Shown: positions 1 through 64,000 of the stretch, one piece after another
Layout: every line of letters begins with the position of its first letter
How positions within the stretch are numbered: position 1 is the first letter of the stretch
Assembly (NCBI GenBank): GCA_945831575.1
Contig: CAMACX010000010.1
Coordinates: forward strand, 1-64,000
From: an uncultured Mediterranea sp.
GTDB taxonomy: Bacteria > Bacteroidota > Bacteroidia > Bacteroidales > Bacteroidaceae
Reading direction: 5' to 3'
Length of the DNA: 64,000 nucleotides
The notes under the pieces: model-generated
Databases searched by the model: none
What the model saw: the letters and a program-made list of their open reading frames with translations, nothing else
What the model was told of the DNA's origin: nothing
Position numbers and translations under genes: made by a program

Positions 1-2
1 TG

Positions 3-422
3 GTGGAGGAGAAGACGGTGAAGGTGATGAAGACCTTCGAGAATGCCATCCGCGAACGGCTGGCCCCGTTTGTCGATTTCCCCATCATCTTTGCCTCGGC
101 GCTGACCAAGCAACGCATCCTCAAGGTGCTGGAGGAGGCCCGCGATGTCTATCGCAACCGCCATACCCGTATCTCGACGGCCCGGCTCAACGAGGAGATG
201 CTGCCGCTCATCGAGGCCTATCCACCCCCCTCGATCAAGGGAAAGTACATCAAGATCAAGTACATCACCCAGCTGCCCAATACGCAGGTGCCCTCGTTTG
301 TCTATTTCGCCAACCTGCCGCAGTACGTCAAGGAGCCATACCGCCGCTTCCTGGAGAACAAGATGCGCGAGAAGTGGAGCCTGACGGGTACACCAATCAA
401 TATCTATATCCGTCAGAAGTAG
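3..422 (+). CDS. der: Ribosome biogenesis GTPase Der, C-terminal (KH-like) part; 5' end outside window
   Basis: Protein ...[20 protein letters not shown]...[12 protein letters not shown]...[27 protein letters not shown]...IYIRQK is typical of the EngA/Der C-terminus. Confidence 0.93.
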
Positions 423-499
423 CCGTATCGCACTGCATCTGACTCACCGTACAGATGAGAAGATATAGCTAAGGGGTCGAGAAGAAGTATGTCGCCTGA

Positions 500-1267
500 T
501 CAGCGCGATGACTTCATCTCGACCTCTTTGACTTTCCGGAAGAGGTCGGATGCAAAGATGAAGTTGTTGAGCCGCTCGTTGGTGGAGGTGATAATCTCCT
601 CCTTCGTCCCTTCCCACTCCTTGTGGCCCCCGTAGATGTAGATGATCTTTTCGCCGATGCCCATCACGGAATTCATGTCGTGGGTGTTGATCAACGTGGT
701 CATGTTGTACTCGCGGGTGATGTCCTGTACGAGCTGGTCGATGACGAGCGAGGTCTTGGGGTCGAGGCCCGAGTTGGGCTCGTCGCAGAAGAGGTACTGA
801 GGATTGAGCGCGATGGCGCGGGCTATGGCCACACGCTTCTGCATACCGCCACTGATCTCGCCGGGATACTTGTCCTTGGCCTCGGCCAGGTTGACACGGT
901 CCAGGCAGAACATGGCGCGGCGTGTGCGGTCGCGCAGGGTGTCGTTGCTGAACATGTTGAGCGGGAACATCACGTTGTCGAGCACCGTCAGCGAGTCAAA
1001 CAGGGCGGCGCTCTGGAATATCATGCCCATCTCGCGGCGCAGGGTCTTCTTCTCCCGCTTACCCATGGCCAGGAAGTTGCGGTTGTCGTAGAGCAGTTCG
1101 CCCCGCTCCGGCGTGAGCAGACCCACGATGCACTTCATCAGCACCGTCTTGCCCGAACCGCTCTGACCGATAATCAGGTTGGTCTTCCCATTCTCAAACG
1201 TGGCATTGATATCCGTCAATACCTCCTTGTCTTCGAACGACTTACTTAATCCTTTGAGTTCTATCAT
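500..1267 (-). CDS. ABC transporter ATP-binding protein, MlaF-like (phospholipid transport)
   Basis: Walker A GQSGSGKT, signature SGGMQKRVAIARA, Walker B YLFCDEPNSGLDP; overlaps downstream end of MlaE-like permease gene. Confidence 0.9.
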   Translation of the reverse strand: MIELKGLSKSFEDKEVLTDINATFENGKTNLIIGQSGSGKTVLMKCIVGLLTPERGELLYDNRNFLAMGKREKKTLRREMGMIFQSAALFDSLTVLDNVMFPLNMFSNDTLRDRTRRAMFCLDRVNLAEAKDKYPGEISGGMQKRVAIARAIALNPQYLFCDEPNSGLDPKTSLVIDQLVQDITREYNMTTLINTHDMNSVMGIGEKIIYIYGGHKEWEGTKEEIITSTNERLNNFIFASDLFRKVKEVEMKSSR

Positions 1268-2010
1268 GCCATCAAGAGTTGAGTTAATACTAGGTCAGAG
1301 AAGAGAATCAGCACACTGCTGCAGACCACGGAGTTGGTCGAGGCCTTGCCCACCTCAATCGAACCGCCCTCCACGGTGTAGCCGAAGAAGGCCGAGACGC
1401 TGGAGATGATGAAGGCGAAGAAGAGCGACTTGATGATGCCGCTCCAGATGAACCACTCCACAAACATGTACTGCAAGCCGTACTCCAGATCGACAGCCGT
1501 CATCACCCCGCCAAACCAGCAGGTGCAGAAGGCACCGATGATGCCTGCAAAGATGCTGAACGTCACCATTAAGGGAATGGTCGTAACCATGGCCGCTATC
1601 TTGGGAAGGATGAGGTAGTTGGCCGAGTTGATACCCATGATCTCCAGTGCATCAATCTGCTGCGTGACGCGCATGGAGCCCAGCTCCGAGGCGATGTTGG
1701 ACCCCACCTTGCCGGCCAGAATCAGGCTCATGATGGAAGAGGAGAACTCCAGCAGCATAATCTCGCGCGTGACGTAGCCCACCGTCCACCGGGGCATGAA
1801 CGGACTCTGGATATTCAGCTTGATCTGTATCGTGATGACCGCTCCGATGAAGAAGGAGATGAGCAACACGATGCCGATGGAGTTAACGCCGAGCTTCTCA
1901 ATCTCCTCGTAATATTGCCGGAAGAACATACGCATCCGTTCGGGGCGCGAGAAGACACGTCCCATCAGAATCAGGTATCTTCCGAACGTTTTTAGTCCTT
2001 TTGTAAACAT
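1264..2010 (-). CDS. MlaE-like ABC transporter permease
   Basis: MlaE/DUF140 motifs (FSSSIMSLILAGKVGSNIASELGSMRVTQQIDALEIMGINSANYLILPKI). Confidence 0.9.
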   Translation of the reverse strand: MFTKGLKTFGRYLILMGRVFSRPERMRMFFRQYYEEIEKLGVNSIGIVLLISFFIGAVITIQIKLNIQSPFMPRWTVGYVTREIMLLEFSSSIMSLILAGKVGSNIASELGSMRVTQQIDALEIMGINSANYLILPKIAAMVTTIPLMVTFSIFAGIIGAFCTCWFGGVMTAVDLEYGLQYMFVEWFIWSGIIKSLFFAFIISSVSAFFGYTVEGGSIEVGKASTNSVVCSSVLILFSDLVLTQLLMA

Positions 2011-2030
2011 ATTCTTGAAGTATTTGCGTG

Positions 2031-2038
2031 CAAATGTA
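2031..2038 (-). promoter_or_regulatory. Bacteroidota -7 element (TACATTTG on - strand) for mlaE-like operon
   Basis: caaatgta on + strand, ~21 bp upstream of the 2010 start codon. Confidence 0.45.
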
Positions 2039-2059
2039 CATCTTTTCAGCTTATTTTGC

Positions 2060-2067
2060 TACTTTTG
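2060..2067 (+). promoter_or_regulatory. Bacteroidota -7 element (TACTTTTG) upstream of lptB
   Basis: Match to TAnnTTTG in the divergent intergenic region. Confidence 0.5.
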
Positions 2068-2129
2068 CAGCGATTAACTTGCACGAGGTTGCACAACATT
2101 AACAGAAAGCGTATTATAGAACATTCGTT

Positions 2130-2885
2130 ATGGAAGAACAGAATATGGTGCTCCGCACCGAGGACTTGGTGAAGCGTTATGGTAAACGCACCGTAGTGAG
2201 TCACGTCTCCTTTGACGTGAAACAGGGTGAGATTGTGGGACTGCTCGGCCCGAACGGAGCGGGGAAGACCACCTCGTTCTATATGACCGTAGGTCTTGTG
2301 ACGGCCAATGCCGGACACATCTTCCTGGGTGACCTGGAGATTACGGACTACCCGGTCTATAAGCGGGCGCAGAACGGTATCGCCTATCTGGCTCAGGAGG
2401 CCTCGGTCTTCAGGCAGATGAGCGTGGAGGACAACATCGCTTCGGTACTGGAGATGACGGGCAAGCCCCGTGAGTATCAGAAGGATAAACTGGAGAGCCT
2501 GATTGCCGAATTTCGCCTCCAGAAGGTGCGTAAGAACAAGGGAACCCAGCTGAGTGGCGGTGAGCGGAGGCGCACGGAGATAGCCCGCTGCCTGGCCATC
2601 GACCCCAAATTCATCATGCTCGACGAACCCTTCGCCGGGGTCGATCCCATCGCCGTGGAGGACATCCAGAAGATCGTATGGGACCTCAAGAAGAAGAACA
2701 TCGGCATCCTGATCACCGACCACAATGTGCAGGAGACGCTCAGCATCACCAACCGGGCCTATCTGCTCTTTGAAGGAAAGATCCTCTTCCAGGGGACCCC
2801 CGAGGAATTGGCAGAGAACCAAATCGTGCGCGAGAAGTATCTGGGAAGCAACTTCGTACTCCGCAGAAAGGACTTTATGAAGTAA
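2130..2885 (+). CDS. lptB: LPS export ABC transporter ATP-binding protein LptB
   Basis: [58 protein letters not shown] characteristic of LptB. Confidence 0.96.
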
Positions 2886-2910
2886 TAAAGAAGATTTAAG
2901 CCTCTATTTT

Positions 2911-2941
2911 TTTGATAATTGAAAGATTGGCACTATCTTTG
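2911..2941 (+). promoter_or_regulatory. Bacteroidota promoter: TTTG (2911-2914), 19 bp, TATCTTTG (2934-2941), upstream of tig
   Basis: Match to TTTG / TAnnTTTG consensus with canonical spacing. Confidence 0.65.
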
Positions 2942-2999
2942 CACGCTCATTTTGAGAAAATAGAAAATATAACATAAATAGATCATTAAATTTGTAGGA

Positions 3000-4355
3000 A
3001 TGAACGTTTCATTACAAAACATGGACAAGGTAAGCGCGCTGCTTACCGTGAAGATTGAGAAGGCCGACTACCAGGAGAAGGTAGAGAAGTCGCTGAAGAG
3101 CCTCCGTCAGAAAGCTCAAATGCCTGGTTTCCGTCCGGGTAAGGTGCCTGCCGGTCTGGTGAAGAAAATGTATGGCAAGCAGGTGCTGGCCGAAGAGGTG
3201 AACAAGATTCTCTCGGATGCAGTGTACAATTATATTAAGGATAATAAGGTCAACATGCTGGGCGAACCGCTGGTGAACGAGGAGAAGCAGGGTGAAATCG
3301 ACTTCGACACGATGGAGGAGTTTGAGTTCCTGTTTGACATCGCACTGGCTCCCGAGTTCCAGGTGGAGGTAGGGGCTGCCGACAAGGTGGACTACTACCA
3401 CATCGACGTGACCGACGAGATGGTGGAGAACCAGGTGAAGATGTACACGCAGCGTAACGGCAAGTACGAGAAGGCTGACAGCTATGAACCCAACGACATG
3501 ATGAAGGGTGTGCTGGCCGAGCTGGACGAGAACGGCAGTGTGAAGGAGGGTGGTATCCAGGTGGAGGATGCCGTGATGATGCCCGAGTACATGAAGAACG
3601 AGGACCAGAAGGCACGCTTCAACGGTGCCAAGGTCAACGATGTCATCGTATTCAACCCCGCTACCGCATGGGACAACAACCAGGCTGAACTGGCTTCGCT
3701 GCTCAAGATTGAGAAGGAGGCTGCTGCCGAGGTGAAGGCTGACTTCAGCTATCAGGTGACTGAGATTACCCGCTTTGTGGCCGGCGACCTGAACCAGGAA
3801 ATCTTTGACCAGGTGTTTGGCAAGGGTGTAGTCAACAGTGAAGAGGAGTTCCGCACAAAGGTGAAGGAGGGCATCCAGGCTCAGTTCGCACAGGACAGCG
3901 ACTTCAAGTTCCTCATCGACTTCCGCAAGGTGATGATGGAGAAGGTGGGCAAGCTGGAATTCCCCGAAGCCCTGCTGAAGCGCATCATGCTGCATAACAA
4001 TGCCGATAAGGGTGAGCAGTTTGTGGAGGAGAACTTCGCAAAGAGCCTCGAAGAGCTGACCTGGCACCTGATCAAGGAGCAGCTGGTAGAGCACTACGGC
4101 ATCAAGGTGGAGAACGAGGATGTCATGGAGATGGCCAAGGCTGCTACAAGAGCGCAGTTCGCTCAGTACGGCATGATGAGTGTGCCTGATGAACTGCTGG
4201 AAAACTACGCCAAGGAGATGCTCAAGAAGAAGGAGAGCGTAGATGGCCTGGTGAACCGTGCGGTTGAGACGAAGCTGGTTGCAGCTGTTAAGCCTCAAGT
4301 AACCCTGGAGGAAAAGACCGTTACGATGGATGAGTTTAACAAGATGTTTGAATAA
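3000..4355 (+). CDS. tig: Trigger factor
   Basis: N-terminal ribosome-binding motif MPGFRPGKVP; domain layout; directly upstream of clpP-clpX. Confidence 0.95.
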   Translation: MNVSLQNMDKVSALLTVKIEKADYQEKVEKSLKSLRQKAQMPGFRPGKVPAGLVKKMYGKQVLAEEVNKILSDAVYNYIKDNKVNMLGEPLVNEEKQGEIDFDTMEEFEFLFDIALAPEFQVEVGAADKVDYYHIDVTDEMVENQVKMYTQRNGKYEKADSYEPNDMMKGVLAELDENGSVKEGGIQVEDAVMMPEYMKNEDQKARFNGAKVNDVIVFNPATAWDNNQAELASLLKIEKEAAAEVKADFSYQVTEITRFVAGDLNQEIFDQVFGKGVVNSEEEFRTKVKEGIQAQFAQDSDFKFLIDFRKVMMEKVGKLEFPEALLKRIMLHNNADKGEQFVEENFAKSLEELTWHLIKEQLVEHYGIKVENEDVMEMAKAATRAQFAQYGMMSVPDELLENYAKEMLKKKESVDGLVNRAVETKLVAAVKPQVTLEEKTVTMDEFNKMFE

Positions 4356-4401
4356 GAGCAGATTAGCGAGTTCTTATCGGACAGAAATAACGACTTTGTA
4401 G

Positions 4402-4443
4402 AAAACGCAGGGTTTTAGCTGACTAAAACTCTGCGTTTTTTTT
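4402..4443 (+). terminator. Rho-independent terminator after tig
   Basis: aaaacgcagggttttag-ctga-ctaaaactctgcgtttttttt stem-loop with T-tract. Confidence 0.85.
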
Positions 4444-4503
4444 GTTATAAAGCGTTCTTTTTTGTTTCTTTGCACCGCGTAAACAATGAAATGAATGTAA
4501 TTA

Positions 4504-5190
4504 ATGAGGAAATTAATGAATAAACCTATGGACGATTTTAGAAAATATGCTACGAAGCACCTGGGTATCAACAGCCTGGTGCTGGATGATGTAATCAAGT
4601 CGCAAAACGGTTATCTGAATCCCTATATTCTGGAAGAGCGTCAGCTGAACGTGACCCAGCTGGACGTCTTCTCCCGACTGATGATGGACCGCATCATCTT
4701 CCTGGGTACACAGATTGATGACTATACAGCCAATACGCTGCAGGCGCAGCTGCTCTACCTGGATTCGGTCGATCCGGGTAAGGACATCTCTATCTACATC
4801 AACTCGCCCGGCGGCTCGGTCTATGCCGGCCTGGGTATCTATGATACCATGCAGTTCATTACCAGTGATGTGGCTACCATCTGCACGGGTATGGCTGCCA
4901 GCATGGCCGCCGTGCTGCTTGTGGCAGGAGCTGAAGGCAAGCGCTCGGCACTGACCCACTCGCGTGTGATGATTCACCAGCCGATGGGCGGTGCGCAGGG
5001 ACAGGCCTCAGACATTGAGATCACAGCCCGTGAAATCCAGAAATTGAAGAAAGAACTCTATACCATCATCGCCGACCATTCGCATACCCCCTTTGACAAG
5101 GTGTGGGCGGACTCTGACCGTGACTACTGGATGACGGCACAGGAGGCCAAAGAGTATGGTATGGTGGATGAAGTCTTGATGAAGAAATAA
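4504..5190 (+). CDS. clpP: ATP-dependent Clp protease proteolytic subunit (start may be the internal Met at 4516 or 4528)
   Basis: [45 protein letters not shown]; followed by clpX. Confidence 0.97.
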
Positions 5191-5195
5191 GCAGT

Positions 5196-6425
5196 ATGGC
5201 AACAAAAGATAAGTGTAGTTTCTGTGGACAGCCTTCCAGTCAGGTCGGGCTCATGCTGACCGGACTCTCGGGCTTCATCTGTGACTCCTGCGTACGCAGG
5301 GCCTATGAAATCATTCAGGAGAGTGAACAGACTAAGAAAGCGGCTGCGGCAAAGGTCAACCTCGAATCGCTGCCCAAACCCAAGGATATCAAGGAGTATC
5401 TGGACCAGTATGTGATCGGTCAGGACGATGCCAAGCGCTATCTGGCTGTGTCGGTCTATAACCACTACAAACGCATCGCTCAGGTGGATGAGAAGGATGG
5501 CGTGGAGATTGAGAAGAGCAACATCATCATGGTGGGTAGTACGGGTACAGGCAAGACCCTGCTAGCACGGACCATCGCGAAGCTGCTGAATGTGCCCTTC
5601 ACCATCGTGGATGCTACCGTCTTTACGGAGGCTGGCTACGTGGGTGAGGACATTGAGAGTATCCTCACCCGTCTGTTGCAAGTGTCTAACTACAACGTGC
5701 CTGAGGCGGAGCGCGGCATCGTCTTCATCGACGAGATTGACAAGATTGCCCGCAAGAGCGACAACCCCTCAATCACCCGCGACGTGAGCGGTGAGGGTGT
5801 GCAGCAGGGACTGCTCAAACTGCTGGAAGGCTCGATTGTCAATGTGCCACCCCAGGGGGGGCGCAAGCACCCCGACCAGAAGATGATTCAGGTAGATACC
5901 AAGAACATCCTCTTCATCTGCGGCGGGGCATTTGATGGCATTGAGAAGAAGATTGCCCAGCGAATGAATACCCATGTGGTGGGCTATCAGTCGGTGCAGA
6001 ACACGGCTAAGATTGACAAGGGCAACCTGATGCAGTACATCATGCCTCAGGACCTGAAGTCGTTTGGCCTGATTCCCGAGATCATCGGTCGTCTGCCGGT
6101 GCTGACCTACCTCAACCCGCTGGACCGCGACGCACTGCGCTCCATCCTGACTGAGCCTAAGAACTCCATCATCAAGCAATACGTCAAACTCTTCCAGATG
6201 GACGGGGTCAAGTTGACCTTTGATGAGGCGGTGTACGACTACGTGGTGGATAAGGCCATGGAGTACAAACTGGGTGCCCGCGGACTGCGTTCCATCGTGG
6301 AGGCCATCATGATTGATGTCATGTATGAAATCCCCTCTGGAACACGGAAAACGTACAAGGTAACGCTCGATTTTGCTAAAAAGCAGTTGGAGAAGGCAAA
6401 TTTAGGAAGATTGCAAAGTGCTTAA
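5196..6425 (+). CDS. clpX: ATP-dependent Clp protease ATP-binding subunit ClpX
   Basis: N-terminal zinc finger CSFCGQ...[12 protein letters not shown]; ClpX family sequence. Confidence 0.98.
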
Positions 6426-6598
6426 AATCAGATATAAATAGATTGTTCAACTCTTTTTTTGATTTTTTATAGGAAAAATGTCGGCCTTTTATGCTGATTA
6501 TTTGGGAACTTGTTTATAACTTTGTTAGAAATCTCAGAGAAAATAACGAAAAAGAGAGACACACTTGAACATAACTATAAACAACAACCTAACGAATC

Positions 6599-8782
6599 AT
6601 GGCAGGTAAGAAAATAAATCTGGTAGCCGAATTGAAGAAATATTTCGGTTTTGATACCTTTAAGGAGAAACAGGAGGCAGCGATTCAGAATCTATTGGAT
6701 GGCAAGGATACCTTCGTGTTGATGCCTACAGGTGGCGGCAAGTCGCTATGTTACCAACTGCCCTCCCTGCTGATGGAGGGTACGGCTATCGTCATATCTC
6801 CACTGATTGCTTTGATGAAGAATCAGGTGGATGCAATGCGTAATTACAGTGAAGAGGATGGAGTGGCCCACTTCATCAACTCTTCGCTCAACAAGAGTGC
6901 TATTGACCAGGTGAAGTCGGACATCCTCAGTGGCAAGACCAAGTTGCTCTATGTGGCACCCGAGTCGCTCACGAAGGAGGAGAACGTAGAGTTCCTTCGC
7001 TCGGTCAAGATCTCTTTCTATGCCATCGATGAAGCGCACTGTATCTCGGAGTGGGGACATGATTTCCGTCCTGAATACCGTCATATACGCCCCATCGTCA
7101 ATGAGATAGGGAGAGCCCCCATCATTGCGCTGACCGCCACGGCTACCAAGAAGGTGCAGGATGACATCCAGAAAAACCTGGGTATCATGGACGCTTCGGT
7201 GTTCCAGACCTCATTCAACCGCCCCAACCTCTATTATGAGGTGCGAGCTAAGAACAACGACATTGACAAGAATATCATTAAATTCATAAAGAATAACCCC
7301 GAAAAGTCGGGTATCATCTATTGCCTAAGCCGGAAGAAAGTGGAAGAACTGGCCGAAGTGCTGAAGACGAACGGTATCAATGCGCGGGCTTACCATGCCG
7401 GCATGGATGCCAATACACGTGCTCAGAATCAGGATGACTTCCTGATGGAGCGGGTGGATGTCATCGTGGCAACCATTGCCTTTGGTATGGGTATCGACAA
7501 ACCGGACGTGCGCTTCGTCATTCATTATGATATGCCCAAGAGCCTGGAGGGCTACTATCAGGAGACGGGTAGAGCGGGCCGTGACGGTGGTGAAGGTAAG
7601 TGTATTGCCTTCTATTCGCCCAAAGACCTGGAGAAGCTGGAGAAATTCCTTCAGGGAAAACCGCTGGCAGAACAGGACATCAGTCGCCACCTCCTGACGG
7701 AGACCAAGGCTTATGCAGAGACGTCGGTCTGCCGGCGCAGGGTGTTGCTTCACTATTTCGGAGAGGAGTATGGACAGGATAACTGTGGAAATTGTGACAA
7801 TTGCTTAAACCCCAAGAAACAAGTGGAAGCTCAGGAATTATTGTGTACGGTGATTGAGACCGTGCTGGCAGTAAAAGAGAATTTTAAGGCGGATTATATT
7901 ATTGATGTAATACAAGGAAGAGAGACCTCAGAGGTGCAGGCGCACCTGCACGATGAGCTGGAGGTGTTTGGCACTGGCATGGGCGAAGAGGATCGTACCT
8001 GGAATGCGGTTATCAACCAGGCTGCCATTGCTGGCTACCTGACCAAGGATGTGGATAACTACGGACTGCTGAAGGTGACCGAAGATGGCAAGAAATACCT
8101 GAAGCATCCCAAGCCTTTCAAGATTGTTGAAGACAATGACTTTGAGGATATTGAAGAGGAGGCTCCTGCCCGTGGTGGTGCGGCGTGTGCGGTCGATCCG
8201 GCACTCTACTCCATGCTCAAGGACCTCCGTAAGAAGCTCTCCAAGAAGCTGGAGGTGCCTCCTTACGTCATCTTCCAAGACCCGTCGCTGGAGGCTATGG
8301 CCACCATCTATCCAATCACCTTGGAGGAGTTGCAGAACATACCCGGTGTGGGTGCCGGCAAGGCCAAACGCTATGGAGAGGAGTTCTGCAAGCTGATCAA
8401 GCGGCACTGTGAAGAGAACGAAATAGAGCGACCGGAAGATTTGCGTGTTCGCACGGTGGCCAATAAGTCGAAGCTGAAGGTCTCTATCATCCAGGCCATT
8501 GACCGGAAGGTGGCCCTTGATGACATTGCCCTCTCCAAAGGTATCGAGTTTGAAGACCTGCTCGATGAGGTGGAGGCTATCGTCTATTCGGGTACGAAGC
8601 TCAATATCGACTATTTCCTGGAGGATATCATGGATGAAGATCATATGCTGGACATCTACGATTACTTCAAGGAATCTACCACGGATGATATTGATGATGC
8701 GCTGGATGAACTGGGTGACGACTTCACCGAAGAGGAGGTTCGCCTGGTACGCATCAAGTTCATCTCGGAGATGGCCAACTAA
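6599..8782 (+). CDS. recQ: ATP-dependent DNA helicase RecQ
   Basis: MPTGGGKSLCYQLP, DEAH box, QETGRAGRDG, RQC zinc cysteines CGNCDNC, HRDC domain. Confidence 0.97.
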   Translation: MAGKKINLVAELKKYFGFDTFKEKQEAAIQNLLDGKDTFVLMPTGGGKSLCYQLPSLLMEGTAIVISPLIALMKNQVDAMRNYSEEDGVAHFINSSLNKSAIDQVKSDILSGKTKLLYVAPESLTKEENVEFLRSVKISFYAIDEAHCISEWGHDFRPEYRHIRPIVNEIGRAPIIALTATATKKVQDDIQKNLGIMDASVFQTSFNRPNLYYEVRAKNNDIDKNIIKFIKNNPEKSGIIYCLSRKKVEELAEVLKTNGINARAYHAGMDANTRAQNQDDFLMERVDVIVATIAFGMGIDKPDVRFVIHYDMPKSLEGYYQETGRAGRDGGEGKCIAFYSPKDLEKLEKFLQGKPLAEQDISRHLLTETKAYAETSVCRRRVLLHYFGEEYGQDNCGNCDNCLNPKKQVEAQELLCTVIETVLAVKENFKADYIIDVIQGRETSEVQAHLHDELEVFGTGMGEEDRTWNAVINQAAIAGYLTKDVDNYGLLKVTEDGKKYLKHPKPFKIVEDNDFEDIEEEAPARGGAACAVDPALYSMLKDLRKKLSKKLEVPPYVIFQDPSLEAMATIYPITLEELQNIPGVGAGKAKRYGEEFCKLIKRHCEENEIERPEDLRVRTVANKSKLKVSIIQAIDRKVALDDIALSKGIEFEDLLDEVEAIVYSGTKLNIDYFLEDIMDEDHMLDIYDYFKESTTDDIDDALDELGDDFTEEEVRLVRIKFISEMAN

Positions 8783-8805
8783 TATCGCTAAAAAAATAGA
8801 AAATT

Positions 8806-8848
8806 ATACGGTTTTTATTCCTTGAATGGAGTAAAAACCGTATTTTTG
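8806..8848 (+). terminator. recQ terminator hairpin; its T-tract also contains TATTTTTG (8841-8848), a candidate guaB -7 element
   Basis: atacggtttttattcc/ggagtaaaaaccgtat inverted repeat followed by ttttt. Confidence 0.65.
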
Positions 8849-8866
8849 CACGCAATATAAATCTAA

Positions 8867-10354
<1,488 letters not shown>

Positions 10355-10367
10355 GGGAACTTATTGA

Positions 10368-11711
10368 ATGAGAATTAAGATATTATTGTTAGGATGGTTG
10401 CTGCTTCACCCTGTGGTGAGGGCAGCAGCCATTTCTGTTGATAGCGTGTGGCTCGCTATGGACAGTCTGTCTATAGCCCGTCTGGCACGGGTTGCTGCTC
10501 AGCAATCCACGGACACGGTTACAGCCTTCAAGGAGGCTTGGGAAACCCAATGCAGGAGACGACTGGAACAAGGCCTGTCCCGGACCGTAGAAGGGGCCTC
10601 TACAGATTCCTGCGAAACACTTCGGGCAGCAGTGCGGAGTGTGTGGTGCTGTCATCTCTTCCATGCTATCCCCCAGTCGGCATCACGTAGCCGGTTGATG
10701 AAGGAACGTGAGAGGGTGTCTGCATGGAGGCAGTCGCTTGTGGTCAACAGCGATCCTTTGGGTGATGAGCGCCTTCACATCGACACCTGCTGGATGCTGC
10801 CTGGCCGTCAGCCGGAGGAGTTGGAACAGGCACTGGATACATTGCCTCTGGACGCATGGTCGGAACCCCTTGTCACTGCTATGGGTATCCATCTGCTGAA
10901 GGTGCTTGTCCGAGATTCCCTGTTTCTTCCTATTCCGCAACGCATGGCTGACAGTCGGCTTGAGCAGCTGAAGGCTAAGCACGATTATCAGCCGCAGCAG
11001 GAGATGATAGACCGCCTCCGTAAGGGAATGTTGTCTGAGGAGGGGGTGTTGTTCTATGTGGATCAGCATCCTTATACGCTTGCAACCTTCAGGCTCTTCG
11101 CGGCATCTCGTCGGAGCGCTCCACAGCATTGTTTTGATGCCTTTGTGAAGAAGTCGTTGCTGGATGCGGAAGCTCAGGCACTCTTCGCAGGTGAACGGTC
11201 CCAACGCGAACTCTTGGCAACGCGCGATAGCCTGATGATACATCATCTGCTGATGAAGGAGGTCTATCCCCGGTTGCATGATGAAGAAGCACTGGAGGCC
11301 TGGTATCAAGCACATGCCGCACAGTTTCGTCGCCCGACCTTCAGGGGGCTGGTGCTGCATTGCATGGATAAAGAGCAGGGGCGTGCGCTACGTAAGTTTC
11401 TCAAGCCGTTGCCGGAGTCGGAACGCCGGCGTGCCTTGGAGCAGGTATTTGCCAACCAACCTGCTGAGGCTCCTGAGGTGGAGGAGGGCGTCTTCTTTGA
11501 AGGCTCTAACCCTTACGTAGATGCGCTCTGTTTTCGTAAAGCAGCTGTCGAGCCTCACCCACAGCGACCATATATTCAGTTGGTCGGCAGAAAGACGAAA
11601 GGTCCGGAACACTATCAGGAGGTGCGTCAAGAGGTACTGAATGGCTATCAGCTCGAACTCATACATCGTCTTCTCCTCTCTGCAGACGAGGGTGGTAACG
11701 TGGAAAATTAA
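10368..11711 (+). CDS. Periplasmic SurA/parvulin-like protein, divergent
   Basis: Signal peptide; SurA-N-like layout; followed by two further SurA-like genes. Confidence 0.55.
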   Translation: MRIKILLLGWLLLHPVVRAAAISVDSVWLAMDSLSIARLARVAAQQSTDTVTAFKEAWETQCRRRLEQGLSRTVEGASTDSCETLRAAVRSVWCCHLFHAIPQSASRSRLMKERERVSAWRQSLVVNSDPLGDERLHIDTCWMLPGRQPEELEQALDTLPLDAWSEPLVTAMGIHLLKVLVRDSLFLPIPQRMADSRLEQLKAKHDYQPQQEMIDRLRKGMLSEEGVLFYVDQHPYTLATFRLFAASRRSAPQHCFDAFVKKSLLDAEAQALFAGERSQRELLATRDSLMIHHLLMKEVYPRLHDEEALEAWYQAHAAQFRRPTFRGLVLHCMDKEQGRALRKFLKPLPESERRRALEQVFANQPAEAPEVEEGVFFEGSNPYVDALCFRKAAVEPHPQRPYIQLVGRKTKGPEHYQEVRQEVLNGYQLELIHRLLLSADEGGNVEN

Positions 11712-11786
11712 TCAAGAGGATATAAAAAATGTAAAGAATCAAAGAACCAAGCGATTAATCCCTTATCTTCGTACCCTCTTAAGAAG

Positions 11787-12662
11787 TTGTATATACAGAT
11801 GATTGACAAGATACGAACCTATTGCTTATTCCTCCTGGCACTATCGGGCATTGCTTCGTGCAGCCAAGAGCATGACCACCACGGTAAGACACCGCTGGTG
11901 GAGCTTGATGGTCAGTTTCTCTATAAGGAGGACCTGGAGGCTGTGCAACCATTGGGCCTCTCGGCGGATGACAGCGTACTCTTTGCTTCGCATTTCATCC
12001 GTAACTGGCTTGAAGACCTCTTGCTGTACGAGCAGGCCAAGCGCAACATTCCCGACAAGGAGGCCATAGACCTTCGGGTGTCCAATTACCGCAAGGCGCT
12101 GATTGTACACGACTACCAACAGGCGCTGATTGCCCAACAGCTGTCCGAGGAGATATCGGAAGAGGAAATTACGGCGTATTATAAAGCACACAGTGACCTG
12201 TTCAAAGTGGAGAAGCCATTGATTCGCGGGCTCTTCATCAAAGTGCCTCTCAAGGCGCCGGGCCTATCCAATGTGCGACGCTGGTACAAGGCCCGCACAC
12301 CGGAGGCCGTGGAGCAACTGGAGAAGTACAGCTTGAAGAGTGCTGTGAAGTATGACTACTTCTATGACCGTTGGCTGACCGTCTCGGAGGTCGCTGCCAT
12401 GATGCCGCTGCCGGTGGATGAGGCAGATGCTTACCTCAAGCGCCACAAGCAGATAGAACTGAAGGATACAGCCTATTGCTATTATCTTGATGTCAGTGAC
12501 TATCTTCCGGTGGGCGCTCAGGAGCCCGAGGAGTTGGCTCGGCCCGAGGCAAGAAGTATGTTGATTAATCTGAAGCAGGTGCAGTTCTTTCAACGGGTCA
12601 AAAATGACCTATACGAATCGGCTGTGCAGCATGGACGCATCGTTTATTCAGAGTCTCAATAA
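11787..12662 (+). CDS. SurA-N-like lipoprotein chaperone
   Basis: Lipobox LSGIASC; SurA-N-like helical region; syntenic with SurA genes. Confidence 0.55.
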   Translation: MYIQMIDKIRTYCLFLLALSGIASCSQEHDHHGKTPLVELDGQFLYKEDLEAVQPLGLSADDSVLFASHFIRNWLEDLLLYEQAKRNIPDKEAIDLRVSNYRKALIVHDYQQALIAQQLSEEISEEEITAYYKAHSDLFKVEKPLIRGLFIKVPLKAPGLSNVRRWYKARTPEAVEQLEKYSLKSAVKYDYFYDRWLTVSEVAAMMPLPVDEADAYLKRHKQIELKDTAYCYYLDVSDYLPVGAQEPEELARPEARSMLINLKQVQFFQRVKNDLYESAVQHGRIVYSESQ

Positions 12663-12674
12663 CCATAACACACC

Positions 12675-14060
12675 ATGAACTTTAATCCATTCATTCAAAG
12701 TATTATGAACGTAAAGTATCTATTAGTATTCATTTTTTGCTCTTTAGTAGGGCAGGTGGTCGCCCAGGACAATGTCATTGACGAAGTGGTCTGGGTTGTT
12801 GGTGATGAGGCCATCTTGAAGTCTGAGGTGGAAGAGGCGCGCATGAATGCCGTCTATGAAGGACGCCATTTCGACCGCGACCCCTATTGTGTCATTCCCG
12901 AGGAGATTGCTGTGCAGAAGCTTTTCCTCCACCAGGCCGAGCTCGACAGTATCGAGGTGCCAGAGAGTGAGGTCATCCAGCGCGTGGATTACATGACCAA
13001 CATGTACATCAATAACATAGGTTCGCGTGAAAAGATGGAGGAGTACTTCAACAAGACCTCTTCGCAGATTCGCGAGACACTGCGTGAGAATGCCCGTGAA
13101 GGACTCAAGGTGCAGAAGATGCAGCAGAAACTCGTGGGCGAGATTAAGGTGACACCAGCCGAGGTACGCCGCTATTTCAAGGATTTGCCTTCTGACAGTA
13201 TTCCTTACATCCCTACGCAGGTAGAGGTTCAGATTATTACCCAGCAACCCGTTGTCCCTGTGGAGGAGATTGAGGACGTCAAGCGCAGACTGCGTGAATA
13301 CACCGAACGCATCACCACGGGCGAAACCAGTTTCTCCACCTTGGCACGACTCTATTCTGAGGATCGCGAGTCGGCCTTGCATGGAGGTGAACTGCCTTTC
13401 TATGGAAAGGGACAGCTGAACCAGGCTTTTGCTAATGTAGCCTTTAACCTTCAGGATCCCAATAAAGTCTCCAAGATTGTGGAGTCGGAGTTTGGCTATC
13501 ACATCATCCAGCTCATCGAGAAGCGTGGTGAGCGCATCAAGGTACGTCACATCTTGATCAAGCCCCATATTCCCGATGATGCTATCTTGGCTGCCAATGC
13601 CCGTCTGGACTCCATAGCCGATGACATCCGCAACCAGAAGTTTTCCTTCGAGGCTGCAGCAGCGATGCTGTCGCACGACAAAGATACACGTAATAACCAT
13701 GGACTCCTGCCCAACCCCGCGACAAATACCTCGCGATTTGAGATGCAGGAACTTCCCCCCGAGATTGCCAAGGTGGTAGATGGTATGCAGGTGGGCGAGA
13801 TTTCCAAGGCATTCACCATGATTCCCCAGAAGACGGGTAAGGAGGAGTGTGTCATTGTGAAGCTGAAGAGCCGTATCAATGGTCATAAGGCTACCATTGC
13901 AGAGGATTATCAGAACCTGAAAGAGATTGTATTGGCCAAGCGTCGTGATGAGATGCTGGATAAGTGGATCCGCGAGAAGCAGCGCCACACCTATGTGCGC
14001 ATTAAGGAGGAGTGGCGTGGCCAGTGTGCATTCAAATATCCCGGTTGGATCCGTGAATAA
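12675..14060 (+). CDS. SurA-like peptidylprolyl isomerase
   Basis: Two parvulin segments (FSTLARLYSEDRESALHGGELPFYGKGQLNQAFANVAFNLQDPNKVSKIVESEFGYHIIQLIEKRG...VRHILIKP). Confidence 0.9.
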   Translation: MNFNPFIQSIMNVKYLLVFIFCSLVGQVVAQDNVIDEVVWVVGDEAILKSEVEEARMNAVYEGRHFDRDPYCVIPEEIAVQKLFLHQAELDSIEVPESEVIQRVDYMTNMYINNIGSREKMEEYFNKTSSQIRETLRENAREGLKVQKMQQKLVGEIKVTPAEVRRYFKDLPSDSIPYIPTQVEVQIITQQPVVPVEEIEDVKRRLREYTERITTGETSFSTLARLYSEDRESALHGGELPFYGKGQLNQAFANVAFNLQDPNKVSKIVESEFGYHIIQLIEKRGERIKVRHILIKPHIPDDAILAANARLDSIADDIRNQKFSFEAAAAMLSHDKDTRNNHGLLPNPATNTSRFEMQELPPEIAKVVDGMQVGEISKAFTMIPQKTGKEECVIVKLKSRINGHKATIAEDYQNLKEIVLAKRRDEMLDKWIREKQRHTYVRIKEEWRGQCAFKYPGWIRE

Positions 14061-14085
14061 TCGCTCCTAAAAGTCGCTGTCAATC

Positions 14086-15750
14086 ATGAGTAAAAAAAGC
14101 GCTGTTTCTCCTACTAGTCGGTTGTGCGTGGCCTTGCCGTTGCTGCTGGTCATCTGTGCGCTCAGTGCGCAGGACCGGCCTAAGTCAACTGAACCTCAAC
14201 AGGCCAAGAAGACCCGGATAGACCTTCTTCATGCTGATGAGGCCCAGGCCGACAAGCAGGCACGTCCCGATGTACAGGTGTTGGTCGGCTCGGTGCAGTT
14301 GCGCCATGCAGGGATGCTGATGTTCTGCGATACAGCCTATCTCTTTGAAAAGACGAACTCCGTAGAGGCTTTCGGGAACGTGCGCATGGAGCAAGGAGAT
14401 ACCCTCTTCATCTACGGCGACCGTCTCTATTATAACGGGATGTCACAGCTGGCTGAGTTGCGCGAGCATGTGCGTATGATCAACCGGAACTCCGTGCTGA
14501 CCACCGACAGCCTGAATTACGACCGGGTGCTTGACCTGGGCTACTATTTCGAGGGGGGAACGTTGACCGATGAAGAGAATGTGCTCACCTCCATCTGGGG
14601 AGAATATTCGCCGACCACCAAGCTGGCCACCTTCAATCATGAGGTACGCCTGGTCAATCCCCGCTTTACCCTCACCTCTGATACGTTGAAGTACAGCACG
14701 GAGAGTAAGATTGCTACCATACTGGGCCCCTCGGATATCGTGAGTGACGAGAATCACATCTATTCAGAACGTGGCCTATATAATACGCAGACAGAACAGG
14801 CTGAATTACTTGACAGATCAGTGCTCACTAACCAGGGGAAGCGATTGACAGGCGATAGCCTCTTTTACGACCGTAAGCAGGGATTTGGCGAAGCATTCCG
14901 TCACGTGGTGATGAATGACACCGTCAACCGGAATATGCTTACAGGCGACTATTGCTTCTATAATGAGTTGACTGGGCATGCCGTCGCTACTGACCGTGCG
15001 GTAGCCGTTGACTATTCGCAGGGTGACAGCCTCTTCGTGCATGGGGATACCTTGCGGTTGCTCACCTACCATATGAACACCGATTCCGTCTATCGGGAGC
15101 TGCGTATTTATCATCATGTACGTGCTTATCGGAGTGATGTGCAGGCGGTGTGTGACTCGTTGGTGTATAATTCCAAGGATTCTTGCATGACGATGTACCG
15201 CGACCCCATTATCTGGTATGGTGCGCAGCAGCTCCTCGGTGAGGAGGTCAAGGTCTATACCAATGACAGCACCATCACTTGGGCTCATATCATCAATCAG
15301 GCGCTGGTGGTGGAACAGAAAGATACGGTACATTACAATCAGGTGAGTGGAAAGGAGATGAAAGCCTTCTTTGAGGAGGGAGAGATGCGTCAGGTAGATG
15401 TCAATGGCAATGTATTGGTGGTGTTTTATCCCATTGATGAGAAAGACAGCACCTTTATAGGGTTGAATCATGCAGAGGGAGGTTTCCTCAGAATGCTGCT
15501 CAAGGAGCGCCGTATGGATAAGGGGGCCTTTATAGGTAAAGCCGGTGGCACGCTCTATCCTATGTCGCAGATTCCCCCTGACCAGTATCGTCTATCCACC
15601 TTCGCTTGGTTCCCTGAGATTCGCCCAAGGAACAAGGGAGACATTTTTGAGTGGCGTGGCAAGCCGCAGGGACAAGAACTGAGGAAGAGTGACCGCAAGC
15701 CACAGAGTTCGCCTCGTGAGATGCATATCAAGCGAGCCAATAAGAAATAA
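14086..15750 (+). CDS. OstA/LptA-like organic solvent tolerance protein
   Basis: Repeated OstA beta motifs (MFCDTAYLFEKTNSVEAFGNVRMEQGDTLFIYGDRLYYNG; LTGDSLFYDRKQGFGEA). Confidence 0.85.
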   Translation: MSKKSAVSPTSRLCVALPLLLVICALSAQDRPKSTEPQQAKKTRIDLLHADEAQADKQARPDVQVLVGSVQLRHAGMLMFCDTAYLFEKTNSVEAFGNVRMEQGDTLFIYGDRLYYNGMSQLAELREHVRMINRNSVLTTDSLNYDRVLDLGYYFEGGTLTDEENVLTSIWGEYSPTTKLATFNHEVRLVNPRFTLTSDTLKYSTESKIATILGPSDIVSDENHIYSERGLYNTQTEQAELLDRSVLTNQGKRLTGDSLFYDRKQGFGEAFRHVVMNDTVNRNMLTGDYCFYNELTGHAVATDRAVAVDYSQGDSLFVHGDTLRLLTYHMNTDSVYRELRIYHHVRAYRSDVQAVCDSLVYNSKDSCMTMYRDPIIWYGAQQLLGEEVKVYTNDSTITWAHIINQALVVEQKDTVHYNQVSGKEMKAFFEEGEMRQVDVNGNVLVVFYPIDEKDSTFIGLNHAEGGFLRMLLKERRMDKGAFIGKAGGTLYPMSQIPPDQYRLSTFAWFPEIRPRNKGDIFEWRGKPQGQELRKSDRKPQSSPREMHIKRANKK

Positions 15751-15792
15751 TATACATAGATATAATCAATTAGCCAACAGAATATTTACATT

Positions 15793-16083
15793 ATGGGAAT
15801 GTTTACCATGCGAAAGCCCCGGGGCTTTCATCACCCTTATATCTACGTGGATGAGCGTAAGGAACGTTTGGCCAAGATGACTGAGGATGCCAAGCGCGAA
15901 CTGGGTATGCTCCCTCCCAAAAAGTTTAAACCTGAAGATATCCGTGGTACGTTTATCGAGGGAACAACTCACTTGAAACGCCGCAAAGAGAGTGGCCGTA
16001 AACCGATGCACCTGGGTGTTCTGCTAGTCTTTATAGCCCTGCTCTGCTGGCTTTGGTATGCAATCTCCAGTGGTCTTATTTAA
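15793..16083 (+). CDS. Small hypothetical protein with one C-terminal TM helix
   Basis: 96 aa ORF between ostA-like and mutL, hydrophobic C-terminus HLGVLLVFIALLCWLWYAISSGLI. Confidence 0.7.
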   Translation: MGMFTMRKPRGFHHPYIYVDERKERLAKMTEDAKRELGMLPPKKFKPEDIRGTFIEGTTHLKRRKESGRKPMHLGVLLVFIALLCWLWYAISSGLI

Positions 16084-16114
16084 TAGTGGTCTTATCTAAT
16101 TATGTCATGCAGCT

Positions 16115-18049
16115 ATGAGTGATATCATCCGTTTGCTGCCCGATTCAGTGGCTAATCAGATTGCTGCCGGTGAGGTAATACAGCGTCCGGCTTCTGTGGT
16201 GAAGGAGTTGGTAGAGAATGCTGTGGACGCTGGAGCCACCGAAGTACACGTGCTGGTTACCGATGCAGGAAAGACCTGCGTGCAGGTGATTGACAACGGC
16301 CAAGGGATGTCCGAGACAGATGCCCGGCTTGCGTTCGAGCGTCATGCCACATCCAAGATCCGCCAGGCCACCGACCTTTTCGCTCTCCGCACGATGGGAT
16401 TTCGTGGCGAGGCATTGGCCTCCATTGCTGCTGTAGCTGAGGTCGATTTAAAGACCCGTCAACAGGGTGACGAACTGGGTACCCGCTTGATAATATCCGG
16501 TTCACGCGTGGAGAGCCAGGAGGTGGTGAGTTGTCCGTTGGGCAGTAACTTTAGTGTAAAGAATCTCTTCTTCAATGTTCCCGCACGTCGTAAGTTCCTT
16601 AAAGCCAATTCTACTGAATTGAGCAATGTCTTATTGGAATTCGAACGTATCGCATTGGTACATCCTGATGTCGCTTTCTATCTCTATAGTAATGACAGTG
16701 AGCTATTCAATCTGCCCGCATCCTCCTTGCGCCAACGGGTGCTGAGTGTTTTCGGCAAGAAGCTCAACCAACAGTTGCTTCCTGTGGAGGTAGAGACCTC
16801 GCTGATTACCATCAACGGCTTTGTAGCCAAACCTGAGACGGCACGCAAGAAGGGGTATCATCAATACTTCTTTGTCAACGGCCGGTACATGCGCCATCCC
16901 TATTTCCATAAGGCGGTGATGGAAGCCTATGACCGACTTATTCCGGCGGGGGAGCAGATCTCTTATTTCCTCTATTTTGATGTCGATCCAGCCAATATAG
17001 ATGTCAATATTCACCCGACGAAGACTGAAATCAAGTTTGAGAATGAGCAGTCAATCTGGCAGATTCTTGCTGCGGCTATCAAGGAGACCCTAGGACGCTT
17101 TAATGAAGTGCCGACCATCGACTTTGACACCGAAGACCGACCTGCCGAGATGCCAGCTTTTGGAGAGCAAGTTTTACCAATCAGACCTCCCGAGGTCCAC
17201 TACAACGCCAGCTACAATCCCTTCACGGGGTCAGCGGGTTCTATAGCAGGTAGAAAGGCCACGGGAACGGTTACTGACTCAATCCTGCCAGCCTCGAGCT
17301 CTTCGTCAGACGACTCCACTATGGCTTGGGGACTTGACAGATTGAATGCTCCCGACCCTTCCGATTCACGTGCTGCGGCATATGCCCCAGCATCCGACAG
17401 CCTGGAGGATGTATTGCCGGATAAAGACGGTGATGAGGGCCGTTTGCCATTGGGCGAGGAGCAAAAACGGGCAAGCCTGACAGGTGGTGACTATTTGCAG
17501 TTCAAGGGACGTTATATCCTTACCTCTGTCAGGTCGGGCTTGATGCTGATTGACCAACATCGCGCCCATGTACGTGTGCTATTCGACCGCTATATGGAGC
17601 AGATACGCCGGGGCAAAGGGCTCTCTCAGGGAGTGCTTTTCCCTGAAATCCTTCAACTGCCACCTTCCGAGGCTGCCATGCTGGATGCACTACAGGATGA
17701 CTTTGAGGCGGTGGGATTTGACCTCTCTTCCTTAGGTGGTGGTAGTTATGCCATTCAAGGAGTCCCGGCAGGGATTGAGGGTCTCCACCCTGTGGAGTTG
17801 GTGCGTAGCATGGTGAATAATGCCTTGGAGAAGGGAGGCGACATCAAGGAGGAGGTACAGGAGCTGTTGGCCCTTACACTGGCCCGTGCTTCTGCTATCG
17901 TCTATGGTCAAGTGCTTACCATGCAGGAAATGACCACGCTGATTGATGATCTGTTTGCCACGACAATGCCGACCTATACCCCTGATGGAAGGCCGGTGCT
18001 TACCACTATTCGTGAAGAAGAAATTGACAAATTATTTAATAAACCCTAA
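16115..18049 (+). CDS. mutL: DNA mismatch repair endonuclease MutL
   Basis: [33 protein letters not shown], MutL C-terminal domain. Confidence 0.97.
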
Positions 18050-18052
18050 GTT

Positions 18053-19570
18053 ATGCTGCGACGAGTTCGAATCCTTTTGGCAGTTGTATGCCTGCTGTTG
18101 ATTACCGGGCTGTTTCTCGACTTCACCGGTACGCTCCATTCCTGGTTTGGGTGGTTGCCCAAGCTTCAGTTCTGGCCTGCTGTGTTGGCCCTGAATGTTG
18201 GAGTGGTGCTTTTCTTGTTACTGCTTACATTGCTTTGCGGCCGTGTCTATTGCTCTGTGATTTGTCCGCTGGGTGTGATGCAGGATGTGGTCTCCCACCT
18301 TAGTGGCCTTCGTAAGAAGAAGAAATACCGCTTCGGTTACTCTCCTGCGCGTAATGTGCTGCGCTATAGTATGCTGGTATTGTTTCTGATTGCAACTTTG
18401 GCAGGCTTGGGCTCTTTGGCCGCATTGCTGGCCCCTTATAGTGCTTTTGGACGTATAGCCCATTCATTGTTGGCTCCGATTTATGGCTGGGGAAACAACC
18501 TGTTGGCTGGCTGGGCAGAGGCTCAGGGAAGCTTTGCTTTTTCTCGGCATGAGGTATGGCTACGCAGTCTGCCTACCTTGGTGATTGCCGTGATCACGCT
18601 GGTGGTACTCTTTGTTTTGGCCTGGCGCAATGGGCGTACCTATTGTAATACCGTTTGTCCGGTGGGAACCATACTCGGATTCTTCTCGCGTTTCTCGTTG
18701 CTGCGTCCAGTTATTGACGTGAATAAGTGTAACCGTTGTACGCTCTGTTCGCGTCAGTGCAAGGCCTCCTGCATTGACCCGGCTCATCATCGGATAGATT
18801 ACTCCCGCTGTGTGGCTTGCATGGATTGCATCGGTGCATGTAAGCATGGGGCTATCAGCTATCGGTTGCGTACCAAGGCTGCTTCTGCAGTGGAGAAGCC
18901 CATTGCTTCCTCAGACGTTAAGCTCGCTTTAGCCCCAACAGGTACGTCGCGCCGCAGTTTCCTTACCGGTGCCGGTTTAGCCCTTGGGGCAGTAGCAGTT
19001 GAAGCCCGGCGTAAGAAGGTGGATGGTGGCTTGGCCAAGGTCATTGACAAGCAGCAACCTGTGCGCCGCACGCCGATTGTCCCTCCTGGTGCAGAGGGGG
19101 TACGCCATTTCTATCAGCACTGCGTGGCTTGCCAGCTTTGTGTGTCGGTCTGCCCGAATAACGTGCTTCGTCCCTCCACTGACCTGATGCGGTTGATGCA
19201 GCCCGAGGCTTCGTATGAGCGTGGTTATTGCCGTCCGGAATGTACCAAATGTTCCGAAGTGTGTCCGACTGGTTCCATCCGTCTGTTGACTCGTGCAGAG
19301 AAGTCATCTGAGCAGATAGGTCATGCTGTGTGGATCAAGCAGAACTGTTTGCCTGCTGTCAATGGAACTTCTTGTGGCAATTGTGCTCGTCACTGCCCTG
19401 TTGGCGCCATTACTATGGTGCCGATGCATCCTGATGACGAGCAGTCGCCTCGGATACCTGTTGTAGATGAAAACCGTTGTATCGGTTGTGGAGCCTGCGA
19501 GCACCTCTGCCCTGTGCGTCCCTTCAGTGCCATCTATGTAGAGGGCCACAAACAGCATCATACCATCTAA
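18053..19570 (+). CDS. Polytopic 4Fe-4S ferredoxin (NapH/YccM-like) fused to a NapG-like ferredoxin with an internal Tat-like motif
   Basis: TM helices, CPLGVMQ / CPVGTILG, several CxxCxxC clusters, internal SRRSFLTGAGLALGAVAV. Confidence 0.85.
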   Translation: MLRRVRILLAVVCLLLITGLFLDFTGTLHSWFGWLPKLQFWPAVLALNVGVVLFLLLLTLLCGRVYCSVICPLGVMQDVVSHLSGLRKKKKYRFGYSPARNVLRYSMLVLFLIATLAGLGSLAALLAPYSAFGRIAHSLLAPIYGWGNNLLAGWAEAQGSFAFSRHEVWLRSLPTLVIAVITLVVLFVLAWRNGRTYCNTVCPVGTILGFFSRFSLLRPVIDVNKCNRCTLCSRQCKASCIDPAHHRIDYSRCVACMDCIGACKHGAISYRLRTKAASAVEKPIASSDVKLALAPTGTSRRSFLTGAGLALGAVAVEARRKKVDGGLAKVIDKQQPVRRTPIVPPGAEGVRHFYQHCVACQLCVSVCPNNVLRPSTDLMRLMQPEASYERGYCRPECTKCSEVCPTGSIRLLTRAEKSSEQIGHAVWIKQNCLPAVNGTSCGNCARHCPVGAITMVPMHPDDEQSPRIPVVDENRCIGCGACEHLCPVRPFSAIYVEGHKQHHTI

Positions 19571-19604
19571 TCCCTATTTATCAACTTCAAAAACGCGTAA
19601 TATA

Positions 19605-21026
19605 ATGAAGAATAATCATATTCCCCAACCGGCTGACATTGGGCGTCGTCAATTCCTTCAGGGACTTGGTGCGGGTGCTTTGGCTACGGCAGCGCTGATG
19701 AGTGGCTGCGCAGAGGACAGCAGTAAGGGCGCTGCAACCGGTACCCCCTCTCTGTCTGGTGAGATTCCAACGGACAAGATGACCTATCGTATCAACCCTA
19801 AGACGGGTGAGAAGGTCTCCCTTTTAGGTTATGGCTGCATGCGCTGGCCTACCCTTAAAGAAGAGGGCGAGCCAATAGATCAGGAGAGCGTCAACCGTCT
19901 CGTGGACTATGCCATTGCCCATGGAGTCAATTATTTCGATACCTCCCCGGCCTATTGCAAGGGGATGAGTGAGCGGGCTACAGGTATCGCTTTGAAGCGT
20001 CATCCACGCGATAAATACTTTATCGCTACCAAGCTCTCCAACTTTGCCCCTGAGACTTGGAGCCGTGAAGCATCCATCGAGATGTATCACAACTCGTTCA
20101 AGGAGCTTCAGGTGGACTACATCGATTACATGTTACTTCACGCCATAGGTATGGGCTCGGGAGATGACGGTATGCCTGCGTTGCATGCCCGCTATCTCGA
20201 CAATGGCCTGCTCGACTTCCTGCTTGAAGAGCGCGAGAAGGGTCACATCCGTAATCTCGGCTTTTCCTATCATGGTGATATCCGTGTGTTTGATTACCTG
20301 CTCTCGCAACACGACAAGTACCGCTGGGACTTTGTGCAGATTCAGCTTAATTACCTTGACTGGCAACATGCCCGTGAGATGAATCCGCGCAATACTGATG
20401 CTGAGTATCTCTATGGTGAGTTAGCTAAAAGGAATATCCCTGCTGTCATTATGGAGCCCTTGTTAGGCGGACGCTTAGCTAAGGTGAATCAGGGTATCGT
20501 ATCACGCTTGAAGCAACGTGAACCTGAGCGCAGTGTAGCCTCGTGGGCTTTCCGTTTTGCTGGAAGTTGGCCCGGTGTGCTTACAGTGCTGAGCGGTATG
20601 ACCTATATGGAGCATCTGGAGGACAACTTGCGTAGTTTTTGTCCCTTAAAACCGCTTACTGATGAAGAGAACAAATTTCTCTATGCCACGGCCAATCTGA
20701 TACTTCAGTTCCCTACAATCCCCTGCAATAACTGTAATTATTGTATGCCTTGTCCCTACGGCCTCAATATTCCTGCGGCATTGCTCTATTATAATAAATG
20801 TGTGAATGAGGGTAATATTCCCGAGAGTAGTCAGTCGGCAGACTACCGTCGTGCGCGCCGTGCTTTCCTTGTGGGCTATGACCGTGCATTGCCCGCCGTG
20901 CGTCAGGCAAGTCACTGCATCGGTTGTGGTGAATGTGTGACCCATTGTCCGCAGAATATTCAGATACCTAAGGAATTGCAACGCATTGACCGCTTGGTGG
21001 AACAATTGAAACAGGAGATCATTTGA
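19605..21026 (+). CDS. Aldo/keto reductase with C-terminal 4Fe-4S domain; Tat signal with lipobox-like cysteine
   Basis: RRQFLQGLGAGALATAALMSGC; AKR signatures (GCMRWP..., NYFDTSPAY); C-terminal CNNCNYCMPCP and CIGCGECVTHCP. Confidence 0.9.
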   Translation: MKNNHIPQPADIGRRQFLQGLGAGALATAALMSGCAEDSSKGAATGTPSLSGEIPTDKMTYRINPKTGEKVSLLGYGCMRWPTLKEEGEPIDQESVNRLVDYAIAHGVNYFDTSPAYCKGMSERATGIALKRHPRDKYFIATKLSNFAPETWSREASIEMYHNSFKELQVDYIDYMLLHAIGMGSGDDGMPALHARYLDNGLLDFLLEEREKGHIRNLGFSYHGDIRVFDYLLSQHDKYRWDFVQIQLNYLDWQHAREMNPRNTDAEYLYGELAKRNIPAVIMEPLLGGRLAKVNQGIVSRLKQREPERSVASWAFRFAGSWPGVLTVLSGMTYMEHLEDNLRSFCPLKPLTDEENKFLYATANLILQFPTIPCNNCNYCMPCPYGLNIPAALLYYNKCVNEGNIPESSQSADYRRARRAFLVGYDRALPAVRQASHCIGCGECVTHCPQNIQIPKELQRIDRLVEQLKQEII

Positions 21027-21030
21027 TGTT

Positions 21031-23337
21031 ATGAAGCTGTTGCTGCTCCTTTGGTTACTCCTTGCAGTATGCTTCCCTTCAGTCTCCTTCTCCTCGGCAA
21101 CACAGCGTGGTGTCATTGGGGAGAAGGAGACTGTTGACAGGGATGGGACGACCCCTGTAAAGAGAGATGACCGATGGAGAGTAGCAGTAGCAGAGGCTCT
21201 GCGCCGGAAGAGAGCGGTGGCGAGAGAGGCTGATTCCATTATGGAGCGGGTACGCTTCTTTGCGCCTTTCTATGATGGCCTGGTGGATGATTACCGGGCT
21301 CAGCTGTACATCAAGGGGGAAGTGGATGTACACAGAAAGAATTTTCTGATTCGTTTTCTCCCCTCGATGTTTCATCTGCGTAAGGGTGAGCGTCAATACC
21401 TCATAGAGAATTACAGCGAATTGCATTATTCATCTCCCGACCTGTATGATCAGAAGGTCAGTGCCTCTGTAGGTACTGTGGGTAAGTTATGGAATGTGGA
21501 CGGACTTCTCCCAGAATATTGCCAACTGCGTGTCTATGCTCCTACGCTATTTGATAACAAGCTGATATCCCCGCTTTCGGCTGATGGCCCCAAGTACTAC
21601 CGATATCTGATGGACTCTGTCATGGGACCGGAACATCATCGTGCCTACCGTATTCGCTTCATGCCTCGACAACGTAGCTACCAGCTAGTGGGTGGCTATG
21701 TGGTTGTGAGCGACAGGGTTTGGAGCCTGCGTGAGATGCGTTTCACAGTACGTTCGGAGTACTACAATTGCCATGTGTTGGTGAAGATGGGTGATGTGGG
21801 AGCGCAAGAAGAGTTTCTGCCTCAGCGCATCCATCTTGATGGGGAGTTCCATTTCTTCGGTAATCACATCACGAACCGCTATTTTGCCGACTTTGACTAT
21901 CGTGAAGTGACAACGCATGACCCAGGCCGTCAGCAAGCGTCCGTGCGGGAGGATCCTTATGACCTTACAGCCAACTATACCTTGCGTACAGATACCAATG
22001 CCTACCGACGTGACACTGCTTACATGGCACGTCTGCGTCCTGTATCCCTTACCTCCTCAGAGCAGGAGATTTATCGTCGTCATTACCTGCGTGTGGATAC
22101 TATGGATAAGCTAGGCATCCGGCATCAAAAGAAGCGACAAAGTGTGTCATGGCGTCAGGTGGGTGACGTCTTGGTCGAGTCGAACACCGTACAATTCAGT
22201 AAGCAGGGCAGTCTCCGCTTCTCGCCGTTGCTCAATCCTTTTATGCTGAGTTATAGTGCTTCAAAGGGGGTGTCGTATAGCCATAAATTGCGTTATCAGT
22301 CGTATCTTTCCCATGACCGTTTTCTCTACATCAGTCCCTATTTTGGTTACAACTTCAAGCAACGGGAATTCTATTGGCGCATCAACGGGCAGTTGGATTA
22401 CTTACCCGCCAAGCGGATGGGCATCAAGGTCGAGGTGGGCAATGGTAATCGCATATACAGTAGCCGCTTGTTGGATGAGCTGAAAGATATGCCTGATAAG
22501 GATTTTAATATCAGTGCATTGCAGCTTCATTACTATCGTGACCTCTATGGGAAGCTACGTCATACGTGGGAGGTCGTCAATGGACTGACCTTGGAGGCTA
22601 CACTCGCCGTTCATCGTCGTACGGAAGACCGTAAGGCTCGTATGCAGGCTATTCAAGATGCAGGTATAGCTATCGGTACACTACCTATGGAGATGCTGGG
22701 CCTGAATGATATCTATAATAGCTTTGCACCAGGAGTACGTGTGGAGTGGACGCCTGGGCAATATTACTATATGAATGGTCGCCGCAAGGTGAACCTCTAT
22801 TCACGCTTTCCTACCATGTCGGTGGAGTGGGAACGTGGTGTGAAGGGAGTAGTGCCCCATTCAGGCGACTACGAGCGTGTAGAGGTGGACCTGCAGCATC
22901 ATGTTACATTGCGTCCGTTGCATGACCTTTATTACCGTGTGGGGTGGGGAGCCTTTACTAAGCAGCAGACCATCTTCTTCGTGGATTTCAGTAATTTCCG
23001 TCGTTCCAATCTGCCTACGGGTTGGAACGATGATATCGGTGGCGTGTTTCAGCTACTCGAAGGCTATTGGTACAACTCTTCGCGCCAATATCTGCGTGGT
23101 AACTTGACTTATGAGGCACCTTTCTTGCTGATGCGCCGTGTGCATCGCTTCACGCAGCATGTGCTCAATGAGCGGCTCTACTTTGGGGCATTGACTGTAC
23201 CTCATCTCAAACCTTATCTGGAGGTAGGCTATGGCATCGGGACCCATATTTTTGATTTCGGTCTCTTTGCCAGCTTTGCCAACTGGAAATATCAGCGTTG
23301 TGGGGTGAAGTTTACTTTCGAACTTTTCAACCGCTGA
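21031..23337 (+). CDS. DUF5686-like outer-membrane protein
   Basis: Signal peptide; YRIRFMPRQRSYQLVGGYVVVSDRVWSLREMRFTV; C-terminal beta-barrel-like segments. Confidence 0.6.
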   Translation: MKLLLLLWLLLAVCFPSVSFSSATQRGVIGEKETVDRDGTTPVKRDDRWRVAVAEALRRKRAVAREADSIMERVRFFAPFYDGLVDDYRAQLYIKGEVDVHRKNFLIRFLPSMFHLRKGERQYLIENYSELHYSSPDLYDQKVSASVGTVGKLWNVDGLLPEYCQLRVYAPTLFDNKLISPLSADGPKYYRYLMDSVMGPEHHRAYRIRFMPRQRSYQLVGGYVVVSDRVWSLREMRFTVRSEYYNCHVLVKMGDVGAQEEFLPQRIHLDGEFHFFGNHITNRYFADFDYREVTTHDPGRQQASVREDPYDLTANYTLRTDTNAYRRDTAYMARLRPVSLTSSEQEIYRRHYLRVDTMDKLGIRHQKKRQSVSWRQVGDVLVESNTVQFSKQGSLRFSPLLNPFMLSYSASKGVSYSHKLRYQSYLSHDRFLYISPYFGYNFKQREFYWRINGQLDYLPAKRMGIKVEVGNGNRIYSSRLLDELKDMPDKDFNISALQLHYYRDLYGKLRHTWEVVNGLTLEATLAVHRRTEDRKARMQAIQDAGIAIGTLPMEMLGLNDIYNSFAPGVRVEWTPGQYYYMNGRRKVNLYSRFPTMSVEWERGVKGVVPHSGDYERVEVDLQHHVTLRPLHDLYYRVGWGAFTKQQTIFFVDFSNFRRSNLPTGWNDDIGGVFQLLEGYWYNSSRQYLRGNLTYEAPFLLMRRVHRFTQHVLNERLYFGALTVPHLKPYLEVGYGIGTHIFDFGLFASFANWKYQRCGVKFTFELFNR

Positions 23338-23352
23338 GTGGATGAAAACAAA

Positions 23353-23399
23353 GACACACGAATAACACAGATTGATTCAGTCCATGTTATCCGTGTGTC
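23353..23399. terminator. Stem-loop between convergent genes, possible bidirectional terminator
   Basis: gacacacgaataaca...tgttatccgtgtgtc inverted repeat. Confidence 0.4.
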
Positions 23400-23435
23400 A
23401 TATCTCTGAAGAGTGGACTCTAGTCCTTTAGCAGC

Positions 23436-24914
23436 TTAGAGGATGCTCTTCACGGTCTCCAGCATACCTCTTTCTTGAATGCTGTTCAGGAAGCCAGTGA
23501 CCATATCTGTCAGTCCAGGGATGGTGTTGAGGTCGCCGTGCTCGCCCCATATCAACTCTTTGGCAGCCAGTACGCCTTCAGCTACGCGACGTGTGTCGCC
23601 TGTAGCCCAGAGGTTCTTGAGCAGTTGCATGATTTCGGGAGCATCATTGGGTACGATTTCTGCGCCATCGGCACGTACACCACCTTTGTAATAGGTGATG
23701 ATGGCGGCCAGTCCCAGTACGAGGCCCTTAGGCAGTTCGCCTTTGCGTTCCAGATAGGTCTTCAGTCCAGGCAGATCGCGTGTCTGGAATTTGGGGAATG
23801 AGTTGAGCATGATGCTCGTCACCTGATGATCTACATAGGGGTTGTTGAAGCGTTCCAGAACATCGGCAGCAAACTTCTTCAGCTCTTCCATTGGCAGATT
23901 GAGTGTTTGCATCAGTTCGTCGAACTGCACCTTGTGGATGTATTTACCCACTACCGGGTGGTTGCAGGCATCGCGTACAATGTTGATACCGCTCAGGTAT
24001 GCTACCGGCGAAAGTACGGTGTGAGGACCATTGAGTAGAGTCACCTTGCGTTCGTGGTAGGGAGCTTCGCTCTTTACAAAGAGCACATTCAGGCCAGCCT
24101 TGTCCGCAGGAAATTCCGCAGCTAGCTGGCGCAGTGTCATGTTTTCTGCGGCTTCGATTACCCACAGGTGGAAGATTTCAGCCTGTACCACCAGGTTGTC
24201 AGCATAGCAGATTTTCTTCTGAATGTCGGCAATCTCCTTGCGGGGGAATCCCGGTACGATACGGTCAACCAGTGTAGCGCAGACATAGCAGTACTTGGTG
24301 AACCAAGTCTTGAACTTCTCGTAGTCTGCGCCCAGGTCCTCTTTCCACAGCTCGATGTATTGGTAGATGCACTCCTTCAGGTGGTGTCCGTTGAGGAAGA
24401 TCAGTTCGCAAGGCATGATGATGAGGCCTTTGTCTTTGTCACCCTTGAAGGTCTTGAAGCGACGGTAGAGCAACTGAGTGAGCTTGCCAGGGTAGGATGA
24501 GGCCGGTGCATCGCTGAGCTTGCAACTGGGGTCGAAGCAGATACCTGCCTCAGTCGTGTTAGAGATGACAAAGCGGATTTCCGGTTGGTCAGCTAGAGCC
24601 ATGAATGCGGAATTCTGGCTGTAGGGATTCAGCGCACGGCTAATACAGTCGATGCGGGTCAGACTGTTGACTGCTTCACCGTTGAGACGTCCCTGCAGGT
24701 TGACGTGATAGAGGCAGTCCTGCCCGTTGAGCCATTCTGCCATACCGCGTTCGATGGGCTGAACGACCACTACACTACCGTTAAAGTCGGTCTTTTGGTT
24801 CATGTTATACACAATCCAGTCAACGAATGCACGCAGGAAGTTACCTTCGCCGAACTGGATGATTCTCTCGGGAGCTACCGATTTGGGAGCTGTCAGTTTG
24901 TTTAATGCTTTCAT
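23436..24914 (-). CDS. uxaB: Tagaturonate reductase (mannitol dehydrogenase family)
   Basis: QFGEGNFLRAFVDWIVYNMNQ; ERKVTLLNGPHTVLSPVAYLSG; next to LacI regulator and uxaC. Confidence 0.92.
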   Translation of the reverse strand: MKALNKLTAPKSVAPERIIQFGEGNFLRAFVDWIVYNMNQKTDFNGSVVVVQPIERGMAEWLNGQDCLYHVNLQGRLNGEAVNSLTRIDCISRALNPYSQNSAFMALADQPEIRFVISNTTEAGICFDPSCKLSDAPASSYPGKLTQLLYRRFKTFKGDKDKGLIIMPCELIFLNGHHLKECIYQYIELWKEDLGADYEKFKTWFTKYCYVCATLVDRIVPGFPRKEIADIQKKICYADNLVVQAEIFHLWVIEAAENMTLRQLAAEFPADKAGLNVLFVKSEAPYHERKVTLLNGPHTVLSPVAYLSGINIVRDACNHPVVGKYIHKVQFDELMQTLNLPMEELKKFAADVLERFNNPYVDHQVTSIMLNSFPKFQTRDLPGLKTYLERKGELPKGLVLGLAAIITYYKGGVRADGAEIVPNDAPEIMQLLKNLWATGDTRRVAEGVLAAKELIWGEHGDLNTIPGLTDMVTGFLNSIQERGMLETVKSIL

Positions 24915-24925
24915 ACGAATGTAAG

Positions 24926-24973
24926 TTTTTAAGTTTTTAAGATTATGAGTTTTTAAGTTTATAAGATAATGGT
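24926..24973. repeat. Degenerate 8-bp tandem array (TTTTTAAG-type)
   Basis: tttttaag|tttttaag|attatgag|tttttaag|tttataag|ataatggt. Confidence 0.7.
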
Positions 24974-24980
24974 TTGTTTT

Positions 24981-26048
24981 CTAATCCTCCTTTTCAAAAT
25001 AGTAATCGATGTTTTCCTTCATTAGCAGGTCGATGGGCATGTAGCTGATGGTTGGTACGGCCAACTTGAACACTACGTGGTTACAGAGCGTCATGATGCC
25101 GCAATAGCCTTGCAGGCCTGGACGTTGTCCGATGAGGTAATCCACGGTACTCTGCTTGAGACACTCCACATTTTCAGGCAGGAGGTCGTATCCCACAATA
25201 CCTCTCATCTTCACTTCTGGATGTTGCCTCAGGTAGTTACCAACGGCATAAACGCGCGAGTTGAACACTGCCCCTAGGTGTACATCGGGATGCTTGGTGA
25301 AGAAGTCATCAAGCGTGCGCTCATTGTAATGATGGTCCTCTTTGTCGAGGATGATGTCGTGCAGAATCAACCGATTGTGGTTTTCTGCCAGATAGGCGGT
25401 AAACCCTTCGAGGCGTCGTTGCATCTGGATTTCCGCGGGACTATCCTTGCTTCCCGTAAGGAAGAATGCTAATTCATCTCCCTCACGATACTCCTTCATC
25501 AGCAGCTTGGCAGCCAGATAACCGCTCTGTTTTGAATCTTGTCCGATGTAGCTGATGGGGTGAGCCTTCAGAATATTGAAGTCGATGAAGAGATAAGGCG
25601 TACCCTGCTCATCAAGGTAATTGGTCAGTGTCAGGGTTGTTTCTCGAAAGTTGGGCGCGATGAGTACGGCATCCACTCTTTCAGTCATCATCTGCCGGCA
25701 GGCCTTCTTATATGATTCTTCGTCAGCATGCTTAAAGGTGCAGCACTCCACGCTGACGTTGTAGTCGCGCACCTCGTGTGCGGCCCGCTCTATGCCTTGA
25801 TGTACAGAGCTCCAGTAGTCACCCTCTTTTCCTTGGGGGATGATACAGACCATGCGGTAGTTCTTCTTCCCAGCCAGGGCGATGGCAAACTTGTTGGGTT
25901 GGTAGTGGATTTCATCGAGTACCTTCTGTACCCGCTGTCTGCTCTTCTCCGATACATCGCCTCGTTGGTGCAGCACGCGATCTACCGTACCCGCTGATAC
26001 CCCTGCTAAGCGGGCGATATCTTTGATGGTGAATTTCTTGGTGTCCAT
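24981..26048 (-). CDS. LacI-family transcriptional regulator
   Basis: FTIKDIARLAGVSAGTVDRVLHQRGDVSEKSRQRVQKVLDEIHYQPN HTH; periplasmic-binding-like domain. Confidence 0.92.
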   Translation of the reverse strand: MDTKKFTIKDIARLAGVSAGTVDRVLHQRGDVSEKSRQRVQKVLDEIHYQPNKFAIALAGKKNYRMVCIIPQGKEGDYWSSVHQGIERAAHEVRDYNVSVECCTFKHADEESYKKACRQMMTERVDAVLIAPNFRETTLTLTNYLDEQGTPYLFIDFNILKAHPISYIGQDSKQSGYLAAKLLMKEYREGDELAFFLTGSKDSPAEIQMQRRLEGFTAYLAENHNRLILHDIILDKEDHHYNERTLDDFFTKHPDVHLGAVFNSRVYAVGNYLRQHPEVKMRGIVGYDLLPENVECLKQSTVDYLIGQRPGLQGYCGIMTLCNHVVFKLAVPTISYMPIDLLMKENIDYYFEKED

Positions 26049-26139
26049 GATGTTATCTATCTTGTTTTCAGAGCTCCTCAAGGGGGCTTCCGGCCAGTTT
26101 TACTGTCTGTTTGCACTAAAATACTTTAAATTTTCGCTG

Positions 26140-26147
26140 CAAAGATA
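26140..26147 (-). promoter_or_regulatory. -7 element (TATCTTTG on - strand) for lacI-type gene
   Basis: caaagata on + strand in the divergent region. Confidence 0.5.
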
Positions 26148-26178
26148 CGAATTATTTTTTTATTCCAAGTAAAATATC

Positions 26179-26186
26179 TACTTTTG
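26179..26186 (+). promoter_or_regulatory. -7 element (TACTTTTG) for uxaC
   Basis: TAnnTTTG match; ~120 bp leader before the likely ATG at 26306. Confidence 0.5.
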
Positions 26187-26305
26187 TGTTCGATAACGGG
26201 TTAATAAAACTAAAACTAAAATTACTTCTATCTATTTTATACTCAGTATTATATATAATAATGTATGCAAAAGTAAAACAAATAAACACTTTAATAGATA
26301 ACAGA

Positions 26306-27712
26306 ATGAAAAACTTTATGGATGAAAACTTCCTGCTGCAGACGGAGACTGCACAGAAGTTGTATCATGAACATGCGGCCAAGATGCCGATTATTGACTA
26401 TCACTGTCACCTGATTCCTCAGATGGTGGCTGACGACTACCAGTTCCGCTCGCTTACTGAGATTTGGCTGGGTGGTGACCATTACAAATGGCGTGCAATG
26501 CGTACCAATGGTGTCGATGAGCGATACTGTACCGGTAAGGACACTACCGACTGGGAGAAGTTTGAGAAGTGGGCAGAGACTGTGCCTTACACATTCCGTA
26601 ATCCCCTCTACCATTGGACTCACCTGGAGCTGAAGACGGCCTTTGGTATCGACAAGATTCTGAATCCCAAGACAGCCCGCGAGATTTACGATGAATGCAA
26701 TGAGAAGCTGAAGCAGCCCGAGTATTCAGCTCGCGGTATGATGCGCCGTTATCATGTGGAGACTGTTTGCACCACGGATGATCCCGTAGATAGTCTTGAG
26801 TATCACATCAAGACTCGTGAGAGCGGTTTTGAGGTTAAGATGCTTCCCACGTGGCGTCCCGACAAGGCGATGGCTGTAGAGGTACCTGCTGAATTCCGCG
26901 CTTACATGGAGAAGCTGGCAGAGGTGAGTGGGGTGGCTATCAGTAGTTTTGATGACATGGTGACCGCTTTGCGCAAACGCCATGACTTCTTTGCTGCTCA
27001 GGGTTGCCGTCTCTCCGACCATGGCATTGAGGAATTCTATGCTGAGGACTATACCGATGCCGAGGTGAAGGCCATATTCAATAAGGTATATGGTGGAGCC
27101 ACGTTGAGCCAGGAGGAGATTCTTAAATTCAAGTCGGCTATGCTCGTACTTTTTGCCGAGATGGATTGGGAGAAAGGTTGGGCACAGCAGTACCACTACG
27201 GAGCCATCCGCAACAACAACAGCAAGATGTTCAAGCTGTTGGGTCCCGACACCGGTTTTGACTCCATCGGTGAGTTCAACACGGCCAAGAAGATGGCTAA
27301 GTTCCTTGACAAGATGAACAGCATGGGTAAGCTTACCAAGACTATCCTTTATAACCTTAACCCCTGTGCTAACGAAGTGATTGCTACCATGTTGGGTAAC
27401 TTCCAGGATGGCAGCATTGCTGGTAAGATACAGTTTGGTTCGGGCTGGTGGTTCCTTGACCAGAAGGATGGTATGGAGAAGCAGATGAATGCTCTCTCCG
27501 TGCTTGGCCTGTTGAGCCGCTTCGTAGGTATGCTGACTGATAGTCGTTCTTTCCTGAGCTATCCGCGTCATGAATACTTCCGTCGCACCCTCTGCAATCT
27601 GGTGGGTCGTGATGTGGAGAACGGCGAGATTCCCTATAGCGAGATTGACCGCGTCAATCAGATGATTGAGGATATCTGCTACAACAACGCCAAGAATTAC
27701 TTCCAGTTCTGA
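26306..27712 (+). CDS. uxaC: Glucuronate/galacturonate isomerase
   Basis: MKNFMDENFLLQTETAQKLYHEHAAKMPIIDYHCHLIPQMVADDYQFRSLTEIWLGGDHYKWRAMR is canonical UxaC; the longer ORF start at 26186 overlaps the -7 element. Confidence 0.96.
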   Translation: MKNFMDENFLLQTETAQKLYHEHAAKMPIIDYHCHLIPQMVADDYQFRSLTEIWLGGDHYKWRAMRTNGVDERYCTGKDTTDWEKFEKWAETVPYTFRNPLYHWTHLELKTAFGIDKILNPKTAREIYDECNEKLKQPEYSARGMMRRYHVETVCTTDDPVDSLEYHIKTRESGFEVKMLPTWRPDKAMAVEVPAEFRAYMEKLAEVSGVAISSFDDMVTALRKRHDFFAAQGCRLSDHGIEEFYAEDYTDAEVKAIFNKVYGGATLSQEEILKFKSAMLVLFAEMDWEKGWAQQYHYGAIRNNNSKMFKLLGPDTGFDSIGEFNTAKKMAKFLDKMNSMGKLTKTILYNLNPCANEVIATMLGNFQDGSIAGKIQFGSGWWFLDQKDGMEKQMNALSVLGLLSRFVGMLTDSRSFLSYPRHEYFRRTLCNLVGRDVENGEIPYSEIDRVNQMIEDICYNNAKNYFQF

Positions 27713-27732
27713 TTTTTGTGCAGCTGAAAAAG

Positions 27733-27769
27733 AAAAGGGTGTATCAAACGCTTTTTGATACACCCTTTT
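27733..27769 (+). terminator. Terminator after uxaC
   Basis: aaaagggtgtatcaaa-cgctt-tttgatacaccctttt near-perfect hairpin. Confidence 0.85.
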
Positions 27770-27920
27770 AGCTTTTTGAGGCGATACTGTCTATCTGTCG
27801 CAGACGGCGCAATATCTGTTAACCTTAAATCTAATACTATGAAAAACACGTAGCAAAGATAGGATGATATTTCCAGTAATCAAAAGCCTATGCGTGTTTT
27901 TCGTTATTTTATATACAAAT

Positions 27921-28670
27921 TTAATATTCTGTATGACTCTCTAACCATTTTTCGGCCATTTGCAGGGTCTCTATCTTGCCTACATCAAAGAAATTCATCT
28001 GTTCCGGTTGATAGGCCTGGATTTGGGCTTCGTGACAGGTCGATATGTAGAAAGGGGTTATGGAGAACTTTCCTGTCCAAGGCTCTTGTCCCATCCAGCG
28101 GTAGAGGGTAGGGGAGATGACATGTATGCCGTTGAAGGCCAGTGGTGTATAGTGATGGGTGTCGAGGCTCAGGCCGGCAGGGAGTACCTCACCTGTGCTC
28201 TGATTGATCCATCCTTGTAGGCGGTTCGCTTTATCGAAGAGCAGGTAGCGTGAGGTCGTGCGCTGACTGACCAGAAGTGTGGCATCCGCTTTGCTTTTCA
28301 AGTGGTGACGATAGAGTGCGGCGAGGTCTATGTCTGCAATGATGTCCGCGTTGTGCACCAAGAAGGGCTCTTCGCCGTCCAGGAGCGGCTTGGCCTTAAG
28401 GATGCCTCCCCCCGTGTCGAGCAGTTGGTCACGCTCATCGCTGATGTGGATGCGGAGACCAAAGGAGTGCTTGGCTTGCAGGAAGTCAATAATCTGCTGT
28501 CCAAAGTGGTGGATATTGACAGTAATCTCATCAAAGCCGGCCTTCTTGAGTCGCAGGATGACCCGCTCCAGCATGGGTATGCCACCTACAGGCACCAGTG
28601 CTTTCGGCTGCTGGTCGGTCAATGGACGGAGCCGTGTACCCAATCCGGCTGCAAATACCAATGCTTTCAT
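27921..28670 (-). CDS. MurU-like sugar-1-phosphate nucleotidyltransferase
   Basis: MKALVFAAGLGTRLRPLTDQQPKALVPVGGIPMLERVILRLKKAGFDEI; abuts kinase-like gene. Confidence 0.88.
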   Translation of the reverse strand: MKALVFAAGLGTRLRPLTDQQPKALVPVGGIPMLERVILRLKKAGFDEITVNIHHFGQQIIDFLQAKHSFGLRIHISDERDQLLDTGGGILKAKPLLDGEEPFLVHNADIIADIDLAALYRHHLKSKADATLLVSQRTTSRYLLFDKANRLQGWINQSTGEVLPAGLSLDTHHYTPLAFNGIHVISPTLYRWMGQEPWTGKFSITPFYISTCHEAQIQAYQPEQMNFFDVGKIETLQMAEKWLESHTEY

Positions 28671-30101
28671 CTAATTTCTGGCTTTAAAGGTCTGTTCGAT
28701 GTTCTGCTCGCGGTGCGTCAGGTTCACTTGTACGCCAAACGCTTTGTTAAGGTGCTCAGCGAGATGCTGGGCGCAATAGACGCTGCGGTGCTGCCCGCCC
28801 GTACATCCGAAGCATACTGACAGGTTGGTGAAGCCTCGCTCCATGTAGCGCTTCACACTGGCATCCACCAGCGCATAGACATGCTCAAGGAAAGTGGTGA
28901 TTTCTCCATCATCCTCCAGAAACTTGATGACCGGCTCGTCCAGTCCTGTGAAAGGTTTGTAGCGTTCATACTTTCCCGGATTGTTCACTGCGCGGCAGTC
29001 GAATACGAATCCTCCACCGTTGCCGCTCGGGTCATCGGGAATGCCTTTCTTATAGGCAAAGCTCATTACCTTCACTACCAACCGCCGCTTCTGCAGTTCA
29101 TCGGTGAATTGCTTCATCTCCGTGAGTTCTCTCAACACTTGGCAGAGGTAAGGGTACTCCGGATAAGGATTCTGGAGTAGCTGGCGCAGGTTCTCGATAG
29201 CGAAGGGTACGCTCTGTATGAAGTGAGGTTTCTTCTCGAAGTAGCCCCGGAATCCGTAGGCACCCAGCACCTGCATGGTGCGGAAGAGTACGAAGTGGCG
29301 CAGTTGGGCATAGAAGTAAGCCTCATCTACGGGTTGGTATTTGCGCAATGCATTGATATACTCCTTCAGCAACTCCTCGCGCAAGCTCTGCGGGTAGTTG
29401 GCCTTCGCTTGCCAGAGAAAGGAGGCCACGTCGTAATAGACCGGTCCCTTGCGTCCGCCCTGAAAGTCGATGAGCCAAGGTTCGCCCTCCTTGATCATCA
29501 CGTTGCGGCTCTGGAAGTCGCGGTACATGAAGGTGGCCGATGAACTACGCAGCAGTACGTCAGCCATCTTCTGGAAGTCGTCCTCCAGCCGGTCCTCTTG
29601 GAATGGAAGCCCGGTTGCTTTCAGGAAGCAATACTTAAAGTAGTTCAAGTCCCAGAGGATGCTCCGGCTGTTGAACTCCGCTTGTGGGAAGCAGACTCCG
29701 AAGTCCATGCCGTCAGCCCCGGCAAACTGTATGGCGGGCAACAGGCGCATTGTCTTGCGCAGTAGCTGCTTTTCCTCCTCATCGAATACACTCGTCTTGC
29801 GTCCTTTCTCGATGGCATTGAAGAGGAGCGTGTCACCCAGGTCCTCTTGTAGATAATAGAGGTCGTTGTCCGACTGGATGAGCACTTCGGGTACTGGAAG
29901 CTGCTTGCTTCGAAAGTGGTGCGCCATATAGAGGAAGGCGCGGTTCTCCTCCACTGACTCACCGCTCACGCCAATCAGTGTCGGCTGGCCGTGCAGGCGG
30001 AAGTAGCGTCGGTTAGATCCCGATGCAGGCATCTCATCAATTGATTCCGGTTCGTGTCCGGTAAAGGTTATGTATAGTTTCCTCAGTTCTTCAGTAATCA
30101 T
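28671..30101 (-). CDS. AmgK-like sugar phosphotransferase fused to RapZ C-terminal domain
   Basis: APH-fold motifs FMYRDFQSRNVMIKEGEPWLIDFQGGRKGPVYYDVASFLW; C-terminal FDCRAVNNPGKYERYKPFTGLDEPVIKFLE...VCFGCTGGQHRSVYCAQHLAEHL. Confidence 0.9.
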   Translation of the reverse strand: MITEELRKLYITFTGHEPESIDEMPASGSNRRYFRLHGQPTLIGVSGESVEENRAFLYMAHHFRSKQLPVPEVLIQSDNDLYYLQEDLGDTLLFNAIEKGRKTSVFDEEEKQLLRKTMRLLPAIQFAGADGMDFGVCFPQAEFNSRSILWDLNYFKYCFLKATGLPFQEDRLEDDFQKMADVLLRSSSATFMYRDFQSRNVMIKEGEPWLIDFQGGRKGPVYYDVASFLWQAKANYPQSLREELLKEYINALRKYQPVDEAYFYAQLRHFVLFRTMQVLGAYGFRGYFEKKPHFIQSVPFAIENLRQLLQNPYPEYPYLCQVLRELTEMKQFTDELQKRRLVVKVMSFAYKKGIPDDPSGNGGGFVFDCRAVNNPGKYERYKPFTGLDEPVIKFLEDDGEITTFLEHVYALVDASVKRYMERGFTNLSVCFGCTGGQHRSVYCAQHLAEHLNKAFGVQVNLTHREQNIEQTFKARN

Positions 30102-31030
30102 AATTCTTCGATTTCTTGAGTAGATAGTCCTGTAATTTGAGCGATAAGGTTAAGTTCAATCCCTGCAGTTCTCATCTTGCGTGCATTCTCCTTCTTCTCT
30201 TCGGCTCTTCCTTCGGCTCTTCCTTCGGCTCTTCCTTCAGCACGTCCTTCAGCACGTCCTTCAGCACGTCCTTCTTCCCGTCCTTCGGCTCTTCCTTCAG
30301 CACGTTCTGTGTTGATGTTGTCGCGCAGAATGACCACATTATCCAGATGGCGGTAGTAAGCATCCAGCTCAGCCTTGGTCAAGCGGTCTAATTTGAGTCG
30401 TTCACGAGCCTCGGGTAATCCAGGTGCATTGGCCTCATCAGGTATTTCGCCGGTATTGAGGAAGTAGATCCATTGGTCGATGGGAACTATCGACCACTTA
30501 TTGAAGTCGTTCACGCGCAGGATGAAGTATTCCGGATAGAGCTGGCTGACGGTATTCACGTTGAAGGTCTGTCTCTGGAACGGTGTAAGATTGAGCAACT
30601 CGTTGTTGTGGAGTCCGCGAAACTCGGTTTTGCCGTGATAGACATAGTCGCTACCGCTGCCTAGGGCAAAATATACAATATTTATACTATATACTTTGCG
30701 CACCTTCTCGTAGCCCTCACCACGATTGATGTACTCCGTCACCAGTTTCGAGGTGCCGAACAGCATGCGCTGGAAGTAGGCGTACTCGTTGTTGTTCTGT
30801 ATCTCAAACAGGATGAGCCGGCCTTGGCTGTCCTCTGCCAGCAGATCTACCCGGTTGTACTTATCATACTCGCTCTCCTGGTTGCTTTCGCTTTCGAGCA
30901 GTTTCACGATGGTAATCGGTTCATTGAGCAGCGTGGTCATCAGACCTTCAAGCACAGCAAAGTTGGCCTTGTTGCGGAGTAGCCGCTTCATGGCCCAGTC
31001 AAAACGGATATATTTGTTACTCACTTCCAT
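30098..31030 (-). CDS. Rpn/PD-(D/E)XK nuclease family transposase-like protein
   Basis: VSNKYIRFDWAMKRLLRNKANFAVLEGLMTTLL...EYDKYNRVDLLAEDSQGRLILFEIQNNNEYAYFQRMLFGTSKLV; EGRAEGRAEGR coiled tail. Confidence 0.92.
   Translation of the reverse strand: MEVSNKYIRFDWAMKRLLRNKANFAVLEGLMTTLLNEPITIVKLLESESNQESEYDKYNRVDLLAEDSQGRLILFEIQNNNEYAYFQRMLFGTSKLVTEYINRGEGYEKVRKVYSINIVYFALGSGSDYVYHGKTEFRGLHNNELLNLTPFQRQTFNVNTVSQLYPEYFILRVNDFNKWSIVPIDQWIYFLNTGEIPDEANAPGLPEARERLKLDRLTKAELDAYYRHLDNVVILRDNINTERAEGRAEGREEGRAEGRAEGRAEGRAEGRAEGRAEEKKENARKMRTAGIELNLIAQITGLSTQEIEEL
30201..30308 (-). repeat. Nine-unit 12-bp intragenic tandem repeat (EGRA-type tetrapeptide)
   Basis: TCGGCTCTTCCT x3, TCAGCACGTCCT x3, TCTTCCCGTCCT, TCGGCTCTTCCT, TCAGCACGTTCT read on + strand. 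Confidence 0.95.
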
Positions 31031-31259
31031 GGCTTCATTCTATTCTGTTGATTTATGGAGGCAAAAATAGCATTATCTTATGAGATGCACAAGGAATCTC
31101 GGGATTTTCTGTAATTTTTGCGGACACTTATCATTTTATTGTTATCACTTGAAACCTCCTTTTACTGCGGTTTGCCGGCCGAAATCAGGCCTCTTGACCT
31201 TGGAAATGGGGCATTAATGAGAAATAACAGTCTATGATTCTTCTTTTTTTTGAAAAAAG

Positions 31260-31292
31260 TTTGGATGATTAAAACAAAACAGTATATCTTTG
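31260..31292 (+). promoter_or_regulatory. Bacteroidota promoter TTTG-21 bp-TATCTTTG
   Basis: TTTG 31260-31263, TATCTTTG 31285-31292, upstream of the ATG at 31316. Confidence 0.6.
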
Positions 31293-31315
31293 TGGAAATC
31301 TTTAATCTTTAAAAA

Positions 31316-32254
31316 ATGAAAATACTTAATTCCAAAACCGTTGCCTTACTGGCAACACTACTTGTTTCGTTCTCCTTCTTCTCGTGTGTCAACCAGATCC
31401 AAGATGATAGTGGGACAGACGCAGACGAAAAAGTGACTGTCAACATTTCATTCTCTGGCTTCAATTTCTCCTATGATGAAGATGATGTGACCACCCGTGC
31501 TGACCAGACAGCTGCTGATGCCCAAGTTAACCGCATTGCCCTCGCTGTGCTGGATAAGGATGGGACGATTGTCTTTAGTTCGAAAAAGAATGCAACGGTT
31601 GACACCGAAGATTTCGACAAGATTTCCTGTGAGCTGCTCCTTGGTGACTACACCTTTGTGGCTGTAGCTCACAAGGCCAGTGCGGACACCGAAGAGGCTG
31701 CTGACATCACCTCTTCCACAGTAGCCACCATCACCAGTTCCAAGGTGCTCAAGACTTTTGCAGCCGTGCAGCCTGTCACCATTGTGCGGGGAAACAATAC
31801 GGTCAACCTGGCTTTCGGTAAGCGCATCACTTCCACCTTCCAGCTTTATACTACCGATGAAACCCCGGCCGAGGTTGCCTCGTGTGAGATTACCCTGAAG
31901 CCAGCCGGGTCAACGACCACGACTGCGGCCTATAAGTTTGACCCTTCCACGGGACTTACGTCCGATTCTTATCAGAACAAGGTAGAGTTCCTGCGCAGCA
32001 ACTCTGAGACGGGTACTTTCCAGAACATGGCTCTCAATGTACATTGCTTCCTCAAAGAGAATCCACAGACGATTACAGTTGCAGTTGTTATGAAGGATGC
32101 TTCAGGCAATGAGGTGAAGAGTTACACGTTCAATGATGTATCCATGGCTCCTCACCGCACCACGCGTGCGGCGGGTAAGTTCTTTCACGCCTCAGCTGGT
32201 GGCTCCTTTACTTTTGACAACTCAGATGACACCACGCTCGATGTCCCTTTCTGA
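31316..32254 (+). CDS. FimB/Mfa2-like (fimbrillin-related) lipoprotein
   Basis: Lipobox SFSFFSC; INRIALAVLDKDGTIVFSSK-type region; T/S-rich beta protein. Confidence 0.6.
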   Translation: MKILNSKTVALLATLLVSFSFFSCVNQIQDDSGTDADEKVTVNISFSGFNFSYDEDDVTTRADQTAADAQVNRIALAVLDKDGTIVFSSKKNATVDTEDFDKISCELLLGDYTFVAVAHKASADTEEAADITSSTVATITSSKVLKTFAAVQPVTIVRGNNTVNLAFGKRITSTFQLYTTDETPAEVASCEITLKPAGSTTTTAAYKFDPSTGLTSDSYQNKVEFLRSNSETGTFQNMALNVHCFLKENPQTITVAVVMKDASGNEVKSYTFNDVSMAPHRTTRAAGKFFHASAGGSFTFDNSDDTTLDVPF

Positions 32255-32268
32255 TTAACTGATTAAGG

Positions 32269-32315
32269 TCCTCCCTCCCTCTCCTTCTAACAGCAGGGTG
32301 AGGGAGGATTTTTTT
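32269..32315 (+). terminator. Terminator after FimB/Mfa2-like gene
   Basis: tcctccctc...gagggagga followed by ttttttt. Confidence 0.75.
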
Positions 32316-32416
32316 GTTCTTTCCGTAGTGGTCTATGTTCTTTCCTTGGGGCACCACCCTGTCTGTAGACCAACGTTCATTATTCTATGGTTTATGCGCA
32401 TGGTTTCCTTCTCAAC

Positions 32417-32560
32417 TCATTTTAGATGTAGCGTTTTCCATCCATCTGCCCATGTTATTGCGAAGAAACCGTCGGTGTCTGGCTCTTTCCGTTGCTCACC
32501 ACGGACTCTTTAGCAACATTATCTATAATATAATTGCCGAGTTCGCCCAATATAGTCGAT
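32417..32560 (-). pseudogene. Frameshifted relic of a caspase-family C-terminus, paralogous to the end of the 32679-34976 gene
   Basis: Minus-strand translation ..STILGELGNYIIDNVAKESVVSNGKSQTPTVSS / (frameshift) / AITWADGWKTLHLK* versus intact NLDELSSYVITNVKQQSIVVNGKSQTPTLSTSISLTDGWKELKLK*; shared 21-mer ggtgtctggctctttccgttg. Confidence 0.82.
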
Positions 32561-32678
32561 ATACTTGCGATAATGTGAGGCGTAAACTACCAAAGTAGGC
32601 ATCCCGATAATACTATTAGCGTAGTTAGCGCCTACACATGGTTTAAAGAAACGTTTGCTCATTATAAAAGCAAGTATG

Positions 32679-34976
32679 CTATTTTAATTTTAATTCTTTC
32701 CAACCATCAGTTAATGAGATAGATGTAGATAGTGTTGGTGTCTGGCTCTTTCCGTTGACTACGATTGATTGTTGTTTTACATTTGTAATTACATAGCTAC
32801 TAAGTTCATCTAGGTTCATATTACCCTTTGACTCTTTCAGCTTCTTCAACATGAAATAGGTGAACATTCCATGGCTTTTTGTTTTATATGGGTAGGCTGT
32901 TTCCTGTCCAGAAGCTGCACAGAAGACTACCATGTTGCCTTGTGGTTCGTCAGCTTTTGATTTGATGGCCACTCCGCGTGCAGATGCCAACATGCCATTT
33001 CCACGCAATGCACCGCTGAAGCAGGCATCAAGGAATACAAATACCTTGTTGGCTGGTGTGTTACCCAAAGACTTGTATAAAGTATTAAGGGATATTCCCG
33101 TTGAAACATCAGAACTTATTGCATCCACGGGGAGCAGATAGGCTTCCTTTGAATACTCGTCAGGTACTCCATGTCCAGCAAAATAGAAGATAACTTTAGC
33201 CTCATTGTTATAAGCTTCAGCCACTTGCTTAATCCAATTCAGTTCGTACTTGATGTTATTATAAGTGGCATCAGCCTTATAATGTATGTTTTTGGCAGGG
33301 ATACCTAAAGTCTTTTGACAATACTCCTTGAATATCCATCCGTCATTGCTGGCGAAATCCACCTTTTTTTCGTTTTGATAGTTCTCATTAGAAATGATGA
33401 TAGCAAAAGTCTTATCGTTAATTTCAGCATTAACAGGAATGTCAACGTCAACATCCGACTTGCCCACATTCAGTGAGATGGTTGAAATTGTCTGTTTGCC
33501 TTGATTGTCATTCGATGCAACAGGATTGATGCTGATAGGATCAAAGTTGTATTCAACCTGCGCAATACTGTAGTTAAGCGAAGCTTGGTTGTTGAATGTA
33601 TATGCTTCATTCTGAGATAACCTAAATTCACATTTAGCCAATCCTATACCGTCATTTTGAATAAAGTAGGATGGTTGCTTGGTACACTCAGCAAATTTGT
33701 TTTTGAAGTTCTCAGCCTTTGCAATGGGTACTGGAACGAGTAATTTACCTCCAATTGTACTTTCGATTAAGAATGTTTCATGGTCTGGGTCATACCTTCC
33801 GATAGTAAAATCATTCTGAATATTATTGGCATATAAACCAAGATAGGCTGTTTGTGCTTTCTTGGTAAGTTCTATGACTTTCTGTTGGCGGGTTTGTTCA
33901 TTCACCCTCGTCTGCCATACGGTAGTCTTCTCAAATTCGCCTTTCTTTTGCCACTCATTTATAAATTGTTCGACATAGCTTTGGGCAAAAGTACTAAAAG
34001 ACTGTTTCTTTTTGATGGCAAAAGACACATCTGCAAACATACAGGGAAGCACTTCATTGCCATCAGTATTATAGATGCCGTATAGTTTTCCGTCCTTTGT
34101 CACCTTGAGAAGACCATTGTCTGTTTCTCTAATCTCTTTATACTCATTTTTTAGAATAACATCTCCTGCTTTATTCACAGCTCCATATTTCCCATTGATA
34201 CAATATGTTTGACATGTTCCATTTAGAAATGTATATGATGTTTCAATTTTCTCCTTATATGTGCATGTAACAATGTTCTTTAAGTTCTTGTTTGCCAAAC
34301 CATATAATCCATTCTTTTTTACGGAGCAGAGTATTAAGTTGTCATTTCTTAGTGCATCGTAATCTATTTCCTGATAAGGTTGTGGTTGTGTGAATGTATA
34401 TTGGACCCATTTATAGCCGTCACTTCTCTGTCTTGGTTCAACGCGAAGAACAGGTTGTTCAATCCCTTGTTTCAACAAGATCGCCTCGGCTTGTGAGTAA
34501 AACTCATCAATAATGTAAACAGAATACCAAGCATAAGGATTATTCTTATTCTTTTGCTTTTGCTTTTCTTCTGCCTCCTCCTTCAAATTTTTAGCAATAA
34601 TGTATCTCTTATTCATATATTCTACAAATAAATTATCATAAACTTCTTTCTCCTTTTCCCATTCGTCGTGTTTTTTCTTCCATTCATTATATTCTTCCTT
34701 TAATGCAGGGTCTGGCATATAGAATTCGATAAAGGCATCGTATGCTTTGTATTTTATACCACCAAAAGCTATTACCTTACCTAACTTATTGCAGAATCCA
34801 TATTGTGTTTCTGTTCCAACTTGTTTTCCGATGAGATACCATCCACCACTGTTTTTATTGTATTCTACAATGACATACTTTGTCTTCAACTGATTGGCAA
34901 CAGCAACATTCTGAGCTTGAATGTTGATAGACATACATACTATGAACAAAATGAATGATTCTCTTATTCTTCCCAT
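32679..34976 (-). CDS. Secreted caspase-family (C14-like) protein with N-terminal WG-like repeats
   Basis: Signal peptide IRESFILFIVCMSINIQAQ; caspase motifs VIFYFAGHGVPDEYSKEAYLLPVDA and KVFVFLDACFSGAL; WG-like units (KNGLYGLANKNLKNIV, NGKYGAVNKAGDVIL, DGKLYGIYNTDGNEVLP). Confidence 0.88.
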   Translation of the reverse strand: MGRIRESFILFIVCMSINIQAQNVAVANQLKTKYVIVEYNKNSGGWYLIGKQVGTETQYGFCNKLGKVIAFGGIKYKAYDAFIEFYMPDPALKEEYNEWKKKHDEWEKEKEVYDNLFVEYMNKRYIIAKNLKEEAEEKQKQKNKNNPYAWYSVYIIDEFYSQAEAILLKQGIEQPVLRVEPRQRSDGYKWVQYTFTQPQPYQEIDYDALRNDNLILCSVKKNGLYGLANKNLKNIVTCTYKEKIETSYTFLNGTCQTYCINGKYGAVNKAGDVILKNEYKEIRETDNGLLKVTKDGKLYGIYNTDGNEVLPCMFADVSFAIKKKQSFSTFAQSYVEQFINEWQKKGEFEKTTVWQTRVNEQTRQQKVIELTKKAQTAYLGLYANNIQNDFTIGRYDPDHETFLIESTIGGKLLVPVPIAKAENFKNKFAECTKQPSYFIQNDGIGLAKCEFRLSQNEAYTFNNQASLNYSIAQVEYNFDPISINPVASNDNQGKQTISTISLNVGKSDVDVDIPVNAEINDKTFAIIISNENYQNEKKVDFASNDGWIFKEYCQKTLGIPAKNIHYKADATYNNIKYELNWIKQVAEAYNNEAKVIFYFAGHGVPDEYSKEAYLLPVDAISSDVSTGISLNTLYKSLGNTPANKVFVFLDACFSGALRGNGMLASARGVAIKSKADEPQGNMVVFCAASGQETAYPYKTKSHGMFTYFMLKKLKESKGNMNLDELSSYVITNVKQQSIVVNGKSQTPTLSTSISLTDGWKELKLK

Positions 34977-35135
34977 ACCTTGCTTATTTTGTTTGGTTAC
35001 TATGTTACTCATAAATCGAACAATAATATATTTTATTGTAATATTCGGATTGCATTAGTTTTACTTGCAGCTGATTGCTGCGGGTGCAAAATTACTAAGT
35101 TTTTTCAATAATGTGCTTGTGGTTGGCAATATTTT

Positions 35136-35609
35136 TCATGACCCTTTAAAAGTACTGGATTCAATCTTGGAAATAGCATTTCCTTCATCTACCTCACCAA
35201 ACCATTCTTTCAGTTTGTTCATGGCCTGAGCTTTGATTTCGGGGGTGATGTTGCTCCCTACGGTGTTGAGAACCCAGAGGAGCGCAGTGAGGTCATCGGA
35301 GTAGCCGGCTACCGGGATGAAGTCGGGTATGAGGTCCACGGGAAGGATGAAGTAGCCCAAGACTCCGATTATTTTGGCTTTTTCAGCGGTACTGACTTGT
35401 GGTGACTGCAAGACATAATAGAGTGTCAGGGCGGCGTAGATGACTTTCATGCCGGCCTGCTTGGCTACGCTCTTTATCTTGTTCCATAGCTTGCTCTCGT
35501 CGTAGTGTGAGCTGTAGCTCTCCACGTTGGTGGGGACTTTCGTACTCATATCATTCTTCTTGTTTTCCATTGTCAGGCGCATGTTTTTACTCTCTGATAT
35601 TTGCTGCAA
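35136..35609 (-). CDS. YkvA/DUF1232 family protein (true start uncertain)
   Basis: LYYVLQSPQVSTAEKAKIIGVLGYFILPVDLIPDFIPVAGYSDDLTALLWVL. Confidence 0.9.
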   Translation of the reverse strand: MQQISESKNMRLTMENKKNDMSTKVPTNVESYSSHYDESKLWNKIKSVAKQAGMKVIYAALTLYYVLQSPQVSTAEKAKIIGVLGYFILPVDLIPDFIPVAGYSDDLTALLWVLNTVGSNITPEIKAQAMNKLKEWFGEVDEGNAISKIESSTFKGS

Positions 35610-35704
35610 AAATCGGAAGAAGTGTTGAAAAGACCAAGTGATTTCCTCTGTTTTATAGCATATAGCGGCTATTTCCTTGTCTTTTGATGCCTGCTTCTGG
35701 GCAG

Positions 35705-35796
35705 TTAACTGTTCGCGGCTGGATATTTAACTGTTCGCTGCTAAGGAGTTAAACATCCAGTTCTGACAGCTTAACTCTTCAGATGCAGGGCTGCTG
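35705..35796. repeat. Degenerate 22-bp tandem array (TTAACTGTTCG-type)
   Basis: Units at 35705, 35727, 35749, 35771, each starting TTAAC/TTAAA. Confidence 0.7.
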
Positions 35797-35799
35797 TTA

Positions 35800-35871
35800 G
35801 TGCGCAACATCGTTTCACATCCTACACTTTTGTCGATTTTTTTTTCTTAATTCACAAAATGTATCATTGTG
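35800..35871 (+). repeat. Left copy (R1) of ~72-bp direct repeat
   Basis: gtgcgcaacatcgtttcacatcctacacttttgtcgat...cacaaaatgtatcattgtg; partner at 36640-36710. Confidence 0.85.
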
Positions 35872-35909
35872 TTTTGGTGTGAGGTGAGTCAGCCGTAGGA
35901 CTGCCGTTC

Positions 35910-36018
35910 CTCTAATCGGACTCTAATCGGACTCTAATCTTTCTCTAATCAATCTCTAATCCGGAATTAGAGTTGGATTAGTGTTACTACGGAGTAACTA
36001 CGGAGTAGCTTCGGAGTT
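35910..36018. repeat. Two 11-bp-period tandem arrays: CTCTAATCnnn x5, then ACTACGGAGTA-type x3
   Basis: CTCTAATC at 35910, 35921, 35932, 35943, 35954; ACTACGGAGTA at 35986, 35997 and GCTTCGGAGTT at 36008. Confidence 0.92.
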
Positions 36019-36232
36019 ACCTTAGACCTACGGCATTGTCACCGGTCAGCTATCTGACCTTTTTACGTTACACAGATACGCTCCCTCGGTGGGGTGGTGA
36101 GGCGCAGCGTGCGGAGTGATGCGATTCGTACGATAGGAGGTGCGATTCCTTTTTGTTGTACATCGCCGCATACATTCCACCCGCGACACATCCGGATGTA
36201 AGAGCATGCAAAAGTGCACGACAAGAACAGTG

Positions 36233-36472
36233 AATGATATGGTTCAAAAATACATGGATAAGGATATATTGGAATTTGTCACGTATGCTATAGGCAGTGT
36301 TGCAGAAAGAGTGCACAAGAGTCCCGCTGAGATATACAAGTTATTCATGAAGTTGAATATCATAGCCGGGTATTTGATTCCTGCATACGATGTATTACAT
36401 ACTTTCGGTCGCCAATATTTGGTGGACGATTTATTAGAGTTTATGCAAGAGAAAGGAGTAAAGCTATGTTGA
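36233..36472 (+). CDS. DUF3791 domain protein (exact start uncertain; ORF open from 36140)
   Basis: DILEFVTYAIGSVAERVHKSPAEIYKLFMKLNIIAGYLIPAYDVLHTFGRQYLVDDLLEFMQEKG resembles DUF3791. Confidence 0.7.
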   Translation, partial: NDMVQKYMDKDILEFVTYAIGSVAERVHKSPAEIYKLFMKLNIIAGYLIPAYDVLHTFGRQYLVDDLLEFMQEKGVKLC

Positions 36473-36513
36473 TCTATCATGCTTCAGACACAATAGTCAA
36501 TCAGGTCCCATGA
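36466..36513 (+). pseudogene. 15-codon stub of a DUF3990-like gene
   Basis: MLIYHASDTIVNQVP*, overlapping the DUF3791 stop (ATGttGA); resembles the DUF3990 N-terminus (MxLYHGSNxxVxxP). Confidence 0.55.
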
Positions 36514-36594
36514 AGCTTCCAGTATCTCATCTTCTCGGTTTTGCTGCTTCTTGCTGCTTTCGTCTTGCTTCTTGTCCCGCTCGTTCTTCTTCAT
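36484..36594 (-). pseudogene. Possible 5' fragment of a minus-strand gene
   Basis: MKKNERDKKQDESSKKQQNREDEILEASWDLIDYCV*, with TATCTTTG (- strand, 36624-36631) upstream. Confidence 0.4.
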
Positions 36595-36639
36595 ATATCG
36601 TACTATTTTTGAGTTTTCGGGCGCAAAGATAGAGGTCGG

Positions 36640-36710
36640 GTGCGCAACATCGCTTCACAGCCTATACTTTTGTCTATCTTTTTTTATTATTCACAAACTG
36701 TATAATTGTG
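36640..36710 (+). repeat. Right copy (R2) of ~72-bp direct repeat
   Basis: gtgcgcaacatcgcttcacagcctatacttttgtctat...cacaaactgtataattgtg. Confidence 0.85.
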
Positions 36711-36938
36711 TTAAATTTAGAACCAAACCATTGATAATCTGACTACTGTAGATGAAAATGTAAAGTTATACTTTTGTATTTCATGAAATATTAAAGTTCG
36801 GCACTATGGCTTGTTGTAATTTTTCTCCTGCTGATGAGGCTTAACTAATAGAAATAATGTTAATGCTTGCTGTGCGTTTCGGGGAAAAAGCTTACTTTTG
36901 TGTTCTATTTGATTGTAAAAGTGAAACTGATTGTAAAT

Positions 36939-37556
36939 ATGAAGATAATAGCTGTAGGAATGAACTATGCGCTCCACAAGGTGGAGCTTGGACATACGGA
37001 GGAGATCACCGAACCGGTCATCTTTCTCAAACCGGATTCGGCCATCCTGCGCGATGGGAAGCCTTTCTTCCTGCCTGACTTCTCGCAGGAGATTCACTAC
37101 GAGACGGAGGTGGTGGTGCGCATCAGCCGTCTAGGTAAGTGTATCTCGCCACGCTTCGCTCACCGCTACTACGATGCGGTGACGGTGGGTATCGACTTTA
37201 CGGCACGCGACCTGCAGCGGCGCTTCCGCTCCCAGGGACATCCTTGGGAGCTGAGCAAGGGCTTTGATAACTCGGCGGCCATCGGTACCTTCGTGCCTCT
37301 GGAGGAGCTGGGAGGCGATGTACAGCAGCTGGACTTTCACCTCGACATCGACGGGCAGTGCGTGCAGCGCGGATGTACGGCCGACATGCTCTTCAGCGTG
37401 GATCAGATTATTGCCTATGTGAGCCGCTTCATGACGCTCAAGATGGGCGACCTGATCTATACGGGTACGCCTGTCGGAGTGGGGCCTGTGGCTATCGGGC
37501 AGCACCTGGAGGGCTATATCGGTGAACGCAAATTGCTGGATCTGCATATCAGATAG
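36939..37556 (+). CDS. Fumarylacetoacetate hydrolase family protein
   Basis: MKIIAVGMNYALHK...IFLKPDSAILRDGKPFFLPDFSQEIHYETEVVVRI...DFTARDLQ; TACTTTTG -7 at 36893-36900. Confidence 0.92.
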   Translation: MKIIAVGMNYALHKVELGHTEEITEPVIFLKPDSAILRDGKPFFLPDFSQEIHYETEVVVRISRLGKCISPRFAHRYYDAVTVGIDFTARDLQRRFRSQGHPWELSKGFDNSAAIGTFVPLEELGGDVQQLDFHLDIDGQCVQRGCTADMLFSVDQIIAYVSRFMTLKMGDLIYTGTPVGVGPVAIGQHLEGYIGERKLLDLHIR

Positions 37557-37593
37557 AATTATCTATAGAACAACCTAGAAAGAGAGTATAACA

Positions 37594-38070
37594 ATGAAGA
37601 TAAGAGTAGGATTTGGTTACGATGTCCACCGGCTGGTGGAGGGACGGGAATTGTGGTTGGGCGGTATCCGCATTGACCACACGATGGGCTTGCTGGGTCA
37701 CAGCGATGCCGATGTATTGATTCATGCTGTGTGTGATGCCCTGCTGGGGGCGGCTCACCTGCGCGACATCGGCTATCACTTCCCTGATACAGACAGTGAA
37801 TACAAGAATATCGACAGCAAGGTGTTGCTGCGCAAGACGGTGGCCCTGCTGGCTACCAAGGGTTATACGGTAGGCAATGTCGATGCTACAATCTGTGCAG
37901 AGCGGCCCAAGCTAAAGGCGTACATCCCTGAGATGCAACGGGTGATGGCGGGCGTGATGTGCATTGACGAGGAGGATGTGTCGGTCAAGGCCACCACGAC
38001 CGAGAAGCTGGGCTTCACAGGACGTGAGGAGGGCATTGCGGCCTATGCTACCGTGCTGATTCACTCTTGA
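37594..38070 (+). CDS. ispF: 2-C-methyl-D-erythritol 2,4-cyclodiphosphate synthase
   Basis: RVGFGYDVHRLVEGRELWLGGIRI...GLLGHSDADVLIHAVCDALLGAA. Confidence 0.97.
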   Translation: MKIRVGFGYDVHRLVEGRELWLGGIRIDHTMGLLGHSDADVLIHAVCDALLGAAHLRDIGYHFPDTDSEYKNIDSKVLLRKTVALLATKGYTVGNVDATICAERPKLKAYIPEMQRVMAGVMCIDEEDVSVKATTTEKLGFTGREEGIAAYATVLIHS

Positions 38071-38615
38071 CGCTTCCTGTCTCCGGCCTGAGTGGCAGGC
38101 ATCCACTTCGAGTCGCCTTCGCTTGCCGGCACCGTCTCTATCCTGATGCCTACGTTGAAGATACCCGGCAGGGTGTCACGCCGCATGATGTGGTTGAGGC
38201 AGAGTGTGTAGCTGCCGCTGTGAGGGATGGTGAAGGTGTGGCCTGGGTGTGTGCTGACAAAGAGGTTGCCCCAGCCTTGGCCTAGCCATACGCCCTGTTC
38301 GTTGCTGAGCTGGCAGTGCAGGGTGTCGCTGTAGATGGTGGAATCGTCAGCGGAATTTACGTTGAAGGCCACAGCCAACTGACTGTAGGGATAGCTGTTG
38401 TCGTGGCGCACTTCTACGGTGTAGCGATAGTGGACCAGTGAGTCGCTCAGCGTGGTGATAAAGTGGATGGTATCGCCCCACACCCACCCGCAGGAGGGTA
38501 TGGAGCGATAGCTATGGAATTGCTTGTCGGCAGGGAGACAGCCGGCGATGAGTAGTAGTACCGCCGTCAGCATGGCCCCTGTTACAGCCAAGGGGCGTTG
38601 GTTATGCTTCCTCAT
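38061..38615 (-). CDS. gldH: Gliding motility lipoprotein GldH
   Basis: MRKHNQ start, lipobox LLLIAGC, GDTIHFITTLSDSLVHYRYTVEVRHDNSYPYSQLAV, downstream of ricT-like gene. Confidence 0.85.
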   Translation of the reverse strand: MRKHNQRPLAVTGAMLTAVLLLIAGCLPADKQFHSYRSIPSCGWVWGDTIHFITTLSDSLVHYRYTVEVRHDNSYPYSQLAVAFNVNSADDSTIYSDTLHCQLSNEQGVWLGQGWGNLFVSTHPGHTFTIPHSGSYTLCLNHIMRRDTLPGIFNVGIRIETVPASEGDSKWMPATQAGDRKRQE

Positions 38616-40125
38616 CTTTCCTGGGCTGCTCGTTGTTACGCGGCTTCTTGCCTTGTGGCTGGCCACCCTTGGGTTGTTGCGGTTTGCCTTGTCCGCCCTC
38701 TTTGGGCTGTTGCGGCTTACCTCCTTGTCGCTGTGGCTGTTGGGGCTTTTCACCTTGTTGCTGCTGTTGGGGCTTGCCCTGTCCATTACCCTTGCCCTGT
38801 TGCGGCTGTTTGCCTTTCGGTTGACGTTGGCCCTGCTGTTGCCTGCCCTGCTGCGGAGCAGATGGTGAAGTCTGTTTTGCAGCTTGAGTGGGTTGTCCGT
38901 CAGTTTGCTGTCCCTGTTGTCTTTCAGCTTTTCCTTGCTGTCCTTCAGCTTTCCCTTGCTGTCCTTCAGCTTTCACCTGCTGTCCTCCTTCTGCTTGTTG
39001 CTTTGGTTGTCCTTCTGCTTTCTTTTTCTTCTTGTTCTTGCCGCTCTTCTTGCTTCGGTCGAAGCGGGTCAGGCTCTCCTGTTCGAGCAGGTCGGACGAC
39101 TTCTTCTCCTCCTGCTTGTTCTCCTCCTCAAGCAGGCTTTCCGGTTTAATCCCCTTGCGGTTGAGGCCGATGACCTCAAAGGCACGGCGACCGCTGATGG
39201 TGACCAGATTGGCCGGTATCTGTTTGTCGGTGGAGTAGGTAATCAGGTTGGCCAGGATATCCGCCTTGAAGTAGAAGTAGGTGTTGTCGAGCGTCTCCAG
39301 CTGAATCTCGCGTGAGGGGAGGCGCTTCTGGGCCTCTACGTAGCAGTCTATCTCGTAGTTGAGGCAGCACTTCAGCTTGGCACACTGGCCTGCGAGTTTC
39401 TGGGGATTCAATGAGATGTCCTGGAAGCGTGCTGCGCTGGTCGATACGGAGACGAAGCTCTTCATCCAGGTGGCACAGCAGAGTTCACGGCCGCAGGGAC
39501 CGATGCCGCCGATGCGGCCAGCCTCCTGACGCGCACCGATCTGCTTCATCTCGATGCGCACGCGGAATACCTCGGCCAGCACCTTGATGAGCTGACGGAA
39601 GTCCACGCGCTCATCGGCGATGTAGTAGAAGATGGCCTTGTTGCCATCGCCTTGGTACTCCACGTCGCCTATCTTCATCTGCAGCTTCAGGTCGAGGGCA
39701 ATCTGGCGGGCACGGATCATTGTGCTGTGTTCACGGGCCTTGGCCTCTTCATATTTCTCCATATCCACAGGCTTGGCCTTGCGGTAGATGCGCTTGATGT
39801 CGGCTTCTGACTTGAGGTTGGCCTTCTTCAGCTGCAGCTGCACCAGGCTGCCCGTGAGGGTTACGACACCGATGTCGTGACCTGGCGAAGCCTCCACGGC
39901 CACAATGTCACCCTTCTGTAGCGGCAGGTGGTTGCTGTTGTGGTAGTACCCCTTGCGGGTGTTCTTAAACTGCACCTCCACCAGGTCGGTCACCTGGTCG
40001 TTGCCGGGGATGTCGGCCAGCCAGTCGTAGGTGTTCAGCTGATGGTCCTGTCGGCCACAGCTACGGCAGCAGAGGCCACCGCTTCCGTTGTGTAACTTAT
40101 ATTCTGTCATACTGTTATCGTCCAT
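38602..40125 (-). CDS. PSP1/RicT (YaaT)-like protein with long low-complexity basic Q/G/K/P tail
   Basis: EAKAREHSTMIRARQIALDLKLQMKIGDVEYQGDGNKAIFYYIADERVDFRQLIKVLAEVFRVRIEMKQIGARQEAGRIGGIGPCGRELCCATWM. Confidence 0.93.
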   Translation of the reverse strand: MDDNSMTEYKLHNGSGGLCCRSCGRQDHQLNTYDWLADIPGNDQVTDLVEVQFKNTRKGYYHNSNHLPLQKGDIVAVEASPGHDIGVVTLTGSLVQLQLKKANLKSEADIKRIYRKAKPVDMEKYEEAKAREHSTMIRARQIALDLKLQMKIGDVEYQGDGNKAIFYYIADERVDFRQLIKVLAEVFRVRIEMKQIGARQEAGRIGGIGPCGRELCCATWMKSFVSVSTSAARFQDISLNPQKLAGQCAKLKCCLNYEIDCYVEAQKRLPSREIQLETLDNTYFYFKADILANLITYSTDKQIPANLVTISGRRAFEVIGLNRKGIKPESLLEEENKQEEKKSSDLLEQESLTRFDRSKKSGKNKKKKKAEGQPKQQAEGGQQVKAEGQQGKAEGQQGKAERQQGQQTDGQPTQAAKQTSPSAPQQGRQQQGQRQPKGKQPQQGKGNGQGKPQQQQQGEKPQQPQRQGGKPQQPKEGGQGKPQQPKGGQPQGKKPRNNEQPRKDEEA

Positions 40126-40172
40126 ACATTCTAACTATATAGGTGTGTTTCTTTGGTGGTTATTTCGTTATT

Positions 40173-41300
40173 CTAATGCTTTAGTAGCATGATCATCTTC
40201 AGCGCGAAGTCGAAGAATACCATGCGGGGGTTGACGTTCTGCTCGATGTGAATCTGAGCCTGGCTCAGCTCCTCCATCATGCCGATGACGTTGAGCTCGT
40301 TGATGAAGGGGGCAAACTTTAGGGCAAACTGCTGTTCGGTGGTCGTCATGTAGTTCATCTGCGGGCGGTGTAGGTTGAAGATGAAGTTCTCGCGCACCAG
40401 TCGCTGGCAGTAGCTGAGAAACTCCTTCTGCCGTTCACGCCCCATGCCGGCCAGCTCCTCGCTCCACAGCTTCATGTCGCGTATCTTACGCTGGTAGGCC
40501 AGGCGCATCAAGCTGACGAAGAGGTTGAAGAAGAGGGCGGTGTCCTGGTTGAGCTGGATGGCAGTCAGGGCCTGTATCATGCTGCCGTTGGCGATGTGGG
40601 CCAGGTTACGGCTCTCCTCGGGCAGCACACCGAAGCGGCTCTGCAGGGTCTGGGCAATCACCTCCTCCTCCAGACGGGGCAGGTTGAAGCGTTGCGTACG
40701 GCTCAGGATAGTGGCCAGCAGCTGCTCGGGCGCCTCGCTCACGAGCAGGAAGACGGTCTGCTGCGGCGGCTCTTCGAGCAGCTTGAGCAGCTTGTTGGCA
40801 CATACCTCGTTCATCTTCTCTGGTAGCCACATCAGCACAATCTTGTAGCCGCCCTGGTTGGATTTGAGGCTCAGTTTGCGCAGTATCTCATCGCTCTCCT
40901 TGGCATAGATGATGGCTTGGCTGTTCTCAGCATCCATCTCTTCAAGCCATTGGCTGAGGGTAAAGTAGCTTCCCGCACTGAGCAGCTTGCGCCAGGCGGG
41001 CAGGTAGTCATCGCACACCTCCTTCTTCTGCGCCTTCTTCGCCACGATGGGGAAGGCAAAGTGTACGTCGGGGTGGATGAGCTTTTCCCATTTTACGCAC
41101 GAGGGGCAGCAGCCGCAGGCATCGGTGGGTGTGGGATGCTCACAGCAGAGGTAGCGGGCATAGGCTAGGGCCATGGGGAGCTTGCCCGACCCCTCAGGGC
41201 CGGTAAAGAGCATGGCGTGGGCGATGCGCCCCTCGCTGACCTCCTGAAGCAACCGCTTCTTGGCCTCCTCTTGTCCGATGATGTCGCTGAAACTGAACAT
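40173..41300 (-). CDS. DNA polymerase III delta-prime subunit
   Basis: IIGQEEAKKRLLQEVSEGRIAHAMLFTGPEGSGKLPMALAYARYLCCEHP; cysteine cluster. Confidence 0.9.
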   Translation of the reverse strand: MFSFSDIIGQEEAKKRLLQEVSEGRIAHAMLFTGPEGSGKLPMALAYARYLCCEHPTPTDACGCCPSCVKWEKLIHPDVHFAFPIVAKKAQKKEVCDDYLPAWRKLLSAGSYFTLSQWLEEMDAENSQAIIYAKESDEILRKLSLKSNQGGYKIVLMWLPEKMNEVCANKLLKLLEEPPQQTVFLLVSEAPEQLLATILSRTQRFNLPRLEEEVIAQTLQSRFGVLPEESRNLAHIANGSMIQALTAIQLNQDTALFFNLFVSLMRLAYQRKIRDMKLWSEELAGMGRERQKEFLSYCQRLVRENFIFNLHRPQMNYMTTTEQQFALKFAPFINELNVIGMMEELSQAQIHIEQNVNPRMVFFDFALKMIMLLKH

Positions 41301-41350
41301 GTCTTCGTGCTATCTATATTATATATAATAGGTATAAACGAATAAAATGG

Positions 41351-42304
41351 TTAATAGATGACCTTGGCCACCTCGCGGATGCTTTCCACGGCCCCCACGC
41401 TGTAGAAGTGGATGCTCGGCACGCCATGGGCTATCAGCTCCTTGCACTGCTGGATGCACCATTCGATACCCACCTGCTTCAGCTGCTCGTCGGTGGTACA
41501 CTTCAACACCTCGTCGGTCAGCTCCTTGGGCAGATCCACCTTGAAGGTCTTGGGGATGACGGTGAGTTGCGACAGCTTCTTGAAGGGCTTGATACCGGGG
41601 ATGATGGGCACGTAGATGCCTGCCGCGCGCGCCTTCTCCACAAACTCGAAGTACTTGCGGTTGTCGTAGAAGAGCTGGGTCACGGCATACTCCGCACCGG
41701 CCTCCACCTTCTTCTTGAGCCAGTAGAGGTCGCTCTCCATGTTGGGTGCCTCATCGTGCTTCTCGGGGTAGCAGGCCACGCCGTAGGTGAAGGGGGTCTT
41801 GGAAATCTTCATCTCCGATCCATCCACGAAGATGCCGCGGTTGAAGCGGTTGATTTGCTCCTCCAGCTCGATGGCATGGGTGTAGCCGCCGGGTTCGGGG
41901 GTGAAGATGTTCTCATGCTTGGCCTTGTCGCCGCGCAGCACGAGCAGGTCGGTGATGCCCAGGAATTGCAGGTCGAGCAGTACGTACTCCGTATCTTCGC
42001 GGTTGAACCCACTGCAGAGGATGTGGGGCACGGTGGTGATGCCGTAGCGGTTCTGGATGGCAGCGGCTACTGCCACGGTGCCCGGGCGGCGGCGCTGGCG
42101 GCTGCGCTGGAAGAGCCCGTTGCCCAGGTCCTTATAGACAAACTCGCTGCGGTGGGTGGTGATGTTGATGTATTTGGGGTCAAATTCGCGCAGTGTATCG
42201 ATGTCTTGATACACTTTCTCGATGCCCGTTCCCTTGATGGGGGGCAGTATCTCAAACGAGAAGGCGGTCTTCTCGGCGCTGTTAATCAGGTCTGTTACTC
42301 TCAT
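41351..42304 (-). CDS. metF: Methylenetetrahydrofolate reductase
   Basis: AFSFEILPPIKGTG, FVDGSEMKISKTPFTYGVACYPEKHDEAPN, VTQLFYDN, IPIIPGIKPF. Confidence 0.96.
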   Translation of the reverse strand: MRVTDLINSAEKTAFSFEILPPIKGTGIEKVYQDIDTLREFDPKYINITTHRSEFVYKDLGNGLFQRSRQRRRPGTVAVAAAIQNRYGITTVPHILCSGFNREDTEYVLLDLQFLGITDLLVLRGDKAKHENIFTPEPGGYTHAIELEEQINRFNRGIFVDGSEMKISKTPFTYGVACYPEKHDEAPNMESDLYWLKKKVEAGAEYAVTQLFYDNRKYFEFVEKARAAGIYVPIIPGIKPFKKLSQLTVIPKTFKVDLPKELTDEVLKCTTDEQLKQVGIEWCIQQCKELIAHGVPSIHFYSVGAVESIREVAKVIY

Positions 42305-42332
42305 TTTCTTGAGTTCTTGATGATAAATTGGG

Positions 42333-42340
42333 CAAATATA
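42333..42340 (-). promoter_or_regulatory. -7 element (TATATTTG on - strand) for metF
   Basis: caaatata on + strand, ~29 bp upstream of metF start. Confidence 0.45.
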
Positions 42341-42397
42341 CGAAAGTTTCTTGATTATCTCCGCTTTTTTTCCGCTCTTTCTGCTAAAAAATGTACG

Positions 42398-43243
42398 TCA
42401 GGGACGCGTGAAGCGCAGGGCGGCCCAGCGGTTGTTCTCGCGGTGATGCACATAGTGCAGGCCCAGTCGTTCGGCCTCGGCACGCAGCACGGGGATGTCC
42501 TCTACGTAGAATCCACTCATCAGCAGGGTGCCACCCGTGTTCATGCGGGCCACGTAGCTTGCCATGTCGGCCAGGAGGATATTGCGGTTGATGTTGGCTA
42601 TCACGTAGTCGAAGGGTCCCTTGTCAGCCAGGATGGAGGCATCGCCGTGATAGACGCTGATCTGGTCCATGCCGTTGAGGGCGATGTTGTCCAGCGAGTT
42701 ACGCACACACCAGTCGTCGATGTCGATGGCGGTGCAGGGGGCGGCTCCACGCATCCGGCCCAGGATGGCCAGAATGGCCGTGCCGCAACCCATGTCGAGC
42801 AGGGAGCGTCCCTGAAGGTCGCTGTCGAGCAGTTCGCCGAGGATCAGTCCCGTGGTCTCGTGGTGTCCCGTGCCGAATGCCATCTGCGGATTGATGATGA
42901 TGTCATACTCCACGCGCGGCGTGTCTTTGTGGAAGGTGCTGTGGATGCAGCAGCGGTCGCCGATGACGATGGGCTGGAAGAAGTGCTTTTCCCACTCCTC
43001 GTTCCAGTCGCGCTCTTCAGCCAGCTGGTGGGTGAAGGAGAGGCTCACGTCGGGCATGGGGAAATCTGCCAGAATGGCACGGACAGCATCCTCGTCGTGC
43101 TGCGAAGCCTGTACGTAGGCCTTGAGTTGTTGGCCTTCCACCACAAAGCTCTCAAAGCCCACTTCGCCCAGCAGGGCGCTCAGCAGGTCGGTGGCCGTCT
43201 CACTGAAAGGGGTGGCCTGGAGGGTATATTCGATGTATTGCAT
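42398..43243 (-). CDS. prmA: Ribosomal protein L11 methyltransferase
   Basis: INPQMAFGTGHHETTGLILGELL, LLDMGCGTAILAILGRMRGA, YVIANINRNILLADM. Confidence 0.95.
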   Translation of the reverse strand: MQYIEYTLQATPFSETATDLLSALLGEVGFESFVVEGQQLKAYVQASQHDEDAVRAILADFPMPDVSLSFTHQLAEERDWNEEWEKHFFQPIVIGDRCCIHSTFHKDTPRVEYDIIINPQMAFGTGHHETTGLILGELLDSDLQGRSLLDMGCGTAILAILGRMRGAAPCTAIDIDDWCVRNSLDNIALNGMDQISVYHGDASILADKGPFDYVIANINRNILLADMASYVARMNTGGTLLMSGFYVEDIPVLRAEAERLGLHYVHHRENNRWAALRFTRP

Positions 43244-43408
43244 AAGCTAAAAAATGGATAAAATAGGGTTTCCGCCCACAAAAGTAGTCGTTTTTAGGGA
43301 AATCCCTACTAATATTTAGGGAAAATCTCTCGTCAGTATGAAGAATTGGCCTTATCTTTGTCGTGCGAAAGATAGCATAACCATAGAAATAACTAAAAAA
43401 CAAACGAT

Positions 43409-44869
43409 ATGAAGAAGCTTTTAATGACTCTTTTGGCCGCATGTGCCTTGCCGATGATGCTGATGGCTCAGACGGCAGACGATGACCTCTACTACATTCC
43501 CTCCAAGAAGAAGGTAGAGAAGAAGGAAAGCCCTGTGCGCGTGGAGACTTCAGCTCCGGTGCGCGTGGAGACTTCGGGGCCTGTGCGCGTGGAGACTCCC
43601 ACAACGGTGGTCACCTCGACGCAGTCTCCGGCAGTGGTGGTGCGCGACAAGAAGAAGCGTACGCGCGATGTGGATGCCTACAACCGGCGCTACGACTCCA
43701 GCGACTACACCTTCTCCAGTGACAACGACACGCTCTACATTGATGAGCGTTCCGACAACGACCTCCGTGGTGAGTGGGTGAACGGATTTGACGGCTCGGT
43801 CGATGACTACGAGTATGCCACGCGCATCATCCGCTTCCGCAACCCGCGTTACGCCATCTCGGTGAGCAGCCCGATGTACTTCGACGTCGTCTATGGACTC
43901 AACTCCTGGGAGTGGAACGTCTATACGGACGGACTCTATGCCTACGCTTTCCCCACCTTCTCCAACCGGCTCTGGTGGGACTGGCGCTTCAACTCCTACG
44001 GTTGGGGATGGTATTCGCCTTACTACAGCTGGGGCTGGCACGACCCCTTCTTCAGCTGGAGCTGGCACTCGGGCTGGTACGGCTATGACTACTGGCATGG
44101 CTGGTATGGTCCGCACTACGCTTACCATCATCACCATCACTATCCGCATCCGGGCTGGGGACCGGCATGGGCTCCTGCACGCCCGTGGGGTGGTGCCTAT
44201 ACAGCCCGTCCTTCGGTAGGCTCGCGCTTCTCGGCCTCCTCGCGTGCCAATGGCTACCGTCCCGGTATGGCTGCCCGCCGCTCCGTGACCCGCACCGCTG
44301 GTACACAGACCACGCGCCGCGTGACGACCGGCTCGTCCACCCGTCAGACCAGCACGAGCACCCGCTCGCAGGGCAGCTCCTCTACGCGCCGTGTCGTGGG
44401 TACCCGTCAGGTGGAGTCGTCCAACCGCAACGGGGTCACCACCCGCACGGGCAACGCCTCTTCCAGTCGCCGTCAGACCTACACTCGTCCGAGCAGTACC
44501 CGCGTCACGGGAGCTACCGAGACCCAGCAGAGCGGATCGGTACGTCGCTCCTCGGCAGCAGGTTCTTCAACTCGCGCTACGGGCAGTACGGTAAGAAGTG
44601 GTGCCACTGGCAGCTCCACGCGGAGCTCAGCCACAGGCAGTCAGTCGCGTGCCACCTACAACCGTGGTTCAAGCACCTCTCCCCAGCGCCGTGAGCAGGG
44701 CACGGCAGCCACACGCTCTTCGCAGAGCAGCACGTCGAGCCGTAGCTACAACAGTGGTAGCTCCACGCGCAGCAGTGGCAGCAGCTTCAGCTCAGGCAGT
44801 TCCACTCGCAGCAGTGGTGGGGGTGCGGTCCGTTCATCAGGTGGCGGTGGTGGCAGCCGCAGACGGTGA
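43409..44869 (+). CDS. Secreted low-complexity protein (W/Y/H/G-rich core, S/T/R-rich tail)
   Basis: Signal peptide [21 protein letters not shown]; composition; TATCTTTG -7 at 43353-43360. Confidence 0.8.
43532..43603 (+). repeat. Intragenic 24-bp tandem repeat x3 (PVRVETSx)
   Basis: Three copies of c(c/t)(t/g)gtgcgcgtggagact... Confidence 0.85.
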
Positions 44870-44872
44870 TAA

Positions 44873-44914
44873 TTAGTGATTAGAGATTAGGGTTTAGTGA
44901 TTAGTGATTAGAAC
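44873..44914 (+). repeat. Heptamer array TTAGTGA-type (6 units)
   Basis: TTAGTGA TTAGAGA TTAGGGT TTAGTGA TTAGTGA TTAGAAC. Confidence 0.9.
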
Positions 44915-44931
44915 TAAAAACAATGTATGAT

Positions 44932-46494
44932 ATGAAGAAATTAATTTTTGCTCTGACGCTTTCCCTCGGTGTGATTGGGGCTGGAGCACAAACGGTATAT
45001 GATGCCATGAGCATCGCACAGAAGGACTTGAATGGTACGGCCCGCTTCGTGGGTATGGGTGGTGCTATGGGTGCCCTGGGTGGGGATATCACCACCATGG
45101 GAACCAACCCAGCCGGTATCGGTATCTATCGCAGTAACGATGTCTCCTTCACCATCGGTTACAACATGTACGGCACGCAGAGCAACTTCGATGGCAACAG
45201 CTTCGACAGCAACAAGTGCCGCTGGACGTTTGATCATGCCGGAATTGTCTATGCCATGAAGATTGGCAATCAGACCCCCCTGCGCTACGTCAACTTCGGC
45301 TTCGGCTACACCAAGAGTAAGTCGCTCTACCGCAATTTCACCATGAATGGCCTGATGGGTGCGCTGAACAATGACACCTATATCTCTCAGGTGCGCACCA
45401 TGGCGCAGCAGGCTCAGGAGAACGATGCCTATATCCGTACCGATTTTGATTCACCCCGTATCTGGGAGGACTATAATGCCGGTTGGCTGGGCGTGATGGG
45501 TGTGAAGGGTGCGCTGCTCGACGGTGACCTCAATGCCGTGGTGCCCGATGAGGTGGATGCCTTCTTCCAGAGCCGCGAACGCGGTGGCGTCGATCAATAC
45601 AACTTCAATATGGCATTCAACTTCAATGACCGCTTCTATCTTGGTGCGGCCATTGGAGCTTACGATGTGGATTACAAGAAGTACGCGCTTTACGATGAGG
45701 ATTATGGCAACGGTGAAGGCTACACGCTGGAGAGTTTCAACCGGATCTATGGCTCTGGTTTCGACGTGAAGCTGGGTATGATTGCCCGTCCTTTCGAGGA
45801 TTCACCTCTACGCATCGGATTGGCGGTACATACCCCTACCTGGTATCAACTGACCTACGAGACGGGTGCTGAACTCACCTCGGATGTATTCCTGGACAAT
45901 AATTCTGATGCTTCACGTCTCTCAGCCAGTACTTTCAGTGATTTGGGCGGTCCGATGGTGCGTGACTTCAAGCTGCAGACCCCTTGGGTGTTCAATGCTT
46001 CGCTGGGATATACCGTAGGCTCCATGTTGGCGTTGGGTGCCGAGTATGAGTATGAGGATTACTCTTCGATGAAGTTTAAGTACCCCGAAGGGGACGAGAT
46101 GGCTTGGGAAACGGGTGAGGCTGACCTCTGCCTGAAGGCTACACACACCCTGCGTCTCGGTATGGAGATGAAGCCCACCTCGCAATTTGCCCTGCGCGCT
46201 GGTTACAACTTCACCTCAGCGGCCTTCAACGACGATGCTGTCAAGGCACTTCCTGTCAACAGCATCAACACCGATACCGAGTTCAACAACACCAAGCAGC
46301 TCCAGACGGCTACCATCGGCCTGGGTTACCGCAGTAACATGTTCTATGCCGACTTGGCTTTCAAGTACAGCTGGCAGAAGTCCGACTTCTATCCTTTCTA
46401 CAACGAAGTAGGTAACGAGATAGTCACCTCCATGCCCACCAAGGTCGATAACAGCCGCACTCAGGTGCTCTTCACTCTGGGTATGAGATTCTGA
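44932..46494 (+). CDS. OmpP1/FadL-like outer-membrane beta-barrel protein
   Basis: Signal peptide; DLNGTARFVGMGGAMGALGGDITTMGTNPAGIGIYRSNDVSFTIGYN. Confidence 0.85.
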   Translation: MKKLIFALTLSLGVIGAGAQTVYDAMSIAQKDLNGTARFVGMGGAMGALGGDITTMGTNPAGIGIYRSNDVSFTIGYNMYGTQSNFDGNSFDSNKCRWTFDHAGIVYAMKIGNQTPLRYVNFGFGYTKSKSLYRNFTMNGLMGALNNDTYISQVRTMAQQAQENDAYIRTDFDSPRIWEDYNAGWLGVMGVKGALLDGDLNAVVPDEVDAFFQSRERGGVDQYNFNMAFNFNDRFYLGAAIGAYDVDYKKYALYDEDYGNGEGYTLESFNRIYGSGFDVKLGMIARPFEDSPLRIGLAVHTPTWYQLTYETGAELTSDVFLDNNSDASRLSASTFSDLGGPMVRDFKLQTPWVFNASLGYTVGSMLALGAEYEYEDYSSMKFKYPEGDEMAWETGEADLCLKATHTLRLGMEMKPTSQFALRAGYNFTSAAFNDDAVKALPVNSINTDTEFNNTKQLQTATIGLGYRSNMFYADLAFKYSWQKSDFYPFYNEVGNEIVTSMPTKVDNSRTQVLFTLGMRF

Positions 46495-46517
46495 TAGAGA
46501 CTTATTCATAGATACAT

Positions 46518-46564
46518 AGAGACTGCATCGCATAGATTACTTCTATGGTGCAGTCTCTTTTTTT
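46518..46564 (+). terminator. Terminator after FadL-like gene
   Basis: agagactgca..catagattacttctatg..tgcagtctctttttttt. Confidence 0.85.
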
Positions 46565-46580
46565 GTTGAGCAAGTAGGCT

Positions 46581-47129
46581 CTAATAGAGCAGCAATCCTG
46601 CTACGCCGCAGGCCAGAATCATGCCGATGGGGTTGAGCTTGAAGCGACGGGTACCTACGAAGGTGACGAGGAAGAGCAGGCAACTTACAGTGAAGGTGTA
46701 GAGGTCGTCAGTGGGTGAACCAAAGTTCTCCTTGTTCATCAGCACCAGGGCGGCTGAGGCCAGCAGTCCCACTACGGCAGGGCGCAGTCCCTTGAAGACC
46801 GCCTCAACCAGCGGGTGCTTCTGGTACTTGAGGAAGAATTTGCTGATGGTGAGCATCAGAATGAAGGAGGGAAGCACGACGGCAAAGGTGCCCACGATGG
46901 AACCCCACACGCTGCCTGTGGCTGTGAAGCCCACATAGGTGGCTGAGTTGATGCCGATAGGGCCAGGCGTCATCTGGCTGACCGCCACAATGTCCGTAAA
47001 TTCCTGTGGCGTGAGCCACCCGTAGCGGGTCACCACCTCGCCCTGTATCATCGAAAGCATGGCGTAGCCACCGCCAAAACCAAACAATCCAATCTTGAAA
47101 AACGTATAGAATAACTGGAGGTAAAGCAT
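46581..47129 (-). CDS. Chromate transporter, half-size (CHR family)
   Basis: FFKIGLFGFGGGYAMLSMIQGEVV...SQMTPGPIGINSATYVGF. Confidence 0.92.
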   Translation of the reverse strand: MLYLQLFYTFFKIGLFGFGGGYAMLSMIQGEVVTRYGWLTPQEFTDIVAVSQMTPGPIGINSATYVGFTATGSVWGSIVGTFAVVLPSFILMLTISKFFLKYQKHPLVEAVFKGLRPAVVGLLASAALVLMNKENFGSPTDDLYTFTVSCLLFLVTFVGTRRFKLNPIGMILACGVAGLLLY

Positions 47130-47135
47130 TTTTTT

Positions 47136-47163
47136 TTAGTGATTAGTGATTAGTGATTAGTGA
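47136..47163 (+). repeat. Heptamer array TTAGTGA x4
   Basis: Four perfect tandem TTAGTGA units followed by TTAGG. Confidence 0.95.
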
Positions 47164-47222
47164 TTAGGTTCCGCTCCTATACCTTGCAGCCCTGCTATTA
47201 CTTGTAGCTTGTAGCTATAAAA

Positions 47223-47774
47223 TTAATTTTTCGTTTTTAGTTTACCGTAGATGAACCCTCCTAGGCCGGCGGCTATGATAATCCAGATGGGGGAGAAGCC
47301 GAGCAACCAGATGAGCAAAGCGGAAATTACGGGAATCCATACCGTGGTACGGGTAATCTTGGCCGACTTGGCCATGCTGAATGTGGGGGCTGCAATCAAG
47401 GCCACTACGCCGGGACGGATGCCCTTGAAGATGCGCTCCACCACGGTATTGTCCTTGAACGTGTGGAAGAAGAGGGCGATGGAGAGGATGATCAGGAAGG
47501 AGGGGAGGATGGTACCGAAAGCGGTGACCAGACTGCCCCGCCAGCCGCGTAGGCGGTAGCCGATGAAGATGGAAATGTTCACGGCCAGGATGCCGGGCGA
47601 CGACTGCGCGATGGCCAGCAGATCGATAAAGTCCTCCTTAGCCAGCCAGTGGCGCTTAGTGACGATCTCGTTCTCTATCAAGGGAACCATGGCGTAGCCC
47701 CCTCCGAGAGTAAAGGCCCCCAATTTGAAGAAGATGGCAAACGATTGCCAGTAGATGTTATGTGTCAAGTTCAT
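47223..47774 (-). CDS. Chromate transporter, half-size (CHR family)
   Basis: FFKLGAFTLGGGYAMVPLIENEIV...AQSSPGILAVNISIFIGYRLRG. Confidence 0.92.
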   Translation of the reverse strand: MNLTHNIYWQSFAIFFKLGAFTLGGGYAMVPLIENEIVTKRHWLAKEDFIDLLAIAQSSPGILAVNISIFIGYRLRGWRGSLVTAFGTILPSFLIILSIALFFHTFKDNTVVERIFKGIRPGVVALIAAPTFSMAKSAKITRTTVWIPVISALLIWLLGFSPIWIIIAAGLGGFIYGKLKTKN

Positions 47775-50700
47775 TGCTTTTCTTGCGTTTTCGTTTCGTT
47801 GTTGATATGGGTTTGGGCATAGTGCGATGGGCTGCTGTGGTAGTAGCGCTTAAAGACTTCACGGAAGTATTTGGCATCGTTGAATCCTGTCAGTTCGGCT
47901 ATCTCGGTGATGGTGTGGCGTTGCTCCCGCAGCAGGCGGGCAGCCTCCTGGAGCCGGATGAGGCGCACATAGTCGGCTGGCGATTCGCCTGTCAAGGCCT
48001 TCAGTTTGTTATAGACGCTGGTGCGGCTCATGCAGAGCAGGGAGCAGAGGCGGTCGGTATTGAAGTCGGCATCGGCCATGTGCTCTACGGTGTAGCTTCT
48101 CACGGTCGTGATAAACTTCTCATCGAGCGGACTGGGAGCATTCGTGGGCGGCTTGTCGGTTTGGGATGGTACGCTACGCTCCTCACTGGTGTACCACTGC
48201 TTGAGTCGTTCGCGGTTGGCCAGTACGCTTGCTATCTTAGCCTTGAGTACGCCGAGGTGGAAGGGCTTGGTCAGGTAGTCATCGGCACCGCAGGCCAGCC
48301 CGCTAATCATCTCCTGTTCGTCGGCTAGGGCAGTCAGGAGGATGATGGGGATGTGTGATATGTTGAGGTCGTTCTTGATTCGCCGGCAGAGCGCATCACC
48401 GCGCAGCTCAGGCATCATGATGTCCGAGATGATGAGCTGTGGCAGCTTCTCCTTTATCTGCTGCAGCGCCTCGTTGCCGTCGGCACAGGAGGTGATGCGG
48501 TAGCTTTTTCCCAGTGTCTCGGTCAGGTAGTTGCGCAGTTCGTCATTGTCTTCTGCTATCAGCAGCAGGGGAATCTCTTCCTGATCGTGGTGCATGGAGT
48601 GCGGTGTATCTTGCAGGTGGCTTCCTGTTGCTATGGGAGTTGACTGTTGTATCTCAGAGCTGTCTGTCACTGTGCCTGTTGTAGTGGTCTGGATGGCTTT
48701 GCCGTAGGCCTGCTTTGACAAGGGGAAGGTGAGTTGCACGGTGGTGCCCTCTCCCTCCCTGCTGTTGAGTTGCAGCTTGCCTTTATGCAGCTTCACCAGT
48801 TTCTTCACCATGAGCAGGCCGATGCCGCTGCCCGTCACTTTGGCGTTGATGGCGTTGCTGGCCCGGAAGTGGGTACGGAAGAGCTTCCGTTGCTCGGCTG
48901 CGGGGATGCCGATGCCCGTGTCCGTTATGGTAACCATCCACTGCTTCTCCGTGGCGGTACACACTACCTCGATGCGTCCTCCTTCGGGGGTATATTTCAA
49001 GGCGTTTGAGAGGAGATTCTTCAGGATGGAGTCCATCTTCTCTTTATCTATCCATACGTTGCACTGCGCTGTTGGACAATCCAGCGTCAGGTGTTGATGG
49101 TGGCTTTCGGCGAAGGGACGGAATATCTCCAGTGTATCGGTGAGGTAGTTGCAGAGCGGGTAGCTGCTTACGCGCAGCTTTTCGCTGTAGGCATCCACGC
49201 GCTCAAAGCGAATCAGGTTGGTGGCGAGGTGGAGCAGGGCATTGACGTTGCGCAGGGCGGTCTGCATCCGGCGTTGGCCTGCTTCGCTGAGCGGCTCCTC
49301 TGCTTGCAGCTCTTCCAGCGGTGCCTTGATGAGGGTGAGCGGTGTACGGATGTCGTGGGCCGTGTTGATAAAGAACTGTATCTTCTCCCGGGAAATCTTC
49401 CTCTGCTTGCGCAGGTAGGCGTAGCGTAGGACCAGGCCGATGAGGGTCATGCCGAGCAGCAGGTAGAGCGCATAGGCCCATGGGGTGAGCCAGAAAGGTG
49501 GTTCGAGGATAATCTCCAGGCTACGTTCTTCGAGCACGACGCTGCGGTCCTCGTTGGAGATAGCCCGGATGCGGAGGGTGTAGCGCCCCGGAATGAGGTT
49601 GGTGATGCGGATGCGTCCGTTGCCATCGGGCTGTGTCCACTGGTTATAGAACCCCTCCAGCCGCCAGGAGTAGAGTACTTGCGAGGGGGCATCGTAGTTG
49701 ATGGAGGAGACCTTGAGGGAGAAAAAGTTCTGGTCGTGCTTGAGGCGCAGGGTGGGGGTGAGGTCCAGCTCATGGGTCAGCGGGGAATTGGCCTCGCCGC
49801 CGTTGACGTGCTGATAGAAGATTTCCAGGTCGCTGATGACCAGTTTGGAGGGTGAGGAGGGGGGCAGGGAGCGCTTGTGGTCGAACAGCAGCAATCCTTC
49901 GGTACCGCCCAGGACATAAGTGCCGTCACGGGTCAGGATGCCCGATGAGGCGTTGAAGTGGTCGGTGCTGAGACCCTGTTCGCGGGTCCAGTTGGTGAAC
50001 CGTCGGGTGGATGGGTCAAAGAGGGTGACTGCCCCTTCGGTGGCGAGCAGGAGCTGTTGGCCGTCATTGCAGATGAGGGTGTAGATGCTGTTGGAGATCA
50101 GGGCGCAGTTGTCGGTGTGGTAGTGGACCATCTCGCCGGTGGAGGGGGTGTAAATCAGCAGGCCGGCGCAGTTGGTGCCGATAAAGAGCTGCCCATCAGG
50201 ACTCTGGCAGAGGGAGTAGATGGAGCAAGAGGCCACAGGCAGTTTGATCTCCTGGATCTGATGGCTCCGCTTGTTGAGCAGGTAGAGGCCATGCGTCGTG
50301 CCCACCCAGAGCGACTCCTCATCGTGTTCAATCAGGATGGTGATACCGCTCAGCTCAGGGTAGAGTTGGATGGAGTGATGTTCCCTATCTACTGCCTTGA
50401 GGTTGTAGAGCCCACCCGACCAGATGATTCCCTCACGGTCCTTCAGGATGGTGCGGATGTATTTGTCGGGGCGTATGTCCAGTCCGCTGAAGCTGGAGGG
50501 GGTGAAGTTGCTTACCTCTCCCGTCTGCTTATGGATTTCAAAGAGTCCAGAACTGTAGCCTCCTACCCATACCACTCCAGGAGTCACTTCGCAGAGGGAG
50601 AGGAAGGTATGGCTGTTGACACCAGGTTGTGCCTTCTCTGCCCCTTCGCTGAGAAAGGTCCGCCAGGTTTGCCGTTTGCGGTTGTAGAGGCTTATCCCGT

Positions 50701-51790
50701 TGTTGGTTGCCATCCAGAGGTCGCCGTCACTGTCTTCGATGAGGCTGTTCACCTGGTCGTTGGTCAGTGACTGGTCGTTGCCGATGGCGTGTCTCAGCCA
50801 GGTGAACGGGGCCTGACGCAGGTCGCAGATGGTCACACCGATGGGGTAGTTGGCCAGCCAGAGCCGTTGCGATTCGTCGATGTAGAGGTCGAGGATGTTG
50901 TTGCCGTTCATGGCGTTGGGACTCTGGTAGTCGGCCTTCAGGAAGGGGGTACACCGGTTGTCACGGGTATCCAGCCGATAGACTCCGACACCGTCGGTGG
51001 CGATGAAGAGGGTGTGGTCATCCCAGGCGCGGATGCGGTTGATGCTGATATCCACCAGCTCCTTCTCGATGTGGCTCCACTGCCGGTTGTTCAGGTCATA
51101 GCAGTAGAGCCCCCTTTGATAGGTGCCAATGTAGAGCTTGTCGGCGGGTTGGTGGTAATAGAGCTCGTTGACCTGCAGCAGGGTGGGAGGTTCTGCCTCT
51201 ATAGAGACCTTCAGCAGTTGTTCTCCCTGCCACCGCAGCAGCTTCACGCCGCTCTCTGTGCCGGCAAAGAAGGTGGAGTCGGTGTAGGCAGCAAGGTGGG
51301 TGATCTCCTCCTGAAGCGGATTGACGTAGGATGTAACCCGACTGGTGGCGATATCGAAGCGGAAGATGGTGGAGCGGCTGCAGAGCCAGATGCGGTTGTT
51401 GGCATCGAAGCATCCGCAAGTGATGGGCGACACATTGCCCAGGGAGAACATCAGCTTGAAGCGGTCGCTGTCGGGGCAGTAGCGGAAGAGCGTGCCTCGT
51501 TGGCTCACTTCCCAGATGCCTCCCTGATTGTCGCGCTCCAGCCGGCTCATCTCCATGGTGTTGCTCACGATGTGCTGGCCGTCGTAGAGCTGGTAGTGCT
51601 TCACCTCCTTACCGTCGTAGCGGTCGATGCCGTCGTGGGTAAGCAGCCAGATGTATCCCTTGGTGTCCTTCTGTATGGAGAATACACGCCGGCTGCTCAG
51701 TCCCTCCTCTACGCTGAGGTAGCGGAAGGTCTGTGCCTGCCCTGTTAGGGCGAGGAACAGCAGGAGTAGGCTGGTCAGTATCTTCTTCAT
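47771..51790 (-). CDS. Hybrid two-component system protein (HTCS): Reg_prop propeller, Y_Y_Y, histidine kinase, receiver, AraC HTH
   Basis: LSVEEGLSSRRVFSIQKDTKGYIWLLTHDGIDRYDG; INTAHDIRTPLTLIKAPLEEL; LLIAEDNDELRNYL..PQLIISDIMMPELRGD; C-terminal AraC HTH. Confidence 0.95.
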   Translation of the reverse strand: MKKILTSLLLLFLALTGQAQTFRYLSVEEGLSSRRVFSIQKDTKGYIWLLTHDGIDRYDGKEVKHYQLYDGQHIVSNTMEMSRLERDNQGGIWEVSQRGTLFRYCPDSDRFKLMFSLGNVSPITCGCFDANNRIWLCSRSTIFRFDIATSRVTSYVNPLQEEITHLAAYTDSTFFAGTESGVKLLRWQGEQLLKVSIEAEPPTLLQVNELYYHQPADKLYIGTYQRGLYCYDLNNRQWSHIEKELVDISINRIRAWDDHTLFIATDGVGVYRLDTRDNRCTPFLKADYQSPNAMNGNNILDLYIDESQRLWLANYPIGVTICDLRQAPFTWLRHAIGNDQSLTNDQVNSLIEDSDGDLWMATNNGISLYNRKRQTWRTFLSEGAEKAQPGVNSHTFLSLCEVTPGVVWVGGYSSGLFEIHKQTGEVSNFTPSSFSGLDIRPDKYIRTILKDREGIIWSGGLYNLKAVDREHHSIQLYPELSGITILIEHDEESLWVGTTHGLYLLNKRSHQIQEIKLPVASCSIYSLCQSPDGQLFIGTNCAGLLIYTPSTGEMVHYHTDNCALISNSIYTLICNDGQQLLLATEGAVTLFDPSTRRFTNWTREQGLSTDHFNASSGILTRDGTYVLGGTEGLLLFDHKRSLPPSSPSKLVISDLEIFYQHVNGGEANSPLTHELDLTPTLRLKHDQNFFSLKVSSINYDAPSQVLYSWRLEGFYNQWTQPDGNGRIRITNLIPGRYTLRIRAISNEDRSVVLEERSLEIILEPPFWLTPWAYALYLLLGMTLIGLVLRYAYLRKQRKISREKIQFFINTAHDIRTPLTLIKAPLEELQAEEPLSEAGQRRMQTALRNVNALLHLATNLIRFERVDAYSEKLRVSSYPLCNYLTDTLEIFRPFAESHHQHLTLDCPTAQCNVWIDKEKMDSILKNLLSNALKYTPEGGRIEVVCTATEKQWMVTITDTGIGIPAAEQRKLFRTHFRASNAINAKVTGSGIGLLMVKKLVKLHKGKLQLNSREGEGTTVQLTFPLSKQAYGKAIQTTTTGTVTDSSEIQQSTPIATGSHLQDTPHSMHHDQEEIPLLLIAEDNDELRNYLTETLGKSYRITSCADGNEALQQIKEKLPQLIISDIMMPELRGDALCRRIKNDLNISHIPIILLTALADEQEMISGLACGADDYLTKPFHLGVLKAKIASVLANRERLKQWYTSEERSVPSQTDKPPTNAPSPLDEKFITTVRSYTVEHMADADFNTDRLCSLLCMSRTSVYNKLKALTGESPADYVRLIRLQEAARLLREQRHTITEIAELTGFNDAKYFREVFKRYYHSSPSHYAQTHINNETKTQEKQ

Positions 51791-51884
51791 ATGCATAAAT
51801 TTGACAACAGGGAGCAGCCGCAAGGGGCCCGCGTGTGGCCTCTGTCAGCTGCTCCCTTGTGGAGTCCTATCTGATGGTTGAAGC

Positions 51885-54800
51885 TTACTTCTTGTGTGCT
51901 TCAACCCACTTGCGGGCGTTGACAAAGGCCTCAATCCAGGGAGTCACCTCATCGGCCTTGCGTTCGTCGGGGTAGTACCCGCATTGCCAGGGGAAGATGG
52001 TGCGCTCGGGGTGAGGCATGATGGCCAGGTGGCGTCCGTCCTTGCTGGCGATGGCGGCTACGCTGTAGCTTGAGCCGTTGGGATTGGCGGGGTATTCATC
52101 GTACGAGAATTTGGCTACGACGTTGTACTCCTCCTCAGGCAGGGGCAGGTTAAACTTGCCTTCGCCGTGGGCTACCCAGGTGCCGATCTTGAAGCCGCTC
52201 AGCGAACCGAACATCACACTGCGGTTGGTCGTTACGGTCAGTGAGACGAAGTTGCACTCAAACTTGTGGCTGTCGTTGTGCTCCATGCGGGCACGCTTGT
52301 CGGCGGGATGCTCGGGGTTGATGAGTCCCAGCTCTACCATCAGCTGGCAGCCGTTGCAGACACCGAGCGAGAGGGTATCTTCACGGGCATAGAACTTGTC
52401 GAGGGCCTCCTTGGCCTTGGGGTTATAAAGGAAGGCACCTGCCCATCCCTTGGCCGAACCGAGTACGTCGCTGTTGGAGAATCCGCCGCAGAAGGCGATG
52501 ACGTTGACATCCTCCAACGTCTCGCGGCCACTGATCAGGTCGGTCATGGTGACATCCTTCACGTCAAATCCAGCCAGCCAGAAGGCATAGGCCATCTCGC
52601 GCTCGGAGTTGGTACCCTTCTCGCGGATGACGGCAGCCTGCAGTCCGCTCGCTGTGCGGCGGTCGGGGTCGAGTCCCCACTGCTTCAGCCGGCCCGTGAA
52701 CGAAGGACCGAAGGCCAGCTCCAGCGGCTGCTGCTTGTAGTTCTCAAAGCGCTCCTTGGCCTTGCCGTGGAAGCTCTGCTTGCGGTCGAGCAGGTAGGAG
52801 CTCGAGTACCATACGTCGCGCAGGTAGTCGATACCAAACTGGTAGTCGGAGCCCTCCATGCTCACCATGATGTGACGCTCGTCGGTCGGTACACCCAGCT
52901 TGATGTAACCCACGCCGGCATCGTCGAGAATCTTCTTCACGCGCGGTGCATCGTGGTCGCTCACCTGGATGACTACACCGGGATTCTCGGAGAAGAGTGC
53001 CTTCACGATGTCGGTGCCCACCAGCTTGTTCAGGCAGATCTCCATACCGCCCTCTACATTGGCGAAGCACATCTCCAGCAGGGTGGTGATCAGACCGCCG
53101 GCAGAGATGTCGTGACCGGCCATCACCAGCCCCTCGTTGATGAGCTGCTGCACGGCCAGGAAGGCATCGCGGAAGTATTCAGGATTCTTCACGGTAGGCA
53201 CGTCGCTGCCCACCTTACCCTGCGACTGGGCGAAGGCAGAGCCGCCCAGCTGCAGCGTGTCGAAGGAGAAGTCGATGTGGTAGAAGCGGCTCTTCTTGAC
53301 GTTCTTCATCACGGGAGAGACGATCTTGCGGATGTCGCTCACCTCGCCGCCGGCCGATACGATGACCGTACCCGGGGCAATCACCTTGCTGCCGTCGGGG
53401 TACTTCTGCGTCATCGAGAGGCTGTCCTTACCTGTCGGTACGTTGATCTGCAGGGCGCAGCAGAAGTCGCTCAGCGCCTTGACTGCGGTGTAGAGGCGGG
53501 CATCCTCACCCTCCTGCGAGCGGCAGGGCCACATCCAGTTGGCTGAGAGCGATACGCTGTCCAGCCCGTCGGCCAGCGGAGCCCATACCAGGTTGGTCAG
53601 TGCTTCGCTCACGCTGAGCACGGATCCTGCGGCGGGGTTGGCCAGGGCCGCCTGCGGGGCGTGACCCAGCGAGGTGGCGATACCCTTGCGGCCACGGTAG
53701 TCGAGGGCCACGGCACCGCAGTCGCTCAGCGGCAACTGCAGTTCGCCCTGACATTGCTGCCGGGCCACACGGCCCGTCACGCAGCGATCCACCTTGTTGG
53801 TCAGCCAGTCCTTGCAGGCCACGGCTTCGAGCTGCAGCACGTTGGCCACATATTCATCGAGACGGGTCACGTCATAGGTCACCACGTCGTATTTGCGTTC
53901 CACGGTCTTATCCACCATGTAGGTCTTGGGTGAAGAGCCAAACATCTGCTCCACGGCCAGGTCGAAGGGACGCACGCCGTCGGCCTGCTGGAAGGCGAAG
54001 CGGTGGTCGCCGGTGGTCTCACCCACCACGTACATCGGGGCGCGTTCGCGCTCAGCAATCTTCTGCACATGCTCGATGGCCTGCTCCTCGATGAGCAGGC
54101 CCATGCGCTCCTGGCTCTCATTGGCAATAATCTCCTTGGCTGAGAGGGTCTTGTCGCCGATGGGCAGCTTGCTCATGTCAATCAGTCCGCCACACTCCTC
54201 CACCAGTTCGCTCAGGCAGTTGACGTGGCCGGCCGAGCCGTGGTCGTGGATGGAGACTACGGGGTTGCTCTCCTCCTCGCAGAGGGCACGTACCACGTTG
54301 TAGGCACGCTTCTGCATCTCGGCGTTGGCGCGTTGCACCGCGTTCAGCTCGATGCCGCTGCTGTAGCGGCCCGTGTCAACCGATGATACCGAGCCACCGC
54401 CCAGGCCGATGCGGTAGTTGTCACCGCCGATGACCACCACCTTCTCGCCGGCTTCAGGCTTGCCCTTCAGGCAGTCGCGGCGTGTGCCGTAGCCTACGCC
54501 ACCGGCCAGCATGATGACCTTGTCGTAGCCATAGAGCGTATCTTCAGCGTTCTCCTTGTGCTCGAAGGTGAGCACTGAGCCGCAGATCAGCGGTTGGCCA
54601 AACTTGTTGCCGAAGTCGCTGGCACCGTTGGAGGCCTTAATAAGGATCTGCTCCGGTGTCTGGTAGAGCCACTTGCGCACGGGCAGCAGCTCCTCCCATT
54701 CGCGTCCTTCGTCGGTGCGGGGGTAGGAGGTCATATAGACGGCCGTTCCGGCGATGGGCCAGGAACCCTTACCGCCACCCATACGGTCGCGGATCTCACC

Positions 54801-55598
54801 ACCCGTACCGGTTGAGGCGCCGTTGAAGGGCTCCACCGTGGTGGGGAAGTTATGCGTTTCAGCCTTGAGCGAGATGACGCTCTCGATCTCCTTTACCTGG
54901 AAGTAGTCGGGCTTGGAGTGGTCGGCGGGGGCAAACTGCTCCACTACCGGGCCTGCGGCAAAGGCCACGTTGTCCTTGTAGGCCGAGATAATCTTGTTGG
55001 GGTTCTCCTGGGTGGTCTTCTTGATCATCTGGAAGAGGGATGACTCCTTCTCCTCGCCGTCGATGATGAAGGTGCCGCCGAATATCTTGTGGCGGCAGTG
55101 CTCGGAGTTGATCTGGGCAAAGCCGAACACTTCGCTGTCGGTCAGCGGGCGGCCGAGGTCCTGCTCCACCTTCTTCAGGTAGTCCATCTCCTCGCGTGAG
55201 AGGGCCAGGCCCTCCTGCTCGTTGTAGGCCTCCAGATCGTCGATGTGGACGATGGGCTCAGGTTGACGGTGGGTCGTGAAGAGCTCCTGGTTGAGTCCCT
55301 TGTACATGCGTTGCAGCATGGGGTCGTGGTCGGCGTTCTCATCGGCTACGGGGAAGTACTCCTCGATGCGGCTGATGCCGCCGAGGCCCATGTTCTGGGT
55401 GATTTCCACGGCGTTGGTGCTCCACGGCGTAATCATCTCGCGGCGTGGGCCAACGAAGTGGCCGCTTAGATGTTCTTCACTTTCGGGGGTAGCGTTGCCG
55501 AAGAGCCAGCAGAGCTTCTCGCAGTCGGCTTGCAGAAGGGCGTGATCGCTCTCTACGGCGATGACGCTCTGTTGTGGGGTTCTGAAAAATAGAATCAT
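51885..55598 (-). CDS. purL: Phosphoribosylformylglycinamidine synthase
   Basis: FGAMS motifs, glutaminase domain (FCGGFSNSDVLGSAKGWA, GVCNGCQLM); start set at MILFF because the -7 TATCTTTG (- strand, 55635-55642) overlaps the longer ORF start. Confidence 0.97.
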   Translation of the reverse strand: MILFFRTPQQSVIAVESDHALLQADCEKLCWLFGNATPESEEHLSGHFVGPRREMITPWSTNAVEITQNMGLGGISRIEEYFPVADENADHDPMLQRMYKGLNQELFTTHRQPEPIVHIDDLEAYNEQEGLALSREEMDYLKKVEQDLGRPLTDSEVFGFAQINSEHCRHKIFGGTFIIDGEEKESSLFQMIKKTTQENPNKIISAYKDNVAFAAGPVVEQFAPADHSKPDYFQVKEIESVISLKAETHNFPTTVEPFNGASTGTGGEIRDRMGGGKGSWPIAGTAVYMTSYPRTDEGREWEELLPVRKWLYQTPEQILIKASNGASDFGNKFGQPLICGSVLTFEHKENAEDTLYGYDKVIMLAGGVGYGTRRDCLKGKPEAGEKVVVIGGDNYRIGLGGGSVSSVDTGRYSSGIELNAVQRANAEMQKRAYNVVRALCEEESNPVVSIHDHGSAGHVNCLSELVEECGGLIDMSKLPIGDKTLSAKEIIANESQERMGLLIEEQAIEHVQKIAERERAPMYVVGETTGDHRFAFQQADGVRPFDLAVEQMFGSSPKTYMVDKTVERKYDVVTYDVTRLDEYVANVLQLEAVACKDWLTNKVDRCVTGRVARQQCQGELQLPLSDCGAVALDYRGRKGIATSLGHAPQAALANPAAGSVLSVSEALTNLVWAPLADGLDSVSLSANWMWPCRSQEGEDARLYTAVKALSDFCCALQINVPTGKDSLSMTQKYPDGSKVIAPGTVIVSAGGEVSDIRKIVSPVMKNVKKSRFYHIDFSFDTLQLGGSAFAQSQGKVGSDVPTVKNPEYFRDAFLAVQQLINEGLVMAGHDISAGGLITTLLEMCFANVEGGMEICLNKLVGTDIVKALFSENPGVVIQVSDHDAPRVKKILDDAGVGYIKLGVPTDERHIMVSMEGSDYQFGIDYLRDVWYSSSYLLDRKQSFHGKAKERFENYKQQPLELAFGPSFTGRLKQWGLDPDRRTASGLQAAVIREKGTNSEREMAYAFWLAGFDVKDVTMTDLISGRETLEDVNVIAFCGGFSNSDVLGSAKGWAGAFLYNPKAKEALDKFYAREDTLSLGVCNGCQLMVELGLINPEHPADKRARMEHNDSHKFECNFVSLTVTTNRSVMFGSLSGFKIGTWVAHGEGKFNLPLPEEEYNVVAKFSYDEYPANPNGSSYSVAAIASKDGRHLAIMPHPERTIFPWQCGYYPDERKADEVTPWIEAFVNARKWVEAHKK

Positions 55599-55634
55599 AT
55601 CTTGTCTTTTTCGCACATGTTTCTTTTCGTGCTG

Positions 55635-55642
55635 CAAAGATA
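55635..55642 (-). promoter_or_regulatory. -7 element (TATCTTTG on - strand) for purL
   Basis: caaagata on + strand, ~36 bp upstream of the MILFF start. Confidence 0.6.
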
Positions 55643-55740
55643 CTCATTTTTTGCGAGACTGCCATACGTTTCGTGGAAAAAATCAGCGGAGGCATGGTTC
55701 TTCCTTGTCAAAGGGCTGTTTTGGGGGTGGCTTGTGGCTC

Positions 55741-55776
55741 ATCGGATTGCGATGCGATGGCAATCGGATTGCGATG
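55741..55776. repeat. 22-bp-spaced direct repeat ATCGGATTGCGATG x2
   Basis: Identical 14-mers at 55741 and 55763. Confidence 0.85.
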
Positions 55777-56072
55777 GTCTCTTTATTATCCCGCGGGCAT
55801 AAATTTAAGACTAAGACTAAGACATAGACGTCGTCATTAGATTAGGGCAGAAAAAGAAATATGACGATAATATTGGTTTTATGTTTGCCGACGGTGAGGC
55901 TGCTTGGTCGCTAATGGGTAGGCTGTTTCGGGAGGCTGAATGGCCTATTTAGGTGGTGCAGACAGGCTGTTTGCGTAGCGTAAAAGGCATACTTAGCGAG
56001 GGGCTTTCTGCAAATTTGTGCGCTGGAGAGAAAATAACCGGCACTTTGCTTGCCTATGTCGCAAATTTGTTG

Positions 56073-56080
56073 TAATTTTG
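56073..56080 (+). promoter_or_regulatory. Candidate -7 element TAATTTTG immediately before the ATG at 56086
   Basis: TAnnTTTG match; TTGC at 56050-56053 with 19-bp spacing. Confidence 0.5.
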
Positions 56081-56085
56081 CCGCT

Positions 56086-57663
56086 ATGAAAACACGATTA
56101 GTCTTGTCAACCTGTCTTTTGGTCCTTGCTGTAAACTGCTTTTCGCAGCAGCGGGTTACCCGGGAAAGCTTGGATTCCCTGCGCGCCAGTTTCTTTGTCG
56201 ATGCCGACGAGATGGTGAGTGGGTTTGAGGCGTATGCCCAGGAGGCGGAGCAGGCGTATCGGCGTGATGCGGCTCGGCTGGAGGAGGAGTACCGGCGCTT
56301 TGTGCGCCAGGTCGGCCGTGTCTGGGGTACCGATTCTCTGGGACAGGTGATGAGCGATACGAAGCATGAATGGGTGGAGTATGGCAAGCATTACAAGTCG
56401 CGCTCACGGGTCAACTTCGAGACCGGCCGTGTGGTGGTGGAGGTGGCGCTCGACCCGAAGGAGGCAAAGGATTCGCTCAAGCAGACGCAGCGCTTGGCTG
56501 AGGCCGTGCAGCAGCTCCTGGAGAGCCGCGGTTCTCTGACGCCCTACGATGCGTCCGGGGAGCGTGGCGAGGCACTCGCCACCCAGCCCATCCTGCAAGG
56601 TCTGCTGGACCTCTCTCCCTATCAGGGTCTCGATGAATCCCTTATCAACGGATCAGACAGCACGGAGCCGACTCTGGCCAACAGCCGGCCGGCACCTCCT
56701 CAGCCTACGGTGCGTGGCGGGGAGCTGGCCCTTCAGCCCCGTGATGATGCCTCCCGGACAGCGGAGGACACTGCGCTCACTTCCGGTGATGGACAGCCGG
56801 TTGACAGCACATCCCGTGACAACGCTGGCTCCCGAGGCAGCATGGCCTCCCGCCGCAGCCAGCAATTGCGCTCTCGCGAGGCAGCACGCGAAGAGGCCGC
56901 CCGTCGCGCCTCCGAAAGGGCGGCGGCACGTCATCATGCGGCAAAGGCCACACCCCAGGTGGCTACCTCTCCCTCATCGGCTGCCGGCTCCAAGAAGGGG
57001 AGTGGCAAGACGCTGGCTTCGCGTATCATTGCCGAGCAGAGCGTCAAGCAGCTGAGCCGTGTGGAGGGGAGTGGCGGCGAGGTGCGTCAGGTGGTGGCCA
57101 TCGAGATGAAGCTCGTCGCCGACAACCTCTCCAAGAATGCCGCCCTCTACAAAGACCTGGTGGCTGAATTTTCCAATCGCTATCAGGTGGAGCAACCGCT
57201 CATCTTTGCGGTCATCGAGCAGGAGTCCGCCTTCAATCCCCAAGCTACCAGCTGGGTGCCGGCCTACGGACTGATGCAGCTCGTACCCACCTCGGGTGGT
57301 CGCCACGCCTACCGCTACGTCTATGGCAAGGAGTGGTGCCCCACGCAAGCCTACCTCTACAATCCACGCAACAACATCGAGCTGGGCACGGCCTACCTGC
57401 GCGTGCTGCTCAACCAGTTTGCCGCCGTGGGCAATCCCGACTGCCGCCGTCTCTGTGCCATAGCCAGCTACAACACCGGAGCCGGCAACGTGAGCCGCTC
57501 TTTCACGGGAGGTACCAGCGTGGTACAGGCCACGCCGCTCATCAACCAGATGGATTATGCTACCCTCTATAATCACCTCACGACCAGACTGTCGCACAGC
57601 GAAGCCCGGGGCTACGTGGCAGGCGTGACCCGCCGCATGACCAAGTACGTGAAGCAGGAGTAG
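56086..57663 (+). CDS. MltC-like lytic murein transglycosylase with disordered linker
   Basis: EQESAFNPQATSWVPAYGLMQLVPTSGGRHAYRYVYGKEWCPTQAYLYNPRNNIELGTAYLRVLL...ASYNTGAG. Confidence 0.92.
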   Translation: MKTRLVLSTCLLVLAVNCFSQQRVTRESLDSLRASFFVDADEMVSGFEAYAQEAEQAYRRDAARLEEEYRRFVRQVGRVWGTDSLGQVMSDTKHEWVEYGKHYKSRSRVNFETGRVVVEVALDPKEAKDSLKQTQRLAEAVQQLLESRGSLTPYDASGERGEALATQPILQGLLDLSPYQGLDESLINGSDSTEPTLANSRPAPPQPTVRGGELALQPRDDASRTAEDTALTSGDGQPVDSTSRDNAGSRGSMASRRSQQLRSREAAREEAARRASERAAARHHAAKATPQVATSPSSAAGSKKGSGKTLASRIIAEQSVKQLSRVEGSGGEVRQVVAIEMKLVADNLSKNAALYKDLVAEFSNRYQVEQPLIFAVIEQESAFNPQATSWVPAYGLMQLVPTSGGRHAYRYVYGKEWCPTQAYLYNPRNNIELGTAYLRVLLNQFAAVGNPDCRRLCAIASYNTGAGNVSRSFTGGTSVVQATPLINQMDYATLYNHLTTRLSHSEARGYVAGVTRRMTKYVKQE

Positions 57664-57715
57664 CGAATGGTGATAGTTAACGCAAGATATGAACCGCTAA
57701 AAGAGAAAAGTGACT

Positions 57716-59563
57716 ATGTATTGTCCTGAATGTGGAACGAAAATCGAGGAAACAGGGGCGCGCTTCTGCCCTGAATGCGGCACGCGGCTCGACGAGCCTG
57801 AGGAGTCACAGCAACCTGCTGCGGCATCTGCTGCGCCGTCTGCCGCGCAACTTGCTGCAGGGGAAGCGGCCTGTGGTAAGGAGAACCCGATGGAGTGGGG
57901 ACTTATCCTCACCAACTGTCGCCTGCTCTCTGCCAAGCTGGGAGGCAGCGTGGAGGAGGCCAACCAACTGATGGCCAGCTACATCGAAGCACGTCGTGCC
58001 TCGGGAGTAGATTATGAACTGATTGACGTGGATGACTACACCTACCGCAAGCGCAGTTTCCTGAGCCGTACACGCCATGTGAGCCTACAGCCCGACTCCC
58101 CTTGGGGTGACTACCTTGACCTGCTGGCCGATGCTGTCGAGGCACGCACCGGCAAGCGCGCCAAGGGGCAGCCCCTCTATCTCTTCATCCTGGGTAGCAA
58201 CGACATCATCCCCATGCCTTGCGTGCCCCATCCCGTGAAGGAGGTGAGCGACAACGACATCGACACCGACCTGCTCTGGGCCTATCCCTACGGTCATCGT
58301 ATGGTGGATGAACTGCAGAGCCTGAACATCTTCCACTACGACCAGCAGCTCATGGTGGGTCGCCTTCCCGTGGGCGAGGACACGACGTGGAGCCAGTTTG
58401 CGGATTACCTGCAGCGGAGCGTCAACAGCAGTCTGGGCATACCCGGGGGCGTGGTCTATGGCCAGTGCGATCCCCATTGGAAGCGCGTCTCCTCCACGGT
58501 GGCCGGCGGTCTGACCCCCAACTTGCGCAACCTGGCTGCTCAGCCCTCCAGCGGCTACTACCGGGGATTGATTCTCTCGCCCTCCTATACCGCTGACAAT
58601 CTCAGTCAGGTCTTCACCCCTGAGGCTTATCTTTACTACTTCAACCTGCACGGCAGCAACGCCCCTGAGGCCTCCGGCTACTACGGCACCACCCTGGAGG
58701 AGCGCCCCAAATGCTATACGGTGATGCATCCCGTCTTCATGCAGGCCTGCCGGCAGCCCAATGTGGTGACCTGCGAAGCCTGCTACGGTGCCCGTCACCG
58801 GGGTATGGACAGCGCACACAGCACCCTGCTTGCCGCTCTCTATGCACAGACCCTGCTCTTTGTAGGCTCCTCGCGGATAGCGTGGGGCGATGTAGATGCC
58901 ATCGATGGTTCTGCTCCCACCCCCATGCTGGCCGACACCCTGGCCGCTACCTTCATGAACGCCCTCCAGGCTGGCTATCCCGCCGGACTGGCCCTCTTCC
59001 TGGCCAAGTCGGCTGTGATGCAGCAGGACAAGCAGGGCCGTCCGCACACCGCAGCCACGCTGCTGGAGTTTAACCTCTTCGGCGACCCCTCGCTCTACCT
59101 CGCTTTGTGGGATGAGGAGGCGACCGATGACAAGCGTGAGTCCCATAAGGAGCCTCGCCCCAACACGGCCCTTCCCCAGTCGGCTACCCAGCCCACCGCA
59201 CAGAGCTACGTCTGCCAGACGGAGCTGCTAGGAGGCGAGGCCGGAGCCGCATCCGCCACATCATCCGGAGCCGCATCTAGAGCTCCCTCTGCCGCATCGC
59301 CCACCGCCTCCCTGCTGCAGCAGGTCAGGTCGCAGGTCAACGCTAACGTCCTCCATATCCATGACCAGATGGCCCGTCACCTCTACAGCCGTTATGGCAT
59401 CCCGCCGAGGCCGGCCGCTGCCATCTTCCGCTTGCGTTATGCCGATGGCAGCGAAGAGCTCCGGTTCGACTACACCGTAGCGAGCGAAGGCGAGGTGAAG
59501 CAGACCCTGACCGTCACCTCGGATGCCCAAGGTAACATCAGACAGGTAATTGGAACTAAATAA
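57716..59563 (+). CDS. Zinc-ribbon protein with predicted C25/clan-CD-like cysteine peptidase domain
   Basis: YCPECGTKIEETGARFCPECGTRL; YLYYFNLHGSN (His codon 58649-58651) and VVTCEACYGAR (Cys codon 58781-58783) followed by LLAALYAQTLLFVGSSRIAWGDVD, resembling gingipain-type H-G...A-C...G(T/A)..FIGS layout. Confidence 0.7.
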   Translation: MYCPECGTKIEETGARFCPECGTRLDEPEESQQPAAASAAPSAAQLAAGEAACGKENPMEWGLILTNCRLLSAKLGGSVEEANQLMASYIEARRASGVDYELIDVDDYTYRKRSFLSRTRHVSLQPDSPWGDYLDLLADAVEARTGKRAKGQPLYLFILGSNDIIPMPCVPHPVKEVSDNDIDTDLLWAYPYGHRMVDELQSLNIFHYDQQLMVGRLPVGEDTTWSQFADYLQRSVNSSLGIPGGVVYGQCDPHWKRVSSTVAGGLTPNLRNLAAQPSSGYYRGLILSPSYTADNLSQVFTPEAYLYYFNLHGSNAPEASGYYGTTLEERPKCYTVMHPVFMQACRQPNVVTCEACYGARHRGMDSAHSTLLAALYAQTLLFVGSSRIAWGDVDAIDGSAPTPMLADTLAATFMNALQAGYPAGLALFLAKSAVMQQDKQGRPHTAATLLEFNLFGDPSLYLALWDEEATDDKRESHKEPRPNTALPQSATQPTAQSYVCQTELLGGEAGAASATSSGAASRAPSAASPTASLLQQVRSQVNANVLHIHDQMARHLYSRYGIPPRPAAAIFRLRYADGSEELRFDYTVASEGEVKQTLTVTSDAQGNIRQVIGTK

Positions 59564-59576
59564 AATACAAAAGAAT

Positions 59577-61976
59577 ATGAAATGTCCTAAGTGTAACGCA
59601 GAGCTCCGCGAAGGTGCCAAGTTTTGTACCAAGTGTGGAGAGAAGATTGTTCAGCAGGCTGGACAGCAGGCTGAGCAGCAACCTGTATGTGCTCAGTGTG
59701 GGGCACCGCTGAAGCCGGGTGCCAAGTTCTGTACGAAGTGTGGTACCAAGGTGCAGGCCATTGCGCCTGTGCAGGAGGAGCCGAAAGTCCCGCAGCCACA
59801 GTCAGCAGACGATATGCAGGCCGCTGCCGGACGCATCATCTGGAATATACAGCCCGGACTGGTGGCCCGTGTCATTAGTGAGGCGGAGTTTGAGACCTAC
59901 CGCAAGGTGCAGGGAGTCATCATTCCCGAAGGGACTACCGCCTACATCCGCTGCAACGGACGCACCATCGCCTCCATCAGCGGAGGCACCTACGACTTCC
60001 GTGAGGAGCAGGAAGGCAACATCCTGACCCGTGCCGGTGAGTCGTTGGGGCAGTCACTCAAGCGTGGATGGCAGCTCATTGCCTCCCTCTTCAGCCGCAA
60101 GAAGCCCGAGCCCAAGGCCGAGCCTACGGCACAGGAGCTCTACGAACAGCAGCAGCGGCTCATCCTGGAGAATGCCCGCCGTGGAGCCGCTTTCTCCGTC
60201 ATCATCCTGCTAGATAAGGCGTTCCCCCTGTTGATTGGGGCCAAGCAGCCCAATCTGGACGACTACGCCCGCTTCAAGCCCATGAAGATTCAGACGGCGC
60301 ACCTCGAACTGGAGATGGGGGTCAACGCCTACTTCCGCATCGTCAACTACGAGCAGTTTATCCTCCACTACCTTACCGACAAGACATTGCTCAACACGGC
60401 GGCCATCGTCGATGAGATTGCCGACTCCGTGCGCGTGGTGCTGCAGGAAGCCCTCTATGATACCGACCTGCCCGACGGAAGGGTCAGCCCCGCCATGCAC
60501 GCCCTGCTCAAGGAGCGCGTCAATAGTATCGCCGACCAGGCCTTCTTTGGTCTCTCCGTGGTGCGTATTGTCGAGATCTCGGCAACCAACGATGACCTCA
60601 GCCGCTTTGCTACCCTGAGCCGTGAACTTTACCTCTCTGAGCAGGAGCTTGACTACCTGCGCCGCACCAACGACTTCAAGAACCGCCTGGCCGATGTCAA
60701 CAACGCCCAGCAGCTGCACGAGGCCACTACCGACCTCGAACTGAGGCGGCAGCTCCATGCCATCAACCGCAACAGCCGCCAGGAGGAGCTGCTCAACGAA
60801 GACGAACTGGCTAAGTTTGAACTGCTGCTGCGCAACGAGCGCATCCTGCGTGAGGCACGCTCGGACGAGGAGCGCGAAGCGGCCCTCCATGAGATCCGCA
60901 AGAGCGGACTGATCCGGGAGGAGGAGTTGCAGGTGATGAAGGACAATATCCAGGTCAATGCCTACAAGCGCGGCACCGCCCTGGCCATGATGCAGCTCAA
61001 GGATAGCATCGACTTCGAACGCGCCCGCCTGGAAGGCGAGGGTGAACGGGCTGAGCTCATCGTCCGCAAGGAGCTGGAGCTGATGGGGCTGAAGGATGCC
61101 TACGCCGACAGCCGCTTCGACAAGCAGCTCGATCAGCAACGCCGTCTGGCCGACTCGCAGCTCGATGTGGAGCAGCGCCGCCGCGACATGGACTATAACG
61201 ACACCAAGCGCCTGCACGACATGCAGCGTGAGGATGATGAGGCGCAGTTCCAGCAGTTTCTGGCCATGCAGCAGGCCGAGGAGCAGCAGCGCGAGAACCA
61301 GCGTCGCCACGAGGCCGAGATGCAGCAACAGCAGTTGCGCAACGCCCAGGAGATGGAGCGCCTGAAGTGGGAGGGCGCACGCGACCTCTCCGACGAGAAG
61401 GTGTGGGCCATGCAGGGTGGCGAAGCTGCCGTGGCCTACGCGCAAAGCAAATACAGTGCCGACAACGAACGACGCACGCGCGAACTGCTCGATGCCCAGC
61501 GCCGAGAGCAGGAGGCCCGTCTGGACCAGGAGCGTCAGCGCCGTGAAGAGGCCGATCGAGCCAACCAGGAGCGGATGTACGAGATGATGAACAACATGAT
61601 GCAGATGACGGGAGCTATCGCCGGTGTGCGCAGCGAGGAGCGCGAACAGCGTAACCAGGAGCGGCTGGCCGACCGCGACCGCGAATTGCGCGAACGCGAA
61701 GCACGCCTGCAGCGTCAGGAGGGCCGCATGGACACCGCCTACGACCGTGCCCTGGACTACACCACCCGCAATAACGTGCAGCCCCCCATGCCGCAAGGTT
61801 ACCAGCAACCCACACCGTCCCAGAGCTACCAGCAACCCACGCCGTCGCCAGCAGCGCCTCTTCAGCAGCCCGCTGCTCCTGCCGCAAAGGATATCCCTGC
61901 GGTATGTCCCGATTGTGGTGCTCCGGTAGAACCCGGTGCCTTGTTCTGCGAAGACTGTGGAGCCAAACTGGGATAA
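59577..61976 (+). CDS. Zinc-ribbon / SPFH (YdjI or 'virion core'-like) protein with long coiled coil; two N-terminal and one C-terminal zinc ribbons
   Basis: CPKCNAELREGAKFCTKCG, CAQCGAPLKPGAKFCTKCG, C-terminal CPDCGAPVEPGALFCEDCG; SPFH-like IIPEGTTAYIRCNGRTIASISGGTYDF; R/E/Q-rich helical region. Confidence 0.82.
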   Translation: MKCPKCNAELREGAKFCTKCGEKIVQQAGQQAEQQPVCAQCGAPLKPGAKFCTKCGTKVQAIAPVQEEPKVPQPQSADDMQAAAGRIIWNIQPGLVARVISEAEFETYRKVQGVIIPEGTTAYIRCNGRTIASISGGTYDFREEQEGNILTRAGESLGQSLKRGWQLIASLFSRKKPEPKAEPTAQELYEQQQRLILENARRGAAFSVIILLDKAFPLLIGAKQPNLDDYARFKPMKIQTAHLELEMGVNAYFRIVNYEQFILHYLTDKTLLNTAAIVDEIADSVRVVLQEALYDTDLPDGRVSPAMHALLKERVNSIADQAFFGLSVVRIVEISATNDDLSRFATLSRELYLSEQELDYLRRTNDFKNRLADVNNAQQLHEATTDLELRRQLHAINRNSRQEELLNEDELAKFELLLRNERILREARSDEEREAALHEIRKSGLIREEELQVMKDNIQVNAYKRGTALAMMQLKDSIDFERARLEGEGERAELIVRKELELMGLKDAYADSRFDKQLDQQRRLADSQLDVEQRRRDMDYNDTKRLHDMQREDDEAQFQQFLAMQQAEEQQRENQRRHEAEMQQQQLRNAQEMERLKWEGARDLSDEKVWAMQGGEAAVAYAQSKYSADNERRTRELLDAQRREQEARLDQERQRREEADRANQERMYEMMNNMMQMTGAIAGVRSEEREQRNQERLADRDRELREREARLQRQEGRMDTAYDRALDYTTRNNVQPPMPQGYQQPTPSQSYQQPTPSPAAPLQQPAAPAAKDIPAVCPDCGAPVEPGALFCEDCGAKLG

Positions 61977-62022
61977 ACGGCATACGGTGAACCCAGAAAC
62001 AGAGGAACTTGAAATAGAATGA

Positions 62023-62088
62023 GATAACCCTCAAGACAGTATCAGATAACCTCAGAAACAGTATCAGATAACCCTTAAAGAAGACAGT
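62023..62088 (+). repeat. 22-bp tandem repeat x3 in spacer before the small ORF
   Basis: gataaccctcaagacagtatca | gataacctcagaaacagtatca | gataacccttaaagaagacagt. Confidence 0.9.
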
Positions 62089-62090
62089 GT

Positions 62091-62336
62091 ATGGCAACCA
62101 TAGAATGTACAGGCACCCTGCAGATCAGGACGAGCAATGAAGGCTCGAAGTCGGAAGGTCGTTATGCCATCCTCCTTACGGACGAGGGTAGCGAATACAC
62201 CCTCTACCGGGCTGGCTCCATGCCGATGGACGATCCTTACTTCGATCCCTACGACGGTGCCAAGGTCACCCTCACCGGTGAGGAGGAGGCGAACAGCTAC
62301 CTTAGGGTAACGAGTGAGCCAATTATAAATAGGTAA
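62091..62336 (+). CDS. Small acidic protein of unknown function (81 aa)
   Basis: MATIECTGTLQIRTSNEGSKSEGRYAILLTDEGSEYTLYRAG...; 21 bp spacing to next gene; no recognised family. Confidence 0.65.
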   Translation: MATIECTGTLQIRTSNEGSKSEGRYAILLTDEGSEYTLYRAGSMPMDDPYFDPYDGAKVTLTGEEEANSYLRVTSEPIINR

Positions 62337-62357
62337 AATTAAAACGATAGATAGATT

Positions 62358-63659
62358 ATGGGAGAACCAAGATTCTGTCCCGATTGTGGGACCAAGGTGG
62401 CAGACGACGAACGCTTCTGCCCCAATTGTGGAGTGGAGGTCCCTGCGCAGGCCGTTGCGCCTGCTGCCTCCGTACCTACTGCCCAAGCGGCGGCTGATGC
62501 ACCAGCGCTGTCGCAGGAGGAACCGATGATAGGTGCCGGTGCACGGGTCAACGCCACGGGTGGCATTCACCGCACCTCACACCAGCATGTGAATGTCAGC
62601 AACCAACAGGTGGATAACTCAAGCAACATCAGCAATACCACCAACAACACCACCATCGTGATGAACGGTACGGGGGAAGCCAAGTATTGTGAAGTGTGCG
62701 GCAATCCCCTGGAGGAGAAGCATCCACGTTGCCCCAAGTGCGGCAAGCAGATCTGCTTCGACTGTAAGGTGAAGGGGAAAAATCGCTGTGTGGAGTGTGA
62801 GAAGAAGGCGCGTGAGGAGTATCGCATCGCCTTCCAGCAACTGCTGCTCACGACCAACGGCAACCTCGGGGCCGCCGGTCGTCAGATGATGAACAACAAG
62901 GCACGCGAACTCGATGTGGAGGATGTCAAGGCTGACCTGGAGAAGGAGCTACTGGCCCTTTTCCGTCCCGCCAAGCCGGAACAACCTGCTGTCGCTGCGG
63001 CTGCCACTGCTGCTACAACAGCAGCTGCCGCTGCTGCCGTGGCTCAAAGAGCGGGCTCCCAGGCCCCCGCAGCAGGTACCAAGGGAACACCCAAGGGACT
63101 CGGCGCATTGAGTGGCGGCGAAGGCATCCGTCCACAACCCAAGGGCAATGAGGGAGGCGGCAACCGTACACTCTGGTTTCTCCTGGGTGGTGTAGCGGCT
63201 GTGGCCGTCATAGCCTTCCTGGCCTTTGGCGGCAAGGGAGAGAAGACGGAGTCAGCACCGGCTGAGCCACAGGCTGTGGAGCAAACCGCAGAACCGTCCG
63301 CAGCGGCACCCAAGTCGGGGACTCCCACCACACAGCCGGCCACTCCGCAGCAATCTGCTGTCGCCACACAGCCTACGCAGTCTGCACAACCTGCTCAGCA
63401 GACGCAAGCTGCGCCCGCGAAGTCAGCCACGCCTGCTACGGATGCCAGTTATGAGGCCGGCATGAAGGCTTACAAGGCTGGCGAGGGACTGGAGGCCATC
63501 GAGTGCTTCAAGAAGTCGGGCAGTGCCCAGGCCAACTACATGCTCGGCATCATCTACGAGAGCGGTTGCGGCAACGTAGGTTCCAATGCCATGATGGCCC
63601 GCAAGTACTTCAAGAAGGCTGCCCAACAAGGCTCAGCTGAAGCCAAGGCCAAGCTGTAG
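62358..63659 (+). CDS. Zinc-ribbon / second Zn-binding module / TM / Sel1-repeat protein
   Basis: FCPDCGTKVADDERFCPNCG; CEVCGNPLEEKHPRCPKCGKQICFDCKVKGKNRCVECE; TM TLWFLLGGVAAVAVIAFLAFGG; Sel1-like ANYMLGIIYESGCGNVGSNAMMARKYFKKAAQQGSAEAKAKL. Confidence 0.82.
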   Translation: MGEPRFCPDCGTKVADDERFCPNCGVEVPAQAVAPAASVPTAQAAADAPALSQEEPMIGAGARVNATGGIHRTSHQHVNVSNQQVDNSSNISNTTNNTTIVMNGTGEAKYCEVCGNPLEEKHPRCPKCGKQICFDCKVKGKNRCVECEKKAREEYRIAFQQLLLTTNGNLGAAGRQMMNNKARELDVEDVKADLEKELLALFRPAKPEQPAVAAAATAATTAAAAAAVAQRAGSQAPAAGTKGTPKGLGALSGGEGIRPQPKGNEGGGNRTLWFLLGGVAAVAVIAFLAFGGKGEKTESAPAEPQAVEQTAEPSAAAPKSGTPTTQPATPQQSAVATQPTQSAQPAQQTQAAPAKSATPATDASYEAGMKAYKAGEGLEAIECFKKSGSAQANYMLGIIYESGCGNVGSNAMMARKYFKKAAQQGSAEAKAKL

Positions 63660-63730
63660 GATGTAATTTATCACAGTATGTCATATTGTATTTAATCACA
63701 TAATTTGTAAACCCTAATATAAGAAATAGC

Positions 63731-64000
63731 ATGAAAAGAATCATTATGTTTTCAGTCTGCTGCCTTCTGATGGCAGCTACCCTTTTTGCACAGGAAGAGT
63801 ATCGTAAACCTACCGTCCTCGTAGCAGGATTCAAGCATGCAGGCAATATCTCATCCAGTGAGGCAGAGACGTTGCGCAACTCCATCATCTCTTCCCTGTC
63901 GCATCAACACCGCATTCGCTTGATTGACCTCAATACCGAAACCACCCTCTCTGAGGAGCAGAAACGCCGTCTCAACGAGGCCACCATGGATGATCTCATG
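63731..64000 (+). CDS. Secreted CsgG-like protein, 3' end outside window
   Basis: Hand translation MKRIIMFSVCCLLMAATLFAQEEYRKPTVLVAGFKHAGNISSSEAETLRNSIISSLSHQHRIRLIDLNTETTLSEEQKRRLNEATMDDLM; signal peptide; not in the ORF track because it runs off the window. Confidence 0.5.
   Translation, partial: MKRIIMFSVCCLLMAATLFAQEEYRKPTVLVAGFKHAGNISSSEAETLRNSIISSLSHQHRIRLIDLNTETTLSEEQKRRLNEATMDDLM

Follow-up and report, generated by a model that had tools for sequence, protein, structure and literature searches.

We conclude from sequence comparison that the protein encoded at positions 57716-59563 of the window (the whole stretch of 64,000 nucleotides analysed here) belongs to peptidase family C25, the gingipain/PorU-type family of clan CD, and its gene stands second in a nine-gene operon conserved in Bacteroidales. 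The reading that we prefer, and hold with middling confidence, is that it is a regulated cytosolic peptidase with a His312/Cys356 dyad, acting within a conserved envelope-associated complex.

The C25 peptidase domain covers approximately residues 77-465 (57944-59110, forward strand) as delimited by HHalign, residues 182-460 being covered by the Pfam model PF01364. By itself the protein matches this model with E=1.6e-4 and 21.5 bits, under the cut-off of 23; 11 of the 15 aligned members match it at E<=0.01 (best E=1.1e-12), and seven of the eight relatives that were scanned singly pass the cut-off. A reference profile of secreted, PorU-like C25 proteins was made by gathering canonical members from related genomes via PF01364 and then aligning them (those in the fetched loci are 772-1255 residues long), and against this reference the profile of our protein gave an HHalign Prob of 96.3 and p=1.6e-9 over residues 77-465. 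The alignment places His312-Gly313 on the canonical GHG, Cys356 on the canonical Cys, GRLPV on GRFPV and NLFGDPSL on LLGDPSM, and in a control comparison the central region of the neighbouring 799-residue protein gave p=0.63 against the same reference. Since the relatives match PF01364 and the profile-profile match is in register, membership of C25 can be regarded as shown at the level of sequence, which bears out the gingipain-type assignment of the original prediction as well as its reading of an HG followed by a Cys as the clan CD order. The predicted catalytic His312 (58649-58651) and Cys356 (58781-58783), both on the forward strand and 44 residues apart where that prediction had placed them, align with the His of the GHG motif and the Cys of secreted C25 proteins, and this pair, on whose conservation in homologues the prediction had been made to hang, is invariant together with G313, Y357 and G358 in 15 of 15 aligned sequences at identities down to 25%. 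D163, D185, R216-L217-P218, N310, G456 and P458 are likewise invariant in this alignment. Sequence searches against solved structures gave either no match or zinc-binding matches only, and an AlphaFold model of the protein, built from an alignment of four sequences, has a mean pLDDT of 38. C25 is a clan CD family, gingipain R having been its only solved structure at the time of the cited work (PMC4357240).

The gene probably starts with the ATG at 57716, and its stop codon ends at 59563, giving a protein of 615 residues on the forward strand. The only alternative start upstream is a GTG at 57710, two codons earlier, and since the frame extends no further than this, a signal peptide preceding the ribbon is impossible in frame, just as the prediction had held. 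The signal peptide and secretion that mark the secreted gingipains are thus lacking as judged from the frame, the zinc ribbon beginning at residue 2. This ribbon (residues 2-25, 57719-57790, forward strand) beats the Pfam cut-off for PF13240 (E=1.6e-7, 31.3 bits against 25), and its cysteines C3, C6, C18 and C21 are near-invariant in the 15-sequence alignment. At the other end of the protein, a region of approximately residues 530-615 (59303-59560, forward strand; SLLxQVRxxVDAN...LYxxYGIxPR...) is conserved among the 15 homologues, with L534, R538, V541 and L556 invariant. A dN/dS of 0.145 against the 78%-identical relative in locus L017 indicates that the gene is under purifying selection, and given this and the conservation a chance open reading frame was rejected. 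The source genome holds a single full-length copy, the only other match being to the ribbon of a 433-residue neighbour.

The operon, which had been no part of the original prediction, encodes, in order, a lytic transglycosylase, the C25 protein, a 799-residue zinc-ribbon and coiled-coil protein, an 81-residue protein, a zinc-ribbon protein with a transmembrane helix and a Sel1 repeat, an LpoB/FlgT-like protein, a DUF6175 protein, an LPP20 lipoprotein and another lipoprotein with weak similarity to LPP20. In these proteins we called signal peptides, lipoboxes and the transmembrane helix by eye. The genes within the window all lie on the forward strand. The first (56086-57663) encodes an MltC-type transglycosylase with an N-terminal signal peptide, matching PF01464 (SLT, E=9.9e-26), PF11873 (Mltc_N, E=1.3e-8) and the NCBIfam MltC model (E=1.7e-52, under the cut-off of that model), and a homologue lies immediately upstream of the C25 gene in eight other loci (L017-L022, L034 and L035). 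The small 81-residue protein (62091-62336) is conserved but without family. The 433-residue protein (62358-63659), which is conserved in homologous loci, has a zinc ribbon (PF13240, E=1.2e-9), one predicted transmembrane helix and a C-terminal Sel1 match (E=2.8e-5), and its gene has a dN/dS of 0.109 against L017. The operon runs past the window end (L037:3732-7934, that is G000:C10, about 63731-67933), where the LpoB/FlgT-like, DUF6175 (E=5e-50), LPP20 (E=3.7e-10) and LPP20-like genes are found; the 305-residue protein encoded there has a relative in L024 that matches LpoB (E=3.2e-5) and FlgT_C. The order is retained in L017, L018, L019 and L034, and also in L035, except that there the small lipoprotein has moved to the first place. 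The DUF6175 and LpoB-like genes of L023 and L024 instead lie upstream of C25, L025 retains the pair of C25 and 799-residue genes among otherwise different neighbours, and in L026 the relative of the 799-residue protein precedes C25. A search for Bacteroides-type promoters gave no clear full promoter. A TAATTTTG element of the Bacteroidetes -7 type (window 56073-56088) stops 6 bases short of the transglycosylase ATG and would, if used, make its transcript nearly leaderless. The purL gene adjoins the operon divergently in the window (51885-57663) and in L017, and on the same strand in L034:3502-8841, which is of another family and where purL is only 66% identical.

The 799-residue partner (59577-61976, forward strand) consists of two N-terminal ribbons, a central region, a long charged and likely coiled-coil stretch and a C-terminal ribbon, the ribbons corresponding to three PF13240 stretches. 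Apart from these it has no convincing Pfam family, and Pfam gave no Band-7 match. Its central region is colinear with a Band_7_1 protein that likewise has a zinc-ribbon end, the match being weak (HHalign Prob 4.9, p=0.008), and may possibly be an SPFH-like scaffold, which we offer as a lead; an AlphaFold model of this region has a mean pLDDT of 37 from an alignment of 4 rows. The gene adjoins C25 in homologous loci and has a dN/dS of 0.088 against L017.

The C25 gene has a patchy distribution within Bacteroidales, matches being found in nine of the 201 genomes of the family of the window and, of 295 genomes of the order, in 2 more. Closest among the named relatives are those from uncultured Mediterranea MAGs (identity 75-76%) and from Butyricimonas synergistica DSM 23225 (40%; locus L018). 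When 398 genomes of the phylum were searched with a profile, one more protein was recovered, distant and without ribbon (L038), and a 27.6%-identical protein, called a C25 family cysteine peptidase in one record, is encoded on Rhizobium plasmids, has no ribbon and passes the C25 cut-off (E=3.9e-9). G054 was rejected as a tenth carrier, its match being to the zinc ribbon only. No relative appeared in a scan of viral contigs or in phage records. The operon has a GC content of 0.606, that of the opening 51 kb of the window being 0.513, and together with the patchy distribution this is compatible with horizontal transfer, composition alone being no proof of it. On one Rhizobium plasmid (L036:2444-15416) a phage tail tip lysozyme, an L,D-transpeptidase, a chitosanase and a caspase family protein are annotated within a few kb of the C25 gene, so that cell-wall enzymes are again found near it. 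The homologue in L025:845-3289 has an additional C-terminal region, for a total of 814 residues, and by eye a similar stretch forms a separate 240-residue reading frame at L023:1030-1752.

Among the 201 family genomes the 799-residue gene is found in eight, all of which are among the nine that carry C25 (hypergeometric p=1.6e-13, with no correction for relatedness). In the ninth carrier, G093, the gene following C25 is out of view, since C25 runs to base 3588 of a contig of 3630 bases. G134 has an operon without C25 and the 81-residue gene, a divergent C25 being found on another contig, and C25 is therefore dispensable to the operon. DUF6175 is present in all nine carriers but in 45 of the 201 family genomes overall, and LpoB-like and DUF6175 genes are paired without C25 and zinc-ribbon genes in L085:8489-10794 and L086:9360-11569. 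It thus appears that a wider periplasmic module and a cytosolic module of zinc-ribbon proteins have been brought together. The pairs in L085 and L086 adjoin genes for other predicted secreted proteins.

In the arrangement that we favor, the peptidase would be drawn to the inner membrane by ribbons, namely its own, those of the 799-residue scaffold and that of the ribbon-Sel1 protein, which spans the membrane, and the lytic transglycosylase, LpoB/FlgT-like, DUF6175 and LPP20-type proteins would make up the periplasmic and outer-membrane side. A signal through the assembly would switch on C25, which would then cut cytosolic or membrane targets, so that it may be a regulated envelope-stress protease, potentially lethal to the cell when strongly activated; of this scheme we infer the trigger, the substrates and the outcome, be it stress processing or self-killing. 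Recruitment by way of the ribbon is plausible, since the 799- and 433-residue proteins of the operon bear ribbons as well. The notion of an envelope complex is in agreement with the C25 homology, the invariant dyad, the purifying selection, the kept operon order, the co-occurrence with the 799-residue gene and the predicted secreted, lipoprotein and cell-wall partners. Against it stand the operon of G134 and the distant relatives without ribbon that are encoded on Rhizobium plasmids and in a further Bacteroidota genome; the existence of these relatives implies that intracellular C25 proteins do not generally dock through a ribbon. A more specific version, in which outer-membrane and periplasmic lipoproteins together with the cytosolic zinc-ribbon scaffold would activate C25 in trans-envelope signalling, as an analogue of a caspase platform that senses envelope damage and brings about shutdown or death, strikes us as rather unlikely.

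An alternative explanation is that C25 is a killing effector in anti-phage defence or abortive infection, activated by infection or envelope damage to digest the proteins of the cell, with the transglycosylase helping lysis. The patchy distribution, the raised GC content of the operon, the intracellular clan CD nature of the peptidase and the RhuM/Fic and BRO-N genes adjoining the L024 locus would all suit such a role, but the C25, 799-residue and 81-residue proteins have no PADLOC match, and the lone weak match (E=1.5e-5), in the 433-residue protein, falls on a compositionally biased, low-complexity stretch. Furthermore, the other flanking genes scanned resemble ordinary chromosomal genes, relatives are absent from phage records and viral contigs, and periplasmic or lipoprotein partners, of which there are five here, are unusual for anti-phage and abortive-infection systems. 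A role in defence is weakened by the ordinary neighbours at most loci examined, the absence from phage records and the lack of a credible PADLOC match, and we consider it doubtful.

It is likewise conceivable that C25 acts constitutively in the maturation or quality control of an envelope-spanning apparatus, trimming one or more operon products during assembly without any role in signalling. That the operon is fixed and includes lipoproteins, a lytic transglycosylase and LpoB/FlgT-like proteins, such as are usual in envelope-spanning machines, would fit this, but the predicted outer-side partners would be beyond the reach of a cytosolic protease and the operon in G134 has no adjacent C25, for which reasons we regard such a function as somewhat improbable. 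The weak match of the window protein itself to the Pfam C25 model and the fact that no activity is known could also suggest that the domain has lost its peptidase activity and serves as a scaffold or binding module. This is however made very improbable by the facts that His312 and Cys356 fall on the catalytic residues of the canonical family members and that the pair is unchanged throughout the alignment, which would not be expected had catalysis been lost.

Canonical C25 proteins are secreted. The domain described here is homologous to that of the gingipains and of the PorU-like proteins of type IX secretion and has the GRLP, HG, Cys and LxGDP motifs in the same order and register, but the protein is shorter, is without signal peptide, carries a zinc ribbon and is encoded in an envelope operon, whereas gingipain is a secreted C25 protease (PMC4357240). 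With the intracellular C25-like proteins of Rhizobium pTA1_2 (WP_027688958.1) and L038 it shares the signatures E[AC]CYGA and F-L-GDPS, and the N-terminal TN/SN motif is similar as well; these proteins, however, lack the ribbon, and no partner of the 799-residue type is annotated beside the Rhizobium gene. The caspase-like peptidases of vWA-MoxR and related conflict systems are similar in being intracellular clan CD enzymes encoded in multi-gene clusters, and zinc ribbons and transmembrane components occur in some of these systems (PMC7159879), but we recognized no vWA, MoxR or other NTPase component in the C25 operon, and a search of the text of that paper gave no mention of C25. The operon and ribbon-tagged C25 proteins were not found described in the literature searched, the coverage of which is partial and no proof of novelty. 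Characterised C25 peptidases are secreted virulence or sorting proteases, and a C25 clade that is intracellular and ribbon-tagged, has an invariant dyad and is kept in an envelope-associated operon would point to an undescribed use of the family in gut bacteria, at a defined locus that is open to genetics, including in a named culturable strain.
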